Positions 1 through 64,000 of a stretch of DNA of 64,000 bases are shown one piece after another (within the stretch, counting starts at the first letter, position 1; each line of letters begins with the position of its first letter). The stretch covers positions 186,001 to 250,000 of the forward strand of contig CANMOY010000001.1 in the NCBI GenBank assembly GCA_947499595.1, read 5' to 3'. The position numbers were made by a program, and so were the translations under genes. The notes beneath the pieces were generated by a model. It did not search any database. It had not been told where the DNA came from and worked only from the letters and a program-made list of their open reading frames with translations. This DNA comes from an uncultured Mesonia sp. (GTDB lineage: Bacteria; Bacteroidota; Bacteroidia; Flavobacteriales; Flavobacteriaceae).

Positions 1-44
1 ATAGTGGAGAGGATAGTGTATATATAGTAAAAAATAAAATATGA
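1..44 (+). CDS. pyrR: PyrR bifunctional regulator/uracil phosphoribosyltransferase, 3' end only
   Basis: Only the last 13 codons are inside the window, read from base 3. They give the acidic-to-basic tail SGEDSVYIVKNKI followed by TGA at 42-44, which resembles PyrR C-termini (DGEDxVxI...). The stop overlaps the pyrB ATG as ATGA, so the two genes are translationally coupled. PyrR next to pyrB is a common pyrimidine operon arrangement. The call rests on a very short tail plus the neighbour, so it is tentative. Confidence 0.6.
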   Translation, partial: SGEDSVYIVKNKI

Positions 45-973
45 GTGAGCTTAGTGTAAATCACTTATTGGGTATTAAATACCTAAAGAAGGAAGATATA
101 GCGTTAATATTTAAAACGGCTAAGCATTTTAAAGAGGTAATTAATAGGCCGATTAAAAAAGTCCCTTCTCTAAGAGATGTTACAATTGCTAATTTGTTTT
201 TTGAAAACAGTACGAGAACAAGACTTTCGTTTGAATTAGCAGAGAAAAGATTAAGTGCAGATGTAGTAAACTTTTCGGCAGCCTCTTCATCAGTTAAAAA
301 AGGAGAAACCCTAGTAGATACTGTAAATAATATTTTAGCTATGAAGGTTGATATGGTGGTTATGCGACACCCTAACCCAGGTGCTGGGATCTTTCTCTCA
401 AAGCAGGTAGATGCCAGTATTATAAATGCTGGTGATGGCGCTCATGAGCATCCTACTCAAGCCTTATTAGATGCTTTTTCAATACAAGAAGAATTGGGTG
501 ATATTGCCGGTAAAAAAGTATTGATTGTTGGTGATATTCTTCATAGCCGAGTTGCTTTAAGTAATATTTATGCACTCCAAAAAATGGAGGCAGAGGTTAT
601 GGTTTGCGGACCAAATACGTTAATCCCAAAGCACCTATATAAGCTAGGTGTAAAAATTGAGACAAATTTAGATCAGGCTTTAGCTTGGTGTGATGTGGCC
701 AATATGTTGAGAGTCCAAAATGAACGTATGGACGTTAATTATTTTCCGAGTACCAAGGAGTATGTAAAACAATACGGTCTTACAAAAAAGCGACTGGAAA
801 AGCTAAATAAAGAACTGGTGATTATGCATCCAGGACCCATAAATAGAGGGGTAGAATTATCTAGTGAATTGGCTGATTCTGATCAGGCTATTATCCTTGA
901 TCAAGTTGAAAATGGGGTGGCCGTTAGAATGGCAGTAATTTATTTATTGGCAGCTAAAATAAAACAATTATGA
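41..973 (+). CDS. pyrB: Aspartate carbamoyltransferase catalytic subunit
   Basis: Catalyses carbamoyl phosphate + L-aspartate to N-carbamoyl-aspartate, the committed step of pyrimidine synthesis, in the cytosol. The 310-residue length is normal for the catalytic chain. Visible motifs are the carbamoyl-phosphate loop ENSTRTR (55-61), the SSVKKGET lysine loop (about 83-90), HPTQALLD (137-144), GDILHSR (164-170) and HPGPINRG near the C-terminus. The start overlaps the pyrR stop (ATGA), and its own stop overlaps the next start in the same way. No pyrI regulatory-chain gene follows, so the enzyme is probably an unregulated catalytic trimer (inference). Confidence 0.97.
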   Translation: MSELSVNHLLGIKYLKKEDIALIFKTAKHFKEVINRPIKKVPSLRDVTIANLFFENSTRTRLSFELAEKRLSADVVNFSAASSSVKKGETLVDTVNNILAMKVDMVVMRHPNPGAGIFLSKQVDASIINAGDGAHEHPTQALLDAFSIQEELGDIAGKKVLIVGDILHSRVALSNIYALQKMEAEVMVCGPNTLIPKHLYKLGVKIETNLDQALAWCDVANMLRVQNERMDVNYFPSTKEYVKQYGLTKKRLEKLNKELVIMHPGPINRGVELSSELADSDQAIILDQVENGVAVRMAVIYLLAAKIKQL

Positions 974-1308
974 TTATAGAAAATAAAGAGAACTATTCCT
1001 TGTTGCGAGATGAAAAAAATGATATCAAGTCTTTTGTAAATTATCTGAAGAATTGCATACCCAAAGATTTTACCAATAAGAACTTGGTTGTTGATATTCT
1101 AAAGTACGGAACCTTAGAGCTTGAAGAATTACTTTTATTCTTAAGTATATCCAATCAACACAGAAAACAAAAATGCTCTTTTGTTATAGTAAATGATACG
1201 ATAATGATTGATCGGGTGCCAGAGGAATTAATAGTTGTTCCAACCTTAAAAGAAGCCGAGGATGTAATTCAAATGGAAGAAATAGAACGTGATCTAGACG
1301 CATTTTAA
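970..1308 (+). CDS. Small acidic protein of unknown function, possibly STAS-like
   Basis: A 112-residue soluble protein without signal peptide or membrane segment. The central part alternates short hydrophobic strands and helices (LVVDILKYG, ELEELLLFLSISNQHR, CSFVIVND, VPTLKEAEDVIQMEEIERDLD), which looks like a small alpha/beta fold of the STAS (anti-sigma-factor antagonist) type. This is pattern recognition only, and there is no obvious phosphorylatable serine motif. It overlaps pyrB by 4 nt (ATGA) and lies 11 nt before ribonuclease Z, so it is translated with both. Function unknown. Confidence 0.8.
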   Translation: MIIENKENYSLLRDEKNDIKSFVNYLKNCIPKDFTNKNLVVDILKYGTLELEELLLFLSISNQHRKQKCSFVIVNDTIMIDRVPEELIVVPTLKEAEDVIQMEEIERDLDAF

Positions 1309-1319
1309 TCCACTATTAT

Positions 1320-2228
1320 ATGCAGCTTACTGTGCTGGGTTGTTATTCGGCAACCCCAAGAACTTTTAATCATACCACATCACAGGTTTTGCAAATCAAA
1401 AATCACTTGTTTTTGATCGATTGTGGTGAGGGTACTCAAGTGCAGCTAAGAAGAAACAAAGTAAAATTTTCACGCATAAAACATATATTTATATCTCACC
1501 TTCACGGAGACCATTTTTTTGGTTTGGTAGGACTTATTTCTACCTTTAACTTATTAGGGCGAAAAACAGATTTACATATATATGGACCTAAAGGAATTAA
1601 AGAAATAATTGTTCTTCAATTAAAATATTCAAAATCTTGGACTTGTTATAATTTGTATTTTCATGAGCTTGAATCCAATAAGCCTCAGGTACTTTTAGAA
1701 GATGATAAAGTAATAGTTGAGACTATACCTCTAAATCATCGTGTTTATACTAACGGTTTCTTATTTAAAGAAAAGCCGGGCGATCGAAAGCTTCTGATGA
1801 ATGAGGTTTTAAATTATGAAATAGATAAAGCCTATTATAAAAGTATCGTAAAAGGCAAAGATATACTTCTTGAAAATGGCGATTTAATTCCCAATGAAAA
1901 ATTAACCGCACCACCTAAACCTACAAAAAGTTATGCATTTTGCAGTGATACGGCATACTACCCTATAATAGTTGAACAAATAAAAAATGCAACAGCTTTA
2001 TATCATGAGGCAACTTTTTTAGAAAGCCACGCCCATCTTTGTGCTACAACTTTACACTCAACAGCAAAACAAGCAGCTCAAATAGCCCAAAAGGCACAGG
2101 TTCAACAATTGATTCTAGGGCATTATTCTACCCGCTATGATGACATTAATAATTTTAAAATTGAAGCGCAGGAGTTTTTTGAAAATGTGATTTGTGCGCA
2201 AGATGGCCTAACAATTACTTTTGATTAA
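1320..2228 (+). CDS. rnz: Ribonuclease Z (tRNA 3'-processing endonuclease)
   Basis: Metallo-beta-lactamase-fold endonuclease that removes 3' trailers from tRNA precursors. The 302-residue length fits the bacterial short form. The zinc motif SHLHGDH is at 59-65. Later ligands lie in CSDTAYY, in YHEATF and in the final LILGHYSTRY. The stretch between the two halves matches the flexible exosite region. It sits 11 nt after the small acidic protein and is probably in the pyrB transcript. Confidence 0.96.
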   Translation: MQLTVLGCYSATPRTFNHTTSQVLQIKNHLFLIDCGEGTQVQLRRNKVKFSRIKHIFISHLHGDHFFGLVGLISTFNLLGRKTDLHIYGPKGIKEIIVLQLKYSKSWTCYNLYFHELESNKPQVLLEDDKVIVETIPLNHRVYTNGFLFKEKPGDRKLLMNEVLNYEIDKAYYKSIVKGKDILLENGDLIPNEKLTAPPKPTKSYAFCSDTAYYPIIVEQIKNATALYHEATFLESHAHLCATTLHSTAKQAAQIAQKAQVQQLILGHYSTRYDDINNFKIEAQEFFENVICAQDGLTITFD

Positions 2229-2267
2229 ATTTGTTTTTCCTTAACTGATAATCTTGTAAATTGCAGT

Positions 2268-2921
2268 ATGGAAAATAAACTACACGACTACCGAAAATCC
2301 TATGAGAAATTTTCTTTAGATCTCGATAAAGAAAATAAGGATCCGATGATGCTCTTTACGGAGTGGTTCAAAGAAATTGATGAAAATGATTTAGCAGACG
2401 AAGTGAATGCTGTAAACTTAACAACAATAGAAACGGACGGTTTCCCGAAATCTAGAATTGTTTTGCTAAAATCTTTCTCTAAAAATGGTTTTATTTTTTA
2501 CACCAATTACAATAGTGACAAGGGGCAAGCTATAGCCAAAAACAATAAGGTAAACCTTAGTTTCTTCTGGCCTCAAGCTGAACGACAAGTGATAATTAAG
2601 GGTTTGGCCCAAAAAGTAGATGCGATAGAATCTGATGCCTATTTTTATTCTAGACCTAAGGGAAGTCAAATGGGCGCAATTGTGTCTAATCAAAGTCACG
2701 AAATTCCAAATAGGGAGTATTTGGAGGCTAAGTTAAGCGCTCTAGAAAAAGCGGTTGCAGAAAATAATATGGAAATAAAACGTCCGGATCACTGGGGAGG
2801 TTACTTAATAAAGCCTATAGAAATAGAATTTTGGCAAGGTAGAGCCAATCGTTTGCACGATAGGTTTTTATTTAGCAAAAATGGAGAGAACAATTGGAGT
2901 AAAAAACGTTTAGCCCCTTAA
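2268..2921 (+). CDS. pdxH: Pyridoxamine/pyridoxine 5'-phosphate oxidase
   Basis: FMN-dependent oxidation of PNP or PMP to pyridoxal 5'-phosphate, the vitamin B6 salvage and final synthesis step. The 217-residue length is typical. FMN-binding segments are SRIVLLK (62-68) and FYTNYNSDKG (77-86). SRPKGSQ (128-134) and the C-terminal substrate motif QGRxxRLHDR (190-199) are intact. A 39-nt gap precedes it and only 5 nt separate it from the phosphatase gene that follows, so it probably heads the pdxH-sixA-ppk1-ppx transcript. Confidence 0.96.
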   Translation: MENKLHDYRKSYEKFSLDLDKENKDPMMLFTEWFKEIDENDLADEVNAVNLTTIETDGFPKSRIVLLKSFSKNGFIFYTNYNSDKGQAIAKNNKVNLSFFWPQAERQVIIKGLAQKVDAIESDAYFYSRPKGSQMGAIVSNQSHEIPNREYLEAKLSALEKAVAENNMEIKRPDHWGGYLIKPIEIEFWQGRANRLHDRFLFSKNGENNWSKKRLAP

Positions 2922-2926
2922 ATTTC

Positions 2927-3427
2927 ATGAAAAGTTTAATTCTTGTTCGTCATGGTAAATCATCGTGGAAAGAAAGTTTGCCAGATAAAATGCGCCCGTT
3001 AAAGAAGCGGGCTTTTAGAGATGCAAATTTAGTCTTGGAAGAGCTAAAACCCAAACTAAAGGTCACAAGTAAAATGCTAGTGTTAAGTAGTACAGCCACC
3101 AGAGCCATAACAACAGCTCAATTGTTTAAACAAGAATTAAATGTTTCAAAAAGTGAGTTTAAAAGGCTAGATGCATTGTATACCTTTAACCATGAAGATG
3201 TAATTGATATAATTCAGCAACAGCATAGTAAATACGATACCATTATGTTATTTGGTCATAACCCAGGGTTTACAAATCTTATAAACCTTTTTGGGGATCA
3301 GCCAATTGTTAATTTTCCTACAACAGGTTTGGTTAAATTAGATTTTCCTAGCATAGAAGATTGGGGCAAATTAACACAGGGTAGGGTGGACTATTGCTTG
3401 TTTCCTAAAAACCTACGGAATGAGTAA
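2927..3427 (+). CDS. SixA-like histidine phosphatase (RHG family)
   Basis: Single-domain histidine phosphatase of 166 residues. The phosphate-accepting LVRHGKSSW has the catalytic His at residue 9, the second arginine lies in STATRA (R59), and the second histidine in FGHNPG (H111). E. coli SixA removes phosphate from histidine phosphotransfer proteins, but many relatives act on small molecules, so the substrate is open. The stop overlaps the ppk1 start (positions 3420-3427), implying coupled translation with polyphosphate kinase. Confidence 0.88.
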   Translation: MKSLILVRHGKSSWKESLPDKMRPLKKRAFRDANLVLEELKPKLKVTSKMLVLSSTATRAITTAQLFKQELNVSKSEFKRLDALYTFNHEDVIDIIQQQHSKYDTIMLFGHNPGFTNLINLFGDQPIVNFPTTGLVKLDFPSIEDWGKLTQGRVDYCLFPKNLRNE

Positions 3428-5489
3428 AAAGTCTGGTTTTAAGTATACCAATAGGGAGATAAGTTGGCTTCAATTTAACGCCCGCGTTTTGCAAGAAGCG
3501 GCCGATAAAAGTGTACCGTTAATTGAGCGATTAAGGTTTTTAGGTATTTTTTCTAACAATTTAGACGAATTCTTCAAAGTACGCTATGCTACGGTCAAGA
3601 GAATTATGCAAGCGGGTAAAGGAGCGAAGAAAGCTTTAGGTGGAATTAGTGCAAAGAAATTATTAAAACAAATCACACAAATAGTTATTGAGCAACAAGC
3701 CCAGAGTTTAGAAATATTAAAAGCAATTCAAGAAGAACTAGAGGTCAATAACATATTTATCATCCGTGAAAACGAAGTAAATCAAGAACAAGCAGCTTTT
3801 TTAAAAGATTATTTTCTACAAAAGGTAAGTCCAGCTTTAGTTACAATAATCTTAGATGAACTTGAAGAAATGCCTAGTTTAAAAGGTAGTGCGGCCTACT
3901 TAGCTATTACTATGCATTTAAAAAACCCAGATGAGGTAAATAGAACCAAGCGTTATGTGCTAATTGAAATTCCTAGAGGTATAGATAGATTTGTTGAGTT
4001 GCCTTCTAATGACGACCGGAAATATTTAATAATTCTAGATGATATAATACGCTATAATCTAAAAAATTTACTGAATATTTTTGACTACAAAAGTATAACG
4101 GCACATATGATTAAAATTACCCGCGATGCAGAATTGGATATGGCTGGTGATTTAGATAAAAGTTATATTGAAAAATTGTTAAGCAGTATAAAAGATAGGA
4201 TTATAGGTGAGCCTGTGCGCTTTGTTTTTGATAAAACCATACCGCGTGATACGCTGAAGTATTTACTTACTAAAATGGGCTTAGATCATTCAGATAGTAT
4301 TATCCCTGGTGGCCGTTATCACAATAGACGGGATTACATGAAGTTTCCTAGCCTGGGAGCAAAACATTTATTATATAAAAAGGTACCTGCTTTACCCATT
4401 AAAGATTTGCCATTACAAGAAAGTCTTTTAAAAGCTATTGCACAAAAAGATTATCTGCAATATACGCCTTACCATACCTTTTCTTATACGGTTAAATTTC
4501 TGCGAGAAGCAGCAATCGACCCTAAGGTGAAGTCTATTAAAATTACTATATATAGACTCGCAGAAGTTTCTCATATCGCGAGTTCTTTAGTAAATGCTGT
4601 GAAAAATGGAAAAAAAGTAACAGTATCAATTGAGTTAAGAGCGCGTTTTGACGAGGCCAACAACATCCGTTATGCTGAACAGATGCAGCGTGAGGGGGTA
4701 AATTTAATATTTGGAGTTCCTGGTTTAAAAGTTCATGCAAAGGCTTGTGTTGTAGAACGTATAGAAGGAAAAAAGAAAAAGAGGTACGGATTTATTAGTA
4801 CGGGAAATTTTAATGAAAATACGGCGAAAATTTATACAGATTTCACGCTGTTTACTTGCAATCAAGATATCTTAAAAGAGGTGAATCAAGTCTTCGATTT
4901 TTTTGAAACCAATTACAAGGTTTCTAAATACAAACATCTTATAGTTTCACCGCATTACTCTCGCAATACATTCACAAGGTTAATTCAGCAAGAGATAGAT
5001 AATGCAAGACAAGGCTTGCCTAGTGGGATTCAATTAAAACTGAATAGTTTATCGGATTATAAGTTGATTGACAAGCTATACGAAGCTAGTAATGAAGGAG
5101 TTAAAATTAAATTAATTGTTAGAGGTATTTGCTGCTTAATTCCTGGAGTGCCTGGAATGAGCGAAAATATTGAAGCCATAAGTATCGTAGATAAATATTT
5201 AGAGCATCCTCGATTATTTATCTTTAATAATGCCAATCAGCCTAAAGTTTATATATCTTCGGCAGACTGGATGACTAGAAATTTAGATTACCGAGTTGAA
5301 ATTTCTTGTCCTGTTTATCAAGAAAACCTTCAGAGGGAGCTTATTGAAACCTTTGAGATTTGTTGGAAAGATAATGTAAAAGCCAGGAAATTCTCTGCAC
5401 AAGAAAACAACCTTTATGTACCGCAGCAAGAGCCTGCAGTACGCAGTCAATTTGCAACTTATGACTACTATTTAGAGAAGATAAATTAA
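3420..5489 (+). CDS. ppk1: Polyphosphate kinase 1
   Basis: Reversibly polymerises the ATP gamma-phosphate into inorganic polyphosphate. At 689 residues it is the usual PPK1 length with four domains. The N-terminal domain starts NREISWLQFNARVLQEA. The catalytic phospholipase-D-like domains hold the phosphoaccepting histidine in KVHAKA (H439) and the second histidine in YLEHPR (H596). FISTGNFNENTA lies between them. It overlaps the upstream phosphatase by 8 nt and is followed 15 nt later by ppx, so synthesis and breakdown of polyphosphate are encoded together. Confidence 0.97.
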   Translation: MSKKSGFKYTNREISWLQFNARVLQEAADKSVPLIERLRFLGIFSNNLDEFFKVRYATVKRIMQAGKGAKKALGGISAKKLLKQITQIVIEQQAQSLEILKAIQEELEVNNIFIIRENEVNQEQAAFLKDYFLQKVSPALVTIILDELEEMPSLKGSAAYLAITMHLKNPDEVNRTKRYVLIEIPRGIDRFVELPSNDDRKYLIILDDIIRYNLKNLLNIFDYKSITAHMIKITRDAELDMAGDLDKSYIEKLLSSIKDRIIGEPVRFVFDKTIPRDTLKYLLTKMGLDHSDSIIPGGRYHNRRDYMKFPSLGAKHLLYKKVPALPIKDLPLQESLLKAIAQKDYLQYTPYHTFSYTVKFLREAAIDPKVKSIKITIYRLAEVSHIASSLVNAVKNGKKVTVSIELRARFDEANNIRYAEQMQREGVNLIFGVPGLKVHAKACVVERIEGKKKKRYGFISTGNFNENTAKIYTDFTLFTCNQDILKEVNQVFDFFETNYKVSKYKHLIVSPHYSRNTFTRLIQQEIDNARQGLPSGIQLKLNSLSDYKLIDKLYEASNEGVKIKLIVRGICCLIPGVPGMSENIEAISIVDKYLEHPRLFIFNNANQPKVYISSADWMTRNLDYRVEISCPVYQENLQRELIETFEICWKDNVKARKFSAQENNLYVPQQEPAVRSQFATYDYYLEKIN

Positions 5490-5504
5490 AAAAATTACAT
5501 TGTT

Positions 5505-6410
5505 ATGCTTAGCATAAAGAAATACGCCGCAATAGACATTGGATCAAATGCAGTACGTTTGCTTATTGCAACCATAACTGAACCCCAAGAACAAGCCCCA
5601 ATTTTTAAAAAGACTTCATTGGTTCGGGTTCCTATTCGTTTGGGTGAAGATGTTTTTCTAAAAGGAAAGGTTTCAGAGTCAAATAAGAAGAGAATGCGAG
5701 ACACAATGCAAGCCTTTGCATTATTGATGAAATCTCATAAAGTTCTTAAGTATAAAGCTTGTGCTACCTCGGCTATGCGTGATGCAGAAAACGGCCAAGA
5801 ACTGGCACAAAACATTAAAGCAGAAACCGGTATAGATATCGAGATTATAGATGGTGAACATGAGGCTGCAATGATTGCAACCACCGACTTGAGAAATCTA
5901 ATACAAAATGATAAAAACTACTTGTATGTTGATGTAGGTGGGGGGAGTACTGAGCTTAGTTTCTTTACGGAAGGAAAAAAACTTGTTTCAAAATCTTTTA
6001 AAATAGGTACAGTACGTTTACTCAATGATAGAGTTGATGATAGTTTATGGGATGAAATGAAGGTTTGGATACAAAAGGTGACTAAAGGCTACACAAAAAT
6101 TTCGTTGATTGGTTCTGGAGGTAATATTAATAACATTTTTAAAAGCAGTGGAAAAAAAATAGGGAAACCTTTAAGTTATTTTTATTTAAGTTCTTATTAC
6201 CAGCTGCTAACCTCTTTAACCTATGAGGAGCGTATCGTTAAGCTTAATCAGAATGCAGATCGTGCCGATGTTATAATACCGGCTACAAAAATTTATTTGT
6301 CTACAATGAAATGGAGTAGGGCGCGTAAAGTTTATGTACCTAAAATAGGTCTAGCCGATGGAATTATTAAATATATGTACAATGAAGAGCAAAAGCAACA
6401 TATATTCTAG
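5505..6410 (+). CDS. ppx: Ppx/GppA-family exopolyphosphatase
   Basis: Actin-like-fold phosphatase releasing terminal phosphate from polyphosphate (or acting on pppGpp). The nucleotide/phosphate loop AIDIGSNAVRLL is at 9-20, ATSAMRDA at 87-94, the acidic IDGEHEA at 115-121 and DVGGGSTELSFF at 143-154. At 301 residues it has only the two-lobed catalytic domain and lacks the C-terminal HD-like extension of E. coli Ppx. Last gene of the pdxH-ppk1 group. Its stop overlaps by 4 nt the stop of the convergent small membrane gene. Confidence 0.92.
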   Translation: MLSIKKYAAIDIGSNAVRLLIATITEPQEQAPIFKKTSLVRVPIRLGEDVFLKGKVSESNKKRMRDTMQAFALLMKSHKVLKYKACATSAMRDAENGQELAQNIKAETGIDIEIIDGEHEAAMIATTDLRNLIQNDKNYLYVDVGGGSTELSFFTEGKKLVSKSFKIGTVRLLNDRVDDSLWDEMKVWIQKVTKGYTKISLIGSGGNINNIFKSSGKKIGKPLSYFYLSSYYQLLTSLTYEERIVKLNQNADRADVIIPATKIYLSTMKWSRARKVYVPKIGLADGIIKYMYNEEQKQHIF

Positions 6411-6571
6411 TCTGAAGGAGGTATTTTCCTAAAACGTATATAAAATATAGCCAACATCATTAATAAGCCAAAACCTCTAAAATAGAAGCCTTCTATATGC
6501 CAAGTGAATAAATTCGCTATAAAAAGAAATAAGCAAAATAATAATAATAACAGCGAGGTGTTTTTGGTCAT
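6407..6571 (-). CDS. Small membrane protein, unknown function
   Basis: I choose the start MTKNTSLLLLL, giving 54 residues and beginning 8 nt after the methyltransferase stop. A longer frame exists upstream but would lie inside the methyltransferase gene. The protein is two hydrophobic segments (SLLLLLFCLFLFIANLF and GFGLLMMLAIFYI) around a short polar turn with HIEG, ending in a basic tail, so it is a probable two-span inner-membrane protein. It is the last gene of the dnaX-miaE-methyltransferase group. No known family recognised. Confidence 0.6.
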   Translation of the reverse strand: MTKNTSLLLLLFCLFLFIANLFTWHIEGFYFRGFGLLMMLAIFYIRFRKIPPSD

Positions 6572-6578
6572 TTTGATT

Positions 6579-7196
6579 TTATTTTTTTTGGAAAATACAT
6601 ATGGTAAAATTTTGGTTTTTTTGGGTGGGTGTTTGATGATCTTCTTCAAAAAAATCAATAAGCTTAAAGTTGTTCCCAAAAATTATTTTTAAAGAGTCTT
6701 GGTTATGTTGTTTAACCGGTAAGCCACTACATTTTTCTGGACCATTTTTACTAAAGCTAGCAATGGCCAGATAGCCATTCTCAGCTACATACTCAGTAGC
6801 TCGTTTAGCATATTCATCAATTTGATTTTCGTCGTTAAGAAAATGAAATGCAGCTCTGTCATACCATAGATCAAAGCTAATTGATGTTTGAAAACTAGTT
6901 ACATCGCTAATTATCCAATTGATTTGTTTAGCATTAGTTCCTAATCTTTTTCTTGCTCTTTCAATCGCATTTTTAGATATATCGAGAACGTGAGCATTTT
7001 TAAACCCTTTTTCAATAAGAAAATCGGCAACAAAACTATCGCCGCCTCCTATGTCAATTATGACCGAATTTGCATTTAACTTTACACGCTGAACTACCTT
7101 TTTAAAAGTATCTACATTGGGCTGGTACCAACTAACAGTATTTAAGGGTTTGTTTTTATAGACGTCTTCCCAATGTTTTTGCATTTTGTTATCCAT
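6579..7196 (-). CDS. Class I SAM-dependent methyltransferase
   Basis: About 205 residues with a Rossmann-type SAM fold. Motif I is VIIDIGGGDSFVADFL, the acidic motif II follows in AHVLDIS, and the later WYDRAAFHFL resembles the catalytic region of thiopurine-methyltransferase-like and other small-molecule methyltransferases. I place the start at MDNKMQKHW (ATG at 7196) because it overlaps the miaE stop by 8 nt, whereas the longer frame to 7217 would overlap by 29 nt. Substrate unknown. Confidence 0.85.
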   Translation of the reverse strand: MDNKMQKHWEDVYKNKPLNTVSWYQPNVDTFKKVVQRVKLNANSVIIDIGGGDSFVADFLIEKGFKNAHVLDISKNAIERARKRLGTNAKQINWIISDVTSFQTSISFDLWYDRAAFHFLNDENQIDEYAKRATEYVAENGYLAIASFSKNGPEKCSGLPVKQHNQDSLKIIFGNNFKLIDFFEEDHQTPTQKNQNFTICIFQKK

Positions 7197-7770
7197 GAAT
7201 ACTATGTGTTTTACCAAGATTTTTCATTATTTCTGCTTCATACTCCAAAAGTTCATTCCACTTTTTATTCACGGTTTCTAAATCACCATATTTTCTGGCA
7301 AATCTTAAAAACATAGTATAATGGTTAGCTTCACTAATCATTAATTTTTTATAGAATAAGCGCAAATCTTTATCTTTTAATTGCTCAGATAATAACTTGA
7401 ATCTTTCACAACTTCTAGCTTCTATTAGTGCAGCATAAAGCAAACGATGTACCATTTGGTCTATTCGGCTTCCTCCCTTTGGGAAAAATTTAAGTAACTC
7501 TATAACATATTTGTCTTTTCGATCTCTTCCTAAAGCAAAACCTCTTTCTAAAATAAGGTCGTGAACCATTTTAAAATGACTCATTTCTTCCTGAACTAGA
7601 CTTATCATCTCTTTAACTAAATCTTCATATTCAGGAAAACTAACAATTAATGAGATAGCGGTAGACGCTGCTTTTTGCTCGCAAAATGCGTGATCTATTA
7701 AAATTTCCTCTATATTTTTTTCAGCTATATTAACCCATCTAGGGTCTGTTGGTAATTTTAGTCCTAACAT
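7189..7770 (-). CDS. miaE: tRNA 2-methylthio-N6-isopentenyl-adenosine-37 hydroxylase
   Basis: Non-haem diiron monooxygenase that hydroxylates the isopentenyl group of ms2i6A37 in tRNA, giving ms2io6A. The 193-residue ferritin-like helical bundle shows the diiron ligands: E31 in CEQKA, E62/H65 in EEMSHF, E117 in LIEARS and E147/H150 in SEANHY. It begins 1 nt after the end of the tau-specific dnaX frame, so it is co-transcribed with dnaX. The miaA and miaB genes it depends on are not in the window. Confidence 0.93.
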   Translation of the reverse strand: MLGLKLPTDPRWVNIAEKNIEEILIDHAFCEQKAASTAISLIVSFPEYEDLVKEMISLVQEEMSHFKMVHDLILERGFALGRDRKDKYVIELLKFFPKGGSRIDQMVHRLLYAALIEARSCERFKLLSEQLKDKDLRLFYKKLMISEANHYTMFLRFARKYGDLETVNKKWNELLEYEAEIMKNLGKTHSIHG

Positions 7771-7771
7771 A

Positions 7772-8433
7772 TTATTTTATATCTAAATCAAACAATCTTC
7801 TTAGTTTTTCTAAGTTGGAATTCTTTTGTACTAATTTGTCAAATTTTTCACGGCTTGTAAATGCATATTTTTTGGCGACCTCCTCATTAACCGCAATTGA
7901 TAAATCTACAAACGAGTTTTTTACCTGATTACGAATATAGCTAATTAGCGGTCCTTGTGCTCTTTCTAGTTCAACTTTCATTGTACTGTTGGGCAGGGTG
8001 ATATGTAAGGTTTTGTCTTTAAGACTTGGTCTATCGGTTTCTAGAATCGAGGCTAGAATTTTCTCTCCTTTCTTTTTTAATTTTAGAACATATTCATCCC
8101 AAGCCAATAGAGCTTCACTCTCCGTAAAACTTTCATTTAATTTTTTGGGCTGGTTTTCTTCTCGTTGCAATTTTTTCTGCTTCAGTTCCTTTTTCTTGTC
8201 AATACTCTTTAAAGACAAACCAGAAACGGATTTTGGTTTAGCTTTGCTTTTGACTTTATTTAAGTTAGAAGCGGGTGGTGGGTTGTGATCTTGCTTGTAA
8301 GGTGTTTTTTGATCTTTTACATTATCAACTTTAGCGTGGGCATGTTCTTGTGTTTCAATAACCTGTTTTTGTTCTTTTTTAACCGAAACAAAGTTACTGG
8401 CAGGAATTATGTAGGGTTCAGCGTTTTTTTTTT
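7772..8433 (-). CDS. dnaX: DnaX tau-specific C-terminal region, reached by slippage at the A10 tract
   Basis: This open frame lacks an ATG of its own: its first in-frame start-like codon is a TTG at 8218, yet the frame stays open back to the A10 run at 8424-8433. Reading one base back, or with one extra A, joins ...EGKKK to NAEPYIIPASNF and gives a 573-residue tau-like protein. The joined part has a proline/lysine-rich linker followed by a compact domain (SEALLAWDEYVLKLKKKGEKI through REKFDKLVQKNSNLEKLRRLF). That is the kind of C-terminal domain tau uses to contact the polymerase. It is therefore not an independent gene. miaE follows after 1 nt. Confidence 0.8.
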
Positions 8434-9492
8434 ACCTTCTGTAATCGAAGCGAGTTGCATTAAGCATAATTCTACCAAAAGTCTCTGGTTCTGCGCTCCC
8501 TTATACTTGAGATCACAGGAATTTGCCAATTCAATTGCTTCTTTTAGAAAATCGGTGTTCGCTAGTTGGGCTTGTTCAAAATATTTCTTTTTAGTTTGCT
8601 CCCCTACTTCTAATAGTGCAATTGTACTTTGTTCTTTACAAATAAATAAATCTCTAAAATGGGCAGCTAAACCGGCAATATAATGTTGACCGTCAAAGCC
8701 CTTTGCTAGCACCGAATTAAATTGCAAAAGAAGTTGCGGTATATTTTGATTTAGGATGTGCGTGGTTGCCTCAAAATAAACTTCATAATCTAAAACGTTT
8801 AAATTTTCAGCCACAGCTTGCCTAGTCAAATTTGAGCCACTAAAACTAACTACCCTATCATATATTGAAAGCGCATCGCGCATGGCCCCATCTGCTTTTT
8901 GAGCAATTATGTGTAAAGCATCATCTTCGGCTTGTATTCCTTCTTGTTGAGCTATTTTAGCCAAATGGTTTTTAGCATCTAAAACACTTATTCGCTTAAA
9001 ATCGAATATTTGGCAGCGCGATAAAATGGTTGGAATAATTTTATGCTTTTCTGTAGTCGCTAAAATAAAAATGGCGTGGTTTGGCGGTTCTTCTAAAGTT
9101 TTTAGAAATGCATTAAAAGCACTCGTAGAAAGCATATGCACCTCATCAATAATATAAACCTTATACTTTCCCGTTTGAGGGGGAATGCGTACTTGATCGG
9201 TTAGAGAACGAATATCATCGACAGAGTTGTTTGAAGCCGCATCAAGTTCAAAAATGTTAAACGCAAAATCTTGCTCTATTTCGTTTTGTGCTTGTTGATT
9301 GATTTTCTTTGCTAAAATTCGAGCACAAGTAGTTTTACCAACACCTCGAGGCCCTGTGAAAAGAAGCGCTTGAGCTAAATGGTTGTTATTAATCGCGTTT
9401 TGCAATGTGTTGGTAATTGCGCGCTGACCTACCACATCCTCAAAAGATTCTGGTCTATATTTTCTTGCTGATACTATAAAATGTTCCATCAT
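8407..9492 (-). CDS. dnaX: DNA polymerase III gamma subunit (zero-frame DnaX product)
   Basis: AAA+ clamp-loader ATPase that opens and loads the beta clamp. The 361-residue zero-frame product has Walker A GPRGVGKT (47-54), Walker B with IIDEVH (114-119), the ELDAASNN segment (82-89), sensor 1 near ILATTEK (143-149) and the SRC arginine finger (158-160). The zinc-binding cysteine cluster found between Walker A and ELDAAS in E. coli DnaX is absent: that stretch (AKKINQQAQNEIEQDFAFNI) has no cysteine. The frame ends soon after the A10 tract. Two tandem ATGs (9492, 9489) begin the gene. Confidence 0.95.
   Translation of the reverse strand: MMEHFIVSARKYRPESFEDVVGQRAITNTLQNAINNNHLAQALLFTGPRGVGKTTCARILAKKINQQAQNEIEQDFAFNIFELDAASNNSVDDIRSLTDQVRIPPQTGKYKVYIIDEVHMLSTSAFNAFLKTLEEPPNHAIFILATTEKHKIIPTILSRCQIFDFKRISVLDAKNHLAKIAQQEGIQAEDDALHIIAQKADGAMRDALSIYDRVVSFSGSNLTRQAVAENLNVLDYEVYFEATTHILNQNIPQLLLQFNSVLAKGFDGQHYIAGLAAHFRDLFICKEQSTIALLEVGEQTKKKYFEQAQLANTDFLKEAIELANSCDLKYKGAQNQRLLVELCLMQLASITEGKKKTLNPT
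8423..8434 (-). other. A10 slippery tract in dnaX (gamma/tau switch)
   Basis: On the minus strand the coding sequence reads GGT, ten A, then CGCTG. The zero frame (GGT AAA AAA AAA ACG CTG) ends 7 codons further at TAA (8407-8409), giving gamma. The run contains the canonical heptamer A AAA AAC for -1 ribosomal slipping, and its length also suits RNA-polymerase slippage as known for Thermus dnaX. An AGAAGG lies directly upstream. I see no strong stem-loop just downstream, which tilts me toward transcriptional slippage. A homopolymer sequencing error cannot be excluded. Confidence 0.75.
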
Positions 9493-9494
9493 CG

Positions 9495-9502
9495 CAAATA
9501 TA
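9495..9502 (-). promoter_or_regulatory. Candidate -7 box of dnaX (TATATTTG)
   Basis: The minus strand reads TATATTTG, matching the Bacteroidota -7 consensus TAnnTTTG, only 2 nt before the first ATG. Transcription would then start at or within the tandem ATGs, implying a leaderless or nearly leaderless dnaX mRNA. No clear TTG element is seen at -33. A short inverted repeat (CAGATT, six bases, AATCTG) lies just upstream in the spacer. Confidence 0.4.
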
Positions 9503-9580
9503 GCAGATTATTTTAAATCTGTGCTTGCCTAGAATGACTTAAATTTAGAAGCATAAAAAGTAAATTTGAGCTGTCTAGGT

Positions 9581-9607
9581 TTGCTTTTAAATTAAATATT
9601 ATCTTTG
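9581..9607 (+). promoter_or_regulatory. Promoter of rnpB (TTG-N16-TATCTTTG)
   Basis: A TTG at 9581-9583 (within TTTG) and TATCTTTG at 9600-9607 match the Bacteroidota -33/-7 elements, with 16 bases between them. The predicted start about 6 nt further falls at 9613, where the first strand of RNase P helix P1 begins. This agreement makes it the best-supported promoter in the window. Confidence 0.75.
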
Positions 9608-9612
9608 CAAAA

Positions 9613-9913
9613 AAGTAGGCCGTCTTATCGCTTTCAATTTATTGAAAGAGGAAAGTCCGGACACCACAGAGCAGTATAATGGCTAACGGCCATCAATTGT
9701 GAAATTAGGACAAGTGCAACAGAAAGAATGTACAGGTTATGCTGTAGTGAAATCAGGTAAACTCTATACGGTGCAATGTCATGTAAACCAACTTTAAGAC
9801 TTGCTCGGTCATTGTTGGAGGGTAGACAGCTAGAGGTTTTTGGTAACAAAAACTCCAGATAAATGATAAGATTTTCTTTTTAGAAAAACAGAATCCGGCT
9901 TATAGGCCTACTT
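9613..9913 (+). ncRNA. rnpB: RNase P RNA component (class A type)
   Basis: Catalytic RNA that removes 5' leaders from tRNA precursors. The ends pair as AAGTAGGCC (9613-9621) with GGCCTACTT (9905-9913), forming P1. Universally conserved blocks are present: GAGGAAAGTCCGGAC (9648-9662), the ACAGAAAG and GGTAAACTC segments in the middle, AGATAAATGAT (9857-9867) and ACAGAATCCGGCTTATA (9888-9904). The length of about 300 nt fits the bacteroidotal form. Its 3' end meets the stop codon of the convergent rsmD gene; a T-rich tail follows at 9912-9920. Confidence 0.95.
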
Positions 9914-10449
9914 TATTTTTTAAAAAAACTAAAAACTGATCCGCCATAGCGACGTTCGTCTACGAAATAGGCTAAACTTGATAAAGGCGTAATTTTTGGA
10001 TGCTCTATTATAAGTATTCCTTCGTCTTTTAGGTGTTGTTGGTTAAATACTAACTGTACAAGTTCTTCAAATTGGTCTGTGGTAAAGTCGTAAGGAGGGT
10101 CTGCAAAAATTAAATCAAAAGTTTGATTAGCACTTTTCAAATAAGTGTAAACATCTTTTTTTATAGTATTAATTTGAATTTCTAAGGATGCGCTGGTTTG
10201 ATTTATAAATTTTATGCAATTATAGTGCTTGTCAACTGCCGTGATTTTAGTGCAACCTCTTGAAGCAAATTCGTAGCAAATATTACCAGAACCAGCAAAT
10301 AAATCCAGTACGTTTAATTCTGTAAAATTATAAGTATTATTTAAAATATTAAACAGGCCTTCCTTGGCGATATCGGTTGTTGGCCGAATAGGCAGTTTCT
10401 TAGGAGCTGTTATGCGTTTACTTTTAAACTTTCCTGAAATGATTCTCAT
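9913..10449 (-). CDS. rsmD: 16S rRNA (guanine(966)-N(2))-methyltransferase
   Basis: SAM-dependent methylation of G966 in 16S rRNA. The 178-residue length is typical. The conserved N-terminus MRIISGKFKSKRI is followed by RPTTDIAKEGLFNIL, SAM motif I DLFAGSG (49-55) and the catalytic DPPY (117-120). It begins 4 nt after the DUF3822 gene. Its stop codon abuts the 3' end of rnpB tail to tail with no spacer, so unterminated rsmD transcripts would be antisense to RNase P RNA. Confidence 0.95.
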   Translation of the reverse strand: MRIISGKFKSKRITAPKKLPIRPTTDIAKEGLFNILNNTYNFTELNVLDLFAGSGNICYEFASRGCTKITAVDKHYNCIKFINQTSASLEIQINTIKKDVYTYLKSANQTFDLIFADPPYDFTTDQFEELVQLVFNQQHLKDEGILIIEHPKITPLSSLAYFVDERRYGGSVFSFFKK

Positions 10450-10453
10450 AATT

Positions 10454-11281
10454 TTATGAATATAAATGGATGAAGCTCTGTTTTGTTTCTAGATTTTTAG
10501 TATCTGTTATTTCTTTATTTATTTTAACGTTTACAAAATATTTATACATTAATTTGTATAAAGCACTTTCTTGGTTAAGAGGAGATAAGAATTGCAATGG
10601 AATTTCTTGTGGTGAGATACTCAATTGTTCAAATACAAAAAGCGTATAGTACAAAAAGTCTTCTTTTGAAGTATAAGGGTACACATTGCACAATTTTAAT
10701 TTATCGCCCTGATATATGCACAGAAAAAAATAATCTGTAAAAGCAGTAACTGTTGTAGTGAAATCTTGCGCTATATTTTTTTTTGCTATCCCGTGTGTTT
10801 TTTCTATTATATTAGAGGCAAGATGATTAAAGTTGAAATCGCCAAAATTTTCAATAAAAAAGTTGTTAATTGCTGTAAAGGGTATGAAAATTAAACTTAA
10901 ATCTAAAGGTTTAATAGTATCTGTATATACCTCATCTGTAGCTAGAATTTTAGTATTATATTGTAAATATTGAGCGGCGCTTAAATTGGTATAGTAGGGG
11001 GTAGGGACTACAGTAAAAAGCCTGTTAGCATAAGTCACCCTAAGTTGTTTAATAGCTTCTCTGAAATCTTTTATTTGAGGAAGAAATTCCTGCTCGAGAA
11101 GCTTAAGTAATTCAGCTATACTCAAACTATTTGAAGCCCATTTCTCTGTTTGAAAAAGAATTCCATTTTGATCCTTTACAAAAAAAGAATATCCATCTTG
11201 AGCAATCAAGATGGATAAACTATAATTTATTTTAGTAGGTGTATTACTCACTAGATCCGTATACTTTTGGCCAGTTTCCAT
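10454..11281 (-). CDS. DUF3822 family protein
   Basis: A 275-residue soluble protein. The opening (KINYSLSILIAQDGYSFFV), the central FIPFTAINNFFIENFGDFNF and the later TTTVTAFTDYFFLCIYQGDKL match my memory of DUF3822, a Bacteroidota family of unknown role. The alternating strands resemble a two-lobed actin-like fold, which is inference only. It overlaps the upstream membrane gene by 38 nt and is followed at once by rsmD, so it belongs to that three-gene operon. Confidence 0.8.
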   Translation of the reverse strand: METGQKYTDLVSNTPTKINYSLSILIAQDGYSFFVKDQNGILFQTEKWASNSLSIAELLKLLEQEFLPQIKDFREAIKQLRVTYANRLFTVVPTPYYTNLSAAQYLQYNTKILATDEVYTDTIKPLDLSLIFIPFTAINNFFIENFGDFNFNHLASNIIEKTHGIAKKNIAQDFTTTVTAFTDYFFLCIYQGDKLKLCNVYPYTSKEDFLYYTLFVFEQLSISPQEIPLQFLSPLNQESALYKLMYKYFVNVKINKEITDTKNLETKQSFIHLYS

Positions 11282-11891
11282 TGGTATTAACTTCGGTCAT
11301 AGAACCAATCTTAAGGTATTCACCGTTTACACCATCTACAGAAATCACTTGTTTCTCCTGCATAATTAAATCAGGATCTTGATCGGCTAAAATTTTATCT
11401 TTAGCTACTTTCACCTCAAATACCGGAATAATAGCTTTTCTTTTTTTAATTTTTCCCGCGTCAATTTCAAATGTTACAGATTTATCGGTCGTGGGTACAT
11501 ATTTTAAATTCTTGTAATCTTTTTGCTTAAACAAAGAGTCTTTTACCGGTACATAACCCAAAGTATCTATTAGTGTAATACTTTTATATTGGTCTACACC
11601 ATATGTTTTTTTGTACTCTTCATCTAGAACGGTGGTGTCTCTACGCTGTGTTACCGTAAATTCTGCGGTGTCTATAAACTTTACCAATCCATCAAAATCA
11701 TCAGAGAAAACACCAGTAACTTCTTTATGCGCCAATTGTGCTTCTCGAATGTCTTTTAATTTATTAATTACCTGTTGATAACGCTTTTCTTTAATTTTGT
11801 TAAACTGAATGGGGTCATAAATTGAATTAAAGGTTAGGTATCCTAAAAACCCAATTACCACCCATAAAATTAATTGAATAACAAGTTTCAT
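11244..11891 (-). CDS. Membrane-anchored protein of unknown function
   Basis: 215 residues. One N-terminal hydrophobic helix (LVIQLILWVVIGFLGYLTF) is followed by a short coiled stretch (NKIKEKRYQQVINKLKDIREAQLAHKE) and a mixed charged domain. The layout, one helix then a polar domain starting with REAQLAHKEVTG, recalls pseudopilin-like proteins, but I see no prepilin cleavage motif. First gene of the operon with DUF3822 and rsmD. A candidate promoter box lies 35 nt upstream. Confidence 0.8.
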   Translation of the reverse strand: MKLVIQLILWVVIGFLGYLTFNSIYDPIQFNKIKEKRYQQVINKLKDIREAQLAHKEVTGVFSDDFDGLVKFIDTAEFTVTQRRDTTVLDEEYKKTYGVDQYKSITLIDTLGYVPVKDSLFKQKDYKNLKYVPTTDKSVTFEIDAGKIKKRKAIIPVFEVKVAKDKILADQDPDLIMQEKQVISVDGVNGEYLKIGSMTEVNTNGNWPKVYGSSE

Positions 11892-11926
11892 ATGATTTCT
11901 TTTTGTTTACTAAACGTGTATGTGCA

Positions 11927-11934
11927 CAAATCTA
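11927..11934 (-). promoter_or_regulatory. Candidate -7 box for the membrane protein-DUF3822-rsmD operon
   Basis: The minus strand reads TAGATTTG, a match to TAnnTTTG, 35 nt upstream of the ATG at 11891. It lies in the divergent region shared with the helicase gene at 12009. I see no clear TTG 17-19 bases upstream, so only half of the promoter is supported. Confidence 0.45.
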
Positions 11935-11962
11935 CAATTTTTTTTTGTTCGTAAAAGTTTCA

Positions 11963-11990
11963 TTGGTTAAAAATGCGTTTTTTATCTTTG
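11963..11990 (+). promoter_or_regulatory. Promoter of the RecD-like helicase gene (TTG-N17-TATCTTTG)
   Basis: TTG at 11963-11965 and TATCTTTG at 11983-11990 are separated by exactly 17 bases, a full match to the Bacteroidota promoter pattern. The expected start near 11996 leaves a leader of about 12 nt before the ATG at 12009. Confidence 0.7.
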
Positions 11991-12008
11991 AAAACTTAAG
12001 CCTCGTTT

Positions 12009-13430
12009 ATGAAAGCCCCAGAATTCTTTAAACTTCTAATTAAATCTTTTTCTCACTCTCCTAACTTAAAACAAGAGAGTGCGTTTCAAAAACTAAGCCA
12101 TTTTCTTGTTTCAAAAGATAAAGATTTGATGTTTGTGCTAAAGGGATATGCAGGTACAGGAAAAACAAGTTTGATAGGAACTTTAGTTAAAAGTCTGTGG
12201 CATATTAATTCCACTCCTATCCTTATGGCTCCAACGGGAAGAGCGGCCAAAGTTATGGGTAATTATTCAAATTACCCAGCACAAACCATTCATCGCAAAA
12301 TTTATTACCCTAAAAAATCGAGTGGAGGTAGAATAAGTTTTACATTACAAAAGAATAAACATAAGAACGCGGTTTTTATTGTAGATGAAGCCAGTATGAT
12401 ATCCGATTCAACATTAGGTAATACGGGTCTCTTAGATGCTTCACTGCTTGATGATTTAATTGAATATGTTTATAATGGTCGAAATTGTAAGCTCCTATTT
12501 ATTGGAGATACCGCACAGCTTCCGCCAATACATCATAATCTTAGTCCGGCATTAGATGCCGAAACACTCTCTAGACAATACCATAAAACGGTAGATGAAA
12601 TAGAATTGACTCAAGTGATGCGCCAAGAAGAACTATCTCTTATTCTTGAGAATGCAACCGCTTTACGAGAGCAAATAAAAGATGGTGATTTTGCTAATTT
12701 CCAGTTTAGTAAAACAGGAAGTGATTTTATTCGCCTTTTAGATGGTTATGAGATTATGGATGCTATTAACGCTTCATATGATAACAAGGGGCATGAAGAA
12801 ACTGCCATCGTAGTCATGTCTAATAAAAGAGCCAATATTTACAACGAACAAATTCGATCTCGAATTTTATTCCGCGAAAGCGAAATTGCTGCAGGAGATT
12901 TTTTAATGGTGGTAAAAAATAACTACTTCTGGCTTAAACCTAATTCTGAAGCAGGCTTTATTGCCAATGGTGATATCATTGAAGTTCTCGAGATTTTTGC
13001 CGTTAAAGAATTGTATGGTTTCAGATTTGCCGAAGTTAAGGTGCAGATGGTTGACTACCCTAATGTGAAGCCATTTGAAACGGTTATTATGTTAGATACT
13101 TTGCAAATTAATGCAGCTTCTTTACCTTACGAGCAGGCCAATACATTGTATAATGAAGTGATGAAAGATTATGCCGATGAGTCTACAAAATACAAGAAAT
13201 TTCTTAAGGTTAAAAGCAACCCCTATTTCAATGCTTTACAAGTAAAATTTAGTTATGCAATGACTTGCCATAAAGCACAAGGAGGACAGTGGGATACTGT
13301 TTTTATAGAACAACCTTTTGTAAGAGATGAAATAGATAAGGAATACTTAAGATGGCTATACACCGCTTGTACGCGTGCCAAAAAGCAAGTTTATCTTATT
13401 GGCTTTAAAAATAGTTTCTTTACGGATTAA
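12009..13430 (+). CDS. RecD-like superfamily 1B ATP-dependent DNA helicase
   Basis: 473 residues with SF1 helicase motifs: I (GYAGTGKT, 46-53), Ia (APTGRAAKVM, 74-83), II (IVDEASMI, 124-131), III (IGDTAQLPP), IV (TQVMRQ), V (TCHKAQGGQWDTVF) and VI (RWLYTACTRAKKQVYLIG). It is a short standalone protein without the long N-terminal region of RecD2 or any RecB/RecC partner nearby, so its role in repair or restart is inferred only from the family. kdsB follows after 32 nt on the same strand. Confidence 0.9.
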   Translation: MKAPEFFKLLIKSFSHSPNLKQESAFQKLSHFLVSKDKDLMFVLKGYAGTGKTSLIGTLVKSLWHINSTPILMAPTGRAAKVMGNYSNYPAQTIHRKIYYPKKSSGGRISFTLQKNKHKNAVFIVDEASMISDSTLGNTGLLDASLLDDLIEYVYNGRNCKLLFIGDTAQLPPIHHNLSPALDAETLSRQYHKTVDEIELTQVMRQEELSLILENATALREQIKDGDFANFQFSKTGSDFIRLLDGYEIMDAINASYDNKGHEETAIVVMSNKRANIYNEQIRSRILFRESEIAAGDFLMVVKNNYFWLKPNSEAGFIANGDIIEVLEIFAVKELYGFRFAEVKVQMVDYPNVKPFETVIMLDTLQINAASLPYEQANTLYNEVMKDYADESTKYKKFLKVKSNPYFNALQVKFSYAMTCHKAQGGQWDTVFIEQPFVRDEIDKEYLRWLYTACTRAKKQVYLIGFKNSFFTD

Positions 13431-13462
13431 AAAGCGTAAATTTCGCCAAAAATAGTTAAAGT

Positions 13463-14194
13463 ATGAAAGTAATTGCGATGATTCCGGCGCGCTACGATGC
13501 CAGCCGTTTTCCAGGTAAATTAATGCAAGATCTTTGTGGGGCTAGTGTTATTTTACGTACCTACCAAGCCACTTGTAATACCAATCTTTTTGATGATGTG
13601 ATTGTGGTTACTGATAGCGATATAATATTTAACGAGATCACAACTAACGGAGGTAAAGCATTTAAGAGTATTAAAGATCATGCCTGCGGAAGCGACAGAA
13701 TTGCCGAGGCCGTTGCTCATATTGATGCCGATATCGTAGTGAATGTGCAAGGAGATGAGCCTTTTACCTCTTCTTCTATACTGGCAGCGCTTCTTGAAGT
13801 ATTTAAAAATGACTCAAGACAAGAGGTAGATTTAGCTTCTTTAATGACTCCGCTGCACGATAAACAGGATATTGAAAATTCTAACAATGTTAAGGTGATT
13901 GTAGACAGAGAACAAAAAGCGCTTTATTTTTCAAGATCTGTAATTCCTTTTGTTAGAGATGAGGATAAAAAGATTACACATTACAAACATATCGGGATTT
14001 ATGCTTTTAGAAAACAAGCATTACTAGACTTTGCAAAGCTACCTATGCTTGATTTAGAAGCCGCGGAGAAAATTGAATGTCTTCGTTATTTAGAATATGG
14101 TAAAACTATAAAAATGGTAATTACCGATAAACCTGTAATTGGTATTGATATACCAGAAGATCTCGAAAAGGCAAGAAAAAAATGGGCCAACTAA
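13463..14194 (+). CDS. kdsB: 3-deoxy-manno-octulosonate cytidylyltransferase
   Basis: Forms CMP-Kdo from CTP and Kdo for attachment to lipid A, a cytosolic step of LPS core synthesis. The 243-residue length is standard. Motifs are [13 protein letters not shown] at 7-19, the nucleotide site [10 protein letters not shown] (about 90-99), the [13 protein letters not shown] segment and a C-terminal ECLRYLEYG...[12 protein letters not shown] near-match to the -7 box (TAAATTTC) lies in the 32-nt gap after the helicase gene, but co-transcription is as likely. Confidence 0.96.
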
Positions 14195-14198
14195 TTTT

Positions 14199-14897
14199 TT
14201 ACTTTTTAGTTATAGGGATAAGGTAGCTTAAAGTATAACCGTAACCAACCCCTATAGAACTATTGGCGTTAACGCGATGAAAACCTGGAATATAGAGATT
14301 TCCAAAACCATCTGGTTCCTTTTGGTTTAGCAATACTTTTAATTGAAGATGTATGCCAAGAAATAGATTGTCTAAGATTTCGGCTTTTGCACCACCTTGA
14401 ATTTCAAACCAATGAGCTGAAAGACCTTTAAATTCACGGTTAACAGTTCTTAAATCTCTGGGAAAAAATAGATTGGTATTGTATATTTCAAAGGCTTCTA
14501 GATGCTGATTAAAATTGGCATAGCCATATCTAAAACCTGCATAAATTTCATTTTGCATATTACCCCAGTTTTCGTAAGCATTATAGTTTACTCCTAGCTT
14601 AAGGTATTGCCCTTGCGTATCTCCGTAAAGATAATCTTCGTCATATTTCTTTTTGTCCCTTCCTATTTCCCCAGCCAAAAATAATTTTTTGGTAATTCTG
14701 TAATCAGCAGCAATTTCAATTCCTTCGAAATCATCATCTAAAAAACTGCGGGTTAATTTAGCCAAATCAACGCCAACACGTAAACCATATTTATTTTGGG
14801 TTTTAATAGCGCTTAGTGAGTCAGATTCTTGTGAAAATCCGTACAAACTAAAAAAACAATAATTAATGATAAATATAAAGGTGAGTTTCTTGTTCAT
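14199..14897 (-). CDS. DUF6048 family protein, probable outer-membrane barrel
   Basis: 232 residues with a signal peptide (FIFIINYCFFSLYGFSQ) and repeated amphipathic strands with aromatic ends (for example KLFLAGEIGRDKK, YLKLGVNYNAYENW, NEIYAGFRYGYANF), ending SIGVGYGYTLSYLIPI. This looks like a small beta-barrel, and the family matches DUF6048 of Bacteroidota. It overlaps the DUF6452 gene by 35 nt and is last in the rlmD operon. Convergent with kdsB, only 4 nt apart. Confidence 0.82.
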   Translation of the reverse strand: MNKKLTFIFIINYCFFSLYGFSQESDSLSAIKTQNKYGLRVGVDLAKLTRSFLDDDFEGIEIAADYRITKKLFLAGEIGRDKKKYDEDYLYGDTQGQYLKLGVNYNAYENWGNMQNEIYAGFRYGYANFNQHLEAFEIYNTNLFFPRDLRTVNREFKGLSAHWFEIQGGAKAEILDNLFLGIHLQLKVLLNQKEPDGFGNLYIPGFHRVNANSSIGVGYGYTLSYLIPITKK

Positions 14898-15378
14898 TTA
14901 GAATGTTGTTGGGTTGTATAACTTCAAAATTTTTAATCCAATTATCATCTTGATTTTCTTGCGTTAAAAATGCTTCTAATTCATAAAAGACTACTTTAAA
15001 ACCGCAAGCTCTATTCACATATTCTTCTACTGGGGCGTAGGTAAATTGCAAACTATCAGCATTAGCGTTGTCAATTCCCTCGGGGTTGGCGGGAATATCT
15101 TTTTTAAAGATAAATTTTGTGTTGTTTTGCCCGGTTTGAAGTGGAATTTTAATAATTGAGTCAGTTACAGGTGAATCAAATAAAGGGTTCACACTTAATT
15201 GGTCATAAACTTGAAGCCGATTAACTGTCTTGGCTTCAATAGGGTTTTCGATGTCTAAAAATTTAATGACTAATAAAGGTGTAGTAGGGGTAGCGCCAGA
15301 GCAAATATCATCTTTTTGACATCCGTAAAAACTGATTATTGCCAATAATAAAATACCTATAATTGATCTATTTCTCAT
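14863..15378 (-). CDS. DUF6452 family lipoprotein
   Basis: 171 residues. The N-terminus MRNRSIIGILLLAIISFYGC ends in a lipobox, so the protein is a probable lipoprotein with Cys20. Four cysteines in total, with CQKDDIC close to the anchor and one in NRACGFK. The layout matches DUF6452, usually found beside DUF6048. The start overlaps the rlmD stop as ATGA, and the 3' end overlaps DUF6048 by 35 nt, so the pair is tightly coupled. Function unknown. Confidence 0.82.
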   Translation of the reverse strand: MRNRSIIGILLLAIISFYGCQKDDICSGATPTTPLLVIKFLDIENPIEAKTVNRLQVYDQLSVNPLFDSPVTDSIIKIPLQTGQNNTKFIFKKDIPANPEGIDNANADSLQFTYAPVEEYVNRACGFKVVFYELEAFLTQENQDDNWIKNFEVIQPNNILNEQETHLYIYH

Positions 15379-16784
15379 CGTAATTCAAGTTGTACAACGT
15401 TTTCAACGTGATGGGTTTGAGGAAACATATCTACTGCTTGTGTTTTTGTTACCTGGTATAGCGCATCTAGCATTTGTAAATCTCGAGCTTGAGTGGCCGC
15501 ATTACAGCTTACATACACAATACGCTTGGGTTTTATATTAATAATTTGCTCAACCACATCTTTATGCATACCCTCTCTAGGCGGATCGGTAATTATAACA
15601 TCGGGTGTTCCATTTTGTGCAATAAAGTCTTTTGTAAAGACTTTACGCATATCGCCTACAAAAAAATCGGTATTTTTTATATTGTTATTTTTGGCATTCG
15701 CCTTGGCATCTTCGATGGCTTCGGGAACCACTTCAACACCAACAACTTTTTTAGCTTCTTTAGCAACAAACTGTGCAATAGTACCTGTACCGGTATATAA
15801 ATCATAAACCAATTCATTTCCCGTTAACTCAGCAAAATTACGTGTTATTTTATAGAGTTCATAGGCTTGGGCAGAGTTGGTTTGGTAAAAAGATTTTGCT
15901 GTAATCTTAAACTGCAAGCCTTCCATTGCCTCGATAATATAATCTCTTCCAGCAAAGCACAAAACCTCTTGATCATAAATAGTGTCATTTCCTTTTTCAT
16001 TAATGACGTATAAAAGCGATGTGATTTCTGGAAAATTATCTTTTAAATAGCCTAAAATTAGATTTATTTTCTCTTCATCTCTATAATAGAATTGCACCAA
16101 AACCATCACTTCACCTGTAGAGGAGGTCCTTATCATTAAAGTGCGTAAAAGGCCCTCCTGCTTTCGCGGATTGAAAAAGCTGACACCCTGCTCACTGGCA
16201 AAACTTTTCACCCCATTCCTTATAGCGTTGCTAGGGTCTTGTTGAAGATGACATTTTTTAATGTCTAGAATTTTATCCCACATACCAGGAATATGAAAAC
16301 CAAGCGCATTCCTGTCTTGAATTTCTTTTTCGCTATTTATTTCATCTAAGGTCAACCAGCGGCTGTCACTAAACGAAAACTCCATTTTATTTCGATAGAA
16401 ATATTGCTTTTCGCTTCCTAAGATAGGAATAACCTCTAATGGCTCTACTTTGCCAATGCGGGTAAGCTGATTGAGCACCTCATTTTCTTTAAAATGTAAT
16501 TGAGATTCATAATTCATATGTTGCCACTTACAACCACCGCAAGTGCCAAAATGTTGACATTCAGGCTCTGTCCTCCTTTCAGATAGTTTAGCGAATTCAG
16601 TTGCTTTGGCGAAATAATAAGCTTTTCTTTTCTTGTAAGTGTGTACTGTTGCGATATCGCCAGGAACAGCGTTATCTATAAAAATAACTTTACCATCGGG
16701 TGCTTTGGCAACTGCTTTACCTTTTGCTCCTGCCTCGGTAACCTTTACATTTTCAAATATCTTGTTTTTATTTCTTCTGGCCAT
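15375..16784 (-). CDS. rlmD: 23S rRNA (uracil(1939)-C(5))-methyltransferase
   Basis: 469-residue RumA/RlmD-type enzyme. An N-terminal TRAM-like domain (VTEAGAKGKAVAKAPDGKVIF) precedes the iron-sulfur cysteines C76, C82 and C85 (ECQHFGTCGGC) with the fourth in KKCHLQ. The SAM site DLYTGTGTIAQFV, DPPREGMHK and the catalytic cysteine in YVSCNAAT follow. In Bacteroidota these proteins can also be RlmCD-like, so the exact uridine is not certain. First gene of the rlmD-DUF6452-DUF6048 operon. Confidence 0.92.
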   Translation of the reverse strand: MARRNKNKIFENVKVTEAGAKGKAVAKAPDGKVIFIDNAVPGDIATVHTYKKRKAYYFAKATEFAKLSERRTEPECQHFGTCGGCKWQHMNYESQLHFKENEVLNQLTRIGKVEPLEVIPILGSEKQYFYRNKMEFSFSDSRWLTLDEINSEKEIQDRNALGFHIPGMWDKILDIKKCHLQQDPSNAIRNGVKSFASEQGVSFFNPRKQEGLLRTLMIRTSSTGEVMVLVQFYYRDEEKINLILGYLKDNFPEITSLLYVINEKGNDTIYDQEVLCFAGRDYIIEAMEGLQFKITAKSFYQTNSAQAYELYKITRNFAELTGNELVYDLYTGTGTIAQFVAKEAKKVVGVEVVPEAIEDAKANAKNNNIKNTDFFVGDMRKVFTKDFIAQNGTPDVIITDPPREGMHKDVVEQIINIKPKRIVYVSCNAATQARDLQMLDALYQVTKTQAVDMFPQTHHVENVVQLELR

Positions 16785-16788
16785 AGCT

Positions 16789-16796
16789 CAAAAATA
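16789..16796 (-). promoter_or_regulatory. Candidate -7 box of rlmD (TATTTTTG)
   Basis: The minus strand reads TATTTTTG, matching TAnnTTTG, with only 4 nt between the box and the rlmD ATG at 16784. If it is used, transcription would begin at about the start codon, giving a leaderless message. No -33 TTG is evident, so this could be chance in AT-rich DNA. Confidence 0.35.
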
Positions 16797-16927
16797 CTAA
16801 GTTTTGTGATGAAGAGGTTTAGATTATCCTAAACATTTAGTATTTTGCAAACATATCAAAAAAATGGGTGATTTCTCCCCAATAAGCAGGAATCAAATTT
16901 AGTTTAAGAAAGAAAAAAGAAAAAAGC

Positions 16928-18217
16928 ATGTCAGTTGTAACAATTAAATCATCTCAACAAGCAATTGAGTTAGAAGAAAAACACGGTGCCCATAATTATC
17001 ATCCATTACCTGCCGTATTAAAGAAAGGTGAAGGAGTTTTTATGTGGGATGTAGAAGATAAAAAATATTATGACTTTTTATCGGCCTACTCAGCCGTGAA
17101 TCAAGGTCATTGTCACCCAAAAATTATTGGGGCTATGACTAAGCAAGCTGAAACTTTGACGCTTACTTCTCGTGCATTTCACAATGATGTACTTGGTAAA
17201 TATGAGAAATTTGCTACCGAATATTTTGGTTTTGATAAGTTACTCCCAATGAATACAGGTGCAGAAGCGGTTGAAACTGCTATTAAAATTTGTAGAAAGT
17301 GGGCTTACGAAAAGAAAGGGATTCATGAAAATGAGGCGCAAATAATTGTAGCTGAAAATAATTTTCACGGAAGAACAACCACGGTAATTTCTTTTAGTAA
17401 TGACGAGGGTGCACGAAAAAACTTTGGACCTTACACGCCTGGTTTTTTAAAGGTGGGTTATGATAATTTAGAACAACTAGAAGAGGCACTAAAAAATACA
17501 CCTAACGTAGCCGGTTTTTTGGTCGAGCCTATACAAGGTGAAGCTGGGGTGTTTGTTCCAAGCGAAGACTATTTAAGTGAGGCGCGAAAACTATGTAAAA
17601 AGTATGGTGTATTATTCATCGCCGATGAAATACAAACTGGTATAGCGAGAACGGGTTCTTTATTAGCTGTTTGTGGTAATTGTACTTGCCAGAATAAATG
17701 TGAGCAACATTCTGAAACTTATGTAAGACCAGATATTTTAATTTTAGGAAAAGCATTGTCAGGTGGAGTGTATCCTGTTTCTGCGGTTTTAGCCGATAAT
17801 GAAATTATGGACGTTATTCAGCCAGGGCAACACGGTTCTACCTTTGGAGGAAACCCTGTGGCATGTGAAACTGCTATTGCGGCACTTGAAGTGGTATACG
17901 ATGAAAATTTAATTCAAAATGCACGCGAACTTGGAGATTATTTTAGAGCCGAAATGAATAAATATATTGCCAACTCTAAAGTAGTTAAACAGGTAAGAGG
18001 TAAAGGTCTTTTAAATGCAATTGTAATTAACGATACAGAAGAAAGTAGTACTGCTTGGAATATATGTGTTGATTTAAAAGAAAACGGTTTGCTGGCAAAG
18101 CCTACACACGGAAATATTATTCGCTTTGCTCCCCCTTTGGTTATTACTAAAGAGCAATTGGATGAGTGTATAACTATTATTACTAAAACCTTGTCTAAGT
18201 TTGAAGACCAAGTTTAA
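16928..18217 (+). CDS. rocD: Ornithine--oxo-acid aminotransferase with an inserted cysteine cluster
   Basis: PLP enzyme converting ornithine and 2-oxoglutarate to glutamate semialdehyde and glutamate (arginine catabolism/proline route). Class III fold of 429 residues. Landmarks are [38 protein letters not shown] and the PLP lysine K275 in [10 protein letters not shown]. Between IARTG and that lysine there is an extra segment with cysteines 249, 252, 254 and 258 (CGNCTC then NKC) that typical OATs lack. It looks like a small metal-binding site. Single gene with its own terminator. Confidence 0.93.
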
Positions 18218-18237
18218 TGAGTAATGATATAAAGAAT

Positions 18238-18268
18238 AAAAAAGGGTGTTATTTAAGCACCCTTTTTT
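18238..18268. terminator. Bidirectional intrinsic terminator between rocD and the DUF349 gene
   Basis: A6-GGGTG, nine-base loop, CACCC-T6. The stem GGGTG/CACCC is extended by A:T pairs on both sides, so a T tract follows the hairpin on either strand. It serves the two convergent genes that end at 18217 (+) and 18278 (-). Confidence 0.85.
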
Positions 18269-18277
18269 ATTTGCCTC

Positions 18278-20269
18278 TTAACTATCGATATTTCTAAGTT
18301 TCTTTAACTTGGCTTCCCAAGTACCTAATTCTTGTTTTTTTCTTTCTATATTTTTTAAAACTTCTTTAAATAGAGGGTTGCTCTCATCTGCATTGGAGAA
18401 GAACTGCATATTGTTTTCTAGTTGTATGATCTCTTGGTCGGTTTCTTCAATACGTTTTCTAATGAAAAACTCTTCTTTTCTCAATTTATCTGCACCATCA
18501 GCTTGATCTAGAGATTGTAATTTATTCTCGTACTTTAAAAGCTCCGATTCTCGCTTAGAGATATCTAATTGTTTAAATAGTTGATCTAGGGCTTTATTGA
18601 ATTTACCTTCAATGTACTTCATTTTAAAAGGTACGTGGCCTAAATCTTTCCAGATATTAATTTGCTCTTTTATAAGCTTAAGAGCTTCTTGGTGATCTTG
18701 AGGAAGAGTTAAGTTTTTTACCTTTTCAAGTAACTCTTTTTTCTTTTCAAAAGCCTGCATTTCATCTTTATTTTCTTCATTTTGCTTTTCGTGAAGCCTA
18801 TTGAAATAATGGTTGCATGCTTTTTTAAATCTTTTCCAGATTTTATCACTATCTTTTCTGGGGACGTGTCCAATTTTTTTCCACTCACTTTGAATACGTT
18901 TCATTAGGGGAGTGGTTATTTTAAACTCTAGATTATCCTTATTTTCTTCGGCTATTTGAACCAGTTCAAGTTTTTTATTCAAATTTTCATATTGTTCTTT
19001 TTTTAAATTCTTATAAAAAGCATTTTTCTTTCGGTTAAAAGCCCTAACGTTTTCCTTAAAGCGCTTCCAGCTTTCATCTGCATTTTTCTTGGGTACTTTG
19101 CCCGCTTTAAAAAACTCCTCGCGTAAGGATTCAATTTTTTTGATGTTGGCTTGCGCTTGTTTATGAGAGGCGATTTCTTCTTGAGCAATATTTTTTATAC
19201 TGTCAATTATTTCATTCTTTTTTTCAAGATTTTTCTCACGTGCCTTGTCTAGTTCTTCAAAATAAGCTTGCCTGTTTTCGTGAATTTTTTTTGTGGCTGC
19301 ACTAAACCTTTCCCAAATATCTTCTCTATATTCTTTGGCAACAGGCCCTACTTCTTCTTTCCACATTTTATGTAACATTTGTAGCTCTCTAAACGCTCTA
19401 TTAATGTTAGTCTCTTGGGTGAGTTCTTCCGCTCTAGCGATCATTTTTAACTTTTGATCTAAGTTGTGTTTAAAATCTAAATCTCTAAACTCACGGTCTA
19501 AATGTAAAAAATCATAAAACACCTCAACGTGATGGTGGTAGGTTCTCCAAATATCTTTATAATCTTCTCTAGGTACTGGCCCCGCTTTTTTCCAACGCTC
19601 TTGTAATTGTTTGAATGTTGCGAAACTATTATTCATATCGGCACTGTCGCCAATCATTCCTTTTAGCTCTTCGATAATGGCCAAGCGCTCTTTAAGATTT
19701 TGATTTAAGTTTTTCTTTAACTCTTCATAATGCTTGTTGCGCTGTTCTTTATATTTGAAGTAGACCTCGTTAAATCGTTTTTTAGTAGGACTTGAATAAT
19801 GAAAATCTATAATATTACCGCCTTCTTCTAAGAAATCTTCCTTTTTCTGCTCCATTTCTTCATCAAATTTACTATCAAATTCTAATTTGATTTCTTGAAC
19901 GTGGTCGCGTATAGTTTGAATCTTCTCAGATTTTAAAAGCTCATCCAGCTCCATAACTAACTCATTCATAGTCATGGCGTGATAGTCTTTCATTTCAATT
20001 TCGTGGCGTTTTTGTAAATCTTCATCTTCATTCTCTTCGGCCAAAGTTTCATCTAGCTCATCATGTATATTATCTGAATCTTGTTTTGGTTCTGGATTAT
20101 GGTCTGATTTAGCACTGGCTTTAGTCTGGGCGTCAGTTGTTTGCTTCTCCACTTCTTCTGTATCGTTACCAGATGGTTGCACATTTTGCTGAGAACCTTT
20201 AGAATTTTCTATGTTTTCTTGATTCTCAGTATTTTCTCGTTTTGCTTCTTTATCAGACATATTTTTCAA
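18278..20269 (-). CDS. DUF349 repeat protein
   Basis: 663 residues, highly charged, predicted almost entirely helical. The first 110 residues or so are low-complexity and acidic/polar. After that come about five DUF349 repeats spaced near 73 residues, each with the core W-K-x-x-G-x-V-P then W-x-R-F (for example RWKKAGPVPREDY, EWKKIGHVPRKDSDKIWKRF, IWKDLGHVPFKM). The molecular role of the family is not established to my knowledge. Monocistronic by position. The minus strand shows TTG-N19-TATCTTTC upstream, one mismatch from a full promoter. Confidence 0.9.
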   Translation of the reverse strand: MKNMSDKEAKRENTENQENIENSKGSQQNVQPSGNDTEEVEKQTTDAQTKASAKSDHNPEPKQDSDNIHDELDETLAEENEDEDLQKRHEIEMKDYHAMTMNELVMELDELLKSEKIQTIRDHVQEIKLEFDSKFDEEMEQKKEDFLEEGGNIIDFHYSSPTKKRFNEVYFKYKEQRNKHYEELKKNLNQNLKERLAIIEELKGMIGDSADMNNSFATFKQLQERWKKAGPVPREDYKDIWRTYHHHVEVFYDFLHLDREFRDLDFKHNLDQKLKMIARAEELTQETNINRAFRELQMLHKMWKEEVGPVAKEYREDIWERFSAATKKIHENRQAYFEELDKAREKNLEKKNEIIDSIKNIAQEEIASHKQAQANIKKIESLREEFFKAGKVPKKNADESWKRFKENVRAFNRKKNAFYKNLKKEQYENLNKKLELVQIAEENKDNLEFKITTPLMKRIQSEWKKIGHVPRKDSDKIWKRFKKACNHYFNRLHEKQNEENKDEMQAFEKKKELLEKVKNLTLPQDHQEALKLIKEQINIWKDLGHVPFKMKYIEGKFNKALDQLFKQLDISKRESELLKYENKLQSLDQADGADKLRKEEFFIRKRIEETDQEIIQLENNMQFFSNADESNPLFKEVLKNIERKKQELGTWEAKLKKLRNIDS

Positions 20270-20400
20270 TGTTTAGGTTCATAAATATTGTGGAAAGATA
20301 CTATTAAAGGCTTGTTTCTGCAAAAAAAATATAATTTTAAACAGCTTAGTGTAATAACCTTTAGCAACTTAAAAAACGAGCAGATCTACTAAAGTATTAT

Positions 20401-21126
20401 TTATTCTTGCCAAATAGTCCAAGATCGATTTGCTTGATGAAACAGCATCGCTTGGCCATTAGCAATTTTTGCTCCTCTTATTTTCCCTTTTGCAAGAAAC
20501 TCAGTTAATGTAGGGTTGTATACCAAATCGTATAAGAGATGAGTTTTACTTAAGGCATCATAGGGTATTTTGGGAGATTGTTTAATATCTGGATAAGTAC
20601 CTAGTGGTGTTGCATTAATTATAAGTTTATGATCAGTAATATCATTTTCGTTTAAATCTTCATAATTCAATTGACCTTCTTTAGGCGATCTACCCACAAA
20701 CTTATATTCAATCCCCATAGCTTCAAGAGCGTAGGCTACCGCTTTTGATGCACCTCCGGTACCTAAAATTAAAGCTTGCGAATGATTGCTTTCTAATATT
20801 GGAAATAAAGCTTTCATAAATCCGAAGGCATCGGTGTTGTAGCCAATTTTTTTTTGATCAATTACTTTAACGGTATTTACTGCTTTTATTCTAGAGGCTT
20901 CATCAGATAATTCATCTAAATAAGGAATAATACTTTCTTTAAAAGGTATGGTGACATTAAATCCGTCAAGGTTATTTTTTGCTAATAAATTGGGTAATTC
21001 GTTTATTTCTTTTAGCTCAAAATTATTATAAGTTGCATCAACATTTTCCTGGACAAACTTATCCTGAAAAAAAGTTTTAGATTTTGAATACCCAATATCC
21101 TTACCAATTAATCCGTATTTTTTCAT
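20401..21126 (-). CDS. aroE: Shikimate dehydrogenase
   Basis: NADP-dependent reduction of 3-dehydroshikimate to shikimate. At 241 residues it is about 30 shorter than E. coli AroE. The shikimate-binding SKS (14-16), catalytic K63 in NVTIPFKES, NTDAFGF, the nucleotide loop LGTGGASKAVAYAL and NATPLGTYP are all present. The ATG overlaps the stop of the preceding DUF368 gene by one base (TAATG), so it is translationally coupled to a membrane transporter gene. Confidence 0.94.
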   Translation of the reverse strand: MKKYGLIGKDIGYSKSKTFFQDKFVQENVDATYNNFELKEINELPNLLAKNNLDGFNVTIPFKESIIPYLDELSDEASRIKAVNTVKVIDQKKIGYNTDAFGFMKALFPILESNHSQALILGTGGASKAVAYALEAMGIEYKFVGRSPKEGQLNYEDLNENDITDHKLIINATPLGTYPDIKQSPKIPYDALSKTHLLYDLVYNPTLTEFLAKGKIRGAKIANGQAMLFHQANRSWTIWQE

Positions 21127-22145
21127 TATTTTAAATTTTTTGTATTTGCACCGTAGAGACCTAATCCGTAAACTAAAATTACACCTAAAAAAATAAAAGC
21201 CACAGCAATATAATTTTGAGTGTCTTGAAAATCAGGCAAGTACCTGTTGTAATTATCAATGATAAAATTTCCATTAGCATCTAATAATCGATTGCCTGCG
21301 AGATTTGTTTTATAGATTTTTTCTTTCCAAGGCCAAACAACGCCTAAAGATCCCGTTATAAAGCCTATAATGGTGGCAAAGGTAATGTTTTTATAGTGTT
21401 TGAGAACATAACCAAGCAGGTGAGAGAGTGAGACCAACCCAACCACGGAGCCAGCGGTAAAACTGGTTAGAATTTTTAATAAATGCACGCGTTTTTGATC
21501 TTTAAGAAAATCTAAATTTAACGATGCTAGATCTTTTAACGTGTCAAAGAGCGCATTTACAGAGTCAACCAAGAGCAATACATAATTGCCTACTAGTATT
21601 AAGATAAATGACCCCGAAAGTCCTGGTAAGGTCATTCCCGAAACCCCAATAACGCCACAAAAAAAGACAAACCATAGGTTGTCATTCTCAGTGGCGGGTT
21701 CTAACAGACTTATACCACCGCCCACTAATAATCCTAAAATTATAAAGAGCACGTGGCGGAGAGATTTAACTTTGAAATCTTTTGCTATGTAAAAAATTGA
21801 TCCGATTATCATACCAAAAAAGCCAGACCACACATATAACTCATAGTGAAGTAAGAAGTAATCTAATAGTTTGGAAACTGAGAAATAACTAATAATCATT
21901 CCTAAGACCAGTAAACCTAAAAACGAGGCGTTTACATAATTTAGGAAACTTTTATACCGCTTCTTGTAAAGTAAGAGTAGCGCCTTTCGATTGAATTTTT
22001 GAAGCGAATAGATAAATTCTTCATAAAAACCTGCTACAAAAGCAACAATACCACCAGAGACCCCGGGTACTTTGTTGGCTGCACCCATAGCCAATCCTTT
22101 TAAAACCAAAAAGACCTTATCTTTTAAACTTCGCTTATTTTGCAT
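21126..22145 (-). CDS. DUF368 family polyprenyl-phosphate transporter, copy 2
   Basis: 339 residues with about eight to ten hydrophobic helices. DUF368 (PopT) proteins have been shown in other bacteria to return undecaprenyl phosphate across the inner membrane for reuse in envelope synthesis. The two half-repeats each carry a PGxSG loop: VPGVSGGIVAFVAGFYEE near the N-terminus and LPGLSGSFILILVGNY in the middle. It overlaps copy 1 by 11 nt and aroE by 1 nt. Which of the two copies is the main carrier cannot be told from the sequence. Confidence 0.9.
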   Translation of the reverse strand: MQNKRSLKDKVFLVLKGLAMGAANKVPGVSGGIVAFVAGFYEEFIYSLQKFNRKALLLLYKKRYKSFLNYVNASFLGLLVLGMIISYFSVSKLLDYFLLHYELYVWSGFFGMIIGSIFYIAKDFKVKSLRHVLFIILGLLVGGGISLLEPATENDNLWFVFFCGVIGVSGMTLPGLSGSFILILVGNYVLLLVDSVNALFDTLKDLASLNLDFLKDQKRVHLLKILTSFTAGSVVGLVSLSHLLGYVLKHYKNITFATIIGFITGSLGVVWPWKEKIYKTNLAGNRLLDANGNFIIDNYNRYLPDFQDTQNYIAVAFIFLGVILVYGLGLYGANTKNLK

Positions 22146-23067
22146 TATTGGTTTGTTTTTTAGCGGCTATTCTTTCTAAAAACAAGATACTAAAAAAACC
22201 AAGAAGCATTAAAAAAATGCAACTCCATGTTTTTGGCTCTCCAATAAAGTTACTTGGCAATACAGATTGTTCTGCTAAAACAATTGTTTTTTCTCTTATT
22301 GTTATTGAATCCAAGGTGTTTTTCCAAGGCCAAATTTTATTTAATGATCCTGCAATGAATCCCGTTAACAAGGCCAAGGTTAAATTCTTATAATGCTTAA
22401 AAAGCCATTTTAGAATTCTTGAAAAGCTAATTAAACCCATAATAGCTCCTAAACCTACTGCCACTATTTTTTTAAAGTCAAAGTCATGAACTGCTTGTGT
22501 AATAGTTTGATAACTGCCTAATAAAACCAAAATAAAGGCTCCGCTTATACCTGGTAAAATCATTGCACAAACAGCAAAAGCGCCAGACATAAACAAATAC
22601 CAATAACTAGAGTTTTGTGTGGCCGGTGGCAAAATTGTTATTCCGTAAGCGATACCTGCACCTATAATTAATGTTAAAAGGGTAGCACCTCGCCAATTAT
22701 TTATTTCTCTACCCACCAATAGTATACTCGCTAGAACCAAACCAAAAAAGAATGACCATACCAATAGAGGTTCTGTTTTTAAAAGAAAATTAGCCAGTCG
22801 CATAAAGCTAAAAATGCTAATTAAAATTCCGGTCAAAAGTGCTAGCAAAAAACCGCCATTTATTTCTTTCCAAAACGACCAAAATCCTTCTTTTTTCCAG
22901 ATCTGAAAGAGCTTTAAGTTAACATTTGAAATACTTGAAACAAGTTCTTCATAAATACCAGTTATAAAGGCTATTGTACCTCCAGAAACGCCGGGAATAG
23001 TATCTGCAATTCCCATGGCCATTCCCTTAAGACTGATTTTAAGGTAGTCTTTAGTATTTCTATTCAT
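22135..23067 (-). CDS. DUF368 family polyprenyl-phosphate transporter, copy 1
   Basis: 310-residue paralogue of the next gene, with the same layout: IPGVSGGTIAFITGIYEE near the N-terminus, LPGISGAFILVLLGSY in the middle and a conserved WPWKNTL segment shared with copy 2 (WPWKEKI). The two proteins are clearly diverged, so this is an old tandem duplication. It is preceded by the TPR gene (37-nt gap) and overlaps copy 2 by 11 nt. Probable inner-membrane carrier-lipid translocase, by family knowledge. Confidence 0.9.
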   Translation of the reverse strand: MNRNTKDYLKISLKGMAMGIADTIPGVSGGTIAFITGIYEELVSSISNVNLKLFQIWKKEGFWSFWKEINGGFLLALLTGILISIFSFMRLANFLLKTEPLLVWSFFFGLVLASILLVGREINNWRGATLLTLIIGAGIAYGITILPPATQNSSYWYLFMSGAFAVCAMILPGISGAFILVLLGSYQTITQAVHDFDFKKIVAVGLGAIMGLISFSRILKWLFKHYKNLTLALLTGFIAGSLNKIWPWKNTLDSITIREKTIVLAEQSVLPSNFIGEPKTWSCIFLMLLGFFSILFLERIAAKKQTNNAK

Positions 23068-23104
23068 AATTTGATTATTTACTGCGATGGAAATTTAGAA
23101 TGGC

Positions 23105-24493
23105 TTATTGATATGATATAATAATTTCTTGAATACTAGGTCTGTCAAATATCGTTTTAAACAGCGGATATATTACAGTTAAATATTCTTTATTAATTTC
23201 AAGTGCTTTTACCAAGTATTTGTAGCCTAAAGTACCTTTATTGTTTAAAAAGTAAAGTGCCGCTAACCTATAAGTCACTTCTTCTGATTCAGGATAAAAC
23301 TCTTCTGCCTTTTTCATCACGCTTAAAGCGGATTCTACCTCGCCAATTTCAATTAAAACGTCAGCGTGAGCAATCCAAGTTTCTAATTCGTAATTGCCTA
23401 GCTCTATACTTTGTTTATAACCTTTTTCTGCTTCTTCTAGAAAATTTAATTTATGATTGATTTTTGCATAAAGTTTCCAGTACCTTACGTTTTCTTGATC
23501 AATATCAATTGCTTTTTCTATAAAATATAGTGCTTTACGATAATTTTTTTGTTGATAGAAAAAATCAGTAATAGCTAGCCAAGCTTTATCTAGTAAAGGA
23601 TCTTCGGTAGTAGCTTTTTGTAAATAATGTAAAGCAACATCTAAAATCTCAAGTTTTTCATAACATTTACCTATGCGTAAATAAGCATAAGCAGAAGGGT
23701 CTTCTAGCTCTAAGGTTATTTGATAATTTCTTATTGCTTCTTGAATTCTATTCATTTTTTCAAGCACTTTTCCCTTTTCAAAGTAAGCACCCATAAAATA
23801 TTCATCGGCCAATAAAGCATAATCAAAAGCTTCTAAAGCTTTATTTAAATTACCTTCTTTATTATAAGCCTTTCCCAATTGATGCCAAGCAACCTCACAA
23901 TACGGATTTTTGTCTAGGTAATTTAATAAAAATTCGATGGCTTGTTTATTTTCACCTAAAACATCAAAACAATATATTACATTATGCAAAGAAGCATAAT
24001 CTTCAGGGTCATCTTTTAAGCAAGCCATATAATGTATTTTAGCATTATCAAAGTCCTCCTCAAACATATATTCCATAGCTAATAGCGCGTGAACATCTGA
24101 TAAATCTTTTGACAAATTAAGCGCCTTTTTTAGTAGCTGTATTGCGGTTTTATGGTCATCTCTTTTAGAATAGATATTAGCTTTTTGAATATAAATCTCT
24201 TCGTTAGAAGGCTCAATTTGTTCAAGCTTATTTAATATTTGATTAGCATCACCCAGCTTATTCTCCATAATGCTAACCTCTACTTTAAACAATAAAAGTT
24301 GTGTAGATTGCGGATGCTGGTCAAGACCTAAACGAATAGCTTTTTTGGCTAAAGAAAGCTTGCCCAAGTCAAGATAATGATGAATAATATTTTCAAATTC
24401 TATGGAGTCAAAAAACAAAATATCATTTGTTTTGAGCATCGATTCAAATCGATTGATAGAGAAATTGGGTTCTTCGTTATGATTCAAAAACAT
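23105..24493 (-). CDS. Tetratricopeptide repeat protein
   Basis: 462 residues without signal peptide, built of about twelve 34-residue TPR units in a row (recurring A-x-x-x-Y/F...AL...P patterns such as AWHQLGKAYNKEGNLNKALEAF and AYLRIGKCYEKLEILDVALHYL). It is acidic and probably cytosolic, a protein-interaction scaffold of unknown partner. It heads the TPR-DUF368-DUF368-aroE run, which is its only functional hint. Confidence 0.92.
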   Translation of the reverse strand: MFLNHNEEPNFSINRFESMLKTNDILFFDSIEFENIIHHYLDLGKLSLAKKAIRLGLDQHPQSTQLLLFKVEVSIMENKLGDANQILNKLEQIEPSNEEIYIQKANIYSKRDDHKTAIQLLKKALNLSKDLSDVHALLAMEYMFEEDFDNAKIHYMACLKDDPEDYASLHNVIYCFDVLGENKQAIEFLLNYLDKNPYCEVAWHQLGKAYNKEGNLNKALEAFDYALLADEYFMGAYFEKGKVLEKMNRIQEAIRNYQITLELEDPSAYAYLRIGKCYEKLEILDVALHYLQKATTEDPLLDKAWLAITDFFYQQKNYRKALYFIEKAIDIDQENVRYWKLYAKINHKLNFLEEAEKGYKQSIELGNYELETWIAHADVLIEIGEVESALSVMKKAEEFYPESEEVTYRLAALYFLNNKGTLGYKYLVKALEINKEYLTVIYPLFKTIFDRPSIQEIIISYQ

Positions 24494-24585
24494 AGTTCAA
24501 AGCTTGTTAAACATAAAGTTAAGTTCAAAAAGTAATAAAATAAAGGGTTTTAAGTTATTCTTGTTAACAAAGTAATTAACAAAAC

Positions 24586-25764
24586 TTATACCAGATTATC
24601 TAAAATACCTAGGATAATATTACATCCTTTTTCAATATCTTTATGACTAATTGTTAGTGGTGGAGTTATTCGTACGGCGCGTTTTTCGAATAAAAGCCAA
24701 AATAAAATTAAATTTTCTTTTTTCGCTCTTAAAACCAATTCATTAGCCGTTTCTTCATCTTTCATAATTAAGGCTAACATTAGGCCGGTGCCTCGTATCT
24801 CTTGTATTAATTGATGCTGTAACAGCGTCTTAAATAGCTTTTCTTTTTCTATAACTGCCTTTAGAAACTCTGGTTTTTCCACAACTTTTAAGGTAGCCAA
24901 GGATGCTGCCGCTATTAGCGGATTACCACCAAAAGTGGTGATATGCCCCATTTTGGGATTATCGCTAAGTAAATTGATCAATTTACGTTGCGCAACAAAT
25001 GCGCCAACGGGTAGGCCGCCAGCCATTCCTTTCCCGATTACTAAAATATCGGGTGTCACATTATATTTTTGAAAAGCAAATAAAAATCCTGTTCTTCCGA
25101 AACCTGGCTGTATTTCATCTAAAATCAATAAAGCCCCAACTTCTTCACAACGACTTTTAACTTTTTTGAGATAATTGTTTGTGGGTTCTATAACTCCCGC
25201 TCCTCCTTGAATGGTTTCCAATATAACGGCAGCTGTATCGGAGGATATTTGATTAAGTTGATCGGTTTTATTAAAAGCAATATGCTTAATTTCTGGTATT
25301 AGTGGATAAAATGGTGCCTTTCGCTCTTCAAAATCCATTAAACTTAATGCGCCCATAGTATTACCGTGATAAGCGTTTTTGGCTGCGATGATTTCTTTTC
25401 GGCCGGTCGCTCTTCGCGCCAATTTAATAGCACCTTCTATGGCTTCTGTTCCACTGTTAACTAAATAGGTTGAAGCTTGCGGAATAGGTAATTGTTGTGC
25501 TAAATGTTTAGTGTAATCTACAGCCGGCTTTTGGGCATACTCTCCATATACCATTACATGCAAATATTTATCTGCTTGTGTTTTTATAGCTTTTATTACT
25601 TCGGGATGACAATGCCCTATGCTACAGGCCGAAACTCCTGCAACAAAATCTAAATGGGCTTCATTATTGGTGGTGTAAATGTAACTTCCTTTGGCATGGC
25701 TTATTTCTAATCCAAGCGGGTGAGGAGTGGTTTGAGCTTGATATTTTAAAAAATCTAACTTCAC
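24586..25764 (-). CDS. Class III pyridoxal-phosphate aminotransferase
   Basis: 392 residues, fold type I. Motifs are GVSACSIGHCHPEV, NSGTEAIEGAIKLAR (about 103-117), DEIQPGFGRTG with D216, and the PLP lysine K245 in VIGKGMAGG. It is related to acetylornithine, ornithine and 4-aminobutyrate aminotransferases. None of the arginine genes are nearby, so I leave the substrate open. It follows the OstA-like gene by 21 nt and ends that operon. Confidence 0.9.
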   Translation of the reverse strand: MKLDFLKYQAQTTPHPLGLEISHAKGSYIYTTNNEAHLDFVAGVSACSIGHCHPEVIKAIKTQADKYLHVMVYGEYAQKPAVDYTKHLAQQLPIPQASTYLVNSGTEAIEGAIKLARRATGRKEIIAAKNAYHGNTMGALSLMDFEERKAPFYPLIPEIKHIAFNKTDQLNQISSDTAAVILETIQGGAGVIEPTNNYLKKVKSRCEEVGALLILDEIQPGFGRTGFLFAFQKYNVTPDILVIGKGMAGGLPVGAFVAQRKLINLLSDNPKMGHITTFGGNPLIAAASLATLKVVEKPEFLKAVIEKEKLFKTLLQHQLIQEIRGTGLMLALIMKDEETANELVLRAKKENLILFWLLFEKRAVRITPPLTISHKDIEKGCNIILGILDNLV

Positions 25765-25785
25765 TAATAAACAATTATAAATTGA

Positions 25786-27477
25786 TTAATTTTCTTCAGG
25801 TTCAGTTTCGTAAATCATTTGATCCTCCTCACGAGGCGTGAGCAATTCTTTATTCAACCGGGAACTTTCATGAATTTTTTCTTTTATCTTTTTACCTTTT
25901 TCATTATTGAAGAAATTGGGCTCATCATTAGACGGTAAAGATATTCCTTCTATTTTTGTTAGGGTGGGGGTAGGTTTACCTTTAAAAAGGTCATTTTTTG
26001 ATTGTAAACGCTCTTGTCCTCGCCAATTAAAACCTTTTAACTTACGAGCATTTTTAGGAAGGTCTCCTTCTCTATAAAGGATTTGTTTCGGATTTTTGTA
26101 ATAATAAATCTTAGTAATTTCTTGGTCTTGAAACTCTATTTTAATTGAAGAAGAAATAACGGTATTTATCCCGATGAGTTGTTGCTTATCATCTCTACTG
26201 TAAAATATGGTTTCTGTGTTTTTGATAAAGTTAACTTCTTTTAGTTCATCCTTTTCAAACAATCCGAACATTTCTTTTCCCTTGACTTGATTAAATCCGC
26301 CAAGGCTATCTTTTTGAATCATAAAAGCGTTATAAAAGACTTTTAAACTATCGAGTTTGTTGGTTTTTGGATGATTGAGTAGGTGAATGGTGTCTCCGGT
26401 TAATTGATTTTCACCAGAAAACACAACTGGTTTTCCCAAAAGTTTTGAAATACCTAATTGCTCATTTACAACAATAGAATCACATTTCCCGTTCATATCC
26501 TTTTTATAAAAACGAGTATCTCGAAATCCGCGAATAAGTCGCTGTTTAGTAGGCCCGGTAATCATTAAGGTGTCGCTATGTACAAATAAAGTGTCATTTT
26601 CTTGTTTTATTGCACCCAATGCTCTTTTTGTTATAAAGACGGAGTCTTTTTCGCGGTACACCTCTGCATAATGTCCAGTGAGTACAGAGTGATTAATGGT
26701 ATCTGTCACCCGAATGTTATTAGTAGCCGAAGCAAAATTTTTACTTCGATTAAAATAAATGCTGTCTCCTTGTAATTTTCTATTCTTATAATTTACGGTA
26801 GAATTTTTAACAAAATAGCCTTCATCTTTTTGGGTATCATAAAAACCACGCTCACAATAAATTTGCGTTTCTTTTCCAGTAATGGTAGAAGGACCATATA
26901 AATAAGCGTGTTTGCTCTGTGTAAAGTAGTTTAGCTGACTAGAATTAATAGTGTATTCTGGATTTTTAACCAGAACATCGTGCAAAAAGCTTAATTTTTC
27001 TTGCTCTAGAAAATACCGACCTACTTTACTTGTTATGGTAGTTGCGGAATCCCTCAAAGTTCCTCCACTTCTATAAAAAACTTGTTGTACATCACGTTTA
27101 AAAAATAACGTATCTGTTGTGAGTCTGCTGGTTTTTGTTTTTAGATTAACTTGATTGCTGGCAAATGCAAATTGTGTCTCCCCGTCATACTCGGCGTATT
27201 TACTAGTTAAAGTAATGGAGTCGCCTTGCTTCATCTTTACATTCCCTAGCGCTTTAAAAAACTGATCTTTTTCATAAAAAATGGCCTGATCACACCAAAC
27301 ATTAATTCCTTCGTGAGTGAAAAACACCTGATTTTCTACTTTACTAAAGAGAAGAGCACCTGGGTATTTATCCTCATCGGTTATGGTTCTATCGCTGGTA
27401 TAATCAATTTTGTTTTCTTGTGCATAGCCAATGGTAATGCACGCAAATAAAATTAAAAAGAGAGATGAATTTTTCAA
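25786..27477 (-). CDS. OstA/LptA-like LPS-transport periplasmic protein
   Basis: 563 residues. The signal peptide (SSLFLILFACITIGYAQ) is followed by a long chain of short beta strands with repeated 'GDSI/L..TSKYAEYDGE' and 'GxA...NV' patterns, typical of the OstA-N/LptA jellyroll repeats that carry LPS across the periplasm. The C-terminal tail is polar and charged. The start is TTG at 27477; the in-frame codon two positions upstream is a stop and no ATG fits. Located after the purA terminator, so it probably has its own promoter. Assignment as LPS bridge is by family. Confidence 0.85.
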   Translation of the reverse strand: MKNSSLFLILFACITIGYAQENKIDYTSDRTITDEDKYPGALLFSKVENQVFFTHEGINVWCDQAIFYEKDQFFKALGNVKMKQGDSITLTSKYAEYDGETQFAFASNQVNLKTKTSRLTTDTLFFKRDVQQVFYRSGGTLRDSATTITSKVGRYFLEQEKLSFLHDVLVKNPEYTINSSQLNYFTQSKHAYLYGPSTITGKETQIYCERGFYDTQKDEGYFVKNSTVNYKNRKLQGDSIYFNRSKNFASATNNIRVTDTINHSVLTGHYAEVYREKDSVFITKRALGAIKQENDTLFVHSDTLMITGPTKQRLIRGFRDTRFYKKDMNGKCDSIVVNEQLGISKLLGKPVVFSGENQLTGDTIHLLNHPKTNKLDSLKVFYNAFMIQKDSLGGFNQVKGKEMFGLFEKDELKEVNFIKNTETIFYSRDDKQQLIGINTVISSSIKIEFQDQEITKIYYYKNPKQILYREGDLPKNARKLKGFNWRGQERLQSKNDLFKGKPTPTLTKIEGISLPSNDEPNFFNNEKGKKIKEKIHESSRLNKELLTPREEDQMIYETEPEEN

Positions 27478-27509
27478 GCTTTAAAGTGTTTCAAAAATTT
27501 TCTATTGGC

Positions 27510-27544
27510 AAAAAACGCTCCAATTTTAATTTGAAGCGTTTTTT
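27510..27544 (-). terminator. Intrinsic terminator after purA
   Basis: On the minus strand: AACGCTTCAA, short AT loop, TTGGAGCGTT followed by six T. The stem is about ten pairs with one mismatch. It lies 6 nt past the purA stop and 33 nt before the OstA-like gene, so it should end or attenuate the spoT-fur-purA message. Confidence 0.75.
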
Positions 27545-27549
27545 ATTTC

Positions 27550-28821
27550 TTAGCGTATAATAGTCTGTTTTCTATCTGGTCCTACCGAAACAATTTTTAT
27601 AGGGACTTGTATAAAATCTTCAATATACTCGATATACCTTTTAAAATTATCGGGAAAATCATCCTCTTTATTTATTTGAGTTAAATCTTCTTTCCAGCCT
27701 GGTAAAGTTTCATAAATTGGTTCAAGACTTTCATCTTCAATGGTGTAAGGGAAATGTTGAATTTTTTCACCTTGATACGTATAGGCGGTACAAATTTTTA
27801 GTTCCTCAAACCCACTCAAAACATCGCCCTTCATCATCATAAGCTGGGTAACCCCATTAACTTGTACGGCATATTTTAAAGCTATTAAATCTAACCAACC
27901 ACATCTTCTTGGGCGCCCAGTAGTAGCTCCAAATTCCCTACCTACTTTTGCCATTTTTTCTCCATTTTCATCAAATAATTCTGTGGGAAAAGGGCCACTA
28001 CCAACACGGGTGGTATAGGCCTTAAAAATACCCATAACTTCTTGAATTTTGTTTGGAGCCACGCCTAGACCGGTGCAGGCGCCAGCAGCGGTTGTATTGC
28101 TTGAGGTGACAAATGGATAGGTGCCAAAATCAATATCTAATAGAGAACCTTGAGCACCTTCGGCCAAGATAGTTTTACCAGATTGTTGAGCTTGATAAAT
28201 ATATTCTTCAGAATCGATGAACTGCAGTTCTTTTAGTCGTTCTACGGCTATAAAAAATTCGGTTTCGAGCTCTTCTAAATTATATTGAATGTCAACATCA
28301 TAAAACGAAATCATCGCTTCGTGCTTATCGGCCAATTGTCTATATTTTTCTTTCCAATTATTGAGTTCTAAATCTCCTATACGCAAACCGTTTCTCCCGG
28401 TTTTATCCATATAAGTTGGCCCGATTCCCTTTAAGGTAGAACCTATTTTAGCCTTACCCTTGGCGGTTTCTGAAGCTGCGTCAAGCAAACGATGTGTTGG
28501 TAAAATGATATGTGCTTTTCTCGAAATCAATAAACTTTTTCTAAGATCAAGATCAAATTGACTTAGGTTGTCGAGCTCTTTTTTAAAAATTACAGGGTCA
28601 ATCACTACACCGTTACCCACTAAATTTATAGTATTGGGGTGAAATATACCAGAAGGTATAGTGTGTAATACGTGTTTAATACCATCAAACTCTAAAGTGT
28701 GCCCAGCATTTGGCCCACCTTGAAAACGAGCAATGATATCATAATTTGAGGTAAGTACATCAACAATTTTTCCTTTGCCTTCGTCTCCCCATTGAAGTCC
28801 TAATAGCAAGTCTACTGCCAT
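27550..28821 (-). CDS. purA: Adenylosuccinate synthetase
   Basis: GTP-dependent condensation of IMP and aspartate to adenylosuccinate, the first step from IMP to AMP. The 423-residue length is normal. Motifs are the P-loop-like WGDEGKGK (11-18), NAGHT (about 39-43), GSTLKGIGPTYMDK, TSSNTTAAGACTGLG and TTGRPRRCGWLD. It lies 8 nt after the Fur-family gene, in one transcript with spoT. PurA is a known ppGpp target in several bacteria, so the linkage to the synthetase/hydrolase gene is suggestive. Confidence 0.97.
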   Translation of the reverse strand: MAVDLLLGLQWGDEGKGKIVDVLTSNYDIIARFQGGPNAGHTLEFDGIKHVLHTIPSGIFHPNTINLVGNGVVIDPVIFKKELDNLSQFDLDLRKSLLISRKAHIILPTHRLLDAASETAKGKAKIGSTLKGIGPTYMDKTGRNGLRIGDLELNNWKEKYRQLADKHEAMISFYDVDIQYNLEELETEFFIAVERLKELQFIDSEEYIYQAQQSGKTILAEGAQGSLLDIDFGTYPFVTSSNTTAAGACTGLGVAPNKIQEVMGIFKAYTTRVGSGPFPTELFDENGEKMAKVGREFGATTGRPRRCGWLDLIALKYAVQVNGVTQLMMMKGDVLSGFEELKICTAYTYQGEKIQHFPYTIEDESLEPIYETLPGWKEDLTQINKEDDFPDNFKRYIEYIEDFIQVPIKIVSVGPDRKQTIIR

Positions 28822-28829
28822 AAAATATG

Positions 28830-29285
28830 TTATTTAGGTGTTTTTTTTGTTCCGTAGAAATAGAGTGAATGGTTATTTATCTCTATACCGAAAACTTCTT
28901 CTATTGTTTGTTTAATCGATTGTATTCGTGGATCGCAAAACTCAATTACTTCACCGGTATCGGTAAGAATTACATGGTCATGCTGTTTGTCAAAATATGA
29001 TTTTTCATATTGAGCTTGGTTTTTTCCAAATTGGTGCTTTCTAACCAGTCCGCACTCTAACAAAAGCTCTATGGTATTATATAACGTAGCTCTACTTACC
29101 CGGTAATTCTTATTTTTCATGGTAATGTACAGCGACTCGATATCAAAATGTTCTTCACTTGCATATATTTCTTGAAGAATAGCAAAACGCTCAGGGGTTT
29201 TACGGTGTTTCTTCTCCTCTAAGTACTTGGTAAAGACATTTTTTACAATGGCTTGATGATTTTCTTTTGACTGATCTGCTTCCAT
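28830..29285 (-). CDS. Fur-family transcriptional regulator
   Basis: 151 residues. Winged-helix DNA-binding domain ([14 protein letters not shown], then [19 protein letters not shown]) and a dimerisation domain with the metal motif [19 protein letters not shown]. The CxxC pairs that bind structural zinc in classic Fur/PerR are missing; only two cysteines occur, in LLLECGL and EFCDP. The metal (Fe, Zn or peroxide sensing) cannot be assigned. Located between spoT and purA with gaps of 24 and 8 nt. Confidence 0.92.
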
Positions 29286-29309
29286 AATTAAAAATGCAAA
29301 TTTAAGCTT

Positions 29310-31520
29310 TTATTCACGGGTTACTTTGTTTATTCCCTTAATTTTTTTCAAGCGCTCCATTAATTTCTTTAAAATGGTTTTGTTTTTCACGATAACAGTA
29401 ATTTTTCCTTCAAAAACCGAGTGGTTACTTTTAAAGCTGATCTCCTGCATATTAACGTGAAGGTTGTTAGAAATCTCTTTAGTTATGTGGCTTACCAAGC
29501 CTAAATCGTCTAAACCAGTTAACTTAATTACGGCTTTAAATTCTTCTTGAGTAGAGTCTATCCATTTAGCACTTATTATACGATAGGCATAATTGCTTTG
29601 CAATTGAATGGCGTTAGGACAGTCTTTTTTATGTACTTTAATTCCTTCTGTGGTGGTTAAAAATCCAAAAACATCATCACCAGGTATTGGGTTACAACAA
29701 TGTGCAAGTTTGTATGGTAATTTGTCGTTTTCTTTTCCAAAGACCAACAGATCATACTGCGTTGTAATTTCTTCTTTGTGTATATCATCTGGTATACTGG
29801 GTTTTCTAATTTTATTTTTAAAATAATTGACAAAAGCATTACTACGAGAGGCATTAAATTCTTTAAGCGCCACGTTATCAATGGTGCCAATTCCTACACG
29901 GTAAAATAAATCTAAGCTGGTTTTTATTTTAAAATACCGTACCAATTGGGTGATTGTTTGTTCGTTAAAGGGAATTTTTAGAGATCTTAGTTTTCTTTTT
30001 AAGATGGCCTTTCCGTTTTCGGCTAGTATTTTTCTATCTTCTTTTAAAGCCGATTTTATTTTAGATCGAGCTCTTGCCGTTGTGGCATAGTCGAGCCAAT
30101 TTTTATTGGGTTTTATGGTTTCTGATGTAATTATTTCTACTTGATCTCCGCTCTTTAAAACGTGACTTAAGGGGACTAATTTACCATTAACTTTGGCTCC
30201 TCGAGTTTTTAAACCAACATCGGTATGAATACTAAAAGCAAAATCAAGTGGTGAAGCTCCCTTTGGTAAAGACTTAATTTCACCTTGAGGGGTGAAAACA
30301 AAAATCTCCTTCGAGTATAAATTTAATTTAAATTGTTCGACAAAATCTACCGCATTACCTTCGCTGTTTTCTAAGGCCTCTTGTAATTTATTGAGCCATT
30401 GTTCAAGATTTTCATCTTCTTGCTCGGCACCATGTTTGTATTTGTAATGAGCAGCATATCCTTTTTCGGCAATTTCATTCATTCGTTCGCTGCGAATTTG
30501 TACTTCTACCCAACGGCCCTTTGGTCCCATTACGGTAATATGCAGTGCTTCATAACCTGTTGATTTTGGTGAAGAAATCCAGTCGCGTAATCGAGTGGGA
30601 TTAGGTCTAAAAAAATCAGTGACTATAGAATAAATTTTCCAAGCCAAAAACTTTTCCTGATCTGGGGTGCTGCTATAGATTATTCGAATGGCAAATTTGT
30701 CGTAAATTTCTTCGAAGGCTATATTTTGTTTGATGATTTTCTTGCGAATTGAAAAAATAGATTTGGGTCTACCTTTTATTTCAAATTCAATTGCTTCTTT
30801 TTCTAAGGCATTAGAAATAATGTTTGAAAATTCTTGAATGTACAGATCTTGGTCTTCTTTACTCTCTTTCATTTTATCAAGTATTTCTTGATAAACTTCT
30901 GGTTCGGTGTATTTTAGACTTAAATCTTCTAATTCGGTTTTGATGTTATAGAGGCCTATTCGATGTGCTAAGGGTGCATAAATATACAAGGTCTCTGATG
31001 CTATTTTTATTTGTTTATCATCGCGCATCGACTCCATTGTCTGCATATTATGCAGCCTGTCTGCAATTTTAATGATGATTACCCGAATGTCATCATTTAG
31101 CGTAAGCAGCATTTTTCTAAAATTCTCGGCTTGTAAAGAAATGTCTTTTTCGGGTTTAAGGTTGGTGATTTTAGTAAGACCCTCAACAATTTTGGCTACT
31201 ACATCGCCAAACATCGCGGCAATGTCTTCTTTGGTATAGGCTGTATCTTCAACAACATCGTGTAGTAAGGCTGCTGCAATTGACGTGGCATCTAAACCAA
31301 TTTCTGATGCAACAATTTTGGCTACCGCAATTGGATGAAAAATATAAGCTTCACCAGATTTTCTACGTTGCTCTTTATGTGCATCTACCGCAACATCGAA
31401 AGCCTTACGAATGAGTTTTTTATCTTCATCACTCAACTGTCGATAGCTTATACGCAATAGCTCCTTGTATTCTTGGGCTATTTTCTTGTTTTCTAGTTCT
31501 AATTCTTGTTCACTTATCAT
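29310..31520 (-). CDS. Bifunctional (p)ppGpp synthetase/hydrolase (RelA/SpoT homologue)
   Basis: 736 residues with the full long-RSH order. HD hydrolase (FHPIAVAKI, LLHDVVEDT, IKIADRLHNM) about 50-160; synthetase with GRPKSIFSIRKK, IYDKFAIRII, STGYEALHITV and VEVQIRS about 240-350; TGS domain (KEIFVFTPQGEIKSLPKGAS); conserved-cysteine domain (AHCCNPIPGDDVFG, KKDCPNA) and a C-terminal ACT domain (TGLDDLGLVSHITKEI). Both catalytic sites look intact, so it should make and degrade the alarmone. It is 20 nt downstream of the M48 protease gene. Confidence 0.96.
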   Translation of the reverse strand: MISEQELELENKKIAQEYKELLRISYRQLSDEDKKLIRKAFDVAVDAHKEQRRKSGEAYIFHPIAVAKIVASEIGLDATSIAAALLHDVVEDTAYTKEDIAAMFGDVVAKIVEGLTKITNLKPEKDISLQAENFRKMLLTLNDDIRVIIIKIADRLHNMQTMESMRDDKQIKIASETLYIYAPLAHRIGLYNIKTELEDLSLKYTEPEVYQEILDKMKESKEDQDLYIQEFSNIISNALEKEAIEFEIKGRPKSIFSIRKKIIKQNIAFEEIYDKFAIRIIYSSTPDQEKFLAWKIYSIVTDFFRPNPTRLRDWISSPKSTGYEALHITVMGPKGRWVEVQIRSERMNEIAEKGYAAHYKYKHGAEQEDENLEQWLNKLQEALENSEGNAVDFVEQFKLNLYSKEIFVFTPQGEIKSLPKGASPLDFAFSIHTDVGLKTRGAKVNGKLVPLSHVLKSGDQVEIITSETIKPNKNWLDYATTARARSKIKSALKEDRKILAENGKAILKRKLRSLKIPFNEQTITQLVRYFKIKTSLDLFYRVGIGTIDNVALKEFNASRSNAFVNYFKNKIRKPSIPDDIHKEEITTQYDLLVFGKENDKLPYKLAHCCNPIPGDDVFGFLTTTEGIKVHKKDCPNAIQLQSNYAYRIISAKWIDSTQEEFKAVIKLTGLDDLGLVSHITKEISNNLHVNMQEISFKSNHSVFEGKITVIVKNKTILKKLMERLKKIKGINKVTRE

Positions 31521-31540
31521 AAATCTAAGATACTAAAAGT

Positions 31541-32776
31541 CTATGATTTTTCTAAATTATTAATTCGTTGTAAAAGGCTTGGGTGCGAATAATACATAAA
31601 TACGTAGTAGGGATGGGGCGTTAAATTGCTAAAACTATTGCTGGATAATTTTTTTAATGCTGATATTAAAGGTTGTGCTCCAAAAGTTTGTTGAGCATAA
31701 TCATCGGCTTGATATTCAAACTTTCTACTTAACATATTCATCAATAAACCGGTTACCACAGAAATTGGAGTGTAAAGAATACCAAAGGCAATAAGACCAA
31801 CGTGAAAACTAGGCTGACTTACACCTAGCGCTTCAGACAACAATGGATTTCCTACAAATAGCGAGAACAACCACAAAGTAAATCCTGTGCTAAGCAAAGA
31901 AATAAAGAGGTTAAATAAAATATGCCGCTTCTTATAGTGTCCCACTTCGTGTGCTAAAACCGCCACAATTTCTTCTTCGGTTAAGTCATTAACAAGAGTA
32001 TCATACAACGTGATTCTTTTTTCTTTTCCAAATCCAGAAAAATAAGCATTGGCTTTTGTACTTCTTTTAGAGCCGTCTATGATATAAATATTAGACAAAA
32101 CAAATCCTACCTGCCTGGCATAGATTTCAATTTTATCGCGTAAACTACCTGGATCTAGCGGCGTTTGTTTATTGAAAAAAGGTACAATAAGTTTACTGTA
32201 AAACATATTGATGAATATAGAAAAAATGCCTATCAAAATCCACGCATAAATCCAGAAATACTCGCCTGCAATTTGATATAGTTTTATAATTAGGGCTAAC
32301 ATAACCCCACCTAAAATGCCAGTTAAAACCCAAGCTTTTAACTTATCTATAAAAAAAGTTTTTTTGGTAGTTTTATTAAACCCGAAGCGCTCTTCAATAA
32401 CAAAGGTACTATAATAGCTAAAGGGAGTAGTTAGTAGATCGTTTGCCAACACAATTACTCCAAAAAATATTAGCGCCACAATTATAGGGTGCTCGCTAAA
32501 ATTTCTGGCAAAATTATCAACCCATGCAAAACCATCTAAGAAGAAAAAAGCCAAGGTAATTAGCAGGGAGAAACTTGCGGTAAGTACACCAAACTTATAG
32601 CGTGTTTTTTTATATGCTTGAGAGCTTGAATAGGCTTTGTCATTATAAATATCTTGTAGTTTTGGCGGTAAATTATCCTTAAAATGCTTTGCGTTTAGAG
32701 CACCTAATATTTGATCGAATACAAAATGAAATATCAAAATACCAATGAGTAAATAAAACAAAATGCTTGAGTTCAT
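31541..32776 (-). CDS. Ste24-like M48 membrane metalloprotease
   Basis: 411 residues with about six or seven transmembrane helices. The zinc motif HEVGH is at 276-280 (VLAHEVGHYKKRH), with the third ligand glutamate in RKFEYQADDYA about 75 residues later. The N-terminal helices and the FAWVDNFAR..FGFNKTT segments match the CAAX-prenyl-protease-1/Ste24 type. In bacteria these proteases degrade damaged or stalled membrane proteins (family knowledge). Probable first gene of the transcript that continues into spoT. Confidence 0.92.
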   Translation of the reverse strand: MNSSILFYLLIGILIFHFVFDQILGALNAKHFKDNLPPKLQDIYNDKAYSSSQAYKKTRYKFGVLTASFSLLITLAFFFLDGFAWVDNFARNFSEHPIIVALIFFGVIVLANDLLTTPFSYYSTFVIEERFGFNKTTKKTFFIDKLKAWVLTGILGGVMLALIIKLYQIAGEYFWIYAWILIGIFSIFINMFYSKLIVPFFNKQTPLDPGSLRDKIEIYARQVGFVLSNIYIIDGSKRSTKANAYFSGFGKEKRITLYDTLVNDLTEEEIVAVLAHEVGHYKKRHILFNLFISLLSTGFTLWLFSLFVGNPLLSEALGVSQPSFHVGLIAFGILYTPISVVTGLLMNMLSRKFEYQADDYAQQTFGAQPLISALKKLSSNSFSNLTPHPYYVFMYYSHPSLLQRINNLEKS

Positions 32777-32934
32777 AAAATAATATATGATTTATGGTGC
32801 AATATATTTAGTAATCAAAGAATAACCAAGGTTTGTTTTAAGTGGTTATATGATAATTGTCAACTAAGAATTTTATTGCTTAGCATTGCTGTAAAATCCA
32901 TTAAAACCGATGTCTTTTTCGCTTAAGCGGATAA

Positions 32935-33735
32935 TTATTTAAAGTCACGTTGACGCTTTGCTTCGAAGATTAATATTCCCGCAGCGACCGAGACATTCAT
33001 GGAGTCAATTTTTCCTTGCATAGGGATATGAATGTTTTTTGTTGCCGCTTTCCGCCAAGCTTCACTTAAGCCTTTGTCTTCTGTGCCTACTACCAATGCA
33101 GTTGAGTTCGTGAAATTTTGTTTGGTATAGATTGATGAATCTTGTAAAATTGCCGTGTAAATAGCAATTTCACTGTCTTTTAAATAGTTTATAATCTCAG
33201 TTGTAGTTCCGCTAGCAATCTGATTGGTAAATACACAGCCTACACTTGACCGAATTATATTAGGGTTATAAATATCGGTTTTAGGATTGGCTATACAAAC
33301 CGCATCTACATTAGCGGCATCTGCAGTACGTAACAACGCACCAATATTCCCTGGTTTTTCAGGCGCTTCGGCGACTAGTAAAAGCGGATTTTTACGTTTA
33401 AATTTTAAATCTGCAAGCAGATGTGGTTTAGGTGCAGCCACAGCAATTAATCCTTCGGTGCTTCCGCGATAAGCGATTTTTTTATATACTTCTAAACTAA
33501 TTTCAATTTTTTCAAATGCCTCAAATTTTAAGCTTAAATCTTTATCATTTCCTAGTATTTGGTTACTATAATACAGCTCTAATAATTGATAGCCGGCCTG
33601 CACCGCAAGTTCAATCTCACGAGCACCCTCAATTACAAATTTACCTTCTTTTAGTCTTGTTCTCGACTTTTCCTGTAATTGGATTAAACGCTTGATTCTC
33701 TTGTTTTGGGTGCTGGCTATACTTTTATGATTCAT
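32935..33735 (-). CDS. TrmH/SpoU-family RNA 2'-O-methyltransferase
   Basis: 266 residues. The N-terminal L30e-like RNA-binding domain (QNKRIKRLIQLQEKSRTRLKE...FVIEGAREIELAV) is followed by a knotted SPOUT domain with motif 1 in IIRSSVGCVF, motif 2 VVGTEDKGLSEAW and motif 3 IPMQGKIDSMNVSVAAGILIFE. Probably methylates a ribose in rRNA (RlmB-like) but the target base is not determinable. It follows the 435-residue amidohydrolase by 14 nt and ends that operon. Confidence 0.93.
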   Translation of the reverse strand: MNHKSIASTQNKRIKRLIQLQEKSRTRLKEGKFVIEGAREIELAVQAGYQLLELYYSNQILGNDKDLSLKFEAFEKIEISLEVYKKIAYRGSTEGLIAVAAPKPHLLADLKFKRKNPLLLVAEAPEKPGNIGALLRTADAANVDAVCIANPKTDIYNPNIIRSSVGCVFTNQIASGTTTEIINYLKDSEIAIYTAILQDSSIYTKQNFTNSTALVVGTEDKGLSEAWRKAATKNIHIPMQGKIDSMNVSVAAGILIFEAKRQRDFK

Positions 33736-33749
33736 AAGCGAGGCGTAAA

Positions 33750-35057
33750 CTATTTTTTGTATTTGTTTTTGTAACGATCGTAAAGCTTGGTTTGGTGTGT
33801 TTTTAAACTAACCGCTCGACCATCAATAAATGCATGCGTCAACTTGTTTCCGCGCATATCTAAAGCATCACCTTCGCTTATAAATAAAGTAGCCGATTTG
33901 CCTACTTCTAGTGATCCATAATTGCTATTAATACCTAATATTTGCGCATTGTTATAGGTTATGAGCTGTAATGCTTCTTCTTTTGAGAGTCCATAAGCGG
34001 CACAAGTACCAGCATAAAACGGAAGGTTTCTGGCATTCATTCGCTCCATATCGCCGCTTGGCTCTAGTCCGACGAGAAGCCCGGCTTGCGTTAATTGAGT
34101 AGCCAATTTAAAAGGGGCGTCATAATCTTCATCGTCTTGTCTTGGCAAACTATGCGGACGATTAACTAATACTGGAATTTGCGCTTTTTTAAGTTCGCTA
34201 GCAAAACTTAAAGCTTCATAACCACCCACCACTACAATTTTGGGAATTTGTAATTCTTCTTTAAATAATAGAATATCTGCGATTTGCTGTTTTGTGTTGG
34301 CGTGAATGTATAAGGTTTTATTTCCGCTAAACACCGGTTTTACTGCCTCAAAAGCAATACTTTTTGTGCCAATCTCTTTAGATCTATAGCTTTTTGCCTG
34401 CTCGAAGTAAAATGTAAGTTTATTTACTTCTTTGGTGTAATTTTCTAAATCTTGTGTAATTTTTTTCTTTTTATCTAAGTGACTAATTCTTTTATATACA
34501 GATGGCCAATTAAGATGTATACCATGGTCTTTATTTATATAGGCATCTTCCCAATTCCAAGCATCGAGTTGAACAACCGATGATGTACCCGATATACGTC
34601 CGCCTCTAGGTGTAATTTCGGCAATAAGAACACCATTTGGACGCATAGATTCAACCACTTTACTTTCGGTGTTGTATGCGATTAAACTACGTATATGGGG
34701 TAAAAAACTACCGGTTTCATTTTCATCTTTAGAAGCTTTTACTGCATCAATCTCTACCAATCCTAAAGTGCTATTAGGTACAACAAAACCTGGATAAATA
34801 TGTTGGTTATTGGCTTTAATTATTTTTGTGTCAGTTGCTAATGGGTGCTTCTCATTATTTTGACCGATGTATGTAATCTTGCCATTATTAAAGTCTATAC
34901 GAGAATTTTTAATAACCCCTCCTTTACCATTGTGTAGAGTGGCCCCTTGTATGCTAATGGCATTTTTTTGTATTGCTCCAGGGGTTTGTTGTGCTTTTAC
35001 GCTTATTGTAAATAACAACAAAATTATTAGTAGGCTAGTGGAATGGAATGATTTCAT
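33750..35057 (-). CDS. Amidohydrolase-family protein lacking the metal motif
   Basis: 435 residues with signal peptide (SLLIILLLFTISVKAQ), so exported. The first beta-sandwich (GGVIKNSRIDFNNGKITYIG) and the C-terminal signature (GLSKEEALQLITYNNAQILGI, GSLEVGKSATLFISEGDALDM) are those of imidazolonepropionase-like amidohydrolases. Where active members have PGxxDxHxH, this protein reads PGFVVPNSTLGLVEID, and I find no other HxH or the usual catalytic Asp. It is probably not a metal-dependent hydrolase, perhaps a partner of the protein encoded 4 nt upstream. Confidence 0.88.
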   Translation of the reverse strand: MKSFHSTSLLIILLLFTISVKAQQTPGAIQKNAISIQGATLHNGKGGVIKNSRIDFNNGKITYIGQNNEKHPLATDTKIIKANNQHIYPGFVVPNSTLGLVEIDAVKASKDENETGSFLPHIRSLIAYNTESKVVESMRPNGVLIAEITPRGGRISGTSSVVQLDAWNWEDAYINKDHGIHLNWPSVYKRISHLDKKKKITQDLENYTKEVNKLTFYFEQAKSYRSKEIGTKSIAFEAVKPVFSGNKTLYIHANTKQQIADILLFKEELQIPKIVVVGGYEALSFASELKKAQIPVLVNRPHSLPRQDDEDYDAPFKLATQLTQAGLLVGLEPSGDMERMNARNLPFYAGTCAAYGLSKEEALQLITYNNAQILGINSNYGSLEVGKSATLFISEGDALDMRGNKLTHAFIDGRAVSLKTHQTKLYDRYKNKYKK

Positions 35058-35061
35058 AATT

Positions 35062-38028
35062 TTAAATTCTTTCTTCTAAAGTGTCGCAATGCATTAGTAT
35101 TTTTTCATCTTCAACAACATCTTGCGTTTCTGATCCGCTTTGACTGGCATCTAAAGTTTTTTGTATCAATTTATTTTTCAAGGTATTGTTTTGAGCACGA
35201 AGTAATTTGTCTTTCTCTAAATCAAAATACAATTTACCATCTACAAAAGTTTTTTCCGCTTTAGCGTAAATAGATAAAGGGTGATCACTCCACAATACCA
35301 AATCGGCGTGTTTACCTTCTTTAATACTTCCTACATACTTATCAATGTGCAATAATTTAGCAGGATTAAGTGTTACTGTTTTCCAAGCATCTTCTTCACT
35401 TAAACCACCATATTTAATGGTTTTTGCTGCTTCTTGATTTAATCTTCTACTCATTTCGGCATCATCAGAGTTTATCGCCGTGACAACGCCTTGATTATGC
35501 AAAATTCCTGCATTATAAGGTATTGCATCATTTACTTCATATTTATAAGCCCACCAATCAGAAAAAGTTGAGGCACCTGCTCCATGTTTCTTCATCTTAT
35601 CGGCAACTTTATATCCTTCTAAAATATGGGTGAATGTATTTACGGTAAAACCGAATTGTTCGGCCACCTTCATAAGCATATTGATTTCACTTTGAACATA
35701 CGAGTGGCACGAGATAAAACGCTTAGAGCGAACAATCTCTAACAAAGTCTCTAATTCGATATCTTTTCGATAGGTTGAATTGTTGTTTTTCTCTTGCTCG
35801 TAGGCTAAAGCCTGATTAAAGTAATCTATATAAACTTGTTCGACCCCCATACGGGTTTGCGGAAAACGATAACCGTTTCCCCAATTGGATTGTTTCACGT
35901 TCTCACCCAATGCAAACTTGATAAATTTAGGGGCTTGTTTAAAGATAAGCTCATCGGGTTGATGCCCCCAGCGTAATTTTAGTATAGCCGATTGACCACC
36001 AATTGGGTTGGCCGAACCGTGTAATAACTGGATGGTAGTTACGCCACCAGCTAAGTTTCTGTAAATGTTAATATCTGTAGGGTCTATAACATCTTCCATT
36101 TGCACTTCTGCGGTTGAATTATGACCAGCTTCATTAACAGCAGAGGCTGCAATATGTGAATGTTCGTCGATAATTCCTGAAGTTAAGTGTTTGCCGGTTG
36201 CATCTATTATAATAGCATTACGGCTTGATAAATCTCGCCCTATTTTATGAATTAAACCGTCTTTTATTAAAACGTCGTAGTTTTCAATAATTCCCAGCTC
36301 CTCATTGGTCCATAGGGTAGCGTTTTTAATTAAAAATTTTTTGGTTTCTGGTAAGGTTTTAAATCCATAGGCCATATTAGGAAATGAAATAGGAGAAAAG
36401 TTTGGTTTTTCCAGGTCTTCTTGCTCATTCTTTGCTTGCTTCTTTTTAAAGTTTTCATCTCGCACAGCTGTTAATTTCCTCTGCTTACCATTTGGCGTGT
36501 TTAACCATATATTTAAACGCTTTTTTTCTCTAGGTGCTTCGATTAGTAACCTATACATTCCCATTTCGTTAGATTCAGGAATTTCGAATACTAATGTTTG
36601 ATCTTTACCTAATTGTTTGTGTTTAAAATCTATTTCTTCTTCATTCCATAGCAATTTAGTGGGTTGTTTTTTTTCAGGTCCATAAACTAACGAAAGCGGA
36701 AAGTCTTTATGATTAACGCTATACTTGCCAGCTATGTTAAGCGTTTCAAGCGCGTTTAAATTATGAAGCTTTCCTTGTACAACATGGGCTAATACATTGC
36801 TATTTTCGTTGAAATAGGGTGTATCTGTAATAAAAAAGTTAGCTAACTTCTCTGTATGCAAGCTTCCTATTTTATTATTTTGCCGAAGCAATTTGGCGGG
36901 CAAGCTTGTTAATGAAGCCAAAGCAACCTCTTGCGGTAGGCCGTATTTTATAGCCAACAATAAATTGCTTTTAAATGAACTGAGATCATCTAATCCGTGG
37001 GTTGTAATGGTAAATGGAATTTCATTTTTATACAATAGCATTAAATTTGCCGGTGCTTGATCCCATCTTTTTAATTTCTTGAGACTAATTTTTTCTGCAA
37101 CGTGTGGATGACTAATTGTGTAGGGTTTAGGAAAGTCAAGGGGTGCAATTATCGTATTGCCCATTTTTCTTAACGTACTTAAATTTTCAAACTCAAACCC
37201 GTTACCCTTGACTAAATATTTTTTACCAAACTCTTCGCCTATTTTTATAGCCCGGAGTTCATCTAAACCATTGTCGGTAATAAAAATTTGAGGTAAATTT
37301 TCTTGTTTTATTAAAGCCTCTAGTGCTAAATCTTGATAATCTGAAATATTGTTTTTATACCAATTGGCATCTAAATAAGTTTGTCTAATTAATGCCATTG
37401 CTCCCATAGTAGAGGTAGGATACATTTGATTAGAGAGAATGCTTTTATCAAAAGAAAGAACTGTACTTGCTTTTTTCTTTATTATACTTTGTATTGCGCC
37501 TTGGTTTTTAACTAAGCTTACAAGACTAGAGGTGCCGCGCATAATTCCATCGGGATAATGTGTATTAACTACACCAAAACCAATTTGCAGAAGTTTCTTA
37601 GCTTCCTCTTCTTCATATTCAAAAAAGTGGCTGGCGTTAGTCTCTGGTCGTATATGGTCATTCCAATAATGGCCTGTCCTAGTGGCATCGTAACCGTTTC
37701 CTTTTTTAGCCTGTTCTTTTGTCGGCTTTTTGATACCAAATTCACTGGTTAAATCAATAAAAGAGGGATATAAGTGTTTGCCATCTAAGTTTATGGAAAT
37801 ATAATTGTCTTCAACAGCAATTTGTTTTGCTATTTTCACAATCTTGCCCTTAAAAACAAGTAAATCTCCTTTAAAAGGTTTTTCATTCGGATTGTGAATA
37901 ATTGCATTTTGATATAGGGTATAGGCATCGTACCTGCTTTTTACCCCATCGTTTTTAGGGAAATATTCTTGGGCTTTCGCTGTAGTAAATAGGAGCAATA
38001 TCCCAAAATAGGTTAAAAGATTTCTCAT
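35062..38028 (-). CDS. Two-module exported amidohydrolase
   Basis: 988 residues with signal peptide (LTYFGILLLFTTAKAQ). The N-terminal module (about 20-430) has an amidohydrolase-like frame but reads YPSFIDLTSEFG where HxH is expected. A linker with charged stretches follows. The C-terminal module (about 590-970) is complete: DEHSH with H623 and H625, ISCHSY, NTFTHILEGY, AINSDDAEM and VGSIKEGKHADLVLWSDHPL. So one active and one degenerate module are fused. The substrate (cyclic imide, dipeptide or similar) is unknown. First gene of the operon with the 435-residue relative and the RNA methyltransferase. Confidence 0.9.
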   Translation of the reverse strand: MRNLLTYFGILLLFTTAKAQEYFPKNDGVKSRYDAYTLYQNAIIHNPNEKPFKGDLLVFKGKIVKIAKQIAVEDNYISINLDGKHLYPSFIDLTSEFGIKKPTKEQAKKGNGYDATRTGHYWNDHIRPETNASHFFEYEEEEAKKLLQIGFGVVNTHYPDGIMRGTSSLVSLVKNQGAIQSIIKKKASTVLSFDKSILSNQMYPTSTMGAMALIRQTYLDANWYKNNISDYQDLALEALIKQENLPQIFITDNGLDELRAIKIGEEFGKKYLVKGNGFEFENLSTLRKMGNTIIAPLDFPKPYTISHPHVAEKISLKKLKRWDQAPANLMLLYKNEIPFTITTHGLDDLSSFKSNLLLAIKYGLPQEVALASLTSLPAKLLRQNNKIGSLHTEKLANFFITDTPYFNENSNVLAHVVQGKLHNLNALETLNIAGKYSVNHKDFPLSLVYGPEKKQPTKLLWNEEEIDFKHKQLGKDQTLVFEIPESNEMGMYRLLIEAPREKKRLNIWLNTPNGKQRKLTAVRDENFKKKQAKNEQEDLEKPNFSPISFPNMAYGFKTLPETKKFLIKNATLWTNEELGIIENYDVLIKDGLIHKIGRDLSSRNAIIIDATGKHLTSGIIDEHSHIAASAVNEAGHNSTAEVQMEDVIDPTDINIYRNLAGGVTTIQLLHGSANPIGGQSAILKLRWGHQPDELIFKQAPKFIKFALGENVKQSNWGNGYRFPQTRMGVEQVYIDYFNQALAYEQEKNNNSTYRKDIELETLLEIVRSKRFISCHSYVQSEINMLMKVAEQFGFTVNTFTHILEGYKVADKMKKHGAGASTFSDWWAYKYEVNDAIPYNAGILHNQGVVTAINSDDAEMSRRLNQEAAKTIKYGGLSEEDAWKTVTLNPAKLLHIDKYVGSIKEGKHADLVLWSDHPLSIYAKAEKTFVDGKLYFDLEKDKLLRAQNNTLKNKLIQKTLDASQSGSETQDVVEDEKILMHCDTLEERI

Positions 38029-38150
38029 TCTCTTTAAATTTAAGGCCTAAAAATAGTAAAATAATTTAACCTAACTCTTTTGAATTCTTCCATTAAATAC
38101 GCTCCATTTATTAATTCAGAACGAGATTGCTTTACATTATGAGTGAAAGG

Positions 38151-39230
38151 TTAATACGTGGCAAGCGTTTTGGTCTGATAAAAATCATTAACCAATAAAG
38201 CAACGACATAATTATAACTTTTCATTCCCAGTGGTTGATTATTGGCTTTTAAAAATTGATTATAAAATGACTTAAAAAGTGGTTCCAACGGATTTTGATG
38301 CGCCTGCCAGAAATCACCTACTTCTTGGTAATTTTGGAGTACACCAGTATTAAGTAAACCAATTAAATTATCGGCTTGACAGGGGTCTTTTTGCATAAGA
38401 TCGCCTAAGCAATATTGCAAAGCAAAAGCATAACCGGCATAACGAATGGCAGCATTGCTATGATTCATACTTACTTTGCAAGCAATAAAATTAGCCTCAT
38501 TCTCTTTAGCATACCCAATTTGATGACCTATTTCATGGCTGGTAGTGGTGGGTAGCTTAAATAAAGGTATTCGCGTATTAACTTGCGCCTCGTTGGTTAA
38601 TGGATTTAAATAACCATTAAACCCCATATAGCTCAGGGGGATGCTTAGTAATGAGGGTTTTATACTGGGGTTTTCATAAATGAAATTTGCGTTGGTTTTG
38701 GACAGATGATGGTAGCCTTCTGTCATTAACCGTCCAACTTCAAATTTATGAAAAGAAAACTCCACTGGTTTGTTTTCATTTTGGGTGAGTTGTAACTGAA
38801 GTTTATTTGTTTTTTCAATTAAATGCTCGGTATAATTATTTAATTCGGGTAAATTATAATCCGCTTTAAGCTGAAGGCTGTGATGCAAAGGTTGCCTATA
38901 AAAATTATATCCCCAGAATAAATGGAAAAAAAATATTAGGATAGAAAAGAAAGCTAATAACTCTACTGCCCATTTGCTAAATGCAAGGAATTTATTTCTA
39001 ATACGCTTATAAATCCAGCGAAGACTGATAAAAATAAGCACCCCATATAAAACATCACCTACAGAAAAGGGTATAAAACCAAAAGCCAAACGAAGTAAAC
39101 TGGCGAGATAAGGATAAATGCCTTGACTGTAATATTGTTCTACCCATTGTGGTTGTGTTTTTAAAAACTGCAATAACATAATTTGAATGGGTAAGAAAAT
39201 TGCAAAAGCAATGAGAACTTTTCTTTTCAA
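38151..39230 (-). CDS. DUF3810 membrane protein with a zincin motif
   Basis: 359 residues. Three N-terminal transmembrane helices (VLIAFAIFLPIQIML, VGDVLYGVLIFISL, LLAFFSILIFFFHLF) are followed by a periplasmic or cytosolic domain. It contains HEIGH at 232-236 with a downstream glutamate E245 in ENEANF, the HExxH...E arrangement of gluzincin-type metalloproteases. The family is DUF3810. The start is TTG at 39230, preceded by a candidate -7 box (TACATTTG) 11 nt upstream. The proteolytic role is inferred. Confidence 0.85.
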   Translation of the reverse strand: MKRKVLIAFAIFLPIQIMLLQFLKTQPQWVEQYYSQGIYPYLASLLRLAFGFIPFSVGDVLYGVLIFISLRWIYKRIRNKFLAFSKWAVELLAFFSILIFFFHLFWGYNFYRQPLHHSLQLKADYNLPELNNYTEHLIEKTNKLQLQLTQNENKPVEFSFHKFEVGRLMTEGYHHLSKTNANFIYENPSIKPSLLSIPLSYMGFNGYLNPLTNEAQVNTRIPLFKLPTTTSHEIGHQIGYAKENEANFIACKVSMNHSNAAIRYAGYAFALQYCLGDLMQKDPCQADNLIGLLNTGVLQNYQEVGDFWQAHQNPLEPLFKSFYNQFLKANNQPLGMKSYNYVVALLVNDFYQTKTLATY

Positions 39231-39241
39231 ATTTTTTATTT

Positions 39242-39249
39242 CAAATGTA
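39242..39249 (-). promoter_or_regulatory. Candidate -7 box of the DUF3810 gene (TACATTTG)
   Basis: The minus strand reads TACATTTG, a match to TAnnTTTG, 11 nt upstream of the TTG start at 39230. The implied leader is only about 5 nt. No clear -33 TTG at the right distance. Confidence 0.4.
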
Positions 39250-39299
39250 AAGAAAAACCAATAAAAACGGGTATATTTTTATTCTTCTTACAGAAACAA

Positions 39300-39307
39300 T
39301 ACCTTTG
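39300..39307 (+). promoter_or_regulatory. Candidate -7 box of pepD (TACCTTTG)
   Basis: TACCTTTG matches TAnnTTTG and lies 23 nt upstream of the ATG at 39331. It overlaps the GTG at 39307 that would otherwise extend the frame, which argues that the ATG at 39331 is the true start. A -33 TTG is not evident. Confidence 0.5.
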
Positions 39308-39330
39308 TGAAATATATAAAAATACAGAGC

Positions 39331-40788
39331 ATGAACGAAGAAATAAGAAATTTAGAGCCTAAAGCGATTTGGAATAATTTTGCAGACTTGAATGCTGTAC
39401 CAAGGCCTTCAAAAAAGGAGGAAAGGGTGATTGCCTTTATGAAAGCTTTTGGTGAAAAATTAAATTTATCAACACAAGTTGATCAAATTGGAAATGTAGT
39501 GATAAAAAAGCCAGCTACACCAGGATATGAGGACAGACAAACTATTGTATTGCAGTCTCACCTTGATATGGTTCATCAAAAAAATAACGACACCGATTTT
39601 GATTTTGATACGCAGGGAATAGAAATGTACGTTGAAGGAGACTGGGTGAAAGCAAAAGGAACTACCCTAGGAGCCGATAATGGCTTAGGAGTAGCAACTA
39701 TTATGGCTATTCTTGAAAGCGATACCATCGAGCATCCGGCAATTGAAGCTTTATTTACCATTGATGAAGAAACCGGAATGACGGGAGCAAAAGAATTAGA
39801 TGACAGTATTCTCGAAGGCACTATTTTACTTAATCTGGATACCGAAGAAGATGATGAAATTGGTATTGGTTGTGCCGGTGGTATAGATCTTACTGCTACG
39901 CGAAATTATGATCAAGAAAAATCGCCGACAGATTCTACAGCTATTAAAATTATTGTGAATGGTTTAAATGGAGGTCATTCGGGTATGGATATCATTAAAG
40001 GTTTAGGAAACGCAAATAAATTAATGAATAGAATTTTATTGGCTACTCAAGAAAATGGACTTCGTGTTGCCGAAATTCAAGGGGGCGGCCTTAGAAATGC
40101 TATTCCTAGAGAAAGTGTTGCAAAGGTAGTAGTAGCCAATGATCAATTAGACGCATTTAAAGCTAACTTTAATGATATTGCACACGCCATCAAGGCAGAA
40201 TATAATGGATTAGAGGAAGAATTAAATATACAATTTGAAGAGATCGAAAGTATTAAAAAAGTAATGGCTGTTGCCGATCAAAAATTAGTATTAAATAGTT
40301 TAGCCGCGGCACATAATGGAGTGTTTAGAATGAGTCCTGCCGTTGAAGGTTTGGTTGAAACTTCAAATAATATCGCTAAGGTAAGTTTGAGTGCTGGTGA
40401 AATTAAAATACTCTGTTTGACGCGGTCTTCTGTTGAATCTTCGAAGCATAATTTGGTATCTGGCCTAAAAGCTAGTTTTGAATTAGGCGGTTTTAAGGTG
40501 GATTTAAGTGGGGATTACCCGGGTTGGGCTCCGAATCCAAATTCACAAATGGTGAAAAATCTTGCAGAATTATATGTAAGGCAGAATGGTGAAGAAGCCA
40601 ATGTAGCCGCATGTCACGCAGGATTAGAATGTGGAATCATAGGTAGCCACTATCCAAAAATGGACATGGTTTCTTTTGGCCCAACAATACGAGGTGCACA
40701 CTCACCCGATGAGCGGGCGAGTATTTCGTCTACCCAGAAATTTTGGAAATTTTTATTAGAAGCATTAAAAGAAATACCAAAAAAATAA
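39331..40788 (+). CDS. pepD: Cytosolic non-specific / aminoacyl-histidine dipeptidase (M20)
   Basis: Dizinc dipeptidase of the PepD type, about 485 residues from the chosen start. Metal and catalytic residues are H77 (QSHLDMVHQ), bridging D116 (GADNGLG), and E146/E147 (DEETGMTG), with the dimerisation lid domain in the middle and HAGLECG plus GPTIRGAHSPDE near the end. The frame extends 8 codons upstream to a GTG, but that codon lies inside the promoter box, so I start at MNEEIRNLEP. Monogenic, with a terminator directly behind. Confidence 0.95.
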   Translation: MNEEIRNLEPKAIWNNFADLNAVPRPSKKEERVIAFMKAFGEKLNLSTQVDQIGNVVIKKPATPGYEDRQTIVLQSHLDMVHQKNNDTDFDFDTQGIEMYVEGDWVKAKGTTLGADNGLGVATIMAILESDTIEHPAIEALFTIDEETGMTGAKELDDSILEGTILLNLDTEEDDEIGIGCAGGIDLTATRNYDQEKSPTDSTAIKIIVNGLNGGHSGMDIIKGLGNANKLMNRILLATQENGLRVAEIQGGGLRNAIPRESVAKVVVANDQLDAFKANFNDIAHAIKAEYNGLEEELNIQFEEIESIKKVMAVADQKLVLNSLAAAHNGVFRMSPAVEGLVETSNNIAKVSLSAGEIKILCLTRSSVESSKHNLVSGLKASFELGGFKVDLSGDYPGWAPNPNSQMVKNLAELYVRQNGEEANVAACHAGLECGIIGSHYPKMDMVSFGPTIRGAHSPDERASISSTQKFWKFLLEALKEIPKK

Positions 40789-40797
40789 AAACTAATT

Positions 40798-40831
40798 AAA
40801 AAAAGCTTAGCATTTCGCTAAGCTTTTTTTT
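40798..40831. terminator. Bidirectional terminator between pepD and the aldo/keto reductase
   Basis: A7, stem GCTTAGC, loop ATTTC, stem GCTAAGC, T8. The A/T flanks extend the stem and supply a T tract on either strand. The genes on both sides converge on it (pepD stop at 40788, reductase stop at 40839). Confidence 0.88.
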
Positions 40832-40838
40832 GTAAAAA

Positions 40839-41789
40839 TTATTCGTCGTAGATATTACTATAAGGATTGCCTGGAGTTACAAAAAATTCACCATTAACGT
40901 ATCGATAGTGTTTATCTAAGTGTTTAATTTTTTCTAAGTCTTCACGGTCTAAATTTATAGTTAAGCTATTTAAATTCTCTTTTAACCGGTGAGTATTGGT
41001 AGACTTGGGTATAACTGCATTTCCTTGTTGTACAGACCAATTAATTAATACTTGTGCAGCACTAGCATCATGCTTTTCGGCTATTTTTAGGATGGTTTCG
41101 TTTTCTAAAAGAGAAGGCTCGTTCTCGGCCTTCATCTCTGGTATGCGGTCTTGACTTCCCAAAGGTGAATATGCCGTTAATAAAATATTATTTTCTGTAC
41201 AAAAATTATGTAATTCGTTTTGTTGTAAATAGGGGTGGAGTTCTACTTGATTCATTTCTGGATAATCCTCTGTTTTATCCATTAAATCTTTCAATTTTTT
41301 TATACTAAAATTTGAAACCCCAATATGTTTAACCAAGCCTTGCTTTTTTGCCTCAAGCATAGCTTCCCAAGTTTCGATTATAGGAGCTTCTTCTAAAGAA
41401 AGATAATCACTATCTTGCTGAGGGAAATTTGTTACTTCTGGTTTAAAAGCTACAGGCCAGTGAATTAAATAAAGGTCTAGATATTCTAATTGTAAATCGG
41501 ATAAAGTCTTTTTTAGGGCCGGAATTACATCTTCTTTTAAGTGCGCATTATTCCATAACTTTGAAGTTATGAACACGTCCTCACGTGCAATGTCCTCTTG
41601 TTTAAAAACTGTACTAAAAGCTTTACCTATTGCAGCCTCATTGCCATAAGTTGCAGCACAATCTATATGTCTATACCCTTGCTTTAACGCTGTATAAATG
41701 GCTTCTTCAATTTCTTCATCGCTTGATTTCCACGTGCCCAAGCCAATTGAAGGTAGCGAGTCTCCATTTTTAAATTTTAATTCTTTCAT
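40839..41789 (-). CDS. Aldo/keto reductase
   Basis: 316-residue NADPH-dependent carbonyl reductase of the AKR (beta/alpha)8 fold. The catalytic tetrad is visible: D43, Y48 (CAATYGNEA), K77 (ITSKLWNN) and H110 (LYLIHWP). GVSNFSIKKL, the Q of NQVELHPYL and the C-terminal cofactor segment VIPKSTNTHRLKEN are present. The substrate cannot be predicted. Single gene between terminator and xerD. The minus strand upstream has TACCTTTA, one base off a -7 box. Confidence 0.93.
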   Translation of the reverse strand: MKELKFKNGDSLPSIGLGTWKSSDEEIEEAIYTALKQGYRHIDCAATYGNEAAIGKAFSTVFKQEDIAREDVFITSKLWNNAHLKEDVIPALKKTLSDLQLEYLDLYLIHWPVAFKPEVTNFPQQDSDYLSLEEAPIIETWEAMLEAKKQGLVKHIGVSNFSIKKLKDLMDKTEDYPEMNQVELHPYLQQNELHNFCTENNILLTAYSPLGSQDRIPEMKAENEPSLLENETILKIAEKHDASAAQVLINWSVQQGNAVIPKSTNTHRLKENLNSLTINLDREDLEKIKHLDKHYRYVNGEFFVTPGNPYSNIYDE

Positions 41790-41853
41790 TTTTATTTTAA
41801 AGGTAAAAACTTGTCCGGAAAGCCCAGCCTAAAAAGCTTAGTTTAATAAAAAT

Positions 41854-42756
41854 TTAATATTTAGTTCGTGGGTGAAAATTTTCCATAACGGTTTTAAGAT
41901 GTGATCTATCTAAATGCATATATACCTCTGTTGTTGTAATACTTTCGTGTCCTAGCATTTGCTGTATGCTGCGAAGATCTGCACCATTTTCAAGAAGGTG
42001 AGTGGCAAAAGAATGTCTAAAGGTATGCGGACTTATATTTTTTTTGATGCCAGCAAGTTTGCAGAATTTTTTAACTAGGGTAAAAATCATAGCTCGGGTA
42101 AGCTGTTTACCTCTTCGGTTTAAAAATAAGGTGTCAATATCTTCTTCTTTGACCGGATCTAAAATTCTTACTTCGCTTATATAAAATTTAATGTAGGCAA
42201 TGAGACTTTCTGTTACTGGAACCAAACGTTGCTTGTTACCCTTACCTGTAATTTTTATGAAACCTTCCTCAAAGAATAAATCAGATAACTTTAGGTTTAC
42301 TAATTCCGACACTCTTAATCCACAACCATATAAAGTCTCTAAAATAACACGGTTTCTTTCACCTTGAGGATGACTCAAATCTATTGCACCTATAATTTTA
42401 TCTATTTCATTAACACTTAAAGTATCGGGTAGTTTTCTGCCGATCTTTGGTGTTTCTACTAGCTCCATTGGGTTATCTTCCCTATAGTTTTCGTTAATTA
42501 AAAACTCGAAAAAACTTTTTAAACCAGAAATTATACGGGCTTGGGAACGTGCATTAACAACTTTGTTTAACTCAAATAGAAAACTATGAATGGTGGTATC
42601 TTTAACCTCAACGAGTGATTCCGATAAATTATCTTGTTCTAAAAATTTGGTTAATTTAACAATATCTAATTCATAATTCACGATAGAATTGTAAGATAAA
42701 CCGCGCTCCAATTTAAGGTAAGTCTTATAATTCTGAATGAGTTGGCTTGATTCCAT
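41854..42756 (-). CDS. xerD: Tyrosine recombinase XerD
   Basis: 300-residue site-specific recombinase that resolves chromosome dimers at dif. An N-terminal SAM-like core-binding domain (1-105) precedes the catalytic domain with R148 (GCGLRVSE), K172, H244/R247 (SPHTFRHSFA), H270 (MLGHESI) and the nucleophile Y279 (TTEVYMH). No phage or integron context is seen, so it is the housekeeping enzyme; XerC versus XerD naming is by similarity. No dif-like site was recognised in the window. Confidence 0.95.
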   Translation of the reverse strand: MESSQLIQNYKTYLKLERGLSYNSIVNYELDIVKLTKFLEQDNLSESLVEVKDTTIHSFLFELNKVVNARSQARIISGLKSFFEFLINENYREDNPMELVETPKIGRKLPDTLSVNEIDKIIGAIDLSHPQGERNRVILETLYGCGLRVSELVNLKLSDLFFEEGFIKITGKGNKQRLVPVTESLIAYIKFYISEVRILDPVKEEDIDTLFLNRRGKQLTRAMIFTLVKKFCKLAGIKKNISPHTFRHSFATHLLENGADLRSIQQMLGHESITTTEVYMHLDRSHLKTVMENFHPRTKY

Positions 42757-42841
42757 ACGGTAAAAATAAACATTTAATGGGTATCTTAGACATTAGGGAA
42801 ACTTTAGTGAGTACTTAATATATCTTTAAGAGACTGAGCCG

Positions 42842-42849
42842 TATGTTTG
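42842..42849 (+). promoter_or_regulatory. Candidate -7 box for the 206-residue barrel gene (TATGTTTG)
   Basis: TATGTTTG matches TAnnTTTG and lies 24 nt upstream of the ATG at 42874, a spacing shared by several other genes in this window. The -33 region has only TTTA. Confidence 0.5.
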
Positions 42850-42873
42850 CTGTAAATCATTAAAAAATAAATT

Positions 42874-43494
42874 ATGAAAAAATTAGTTTTAACTGCATTT
42901 ATTGCAGCAGCAGGAATTTTTGGCGTTCAAGCTCAAGCCAATTCAGATTTGGTTAAATTAGGTGTAAAAGGGGGAATAAACCTGGCTACAGTAACTGGGG
43001 ATGATTTTGATAGCCCAGATTCTAGAACGAGTTTTAATGCTGGTTTTGTAGCCGAAGTTCCTTTTTCTGAGCGCTTTTCTGTGCAAGGAGAGGTATTGTA
43101 CTCGGGTCAAGGCTTTGATGCAGTGCGAGTAGACCAAGATAATTTTTTAGATAATGATGAAAATATCGAGGTACAATTAGATTATATTCAAATCCCTTTA
43201 CTTGCAAAAATATATTTGGTTGAAGGTTTAAGTGTAAGCGCAGGACCACAAATAGGTTTCTTAGTAAATGACGAAATAGATTATAAGCCTAATAGCGATA
43301 GTGGAGACATTGATATTGATGGCGCTTTAGAACCAGAAGATATTGACATTAGTTTAGCAGCTGGTCTTGAGTATGCTTTTGATAACGGATTTTTTATAAG
43401 TGGGCGCTATAACTACGGGTTTAGCGAAATTATAAAAGATGTAGATGTACACAACTCTGTTTTGCAATTCGGTATTGGGTATACTTTTAAATAA
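42874..43494 (+). CDS. Porin-family small outer-membrane beta-barrel
   Basis: 206 residues with a clean signal peptide (LVLTAFIAAAGIFGVQAQ). Repeated amphipathic strands (LGVKGGINLATV, FNAGFVAEVPFSERFSVQGEVLYS, IQIPLLAKIYLVEGLSVSAGPQIGF) and the C-terminal FGIGYTFK ending in an aromatic-basic tail fit an eight-stranded barrel of the OMP_b-brl_2 type. An acidic surface loop lies between strands. Function unknown. Own promoter and terminator, so monocistronic. Confidence 0.9.
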   Translation: MKKLVLTAFIAAAGIFGVQAQANSDLVKLGVKGGINLATVTGDDFDSPDSRTSFNAGFVAEVPFSERFSVQGEVLYSGQGFDAVRVDQDNFLDNDENIEVQLDYIQIPLLAKIYLVEGLSVSAGPQIGFLVNDEIDYKPNSDSGDIDIDGALEPEDIDISLAAGLEYAFDNGFFISGRYNYGFSEIIKDVDVHNSVLQFGIGYTFK

Positions 43495-43509
43495 CATGAA
43501 TTTAGATTG

Positions 43510-43544
43510 AAAAAAAGCGATTGAGTTATTCAATCGCTTTTTTT
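43510..43544. terminator. Bidirectional terminator between two barrel genes
   Basis: A7-GCGATTGA, loop GTTAT, TCAATCGC-T7. A perfect stem of at least nine pairs with A/T flanks on both sides, placed between convergent genes ending at 43494 (+) and 43559 (-). Confidence 0.9.
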
Positions 43545-43558
43545 ATGGCTTAAGTTTT

Positions 43559-44149
43559 TTAAAACTTATAAATAAGTCCAAAATTTATATCATTTGTATC
43601 AATACCAAAATCAAAACGTTTGGTAGCTTCGGCTCCATCACTATCCGGTTTAGCCGAACTATAACCTAGGATTCCAACACTTGCCTCGATAGCAAAGTTG
43701 TTTGATAAAAAATAACTAACACCAGGCATAAACCCAATATTTAAACCGTTTACTTTATTATCAAAAATATCTTTGGTGTGCCCATATCCTAAATTTAATT
43801 CACCATAGGGGGTAAAGCGTTTTCCTGGTAAAAGGTAATAGCGACCAAATACTCCTACTTCAAAAGTTGAATTATCCACGGTATCACGGCCTCTTGAATC
43901 TTCTGCAGTATTCTTACTGTACCCTAACTGAGCACCGACAGCAAAGAAGTCATTTACAAAATAACCAAAACGCGGAATAATGTTAAAATTACTTGATTTA
44001 GAATCATCTGGATTTTTTGTAGTGCTGTAACCTACAGATCCAGATATAAACATGTCTCCGGTATCAAATCCTGGATTTTCTCCAGTTTCTTGAGCTTGAG
44101 CAAAAGTCAGGCTAAATACCGCCACTGCGCTTAAAATAAACTTTTTCAT
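43559..44149 (-). CDS. Outer-membrane beta-barrel protein
   Basis: 196 residues, signal peptide FILSAVAVFSLTFAQAQ. Strands such as MFISGSVGYSTTKN, FNIIPRFGYFVNDFFAVGAQLGYS, FEVGVFGRYYLLPGKRFTPYGELNLGYGH and the terminal FGLIYKF describe an eight-stranded barrel (OmpA/OmpW-like size). It is not closely similar to the neighbouring barrels by eye. Function unknown. Convergent with the 42874 gene and divergent from the 44480 gene. Confidence 0.9.
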   Translation of the reverse strand: MKKFILSAVAVFSLTFAQAQETGENPGFDTGDMFISGSVGYSTTKNPDDSKSSNFNIIPRFGYFVNDFFAVGAQLGYSKNTAEDSRGRDTVDNSTFEVGVFGRYYLLPGKRFTPYGELNLGYGHTKDIFDNKVNGLNIGFMPGVSYFLSNNFAIEASVGILGYSSAKPDSDGAEATKRFDFGIDTNDINFGLIYKF

Positions 44150-44479
44150 TTTATGTATAGTTTTAAATTTAGAGCAAAGTTAATCACCACTTTTTAAATT
44201 TTATTTATAGAAATTGTTCTCATTTAATTCAAATTAAAGTGTAATTGATTTAAATATTTATGTTTTTAGGAATGAAAGGAGGCTTTGGAGCAAAACAATT
44301 ATCAAAAAATGATTTTTTTAAGAGATTTTTGAAATATGACATTTAACAAAAAATTAAACTATAAAAATACCTGAATAAGCTTACCTAGGCTTAGACTTCA
44401 ATACAAAATTAATAAGGGGGTTCCAGAAATAAATTGCATTTTCTTTTGTACATTCGCTTTAACTTAAAATAAAAATAGA
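44150..44479. other. 330-bp divergent intergenic region between two barrel genes
   Basis: AT-rich. It holds one candidate promoter box for the left gene (44175-44182, minus strand). Upstream of the right gene I find only TACATTCG, one base from a -7 box, without a properly spaced TTG. I see no open frame of note, no RNA gene and no strong hairpin. The length is unusual for this compact region, so further regulatory sites are possible. Confidence 0.5.
44175..44182 (-). promoter_or_regulatory. Candidate -7 box for the 196-residue barrel gene (TAACTTTG)
   Basis: The minus strand reads TAACTTTG, matching TAnnTTTG, 25 nt upstream of the ATG at 44149. No clear TTG at -33. Confidence 0.5.
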
Positions 44480-44965
44480 ATGAAAAAAATTGTTCTTGCA
44501 GCCCTTATTTTTGTAGCCTTTTGTGGTATTTCCTATGCACAATCAATTCAAACCGGAATTTCTGGAGGTTATTTAAATGTTGAGGCCAATAATAAAGATG
44601 AAAACGGATTCTACGCAGGTTTGTATATTGAAGCACCTTTAAGTAATAGTTTTGCTTTAAAACCTAGTTTGCTTTACGGAAATGTTAGCGACAATAATTT
44701 ACTTTATTTTCCAGTAGTTTTAAAATATTACTTATTATCAAATTTAAGCGTGCAAGCGGGTCCGCAAGCTACTTACATTTTTGATATACCCAACAGTGAT
44801 TTTAAAGATAGATTGGGCTTAGATTTAAGTATAGGAGCAGGCTTGAAACTTTTAAAAGATTTTACAGTGAGTTTAGATTATGGTTTTAAAATTGCAAAAA
44901 ATAGTGAAACCTTTCAGTCAAGCGATTTTAATAGTTTAATGATAGGCTTATCTTTAGACTTATAA
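44480..44965 (+). CDS. Small outer-membrane beta-barrel protein
   Basis: 161 residues, signal peptide IVLAALIFVAFCGISYAQ. Barrel-type strands (SIQTGISGGYLNVEA, FYAGLYIEAPLSNSFALKPSLLYG, LSVQAGPQATYIF, FTVSLDYGFKIA, MIGLSLDL) make this a short eight-stranded barrel of the porin-family type, similar in plan to the 42874 protein (both have a VQAGPQ/VSAGPQ strand). aroQ starts only 10 nt after its stop, so the two are co-transcribed. Confidence 0.88.
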   Translation: MKKIVLAALIFVAFCGISYAQSIQTGISGGYLNVEANNKDENGFYAGLYIEAPLSNSFALKPSLLYGNVSDNNLLYFPVVLKYYLLSNLSVQAGPQATYIFDIPNSDFKDRLGLDLSIGAGLKLLKDFTVSLDYGFKIAKNSETFQSSDFNSLMIGLSLDL

Positions 44966-44975
44966 ATCGAACAAA

Positions 44976-45401
44976 ATGAAAATTCTTATCATAAACGGAC
45001 CCAATTTAAATTTACTGGGAACACGAGAACCCCAGATTTACGGAACTTCAAATTTCGAGAATTATTTAGGTGAATTACGTCAAGAATTTAAAAATATAAA
45101 TATTGATTATTTGCAGTCTAACCACGAAGGTGATTTAATCGATGCATTACAAATTGCGGCAGATAAGGTAGATGCTGTTATTCTTAACGCAGCTGCCTAT
45201 TCGCATACCTCTATTGCATTGGCAGACACTGTAAAGGCCATTCAAACACCAGTTGTCGAGGTACATATTTCAAATATTTTTGCCCGCGAATCTTTTCGCC
45301 ATCATTCTTACTTAAGTGCGGTTTGTAAAGCTAGCTTATCTGGCTTCGGACTTAGAGGCTATGCTATGGCGATATACTATTTAAAGCATGAAAATAACTA
45401 A
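44976..45401 (+). CDS. aroQ: Type II 3-dehydroquinate dehydratase
   Basis: Third shikimate-pathway step, dehydration of 3-dehydroquinate. The 141-residue length is typical of the dodecameric type II enzyme. Motifs are NGPNLNLLGTREPQIYG with catalytic Y22, SNHEGDLID, NAAAYSHTS and EVHISNIFARESFRHHSYLS. It overlaps the following PP-loop gene by 14 nt. Together with aroE at 20401 it is one of two shikimate genes in the window. Confidence 0.97.
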   Translation: MKILIINGPNLNLLGTREPQIYGTSNFENYLGELRQEFKNINIDYLQSNHEGDLIDALQIAADKVDAVILNAAAYSHTSIALADTVKAIQTPVVEVHISNIFARESFRHHSYLSAVCKASLSGFGLRGYAMAIYYLKHENN

Positions 45402-46125
45402 AGCTTATTTAAATTGGAGCTCCGGTAAAGATGCTTGCTTAGCTCTAAATAATCTACAACAGTCTAAATCTTTAAGTGTTGAGCTTTTACTAACAACTTA
45501 TAACGCAGATTTAAATCGGGTAACCATGCACGGTGTACCCATCTCTTTGGTAGAAGCGCAAGCTAAATCTCTTGGACTACCTTTAGATTTTCTTAGCTTA
45601 AAAGGAGATGTTTCGATGACCACCTATAATGCAGCGGTTAAAAAAAAAGTTACTTCGCTTAAAGCGGAAGGATTCACAGCGAGTGTTTTTGGAGATATCG
45701 CCTTAGATGATTTAAAAGAGTATAGAGAAAAACAATATCGACCTTTAGGAGTTGAACCGATTTTTCCGCTATGGGGAAAAGACACACAAAACCTAGCTAA
45801 TTATTTTATCAATTTAGGATTTAAAGCAATAGTTATAGCAGTAAGTGCTAAGAGGTTAGATGCTTCTTTTTGCGGTAGAATTTATGATAGGGAATTTTTA
45901 AACGATTTACCAAAAGGGGTTGATCCTTGTGGAGAAAATGGGGAGTTTCATACTTTTGTTTATGACGGACCCAATTTTAAATTTCCAGTACCCTTTAAAT
46001 TAGGAGATAAAATCATGCAAAGCTATCAGCCGAGTAAACGTAACGATAAAGACGATTGCTTTAAAAACCAAAGCTTTTGGGATAATCAATTTTGGTTTCA
46101 AGAAGTAATACCAATTGAGTCATAA
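45388..46125 (+). CDS. Dph6-like diphthine--ammonia ligase family PP-loop ATPase
   Basis: 245 residues. The N-terminal PP-loop (YLNWSSGKDACLAL, SSGKD at 11-15) adenylates a substrate. VFGDIALDDLKEYREKQ, PIFPLWGKDT and the family tail FCGRIYDREFL...GVDPCGENGEFHTFVYDGP match the Dph6/MJ0570 family. Bacteria lack diphthamide, so the eukaryotic name does not give the function, and the substrate is unknown. It overlaps aroQ by 14 nt, implying coupled translation. Confidence 0.88.
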   Translation: MKITKAYLNWSSGKDACLALNNLQQSKSLSVELLLTTYNADLNRVTMHGVPISLVEAQAKSLGLPLDFLSLKGDVSMTTYNAAVKKKVTSLKAEGFTASVFGDIALDDLKEYREKQYRPLGVEPIFPLWGKDTQNLANYFINLGFKAIVIAVSAKRLDASFCGRIYDREFLNDLPKGVDPCGENGEFHTFVYDGPNFKFPVPFKLGDKIMQSYQPSKRNDKDDCFKNQSFWDNQFWFQEVIPIES

Positions 46126-46249
46126 ATTAACAATTTACTTTATTATTTTAGAATACCGACCGTTATTATAAGATAGTTTTAAGAAGGCGCTTTGAAAAAT
46201 TAAGTTTTGTATTAACGATTTTTGATCATAATCTAAAATCAAAAATATT

Positions 46250-46795
46250 ATGCGAAACAAAATTTTATTTCTACCCCTTTTAATCTGTAGCTTATTTTTT
46301 AGCGCTTGTAGCGATGACGATGTAGTAGATAGAATTAGAACCATTAGTGATATCCCAGTAAGTGTTAATAAAACAGTTGACTATTTACCAATTAATGCAT
46401 TCAACTTCCCAATTGAAACTAGCATTAATCTGCGTGCAGAGTTAGAAAAGGAGCTAGGAACAGATGAGGCTATAAATCAAGTTGAAGAAATAGAACTAGA
46501 CGATATTGATATTGTTTTGGTCAGCGCCGATGACCAGAATAATTTTGATTTTGTTGATTCTGTGACTTTAAGCGTTCGTAAAGATGGTCTGGATGTTATG
46601 CAGGTGGCCAGTTTAGATAATGTGCCAAAGGGAGTCGAGCGAATTAGTTTAAACACCACAGATGCTTATTTAGACGATTATTTAAGTGCCGAAGATTTAA
46701 AATTAATTGTGCAATTTACCAGTACAGAAGATGCAAATAATATTACGGTTACTTTAGATATGCAATTTGATGCTAAAGTAAACCCATCTTTATAA
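46250..46795 (+). CDS. Lipoprotein of unknown function
   Basis: 181 residues. The N-terminus ILFLPLLICSLFFSAC ends in a lipobox (Cys20), followed by the acidic SDDDVVD. That acidic run after the lipid cysteine recalls the Bacteroidota surface-export signal (LES), which would place the protein on the outer face. The rest is an acidic beta-rich domain (LDDIDIVLVSADDQNNFDFVDSVTLSV, LKLIVQFTSTEDANNITVTLDMQF) without recognised family. Monocistronic, terminator behind. Confidence 0.82.
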   Translation: MRNKILFLPLLICSLFFSACSDDDVVDRIRTISDIPVSVNKTVDYLPINAFNFPIETSINLRAELEKELGTDEAINQVEEIELDDIDIVLVSADDQNNFDFVDSVTLSVRKDGLDVMQVASLDNVPKGVERISLNTTDAYLDDYLSAEDLKLIVQFTSTEDANNITVTLDMQFDAKVNPSL

Positions 46796-46812
46796 TTAAA
46801 AATAAGTAAATC

Positions 46813-46848
46813 AAAAAAGCCGAGGAGTTTAGAACTTCTCGGCTTTTT
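46813..46848. terminator. Bidirectional terminator between the lipoprotein gene and lpdA
   Basis: A6-GCCGAGGAGTT, loop TAG, AACTTCTCGGC-T5. An eleven-pair stem with one G:T wobble and A/T flanks, located between convergent genes ending at 46795 (+) and 46867 (-). Confidence 0.9.
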
Positions 46849-46866
46849 CTTTTTTATAATTGATGA

Positions 46867-48255
46867 TTATAAATGAATTACTTCATCATAAGCATCGGCT
46901 GTAGCCTCCATAACCGCTTCACTCATAGTAGGGTGAGGGTGAACCGCTTTTAAAACTTCGTGTCCGGTAGTTTCTAATTTTCTACCCAACACAGCTTCGG
47001 CAATCATATCGGTCACACCAGCACCAATCATATGGCAACCCAACCATTCGCCGTATTTAGCGTCAAAAATCACTTTTACAAAACCATCTTTCTTACCTGA
47101 AGCGCTAGCTTTTCCTGAGGCCGAGAAAGGGAATTTACCCACTTTAATTTCGTAACCTTGTTCTTTTGCTTGCTTTTCAGTTAATCCTACGCTGGCAATT
47201 TCGGGTGAAGCATAAGTACAGCCTGGAATATTGCCGTAATCTAAGGCTTCAACCTTCATACCTTTAATTTTTTCAACACATAGAATTCCTTCAGCTGAAG
47301 CTACGTGAGCTAAAGCTTGGCCTGGGGTAACATCACCAATAGCATAATAACCCGGAACATTTGTTTGGTACCATTCATTTACCTGGATTTTATCTTTGTC
47401 GACTTGAATACCAACTTCTTCCAATCCTATATTTTCAATATTCGTTTTAATTCCTACGGCACTTAAAACGATATCTGCTTCTAAAATCTCTTCTCCTTTT
47501 TTGGTTTTAACTGTCGCTTTTACACCTTCTCTAGAGGTATCTACTTTTTCAACAGAAGCATTGGTCATTACCTTTATACCTGATTTCTTGAATGATTTTT
47601 CAAATTGCTTTGAAACATCAATATCTTCAACTGGTACAAGATTTGGTAAATATTCTACAATAGTAACCTCGGTTCCCATGGCATTGTAGAAATGGGCAAA
47701 TTCAACGCCTATAGCACCAGAACCTACTACAATCATTTTTTTAGGTTGCTTTTTTAAGGTCATAGCTTGGCGGTATCCAATTACTTTTTCACCGTCTTGC
47801 GGTAGGTTTGGTAATTCTCTAGATCTTGCACCCGTAGCAACAATAATATGATCTGCTTCGTAGGTTTTAGTTTGGTCATCTTTCGCAACCTCTACTTTTT
47901 TTCCTTTCAATAACTTTCCGAAACCTTCAATGACGTCAATTTTATTCTTTTTCATTAAAAATTGAACCCCTTTACTCATTCCGTTGGCTACATCACGGCT
48001 TCTTTTTACCACGGCATCAAAATCTTTATCGGCTTCTTTAACTTTTAAACCATAATCTTCTGCATGCTTTAAATAGTTAAAAACCTCGGCACTTTTAAGC
48101 AGTGCCTTTGTAGGGATACAACCCCAGTTAAGGCAAACCCCTCCTAGACTTTCTTTTTCTATTACAGCGGTTTTAAAGCCTAATTGAGAAGCTCTAATTG
48201 CGGTAACATATCCACCCGGACCGCTTCCAAGTACAATGACATCATATTTACTCAT
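46867..48255 (-). CDS. lpdA: Dihydrolipoyl dehydrogenase (E3)
   Basis: FAD disulfide oxidoreductase reoxidising dihydrolipoamide of the 2-oxoacid dehydrogenase and glycine cleavage complexes. 462 residues. FAD loop VLGSGPGGYVTAI (8-20), redox pair C41/C46 in GGVCLNWGCIPTK, NAD loop VVGSGAIGVEF, YAIGDVT, and the active-site HPHPTMSEAV near the C-terminus. No E1/E2 genes adjoin it, so it probably serves several complexes. Ends at a bidirectional terminator. Confidence 0.97.
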   Translation of the reverse strand: MSKYDVIVLGSGPGGYVTAIRASQLGFKTAVIEKESLGGVCLNWGCIPTKALLKSAEVFNYLKHAEDYGLKVKEADKDFDAVVKRSRDVANGMSKGVQFLMKKNKIDVIEGFGKLLKGKKVEVAKDDQTKTYEADHIIVATGARSRELPNLPQDGEKVIGYRQAMTLKKQPKKMIVVGSGAIGVEFAHFYNAMGTEVTIVEYLPNLVPVEDIDVSKQFEKSFKKSGIKVMTNASVEKVDTSREGVKATVKTKKGEEILEADIVLSAVGIKTNIENIGLEEVGIQVDKDKIQVNEWYQTNVPGYYAIGDVTPGQALAHVASAEGILCVEKIKGMKVEALDYGNIPGCTYASPEIASVGLTEKQAKEQGYEIKVGKFPFSASGKASASGKKDGFVKVIFDAKYGEWLGCHMIGAGVTDMIAEAVLGRKLETTGHEVLKAVHPHPTMSEAVMEATADAYDEVIHL

Positions 48256-48368
48256 AGTATTGTTTTTTATCTGTAGTAATGTGCTGCGAATTTAAACAAT
48301 AATCCCCATAACCAAAAGAGTAGCCTTTATTATCTACTCCATGTTATAGGGATTTTTTTACACGTTAA

Positions 48369-48896
48369 CTAAAACTCTTTTAAACTTAGCTTTTCCGATT
48401 CGAGTGCTTGAGTTAATTGATTATAAGTCGATAGATCTTTTTTAGGGTCTTTTGCAAAGTCTGATGGTAACACAACAAAACGAAAAACTTGATTATCTGT
48501 AAAACCAAAATCAAGGTTGCTTAAATCAAAATTACCATCTATTAGCAATTCTACATCTAAATCGGTGTGGTTGTAAACATATTGAATAGTCCCCTCTGGT
48601 AAAAAAAAGTTTTGTGGGATAAGACTCCACGTTTCAACACTATTTCCGTTAACATTCTGTACTTCTAGGCGATAAACCAGTATAGCATCAGAGGGTTCTA
48701 TTGCAATCTCTGGTGGTATATCAAGTATACGCGTAAAAAGATTGGCATTAAAATCATAATTAAAGTCTACGTTTTCATACTCAAAGGTTTGTCCTAGAAT
48801 ATTGGTTCCGTCTATGCCTGGTGGACCCATAGGTCCTCGATCGCCTTCGCAACTCCATAAAATAGGAAAGGCTAATAATAATAGTAATTTTTTCAT
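48369..48896 (-). CDS. Lipoprotein with a short collagen-like segment
   Basis: 175 residues. Signal and lipobox LLLLLAFPILWSC (Cys16), then directly GDRGPMGPPGIDG, four Gly-X-Y triplets, followed by a beta-rich domain (FEYENVDFNYDFNANLF, AILVYRLEVQNVNGNSVETWSLIPQNFFL). Short collagen-like stretches next to the anchor recur in Bacteroidota lipoproteins. I do not recognise the main domain. It starts from an ATG that overlaps the msrB stop by 4 nt, so the two are coupled. Confidence 0.82.
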   Translation of the reverse strand: MKKLLLLLAFPILWSCEGDRGPMGPPGIDGTNILGQTFEYENVDFNYDFNANLFTRILDIPPEIAIEPSDAILVYRLEVQNVNGNSVETWSLIPQNFFLPEGTIQYVYNHTDLDVELLIDGNFDLSNLDFGFTDNQVFRFVVLPSDFAKDPKKDLSTYNQLTQALESEKLSLKEF

Positions 48897-49402
48897 TCTT
48901 CGTCTTCTTTAAAATTTAAACTTATTGAGTTTACGCAATATCTTTTTCCCGTTTGGGTAGGGCCATCATCAAAAACGTGACCTAAATGACCACCGCAAGA
49001 AGCACACAATATCTCAGTTCTTATCATTCCTAAAGAGGTATCTTTTTTATATTCTATGCCTCCCTCAATGGCTTTGTCAAAACTAGGCCAACCACAATGA
49101 GCGTCAAATTTAGTGTCACTTTCAAACAATAAAGCGTCACAAGCTTTGCAATGGTATTCGCCCGATTTAAAATGCAAATTATACTCTCCTGTATGTGGTC
49201 TTTCGGTTCCTTTTTGCCGCAAAATTCGATATTCTTCTGGCGTCAAAATAGACTGCCATTCCTGTTCAGTTTTTTGTACTGAATAATTTACCTCTTTATT
49301 CATGTTTTTTTTATCAATTTTATTTTTTTCATTCTGTTTTTGGGCTTGAGAAGTACAACTTACAAATAATATTGTAACCCCGATAAAAATTAAATTTTTC
49401 AT
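48893..49402 (-). CDS. msrB: Peptide-methionine (R)-S-oxide reductase, lipoprotein form
   Basis: Repairs R-methionine sulfoxide in proteins. 169 residues. An N-terminal lipobox (FIGVTILFVSC, Cys16) puts it in the periplasm or on a membrane. The MsrB domain has zinc cysteines C85, C88, C133 and C136, the catalytic C156 in RYCVNSISL, and GGHLGHVFDDGP. The resolving position is C103 in AHCGWPSF. Coupled by a 4-nt overlap to the collagen-like lipoprotein gene. Confidence 0.95.
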   Translation of the reverse strand: MKNLIFIGVTILFVSCTSQAQKQNEKNKIDKKNMNKEVNYSVQKTEQEWQSILTPEEYRILRQKGTERPHTGEYNLHFKSGEYHCKACDALLFESDTKFDAHCGWPSFDKAIEGGIEYKKDTSLGMIRTEILCASCGGHLGHVFDDGPTQTGKRYCVNSISLNFKEDEE

Positions 49403-49536
49403 GTTTTTTCTCTTAGAGGAAACAAGTTTCGTGCCGTTTTTTGCATACTTTTACGGAGTATTTTTTGTTAAAACCTTAATAAAGGAAAAACGAATATTGT
49501 CATATTTTTCTATATTGAGACAAAATTTAAATTATC

Positions 49537-50361
49537 ATGAAAAACAAATTTGTAATTTTTTTAAGTTTTATTTTTCTGATTTTGAGTGGTTGTAGCCAAA
49601 ATCCGTTTACGGGAAAAAAAACATTGGCGTTAGTGCCTAATGCACAAATTTTACCGATGGCTTTTCAACAATATGACCAGTTTTTACAGGAAAATCAGGT
49701 TGTTAACAATACCTCAGAATCTAGGATGGTTAAAACGGTTGGACAAAAAATTGCTACCGCTGCGCAACGTTGGCTGAATGCCAATGGTTATCAAGGATAT
49801 CTAGAAGGTTACCAATGGGAGTATAATTTGGTTAAAGATGATCAAGTAAATGCTTGGTGTATGCCAGGAGGTAAAATAGTGGTTTACACAGGAATTTTAC
49901 CCATAACTAAAAGTGAGGCAGGTTTGGCTGTAGTAATGGGCCACGAAGTAGCACACGCTTTAGCCAATCATGGTCAACAACGTATGAGTGCCAGTCAATT
50001 ACAACAATTAGGTGCTGTAGCTACCGCGGTTGGATCTCAAGCAGCAGGTGTAAGCGAAGAAAATGCTGCTTTATTGAATCAAGCTTATGGTATAGGCACA
50101 CAAGTAGGTTTAATGTTACCTTATAGTAGGAGCCACGAAACAGAAGCTGATAAGATAGGACTTACATTGATGGCTGTAGCAGGTTATGATCCCCACGAAG
50201 CAGCCGATTTGTGGCGACGCATGAAGGCTCAAGGCGGACAAGCTCCTCCAGAGATTTTATCGACTCACCCTTCTAACGATACGAGGATTAATAATCTTGA
50301 GGTATGGGCCGATGAAGCTGTGGCTGAAGCAAAAAAATTTGGAGTCACCACATTTAAATAA
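49537..50361 (+). CDS. M48 family periplasmic metalloprotease, lipoprotein
   Basis: 274 residues. The signal peptide ends in a lipobox (FLILSGC, Cys19), followed by the family-typical SQNPFTGKKTLALVP. Zinc motif HEVAH at 136-140, with the third ligand in SHETEADKIGL. LSTHPSNDTRINNL closes the domain. This is the single-domain LoiP/YcaL-like type without TPR tail, thought to degrade misfolded outer-membrane proteins. Own terminator behind. Confidence 0.93.
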   Translation: MKNKFVIFLSFIFLILSGCSQNPFTGKKTLALVPNAQILPMAFQQYDQFLQENQVVNNTSESRMVKTVGQKIATAAQRWLNANGYQGYLEGYQWEYNLVKDDQVNAWCMPGGKIVVYTGILPITKSEAGLAVVMGHEVAHALANHGQQRMSASQLQQLGAVATAVGSQAAGVSEENAALLNQAYGIGTQVGLMLPYSRSHETEADKIGLTLMAVAGYDPHEAADLWRRMKAQGGQAPPEILSTHPSNDTRINNLEVWADEAVAEAKKFGVTTFK

Positions 50362-50366
50362 TAGAC

Positions 50367-50400
50367 AAAAAAACCTTCTGAAGCTTCAGAAGGTTTTTTT
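50367..50400. terminator. Bidirectional terminator between the M48 lipoprotein gene and DUF2007
   Basis: A perfect palindrome AACCTTCTGAAGCTTCAGAAGGTT with A7 before and T7 after, so it works on both strands for the convergent genes ending at 50361 (+) and 50400 (-). The T tract overlaps the DUF2007 stop codon. Confidence 0.9.
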
Positions 50401-50624
50401 TATTCAGGAAAAGTAGCTTGAACAATCTTTTTTGCCTCAGACTCGTGGGCCTTTGGGACAAATAGCTGTACCTGATTAATATCGCCGCCATAGAAACCAG
50501 CTCTTAATCCAGATTCATAATTATTTTTTTTAATACTATTGATGCCAGCTTTTTCTAGAATATTCTGTAAATATTGAATGTTGACATCGCTTCCAGTATA
50601 TACCAAAGTTATGATTGTGTCCAT
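50400..50624 (-). CDS. DUF2007 family putative signal-transducing protein
   Basis: 74 residues. TLVYTGSDVNIQYLQNILEKAGI and VQLFVPKAHESEAKKIVQ match the small ferredoxin-like alpha/beta fold of DUF2007, related to PII-like proteins by fold. The role is unknown. It follows lysA by 25 nt, so it is probably co-transcribed with it. Confidence 0.85.
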   Translation of the reverse strand: MDTIITLVYTGSDVNIQYLQNILEKAGINSIKKNNYESGLRAGFYGGDINQVQLFVPKAHESEAKKIVQATFPE

Positions 50625-50649
50625 TTTTTATTTGTAAAATACAATAATT

Positions 50650-51864
50650 TTATGATTCTGGCAATGCATGTACGAGTTGTTTATCGATTAAATCCTCAAA
50701 CTTTTCTCTTTCACGTATAAGGTAAAGCTCTTTTTTATAAAGCATCACTTCGGCTGGCCTTAATCTAGAATTATAATTACTTGCCATTGAAAAGCAATAA
50801 GCTCCAGCATTCTTAAAGGCTAGATAATCACCTTCGTTGATTTCGCTTATTTGTTGGTTATTAGCAAAAGTGTCCGTCTCGCAGATATATCCCACAACCG
50901 AATAAAAGCGTTTGTGGTTTTTGGGTTGAGAGATATTTATAATTTCGTGTTTTGCTCCATAAAGCATCGGTCTAATTAGGTGATTAAAACCAGAATCAAC
51001 TTGAGCAAAAACAGTTGAAGTGGTTTGTTTAATTGCATTGGTTTTTACAACAAAATATCCTGCCTCGCTTACCAAAAATTTCCCAGGTTCAAAAGTAAGG
51101 GCAAGTTTTTTGCCATAAGACTCACAAAAATCTATAAATCGTTTGCTTAGCTTTTCTCCTAAGTTTTCAATATCTGTTTCGATATCATTTGGTCCGTAAG
51201 CCACCTTGAAGCCACTACCAAAATCAAGAAACGATAAATTTTTAAAATGTTTGGCGGTATCAAATAAGATTTCGGCTGCTTGAAGAAACACTCCAATATC
51301 TAAAATATCACTACCCGTGTGCATATGGAGTCCGTTAATATTCATTTTTGTATTGTCAACTATGCGTAAAATATGCGGTAATTGGTGGATAGAAATTCCA
51401 AATTTAGAGTCTATATGGCCAACGGAGATATTGGTGTTTCCGCCAGCCATAATATGGGGATTTATGCGTAAACAAACCGGTACTTCAGGATAAATGTTTC
51501 CAAATTTTTCTAGTACATTTAAATTGTCAATATTGATTTGTACGCCTAGCTTTACGGCTTCTTCTAACTCTGTAAAACAAACTCCATTTGGGGTAAAAAT
51601 AATTTTCTTAGGATCAAATCCTGCGTGTAAACCTAATTTAATTTCTTCAATGGATACGGTGTCCAATCCGCTCCCGCAATCTTTTAAGAGGTTGAGAATA
51701 TTTAAATTGGATAGTGCTTTTACCGCATACCTAATTGCTAAATTATCAATAGAATTGAAGGCATTTTTTAGGCGGTAAAATTGTTGCTGAATTTTTTGCG
51801 CATCATAAACATAAAGGGGAGTGCCAAATCGTTCGGCTGCCTTGATTAAATGGGAATTTTTCAT
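50650..51864 (-). CDS. lysA: Diaminopimelate decarboxylase
   Basis: PLP enzyme converting meso-diaminopimelate to L-lysine, the last step of lysine synthesis. The 404-residue length fits. PLP lysine K49 in YAVKALSN, HTGSDI, DFGSGFKVAYG, EPGKFLVSEAGY and the dimer-interface cysteine in CETDTF are present, all typical of the fold type III enzyme. A 184-nt upstream spacer carries an 8-bp inverted repeat of unknown role. Confidence 0.95.
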   Translation of the reverse strand: MKNSHLIKAAERFGTPLYVYDAQKIQQQFYRLKNAFNSIDNLAIRYAVKALSNLNILNLLKDCGSGLDTVSIEEIKLGLHAGFDPKKIIFTPNGVCFTELEEAVKLGVQINIDNLNVLEKFGNIYPEVPVCLRINPHIMAGGNTNISVGHIDSKFGISIHQLPHILRIVDNTKMNINGLHMHTGSDILDIGVFLQAAEILFDTAKHFKNLSFLDFGSGFKVAYGPNDIETDIENLGEKLSKRFIDFCESYGKKLALTFEPGKFLVSEAGYFVVKTNAIKQTTSTVFAQVDSGFNHLIRPMLYGAKHEIINISQPKNHKRFYSVVGYICETDTFANNQQISEINEGDYLAFKNAGAYCFSMASNYNSRLRPAEVMLYKKELYLIREREKFEDLIDKQLVHALPES

Positions 51865-51953
51865 TTTAATTGGGGTATAAACTAGATTTTATTTCAATCT
51901 CAGCTTAAACCGCAAAAAAGTGGTCTTTTTTAAAATTTGATCATATTAAAGGG

Positions 51954-51980
51954 TATAAGAAAATGGTGTTTGTTCTTATA
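51954..51980. repeat. Inverted repeat upstream of lysA
   Basis: TATAAGAA and TTCTTATA separated by 11 bases, in the 184-nt gap between pheT (ends 52049) and lysA (starts 51864). It could be an operator, a weak hairpin, or chance in AT-rich sequence. It is not followed by a T tract on either strand, so it is not a normal terminator. Confidence 0.3.
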
Positions 51981-52048
51981 AAAATTAAGATTTTGCATTT
52001 TTAAAAAGCACTAATATTGGGGTATTAAGCTAATTAATTCGGTTCATT

Positions 52049-54469
52049 TTATCTCAACTGGGCGTCGAGTTCTTTAGCCAGTTGTTTTTGTAATTTATTC
52101 ATTACTTTATCTATCTGTTTGTCAGTCAGAGTTTTATTCTTGTCTAAAAAAGTAAAACTAACTGCATAACTTTTTTTGTTTTCTGGTAATTCTTTTCCTT
52201 GATAAACATCAAATAAATCAACAGACTCCAAACATTTTTTCTCCGTTTTTAAAGCAAGCTCGTAGATTTGCTCGAATTTTACAGATTCATCCACCAAAAG
52301 GGCAAAATCTCTTCTTGAAGAAGGATATTTTGGTATAGGTTCATACTTTACATTTGTCTTGCTGATTATTTCTATTATAGCGTCCCAATTAAAACAAGCT
52401 GTTAGTACCTCTTGTTCTATGTCAAATTCTTTTAAAATTGACTTTTTAACAACTCCAAAATTTACTAAATTGATATTCTTTATACTATAGGTTAATCCTT
52501 CTGATAAATCATTAGAATCAATAGGGATAGTATTAAATTTGGTTATGTTTAGTCGAGACAGTAAGCCCTCTACTATACCCTTTAAGTAGAAGAAATCGGT
52601 TGGTTTCGTAGTCTCAAACCAATTATCTTCATTTCTGTTTCCAGTAACAATTAGTTGTAATTGCTTATTTTCTTTGTATCCTTTTTTATTTTGATAAATC
52701 TTCCCGAATTCAAAAAATTTAAGATCGGTGCTCTGTCGATTTAAATTATAGGCGATAGCTTCCAATCCGCTAAACAGCATAGATTGGCGCATTACACTTA
52801 GTTCTTGACTTAGTGGATTTAGGATTTCTACATTTTCTTCTTTTACCAGATCTTTATTCAGAGCGGTGTAATCTTTGGTTAGTGAATTAGCCATCATTTC
52901 ATGATAACCTTGGGCCACTAATTGTTGAGCGATAAGATTTTGTATTTTAAAATCTTCATATCGGTTAGTGTTGGCTATGGTTGCATTTAGTTTTTCACTA
53001 AATTCAATATTGTTATATCCATAAACCCTTAAAATTTCTTCAATTACATCAACCTCTCTTTGTACGTCCACGCGATAGGCAGGAATTGTAAGGCCTAAAC
53101 CGGTTTCTGTAACGTTATTGACGCGAATATCTAAGGATGCCAAAATAGACTTGATAACACTAGGGTCTAATTCTTCCCCTACTAAAGAGTTTATTTTCTT
53201 AAAAGTGAGAAATACCTGAAAATCATTTATTTTTTTTGGGTATATATCATCTAAATCACTAGAAACAAAGCCTCCTGCAATTTCTTGAATTAAAAGGGCT
53301 GCTCGTTTTAAGGCATATTCTGTAATGTGAGGATCTACACCGCGCTCAAATCGAAACGAAGCATCAGTGTTTATACCATGTCTTTTAGCTGATTTTCTCA
53401 CGCTTACCGGATTAAAGTACGCGCTTTCTAAAAATACGGTAGTGGTTTTTTCTGTCACCCCAGAGTTTAAACCTCCCATAACCCCCGCCATACAAATAGG
53501 ACCGTTTGCATCACAAATCATAAGATCTTCTTCGTGAAGCTCACGTTCAACATCATCTAACGTCGTAAATTTTGTTTTTGCAGCTAGCGTTTTAACTTCA
53601 ATCTTGTTACCTTTAATAGCTTTAGCGTCAAAGGCGTGAAGCGGTTGGCCAAGCTCATGCATTACATAATTGGTAGCATCAACAATATTGTTTTTCGGTG
53701 TGATTCCTATCGCTTTTAATTTGTCTTGCATCCAATTGGGAGATGCTTTAACTTCAACATCCGAAAGGGTAATACCGCAATAACGTGGGGTTAATTGATA
53801 ATCCTGAACTTCAATTTGTACGCGGTGACTACGTTTCTCTACATGAAAACCGCTCACCGATGGGGTGTTTAGCGAACCGTTGATGTCGTGTCTCAGCAAA
53901 CCAGCTTTTATATCTCTTGCGACACCAAAATGACTCATAGCATCAGCGCGATTAGGGGTAAGGCCAATCTCAAAAACCTTATCATAGGTTATTTCAAAAA
54001 CCTGATTTAAAGGTGTGCCTGGTTTTAATTTACTATCTAGCACTAAAATCCCTTCATGACTTTGCCCTAATCCTAATTCATCTTCGGCGCATATCATTCC
54101 AAAGCTATATTCACCTCTTATTTTACCTTTCTTTATTTTCCAAGCTTCTCCTTTATCATCATACAGTTGAGTACCAATGGTAGCCACCGGTACTTTTTGA
54201 CCTGAAGCAACATTTGGGGCACCACAGACAATTTGTAAGTTTTCCTTTTCACCAATATTAACTTGGGTTAGCTTTAATTTATCGGCGTTGGGATGCTGGA
54301 TACAAGAAATGACTTCTCCTACTACAATTCCTTCTAAACCGCCTTTTACCGACTCATAATCATCAATACCTTCTACTTCCAAACCTAGGTCTGTAAGTAA
54401 AACTTCCATTTTTTCGGCACTCCAATCTGTTTTGATAAATTCTTTAATCCAGTTATATGAAATTTTCAT
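52049..54469 (-). CDS. pheT: Phenylalanyl-tRNA synthetase beta subunit
   Basis: 806 residues with the complete domain order. N-terminal B1 and OB-fold tRNA-binding domain (CIQHPNADKLKLTQVNIG about 57-74), B3/B4 and B5 domains (NNIVDATNYVMHELGQPLHAFD; ESAYFNPVSVRKSAKRHGINTDASFRFERG), the class II-like catalytic-fold region and a C-terminal anticodon-binding ferredoxin-like domain (PKYPSSRRDFALLVDE). The alpha subunit gene is not adjacent, as is usual in Flavobacteriia. Confidence 0.97.
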   Translation of the reverse strand: MKISYNWIKEFIKTDWSAEKMEVLLTDLGLEVEGIDDYESVKGGLEGIVVGEVISCIQHPNADKLKLTQVNIGEKENLQIVCGAPNVASGQKVPVATIGTQLYDDKGEAWKIKKGKIRGEYSFGMICAEDELGLGQSHEGILVLDSKLKPGTPLNQVFEITYDKVFEIGLTPNRADAMSHFGVARDIKAGLLRHDINGSLNTPSVSGFHVEKRSHRVQIEVQDYQLTPRYCGITLSDVEVKASPNWMQDKLKAIGITPKNNIVDATNYVMHELGQPLHAFDAKAIKGNKIEVKTLAAKTKFTTLDDVERELHEEDLMICDANGPICMAGVMGGLNSGVTEKTTTVFLESAYFNPVSVRKSAKRHGINTDASFRFERGVDPHITEYALKRAALLIQEIAGGFVSSDLDDIYPKKINDFQVFLTFKKINSLVGEELDPSVIKSILASLDIRVNNVTETGLGLTIPAYRVDVQREVDVIEEILRVYGYNNIEFSEKLNATIANTNRYEDFKIQNLIAQQLVAQGYHEMMANSLTKDYTALNKDLVKEENVEILNPLSQELSVMRQSMLFSGLEAIAYNLNRQSTDLKFFEFGKIYQNKKGYKENKQLQLIVTGNRNEDNWFETTKPTDFFYLKGIVEGLLSRLNITKFNTIPIDSNDLSEGLTYSIKNINLVNFGVVKKSILKEFDIEQEVLTACFNWDAIIEIISKTNVKYEPIPKYPSSRRDFALLVDESVKFEQIYELALKTEKKCLESVDLFDVYQGKELPENKKSYAVSFTFLDKNKTLTDKQIDKVMNKLQKQLAKELDAQLR

Positions 54470-54495
54470 AGGTAATCATCTTGTTTTATGGGGAG

Positions 54496-54503
54496 CAAAT
54501 ATA
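54496..54503 (-). promoter_or_regulatory. Candidate -7 box of pheT (TATATTTG)
   Basis: The minus strand reads TATATTTG, matching TAnnTTTG, 26 nt upstream of the pheT ATG at 54469. The nearest TTG upstream is only 13 bases away, shorter than usual. Confidence 0.45.
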
Positions 54504-54577
54504 AAATTTATTTTCTCAAAAAAGCTTTAAATATCAATTGGCTTGGGTACAATTCTATAATATTTTAAATTTTTTGT

Positions 54578-56683
54578 TTAACTGATGTATTTCCAATTTT
54601 TTTTGTTTTTAGTGATATTCAAATAGGTGTTTTTTAGCCGGGTATGTTCGGTATGTTCTAAACGTTCATCTTTTTCAATAATCTTTTTTGCCCATTTACG
54701 GGCTTGTTGTAAAATATCTTGATCTTGAACAATATCGGCAATTTTCATTTGCAAAATACCACTTTGTTGGGTGCCCATTAAATCTCCAGGTCCACGCAAT
54801 TTTAAATCAACTTCAGATAGTTTAAAACCATCGTTAGTTTGAGTCATCGCCTCTAACCTGATTTTGCTATCATTAGAAAGTTTTTGCCCTGTAATTAAAA
54901 TACAAAAACTTTGTTCGGCACCACGGCCCACCCGTCCTCTTAATTGGTGTAACTGCGATAAACCAAAGCGCTCTGCACTTTCAATCACCATTACACTTGC
55001 ATTGGGTACGTTAACACCCACTTCTATAACCGTTGTAGCTACCATAATTTGGGTTTCACCTTTTACAAAACGATTCATCTCAAACTCCTTGTCAGCTGGT
55101 TTCATTTGACCGTGAACCACCGAAATTTGATATTCTGGCATAGGAAAATCTCTAGCAATACTCTCATACCCATCCATCAAGTCTTTATAATCCATATGTT
55201 CACTTTCTTGAATCAACGGGTAAACAATATAAACTTGTCTACCTTTTTTAATTTCTTTTTTGAGAAAATGAAATACTTTTAACCTATTATTATCATAGCG
55301 ATGAACCGTTGTGATAGGCTTTCTGCCGGGCGGGAGTTCATCAATTATAGAGATGTCTAAATCGCCATAAAGACTCATAGCAAGGGTTCTTGGAATTGGC
55401 GTAGCGGTCATGACCAGAATATGAGGTGGTAATTGATTTTTGGTCCATAATTTTGCACGTTGAGCAACTCCAAAACGATGCTGTTCATCAATAATAGCTA
55501 AGCCCAAATTTTTAAAAACAACCTTATCCTCTAAAAGTGCATGGGTGCCAATAAGTATTTTAAGCTCTCCACACTCCAGACTTTCATGAATTCTTTTGCG
55601 GTCTTTTTTCTTAGTTGATCCAGTTAATAACTCTATCTCTATATTAATAGGTGCACAAAGTTCTAGTAACCCCTGATAATGCTGAGTGGCTAGAATTTCT
55701 GTTGGCGCTATTATACAAGCTTGAAAATCATTATCTAAAGCCAATAAAGAAGATAAAAAAGCCACCATTGTTTTTCCAGAACCAACATCACCTTGTAAAA
55801 GCCTATTCATTTGAGCACCAGTCCCCATATCGTTTCTAATCTCTCTTACCACTCGTTTTTGAGCGTTAGTTAGTGTAAAGGGTAAATGTTGCTCATAAAA
55901 CTTTGTAAATAAGCTACCTACTTTTGTAAAGTTATAGCCTTTAATCTTTTGTTTTCTTATTTTATTCTTTAGAATGAGTTGCAGTTGTACATAAAATAAC
56001 TCTTCAAATTTTAGTCTATATTTTGCTTGAGCTAACAACTCAGCGTTTTTTGGAAAGTGTATATATAAAAGGGCCTTTGCCTTAGGCATCATATTTAGCT
56101 CCTTTAGAAGGTAATCGGGTAAAGTTTCAGAAAATTGCTTGTAAGATAACTTAATTAGATTCTCTATGGCTTTAGAAATAATCTTATTACTCACGCCACG
56201 CTTACTTAATTTTTCTGTACTTGGATAAATGGGCTGCATCAAGCCACTTAAACTTTTTTTCTGTTCTTCAAGGCTTTTAAGGTCTGGATGAGGCATAGAA
56301 AATTGCCCGTTGAACCAATTAATTTTACCAAAAATAACATATGCTGTGTTTAATTTTAGCGATTCTCTTATCCATTTAATGCCCTTAAACCAAACCAATT
56401 CTAGGCTACCGGTATTGTCTGTAAAACTAGCGACCAAGCGTTTGGTTTTACCTTGATCAATAATCTTTAAATGCGTTATTTTACCTACAATTTGCACTTC
56501 TGCATCATTTCTTTGTAGCTCGTTTATCTTGTAATATTTAGTTCTGTCAATATACCGGTTAGGAAAGAAATGCAATAAATCTGAATAAGTATAAATACTC
56601 AGTTCTTCCTTTAACAGTTTAGCCCGATTTGGACCTATTCCTTTGAGGTAATCTATTGGAGTTAATAAATAAGATGAATTCAT
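54578..56683 (-). CDS. recG: ATP-dependent DNA helicase RecG
   Basis: Remodels stalled replication forks and branched DNA. 701 residues. N-terminal wedge/OB domain (AEVQIVGKITHLKIIDQGKTKR about 62-83), then SF2 helicase motifs: LLQGDVGSGKT (I), DEQHRFG (II), MTATPIPRTLAMS (III), and QIMVATTVIEVGVNVPNASVM with QLHQLRGRVGRG (V/VI). GPGDLMGTQQSG marks the RecG C-terminal region. Alone in its transcript, divergent from the M1 peptidase gene. Confidence 0.97.
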   Translation of the reverse strand: MNSSYLLTPIDYLKGIGPNRAKLLKEELSIYTYSDLLHFFPNRYIDRTKYYKINELQRNDAEVQIVGKITHLKIIDQGKTKRLVASFTDNTGSLELVWFKGIKWIRESLKLNTAYVIFGKINWFNGQFSMPHPDLKSLEEQKKSLSGLMQPIYPSTEKLSKRGVSNKIISKAIENLIKLSYKQFSETLPDYLLKELNMMPKAKALLYIHFPKNAELLAQAKYRLKFEELFYVQLQLILKNKIRKQKIKGYNFTKVGSLFTKFYEQHLPFTLTNAQKRVVREIRNDMGTGAQMNRLLQGDVGSGKTMVAFLSSLLALDNDFQACIIAPTEILATQHYQGLLELCAPINIEIELLTGSTKKKDRKRIHESLECGELKILIGTHALLEDKVVFKNLGLAIIDEQHRFGVAQRAKLWTKNQLPPHILVMTATPIPRTLAMSLYGDLDISIIDELPPGRKPITTVHRYDNNRLKVFHFLKKEIKKGRQVYIVYPLIQESEHMDYKDLMDGYESIARDFPMPEYQISVVHGQMKPADKEFEMNRFVKGETQIMVATTVIEVGVNVPNASVMVIESAERFGLSQLHQLRGRVGRGAEQSFCILITGQKLSNDSKIRLEAMTQTNDGFKLSEVDLKLRGPGDLMGTQQSGILQMKIADIVQDQDILQQARKWAKKIIEKDERLEHTEHTRLKNTYLNITKNKKNWKYIS

Positions 56684-56754
56684 AGGGCTAAGATAGTTTT
56701 TGTAAAAAGTTTTCGCAACTACAATGCGCTTAAAATAGGTTAATTTAAACCAAT

Positions 56755-56762
56755 TAATTTTG
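56755..56762 (+). promoter_or_regulatory. Candidate -7 box for the M1 aminopeptidase gene (TAATTTTG)
   Basis: TAATTTTG matches TAnnTTTG and lies 25 nt upstream of the ATG at 56788. No recognisable -33 TTG; moderate support only. Confidence 0.4.
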
Positions 56763-56787
56763 TATTTTTCAACACCAAAACGCTTTT

Positions 56788-58872
56788 ATGAAAAAGATTT
56801 ATTTGTTGCTTCTTCCTCTTTTCTTTACGGAATTGATTTGTGCCCAAAATCAGAGGTATTTAGATATTAAAAATATAAGTGCTTTTTTAAAAATTAAACC
56901 TGTTAAAAAGCAGGTTGCCGGTGAGGTAGAACTTCAATTTATCCTAAATCAAGCATGCGATTCTATCTTTTTAGATGCTAAATATATGGAAGAAGTAGTT
57001 TTGAAAACCTCACAAATATCCTTGAAAACTACATCTGAAAAAATATGGTTTTATAATGATTTTAAGTCAGATAGTTTATATTCTATTCAATTTGAATATC
57101 TAGCAAGGCCCCAACAAACCTTATATTTTAATAACTGGGAAACTCCAGAAAGAGCTCAAATTTTCTCGCAAGGACAAGGAAAATACACCTCTCACTGGTT
57201 ACCTAGCTTAGATGATATGAACGATAAAATAGAGTTTGATCTAAGTTTTGAGGCACCTCGAGAGTATACCTTAATTAGTAACGGAAAATTGAAAAGCAAG
57301 AGTGATTTTGAGGAGGTGTCGCGCTGGACGTATGATATGCAAAAACCGATGAGTAGTTACCTGGTAATGGTTGCTTTAGGGAGATTTGATTTTGAAAAAA
57401 TTCAGAGTAAATCGGGTGTACCTATATATCTGTATTTTGACCCCAGGGATCATAAGTTGGTTGAACCTACATACCGATATACCAAAGAAATATTCGATTT
57501 TCTCGAGTCAAGTATTGGGGTAGCTTATCCTTGGCAAAATTACAAACAAGTACCCGTAAAGGACTTTTTATATGCCGGAATGGAAAATACAGGAGCCACC
57601 GTTTTCTCAGAACAATTTTTAACCGACTCTATAGGTTTTGTCGATCAAAATTATGTCAATGTAAATGCCCATGAATTGGCTCATCAATGGTTTGGTAATT
57701 TAATTACCGAAACCAGCTCAACACATCATTGGCTGCATGAGGGTTTCGCTACCTATTATGCTTTAAAAGCAGAGCGAGAAATATTTGGTGACGATTATTT
57801 TTTTTATTCTATGTACCAAACCGCAGAACGATTATCTGCAGCGAGTGAATCGGGTAGAGGAGAAGCGCTTCTGAATCCAAAAGCAAGCTCACTCACCTAT
57901 TACCAAAAAGGAGCGTGGGCGCTATTTTTTTTAGAAAATAAATTAGGCCAGTCAGTTTTTAAAAAGATAGTGGAAAGTTTTTTAGAAAAATATGCTTACC
58001 AGAATGTTAGAACCGAAGATTTTATAAAAGTAGCCGAAGAAATTTCAGGCAAGGATTTAAGTTGGTTTGAGAAAAAGTGGTTATTAGCAAATACATTTCC
58101 TTCTTATGAAGCAATGAGACTTTTAAGCACCAATGAATTTATGCAAAAATATTTAGCATTAAACGCATTAAGAGAGCTTCCACTAGAGCAGAAAGTTGAA
58201 GATTTAAAGAATGTATTAAGCGCTCCTGTAAACGAATATTTGGGGCAAGAGGCAGTAATTCAATTGAGTTTAGAAAATACCCATTCACCCGAAGTGGTTG
58301 CTTTACTTAAATTGGCGCTTAAAAGCGAATCTTTACTGGTAAAACAAAGTGTAGCACTGCATATTGATAAGATTCCGCTCACTTTAAAAGAAGAATATGA
58401 GCAATTACTATATGAAAAATCATATACCACACAAGAAGCTGCACTTTTAAATTTATGGATCAATTTTCAGAGCAACCGAGCGAATTACCTAGAGCTCTTA
58501 AAAGATAAGCAAGGTTTTTACAATAAAAGTTTACGCCACCTTTGGCTAGGGCTGCATTTGGCAACTCCCGCTTATAAACCGGAAAACAAAACGGTAATCT
58601 TTCAAGAATTGAATCAGTATACCAATGCTATTTATGATATTAGTATTAGACGAAGTGCCTTTTCTATAATAAGGCAAATTAATTTATGGTCAGATGAAAG
58701 CTTGCTCAATTTAATAAAAGCTACCCAGCATTATAATTGGCGTTTTTATAGCTTTGCACGTAATTTGATTAAAGAATTAGCAAAACAAAGAGAGTTAAAA
58801 GAACAGATAATTGCTCTCAGCCAACAAGTAGAATTTAGGAATAAACAATTTTTAAAAACAATTTTAGATTAA
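56788..58872 (+). CDS. M1 family metallo-aminopeptidase, exported
   Basis: 694 residues with signal peptide (IYLLLLPLFFTELICAQ). N-terminal beta-saddle domain, the substrate-amine site AGMEN (263-267, in place of GAMEN), zinc motif HELAH at 295-299 with the third ligand E318 in EGFAT exactly 18 residues on, and a C-terminal alpha-helical repeat domain. Probably a periplasmic aminopeptidase for imported peptides. The stop overlaps the start of the patatin-like gene by one base (TAATG). Confidence 0.94.
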   Translation: MKKIYLLLLPLFFTELICAQNQRYLDIKNISAFLKIKPVKKQVAGEVELQFILNQACDSIFLDAKYMEEVVLKTSQISLKTTSEKIWFYNDFKSDSLYSIQFEYLARPQQTLYFNNWETPERAQIFSQGQGKYTSHWLPSLDDMNDKIEFDLSFEAPREYTLISNGKLKSKSDFEEVSRWTYDMQKPMSSYLVMVALGRFDFEKIQSKSGVPIYLYFDPRDHKLVEPTYRYTKEIFDFLESSIGVAYPWQNYKQVPVKDFLYAGMENTGATVFSEQFLTDSIGFVDQNYVNVNAHELAHQWFGNLITETSSTHHWLHEGFATYYALKAEREIFGDDYFFYSMYQTAERLSAASESGRGEALLNPKASSLTYYQKGAWALFFLENKLGQSVFKKIVESFLEKYAYQNVRTEDFIKVAEEISGKDLSWFEKKWLLANTFPSYEAMRLLSTNEFMQKYLALNALRELPLEQKVEDLKNVLSAPVNEYLGQEAVIQLSLENTHSPEVVALLKLALKSESLLVKQSVALHIDKIPLTLKEEYEQLLYEKSYTTQEAALLNLWINFQSNRANYLELLKDKQGFYNKSLRHLWLGLHLATPAYKPENKTVIFQELNQYTNAIYDISIRRSAFSIIRQINLWSDESLLNLIKATQHYNWRFYSFARNLIKELAKQRELKEQIIALSQQVEFRNKQFLKTILD

Positions 58873-59777
58873 TGAAGGCATTGGTTATTTCGGGTGGGGG
58901 TAGTAAAGGCGCCTATGCAGGTGGTGTAGCTGAATTTTTAATTCGTACACAAAATAAGAAATATTCTATTTTTGTTGGTTCATCTACGGGTAGTTTATTA
59001 ATTCCTCACTTAGCTATCGGTAAATTAGATAAGCTGTACAATACTTATACACAGGTTACGCAATCAAGTATTTTTAGTATAAATCCTTTTACCATTAAGA
59101 AAAAAGAGGATAGAGAGTATGTAGGTATTAACTTCATTAATACGCTAATTCAGTTCATAAAAAATAAACGTACGTTTGGAGAAAGTAAAAACCTACACAA
59201 ACTCATACGTCAAAAAATCACACCAGAAGAATTTTTATTGATAAAAGAGAGTGTAACCGATGTAGTAGTTACCGTTTCAAATCTTACCAAAAACAAGGTT
59301 GAGTATAAATCGATTAAAAATTTTAACTATGATGAATTTTGCGAATGGATCTGGATTTCTTGTAACTACGCGCCATTTATGAGTTTGGTGAAGAAAAATG
59401 GTTGTGAGTATGCCGATGGAGGTTTTGGTTCACTAGTGCCCATTCGTGAAGCAATACGGCGTGGTGCTACAGAAATTGATGCAATTGTGTTAGAATCTGA
59501 AAATATGGAGCATAATAAAGTATTGGGGAACAACCCTTTCTCGCTTATGGTAAACCTTTTCGGATTTATGCTCGACCAAGTTGAACGAAGCAATATAATT
59601 GAGGGAAAGTTGGCAGCTATAAATAATAATGTAACCCTAAACCTATATTACACACCTAGTAAATTAACAGAGAATTCATTAATTTTTGACAAAAAATTAA
59701 TGTCAGAATGGTGGCAACAAGGTTACTTATATGCACAAAAAAAAGCAGCTCATTCGGATGAGAATGAGCTACGATAA
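58872..59777 (+). CDS. Patatin-like phospholipase family protein
   Basis: 301 residues. Oxyanion loop SGGGSKGAYAGG (7-18), nucleophile elbow GSSTG (Ser38, 36-40), and the catalytic aspartate D182 in ADGGFGS. No signal peptide, so cytosolic or membrane-associated acyl hydrolase with unknown lipid substrate. Translationally coupled to the M1 peptidase. Its last 10 codons contain a hairpin that also serves as terminator for the opposite strand. Confidence 0.92.
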   Translation: MKALVISGGGSKGAYAGGVAEFLIRTQNKKYSIFVGSSTGSLLIPHLAIGKLDKLYNTYTQVTQSSIFSINPFTIKKKEDREYVGINFINTLIQFIKNKRTFGESKNLHKLIRQKITPEEFLLIKESVTDVVVTVSNLTKNKVEYKSIKNFNYDEFCEWIWISCNYAPFMSLVKKNGCEYADGGFGSLVPIREAIRRGATEIDAIVLESENMEHNKVLGNNPFSLMVNLFGFMLDQVERSNIIEGKLAAINNNVTLNLYYTPSKLTENSLIFDKKLMSEWWQQGYLYAQKKAAHSDENELR

Positions 59778-59786
59778 AAATTTTTT
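59739..59786. terminator. Terminator hairpin embedded in the 3' end of the patatin-like gene
   Basis: Stem AGCTCATTC (59747-59755) and GAATGAGCT (59762-59770) around GGATGA. On the minus strand it is followed by GC and eight T, a good intrinsic terminator for the convergent operon ending at 59805. On the plus strand the next T run (59781-59786) is 10 nt away, just past the stop codon, so it is weaker there. Confidence 0.7.
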
Positions 59787-59804
59787 GTTTTAAAATTTAA
59801 AAGC

Positions 59805-60323
59805 TTACCAAAGCCCCTTAACTTCTTGTTTAATGTAGGCTAAACCAGTTTGACTAGGTGAACTTTTTTCCATCATTTCAGATAAAATAACTTCTCTTAA
59901 CTTAGTGGGAGAGTCAACACTCTCGCTCATATTGGTTTTTCGAATAAGGGCAATAGTTGCGTTTTTGGTAGCTCTAATTGCATTCCAACAACCCTCACTA
60001 ACATATATTTGTTGCGAAATATTGTGTTCAAACTCTTTTTCTATATGGTGTATAAGTAAATTTTCATATTCATTTTTATCCTGGCTGTTTGGCTTTATTC
60101 TGATAAGCAAACTGCCTGGATCTATACGTTCAAGTAAAATTGTTAGTCGTTCTAGTGCCTGTAATCTAATGGGTAAGGTCTGTTTACTGCTTTGCCTTCG
60201 CAGCTCAAACAATTGTTTTTTATTTTCAGCTTTAAAATAACCATCAAAGAAATAGTAGCTTATTAAAGCCACTAAAATAGCCGGTAACAAGTAAAAAGCT
60301 AGTTGTATTAAGTTTTCTTCCAT
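59805..60323 (-). CDS. Membrane-anchored protein of unknown function
   Basis: 172 residues. One N-terminal membrane helix (LIQLAFYLLPAILVALISYYFF) is followed by a charged, mostly helical cytosolic part (ENKKQLFELRRQSSKQTLPIRLQALERLTILLERIDP). The pattern fits a Bacteroidota family (DUF7935-like, from memory, not certain). It begins 2 nt after the glutamate-synthase-type gene, which suggests a functional link with that membrane-anchored flavoprotein. Confidence 0.8.
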   Translation of the reverse strand: MEENLIQLAFYLLPAILVALISYYFFDGYFKAENKKQLFELRRQSSKQTLPIRLQALERLTILLERIDPGSLLIRIKPNSQDKNEYENLLIHHIEKEFEHNISQQIYVSEGCWNAIRATKNATIALIRKTNMSESVDSPTKLREVILSEMMEKSSPSQTGLAYIKQEVKGLW

Positions 60324-60325
60324 AA

Positions 60326-61930
60326 TTAATATCTTACTGTATCTTTTTTAACGTCTTCTTCAGATTTTTCTTTTTGATAATTTCCTCCAAGGTAAGGACA
60401 GTTTTGAATTGCTTCCATACCTTTAAATTCAACCTTAGTTTTATGATACTCATAGGCATCTGCTAATGTCTTGGTGAAATCTTGATCACTCAGGTTAATG
60501 TTTACATCATCCATAGTAAATTCACAAGGGTGTTCATAACCACAAGCGTGCGTAATTTCTAATACTTCTTTTCTAAAGTTTTTAAAATAAAAAAGATTTC
60601 GCTTGGCTTTGTCTTTGACATCAATACCGCGTTGCAACCATTTGTTTTGTGTCGCTATACCAGTAGGACAGGTGTTGTTATGACAGGACTGGGCCTGTAT
60701 ACAACCTATACTAATCATAGCTTCGCGTGCAACGTTTATACAATCTGCTCCCATGGCAAAGGCCATAATAGCCGAGGACGGAAACCCTAATTTACCACTA
60801 CCTATAAAGAAAATATCTTTGGTGAGATCATAATCTTTAAATATTCTATAAACACTTTTAAATCCATAGGCCCAAGGCACAGCAACGTGATCGGCAAAAC
60901 TAGGAGGTGCAGCACCTGTACCTCCTTCACCGCCATCAATACTTATAAAATCTGGTCCTTTTCCTGTTTCTTTCATCAATTCAGCCAATTGCTTCCAACC
61001 TATAGTTTTACCAATTGCGGCTTTTACACCAACTGGTAGGCCTGTTTTGTCTGCAATGTCTTCGATGAAATCAACCATTGAAGGAACATCGGTGAAAGCC
61101 GAATGATATGGGGGTGAGATAACATCCTTATTTAAGGGGACATGTCTAATTTCTGAAATCTCTTTAGTGATTTTAGAAGCTGGTAAAACACCACCTTTAC
61201 CAGGTTTAGCTCCTTGTGAAAGTTTAATTTCTATTGCCCTAATTTGAGGGTTGTCTTCGCACAATTTAACGAGTTTATCCATACTAAAGTTTCCCTCATC
61301 ATCACGAATTCCAAAATAACCCGTTCCTATCTGTAACATTAAATCGCCGCCTTTTTTATGGTAAGGAGATACACCTCCTTCGCCTGTGTTGTGAAAAGCA
61401 TTGGCCATTTTTACTCCTCGGTTTAAAGATTCAATAGCTTTCGCCGATAAACTTCCAAAGCTCATAGCCGAAACATTTATTGCCGAAGCAGGCCTATATG
61501 GTCTTCTGCGATTTTTCGAAAGCCCCATTACCTTAGCACAAGGTAAAAAATAAGGATCATTTACATTTGGATGATTTTCGGGCAATCTATAGGGCATCAT
61601 CGCATTATTGATAAAAATATAATTAGTTGCGTAAATGTCACGATCACTTCCAAAACCCTCATAATTATTTTGATTTTTTGCCGAAGCGTAAATCCAACCG
61701 CGTTGAATCCTATCAAAAGGCAATTCTTCGCGGTTGTTTGCCACGATATATTGGCGAAGCTCAGGACCAATACTTTCTAACATATATCTGAAGTGTCCGA
61801 CCACAGGAAAATTTCTCGTGATAATATGCTTTTTGTTGAAAAACAAATCCCGTATCGCAACTATAAGCACCACAATAAGTAGCCATTGCCACCAGGCAAG
61901 GTTACCTAAAAAATCAAGAATAGCATCCAT
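60326..61930 (-). CDS. FMN-binding glutamate-synthase-domain protein, membrane-anchored
   Basis: 534 residues. An N-terminal membrane helix (LAWWQWLLIVVLIVAI) precedes a complete GltB-like central/FMN TIM-barrel: SAMSFGSLSAKAIESLN, HNTGEGGVSPYH, the long EIKLSQGAKPGKGG, ISIDGGEGGTGAAP and the iron-sulfur cysteines in GCIQAQSCHNNTCPTG. The glutaminase domain and GltD partner are missing, so it cannot be a normal glutamate synthase. The oxidoreductase substrate is unknown. Co-transcribed with the small membrane protein at 59805. Confidence 0.92.
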   Translation of the reverse strand: MDAILDFLGNLAWWQWLLIVVLIVAIRDLFFNKKHIITRNFPVVGHFRYMLESIGPELRQYIVANNREELPFDRIQRGWIYASAKNQNNYEGFGSDRDIYATNYIFINNAMMPYRLPENHPNVNDPYFLPCAKVMGLSKNRRRPYRPASAINVSAMSFGSLSAKAIESLNRGVKMANAFHNTGEGGVSPYHKKGGDLMLQIGTGYFGIRDDEGNFSMDKLVKLCEDNPQIRAIEIKLSQGAKPGKGGVLPASKITKEISEIRHVPLNKDVISPPYHSAFTDVPSMVDFIEDIADKTGLPVGVKAAIGKTIGWKQLAELMKETGKGPDFISIDGGEGGTGAAPPSFADHVAVPWAYGFKSVYRIFKDYDLTKDIFFIGSGKLGFPSSAIMAFAMGADCINVAREAMISIGCIQAQSCHNNTCPTGIATQNKWLQRGIDVKDKAKRNLFYFKNFRKEVLEITHACGYEHPCEFTMDDVNINLSDQDFTKTLADAYEYHKTKVEFKGMEAIQNCPYLGGNYQKEKSEEDVKKDTVRY

Positions 61931-62079
61931 TAAATTTGAATTAAAGCAAAATTTTATTTTTGGACTAAGGTATTTAATTTATTCGGTAAACTAAAAAGTT
62001 TTTATTTTTATATCTCTAGAACATTTATGAGTTTAATTTTTAATTTTTTGATAAATTCACGCCTCAAAAAAAATGCATT

Positions 62080-64000
62080 GTGAATAAATTTATAGAAGGA
62101 CTTAATGAAGCGCAAAGAGCTCCTGTTTTACAAAAAGACGGAGCAATGATTGTTATTGCTGGTGCTGGATCTGGAAAAACTCGTGTACTTACATTTAGAA
62201 TAGCACACCTAATGCAACAGGGGGTAGACCCTTTCAATATACTTGCTCTTACTTTTACCAACAAAGCAGCTAGAGAAATGAAGGCGCGAATTGCAAAAAT
62301 TGTAGGTGCGAGTGAAGCTAAAAATTTATGGATGGGTACATTTCACTCTATCTTTGCTCGTTTGCTTCGTATTGAAGCCGATAAGTTGGGTTACCCTTCT
62401 AATTTTACAATCTATGATTCCGAAGATTCCCAAAGATTAATTAGAACTATTATTAAAGAGAAAAACTTAGACAAAGACATTTATAAGTATAAGCAAGTAT
62501 TTTCTAGAATTTCATCTTTTAAAAATAGTTTAATTACTGTTAAAGCATATTATGCCAATCCCGATTTGCAAGAGGCCGATGCTATGGCCAAAAGACCACG
62601 ACTTGGTGAAATTTATGATGAGTATGTAAAAAGATGTTTTAAGGCGGGAGCAATGGATTTTGACGACCTTTTGCTTAAAACCAATGAATTGCTAACTCGT
62701 TTTCCTCGCGTTTTAGCTAAATATCAAGATAGGTTTAGATATATATTAGTAGATGAGTACCAAGATACCAATCATTCACAATATTTAATTGTTAGGGCAT
62801 TGAGTGATAAATTTCAAAATATTTGCGTTGTGGGAGATGACGCTCAAAGTATATATGCCTTTCGTGGAGCCAATATCAACAACATTTTAAATTTTCAAAA
62901 AGATTATGAAGACGTTAAAACTTATCGTTTAGAACAGAATTACCGCTCCACTAAGAATATTGTCAACGCGGCCAACTCGGTGATAGACAAAAATAAGGTA
63001 AAGCTAGAAAAAGTGGTGTGGACTGATAATGATGATGGTCCTAAAATTCAAGTCAACCGACTTCTAAACGACGGGGAAGAAGGTCGATTTGTTGCTAGCT
63101 CCATATTTGAAAATAGAATGAATAACCACCTGAGTAATGGCGATTTTGCCGTACTTTATAGAACCAACGCACAAAGTAGAGCTATAGAAGATGCGTTAAG
63201 AAAGCGTGATATTCCTTATCGCATCTATGGAGGAACTTCATTTTATCAAAGAAAAGAAATCAAGGACGTTTTGGCTTATTTAAGGGTTATAGTGAACCCG
63301 AATGACGAAGAGGCCTTAAAAAGAATTATCAATTATCCCGCTAGGGGTATTGGGGCGACTACCCTAGATCGTTTAATTCTAGCGGCAAACTCATATGATA
63401 AACCTATATTTCAAATCATTGAACATTTACACGAGCTCAATACCGGAATCAACTCCCGCACAAGAGGTAAATTAACCCAATTTGCTACGATGATAAAGAG
63501 TTTTCAGGTTACAGCAAAAAATTCTGACGCATTTGTGCTTACCGAAATGGTAGCTAAAAAAACAGGATTGGTTCAAGAACTAAAAAAAGATGGGACTCCA
63601 GAGGGAGTTGCGCGGATTGAAAACGTAGAAGAATTGCTTAATGGACTAAAAGATTTTGTCGAAGAGCAAAAAGAACTTGCTGATGCTACTGGTAATATTT
63701 CTGAATTTCTTGAAGATGTCGCTTTAGCCACCGACCTAGATAATGCAACAGATGATGATAATAAAGTAGCCCTAATGACCATCCACTTGGCAAAGGGCTT
63801 GGAGTTTCCATATGTTTACATTGTAGGTTTAGAAGAGGATCTATTCCCTTCAGGGATGAGTATGAATACGCGATCAGAGCTTGAAGAAGAACGCAGGTTA
63901 TTTTATGTTGCCTTAACAAGAGCAGAACAAAAAGCTTATCTAACTTACACACTGTCCCGATATCGTTGGGGAAAACTTATAGATGCCGAACCTAGCCGTT
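62080..64000 (+). CDS. UvrD/PcrA-type SF1A DNA helicase, 5' part
   Basis: Open to the right edge with 640 complete codons; the family is usually about 720-780 residues. The start is GTG at 62080 (VNKFIEGLNEAQRAPV); no in-frame ATG fits. Motifs are Q (LNEAQ), I (AGAGSGKTRVL), Ia (LTFTNKAAREM), II (ILVDEYQDTN), III (VVGDDAQSIYAFRGA), IV (RLEQNYRST), V (MTIHLAKGLEF) and VI (RRLFYVALTRAE). Role in nucleotide-excision repair and removal of stalled complexes is by family knowledge. Confidence 0.95.
   Translation, partial: MNKFIEGLNEAQRAPVLQKDGAMIVIAGAGSGKTRVLTFRIAHLMQQGVDPFNILALTFTNKAAREMKARIAKIVGASEAKNLWMGTFHSIFARLLRIEADKLGYPSNFTIYDSEDSQRLIRTIIKEKNLDKDIYKYKQVFSRISSFKNSLITVKAYYANPDLQEADAMAKRPRLGEIYDEYVKRCFKAGAMDFDDLLLKTNELLTRFPRVLAKYQDRFRYILVDEYQDTNHSQYLIVRALSDKFQNICVVGDDAQSIYAFRGANINNILNFQKDYEDVKTYRLEQNYRSTKNIVNAANSVIDKNKVKLEKVVWTDNDDGPKIQVNRLLNDGEEGRFVASSIFENRMNNHLSNGDFAVLYRTNAQSRAIEDALRKRDIPYRIYGGTSFYQRKEIKDVLAYLRVIVNPNDEEALKRIINYPARGIGATTLDRLILAANSYDKPIFQIIEHLHELNTGINSRTRGKLTQFATMIKSFQVTAKNSDAFVLTEMVAKKTGLVQELKKDGTPEGVARIENVEELLNGLKDFVEEQKELADATGNISEFLEDVALATDLDNATDDDNKVALMTIHLAKGLEFPYVYIVGLEEDLFPSGMSMNTRSELEEERRLFYVALTRAEQKAYLTYTLSRYRWGKLIDAEPSR

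Follow-up and report, generated by a model that had tools for sequence, protein, structure and literature searches.

A ten-adenine run at the gamma/tau border of dnaX in an uncultured Mesonia sp. and its relatives: probable slippage of RNA polymerase

The dnaX locus and its two frames

The window, the whole stretch of 64,000 nucleotides that was analysed, contains on its reverse strand a dnaX gene that is divided between two reading frames. The gene, its features and its neighbours are listed below.

5505-6410, + strand: Ppx/GppA phosphatase
6579-7205, - strand: methyltransferase domain
7189-7770, - strand: MiaE-like tRNA hydroxylase
7772-8431, - strand: tau-only frame of dnaX (-1 or +1A register), 219 codons from stop to stop, with a linker and the C-terminal domain
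8407-9492, - strand: zero frame of dnaX, the gamma form, 361 aa (ATG at 9492, stop TAA at 8407)
8407-8409, - strand: TAA that ends gamma, an out-of-frame TAA within the tau motif YIIP (TAC ATA ATT CCT)
8418-8420, - strand: third-frame TGA, for transcripts with -1A or +2A, AAA CGC TGA, read from the sequence
8424-8433, - strand: A10 run, the putative slip run of dnaX (T10 on the + strand), read from the sequence
8436-8450, - strand: weak hairpin CTTC-GATTACA-GAAG, 4 bp, 2 nt 5' of the A10 run, -1.7 kcal/mol
9913-10449, - strand: Cons_hypoth95 methyltransferase
10454-11281, - strand: DUF3822

A single base separates the tau stop codon from the ATG of the MiaE-like gene.

The sequence-only reading had described a 361-residue zero frame that ends soon after ten A residues and a downstream frame, in the -1 (or +1A) register, that lacks an ATG and carries a DnaX-like C-terminal domain; the observation was borne out. 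Around the run, the zero frame reads GAA GGT AAA AAA AAA ACG CTG AAC CCT ACA TAA, with five codons between the third AAA of the run and the gamma TAA. The gamma form is laid out as an AAA+ ATPase, a lid and domain III, followed by KKKTLNPT. In the -1 or +1A frame, the same region gives KKKNAEPYIIP... and a joined product of 573 aa. The first usual start codon of the tau-only frame is a TTG at 8218, and its single Met (in STMKVE) lies deep inside the C-terminal domain. The heptamer A AAA AAC that had been pointed out does occur in the tract, though in the -1 register; read in the zero frame, the heptamer is A AAA AAA.

Profile searches of dnaX with Pfam returned DNA_pol3_delta2 and DNAX_ATPase_lid above cut-off and DNA_pol3_gamma3 below it (21.8 versus 24.4 bits), and the NCBIfam model TIGR02397 (dnaX_nterm) matched the gamma frame with 387 bits. 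The matches to NCBIfam PRK14971 (614 positions) divide between the two frames, positions 1-367 falling in the upstream frame and 411-613 in the downstream frame (E 1.9e-19), from which we conclude that a normal tau is split at the border of gamma and the tau-only part. There was no Pfam match in the tau-only part at E up to 0.1, and Rfam gave none in window positions 7700-9600 at E up to 1. The genome holds a single dnaX; three further matches are weak.

Conservation of the run, the tau phase and the nearby stops

The survey of relatives drew on 313 dnaX loci, 16 of which were dropped as duplicates by their N-terminal DNA, leaving 297 distinct genes; in six of these the tau frame could not be identified, in three cases (L020, L047 and L118) owing to the end of the contig. 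A first genome set entered with 58 of its 60 genomes (G039 and G059, without a dnaX-level match, were left out), the family set with the best 150 of 292 matching genomes (299 searched), and a set of named records with the best 80 of the matches listed. "Flavobacteriaceae" here means the family code of the window (168 genes) or a named record (79 genes, 77 of them placed in Flavobacteriaceae by NCBI taxonomy and two placed to order only). The run "at the border" was taken as the longest A run in the interval, of at most 300 nt, that separates the codon aligned to residue 340 from the tau domain, a definition under which the run sits well downstream in some distant genes.

The alignment of relatives that the sequence-only reading had proposed shows that the A run is conserved at this border: at least nine A were found in 289 of the 297 distinct genes, and exactly ten in 243, counts that do not represent independent events because the species are related. 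The eight genes without a run of at least nine A are L044, L054, L061, L190, L306, L309, L310 and L316. Elsewhere in the same gene, the longest other A run reached nine in 7 of 291 genes and was shorter in the rest. Given the peptide and the codon usage of each gene, the mean chance of an unbroken run was 0.43 per gene (228 zero-frame genes with the run). Even between members of the genus, synonymous sites approach saturation (dS 1.9 between L007 and L010). Among Flavobacteriaceae, the run of at least nine A is present in 246 of 247 genes, with exactly ten in 217. Outside the family it was present in 43 of 50 genes (19/21, 15/16 and 9/13), shares that are not representative, the phylum set having matched in 116 of 118 genomes and having been examined through 30 loci and 12 hand-picked ones.

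The run persists whichever frame encodes tau. Of the 291 assignable genes, 232 have tau in the zero frame, 49 in -1 and 10 in +1, and a run of at least nine A is retained in 228, 47 and 10 of these, respectively. For the Flavobacteriaceae (n = 247), the corresponding numbers of genes are 205, 31 and 9, with two unassigned. When phase was placed on a FastTree phylogeny of the 291 N-terminal parts, 33 changes (two states) were required, compared with 54 when labels were shuffled, and at least 13 when only the starred branches are believed; the large tree has many weak forks, and its starred branches deserve limited trust.

Four genes (L286 from G287, L242, L253 and L118) have 13-14 A at the same border, more than the usual ten, and tau of L286 is in +1. 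All five g146 genomes examined (L168, L172, L173, L175 and L177) are of the split -1 type with A10, as are two loci titled Flavobacterium (L130 and L132), so that Flavobacterium may often have the split type. Two relatives without a nine-A run have tau in -1, with CC A AAA AAG TAG in G055 (L054) and GAA AAG TAA in G035 (L044). Both motifs sit where the zero frame ends, and the G055 heptamer is E. coli-like; these two genomes may have switched from transcriptional slippage to ribosomal frameshifting.

In the window, the two non-tau frames stop 5 and 1 codons after the run; stops in both of these frames within 10 codons were found in 277 of 285 genes, compared with 37% when random positions in the N-terminal part of these genes were taken. 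The tau motif YIIP/FIIP, which hides the gamma TAA, was found in 204 of 285 genes. In 202 of these 204 the codon of its first Ile is ATA, which gene-wide makes up about 25% of Ile codons; the next Ile is ATA in 36 of 200. A Ser right after the run is encoded by AGC in 64% of 115 zero-frame A10 genes of Flavobacteriaceae, compared with 9% expected, and AGC following AAT creates a TAG in the +1A frame. Thermus dnaX likewise has stops in both non-tau frames (PMC1088944, PMC5009743).

A hairpin immediately 5' of the run

Across 285 junctions, the 70 nt upstream of the run fold better than shuffled sequences and the 70 nt downstream do not. The element CTCTATCA-CTTT-TGATGGAG stands immediately 5' of the A run, verbatim, in 110 of the 285 genes, and other genes have hairpin variants that differ in letters, loops and peptides. 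With bulges allowed, a hairpin of -4 kcal/mol or better that ends at most 3 nt from the run was found in 210 of 244 Flavobacteriaceae genes, compared with 9.8% of 410 control positions, and in 185 of these 210 the spacer to the run is 0. By tau phase, such a hairpin is present in 181/205 zero, 20/30 -1 and 9/9 +1 genes; it is missing in 34 of the 244. The mean folding z over the 244 genes was -2.95 for the 28 nt upstream, -0.20 downstream and 0.01 for the control. Perfect stems beat synonymous-codon shuffles (p<0.05) in 166 of 205 zero, 16 of 30 -1 and 7 of 9 +1 genes. Outside the family, a perfect stem of -4 kcal/mol or better was present in 9 of 41 genes and was better than synonymous shuffles in 2 of 41.

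Synonymous constraint, analysed in 192 genes, is concentrated at codons -8 to +8. The constrained codons include Ala -7 (GCC in 85% versus 28% expected), Ile -5 (ATC, 94% versus 14%), Gly -1 (GGA, 93% versus 27%) and Ile +8 (ATA, 96% versus 23%). Of the 40 codons beyond these limits, most deviate little from expectation; the strongest deviations are Cys -12 (+0.30), Gly +18 (+0.29), Leu -16 (+0.22), Arg -18 (+0.19) and Lys +16 (-0.25).

Gapless covariation in an 8-bp geometry was set aside as evidence for the hairpin, two of six slid controls having exceeded the stem in both-sided pair changes (81 and 79 in the controls slid by -3 and -2, compared with 76 in the real stem). The fraction of paired cells was 0.689 in the real stem versus 0.457 and 0.459 in the same two controls. 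Paired fraction and both-sided changes exceeded all 500 shuffles, and pair types gave no excess (26 versus 25.5 in shuffles). The case for the hairpin therefore rests on synonymous constraint and placement.

The 4-bp hairpin of the window occupies the place of the 7-8 bp hairpin of its relatives. In the three species of its clade it was matched by synonymous shuffles (p 0.07-0.21), and the bulge-tolerant fold found no hairpin in L001 and one of -4.4 with a different pairing in L006. Because the window hairpin is weak and matched by shuffles, the hairpin supports the mechanism in the family and, for the window, only probable ancestry: the ancestors of the window gene probably had the hairpin of the family, and a role for the hairpin may not apply to the window itself.

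Probable slippage by RNA polymerase and its alternatives

A split dnaX is found in three of the 16 genomes of the genus (the window genome, G005 and G012), and the other 13 have one open frame. All three split genes have exactly A10, the same TAA and nearly identical flanks. The split state is probably derived within the genus, because tau is zero-frame in the remaining 13; the three split species group as one clade beside L007/L017 in a careful tree, with modest support (81/65). The stretch between a Thr codon and the run measures 9 nt in the split clade versus 13 in L007, while the two do not differ in run length or in the 10 nt that separate the run from the YIIP/FIIP motif, so the frame changed by remodelling before the run and not by a change in run length. 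Among the three species, synonymous divergence of the N-terminal part (dS) is 0.15-0.53. The frame transition has been kept in all three, the dN/dS of the tau-only frame being 0.041-0.045 in the three pairs (dS 0.19-0.46), and because of this low ratio tau is probably still made in the clade.

These comparisons bear on two readings under which the split would not be a working switch, both of which we consider unlikely because the three species share A10 and the split and have a low downstream dN/dS. Under one of them the homopolymer was misassembled or missequenced, and the gene in fact has A11 and one frame. The genome is a draft of 70 contigs, homopolymers are often misread by a single base, and such errors may underlie some of the isolated odd run lengths in the survey; yet an identical A10 and split in three different species, with an N-terminal dS of up to 0.53, and a frame change that, relative to L007, accompanies a shorter pre-run stretch at equal run length make this reading scarcely credible. 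The sequence-only reading had named an 11-A run, and relatives with a continuous frame and no homopolymer, as findings that would count against a slippage switch: the assemblies of the window and of the two near species all have A10 (3/3), and the 13 single-frame relatives of the same genus carry the homopolymer. The other reading is a disrupted dnaX that makes gamma only, its downstream frame being a relic or a separate, internally started protein. It would account for a zero frame that ends just past the run, and the TTG at 8218 could serve as a start in the tau frame, but the purifying selection across that frame, the lack of an ATG before the C-terminal domain, and the run and out-of-frame stops maintained in relatives of all three phases make it very improbable.

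A further alternative is that tau is made by -1 ribosomal frameshifting on A AAA AAA (AAA AAA AAA ACG), a mirror of E. coli dnaX. The in-register heptamer is present and would yield the same tau, -1 is the commonest of the non-zero tau phases (49 of 59), and the E. coli-like heptamer of G055 suggests that ribosomal shifting may serve some lineages. In the window, three downstream stretches gave z from -1.65 to 0.07; the lowest value belongs to the first 70 nt after the run (14 of 200 shuffles as good), and the E. coli control itself reached only -1.74 (45 nt) and -1.10 (70 nt), which makes the test weak for any one gene. A 7-nt site, however, needs no 9-10 A, +1 tau in 10 of 291 genes is unreachable by a -1 shift, and a hairpin touching the run would presumably be inside or covered by the ribosome at the slip site. 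The sequence-only reading saw no evident downstream stem-loop, and no excess of downstream structure was found over the set (285 junctions, with the mean z of -0.20 in 244 Flavobacteriaceae genes). The AGAAGG ahead of the run had been dismissed as a normal stimulator for being too close. It does lie one base from the run, and we likewise consider it an improbable stimulator, on changed grounds, because Shine-Dalgarno sequences reportedly go unrecognised by Bacteroidia ribosomes (PMC9976891); the motif overlaps the 3' arm of the weak hairpin. We regard ribosomal frameshifting as an unlikely source of tau in the window.

Based on these comparisons, we place at about 0.8 the probability that gamma and tau are made by RNA-polymerase slippage on the A10 run of the window dnaX and not by a ribosomal shift. 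Transcriptional slippage is favoured because the run is conserved in all phases, both non-tau frames have stops, a hairpin lies upstream in relatives and there is no excess of downstream structure; opposite shift directions among orthologues are, in addition, a published sign of transcriptional realignment (PMC3711429). The proposal of the sequence-only reading, that gamma (361 aa) and tau (573 aa) arise by slippage and more likely at transcription, is still the best reading, now drawn from conservation, and its reasoning has largely been replaced by the conservation, the stops and the upstream hairpin in relatives.

Under transcriptional slippage, RNA polymerase would slip on the A10 run and produce mRNAs with differing numbers of A. 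In the window, faithful A10 messages, and those in the third frame, would stop within a few codons and give gamma, and translation of mRNAs with one extra A would continue through the C-terminal domain, yielding tau. The A10 run of most relatives is in the tau frame, so that there faithful copies would give tau and slipped copies gamma. Selection would keep the slip site and the nearby stops, and an indel in or near the run could swap the roles of the two products. Slipping is probably stimulated, in Flavobacteriaceae, by a hairpin that the nascent RNA forms immediately 5' of the run, at the position of an intrinsic-terminator hairpin: as the RNA-DNA hybrid is 9-10 bp (PMC5009743), a hairpin abutting a 10-nt run that fills the hybrid would stand at that position. 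Slippage itself, RNA polymerase as its agent, the ratio of the products and the part played by the hairpin are all inferred from sequence.

By its sequence, the window dnaX belongs to a published kind. Antonov et al. (2013) describe 17 two-ORF dnaX genes from 12 genera, nine of them with A10, in which tau needs recoding, and suggest transcriptional realignment for these nine (PMC3711429); as in those genes, the window has two ORFs joined by a DNA-level -1 shift with ten A at the junction. No mention was found in that paper of the run in genes with zero-frame or +1 tau, the abutting hairpin, synonymous constraint or repeated reversals. In the open-licence literature searched, the hairpin-plus-A10 cassette, +1-phase genes, synonymous constraint and a count of reversals were not found, and a supplementary figure of Antonov et al. 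may show part of this.

Three other systems resemble the window gene in part. Thermus thermophilus dnaX (A9) also makes gamma and tau from one gene with a long A run (PMC1088944, PMC5009743), and the window gene shares with it at least nine A and stops in both non-tau frames. In Thermus, however, tau is in the zero frame, whereas the window has gamma there; the Thermus arrangement is that of 205 of the 247 Flavobacteriaceae genes, and the window clade has tau in -1. E. coli dnaX likewise yields the pair from one gene at an A-rich site, but it does so with an in-register A_AAA_AAG, a Shine-Dalgarno stimulator and a downstream stem-loop (PMC3711429), which were not found here in that form; the window reads AAA AAA AAA ACG. 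RNA-polymerase slippage in a Roseiflexus insertion sequence is reported to be stimulated by a stem-loop that the nascent RNA forms immediately 5' of the slip motif (PMC5009743). Most Flavobacteriaceae dnaX genes examined similarly have an inverted repeat directly 5' of the slip site, but the Roseiflexus motif is T5C5 with a single-base deletion, whereas the window has A10 and a weak hairpin.

For the family as a whole, we lean towards the view that dnaX of Flavobacteriaceae carries a slippage cassette, consisting of a terminator-like hairpin touching A10 and stops in both non-tau frames, in which slippage is what is selected, so that the frame assignment drifts and has been reversed many times, the window clade being one reversal with a decayed hairpin. 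According to Atkins et al. (2016), a single nucleotide is enough to swap the roles when efficiency is near 50%, dnaX being their example (PMC5009743). If the family-wide view is true, a core replication gene of a large bacterial family depends on an error of RNA polymerase, and the hairpin-plus-A10 signal would be directly usable in a reporter. The purpose of gamma in E. coli is a matter of "considerable controversy" according to the same review (PMC5009743); natural reversals, in which the slipped product is either tau or gamma, would make the importance of a fixed gamma:tau ratio and the purpose of gamma testable. For annotation, such genes can resemble frameshifted pseudogenes or sequencing errors.

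The A10 run of dnaX is the longest homopolymer of the whole window. An argument from the rarity of A10 was dropped, as the genome of the window has 44 overlapping A10 matches; the 30 with loci represent 21 distinct runs, eight of which are in ORFs of at least 100 aa. Because A10 runs recur in ORFs of this genome, A10 by itself proves little. Elsewhere in the same genome, two coding-strand A10 runs lie 88 nt apart (G000:C1:321569-321578 and 321657-321666; L322 and L323) inside an apparent single long ORF (860 and 840 aa within the two 3,010-base loci), which is possibly another slippage gene.
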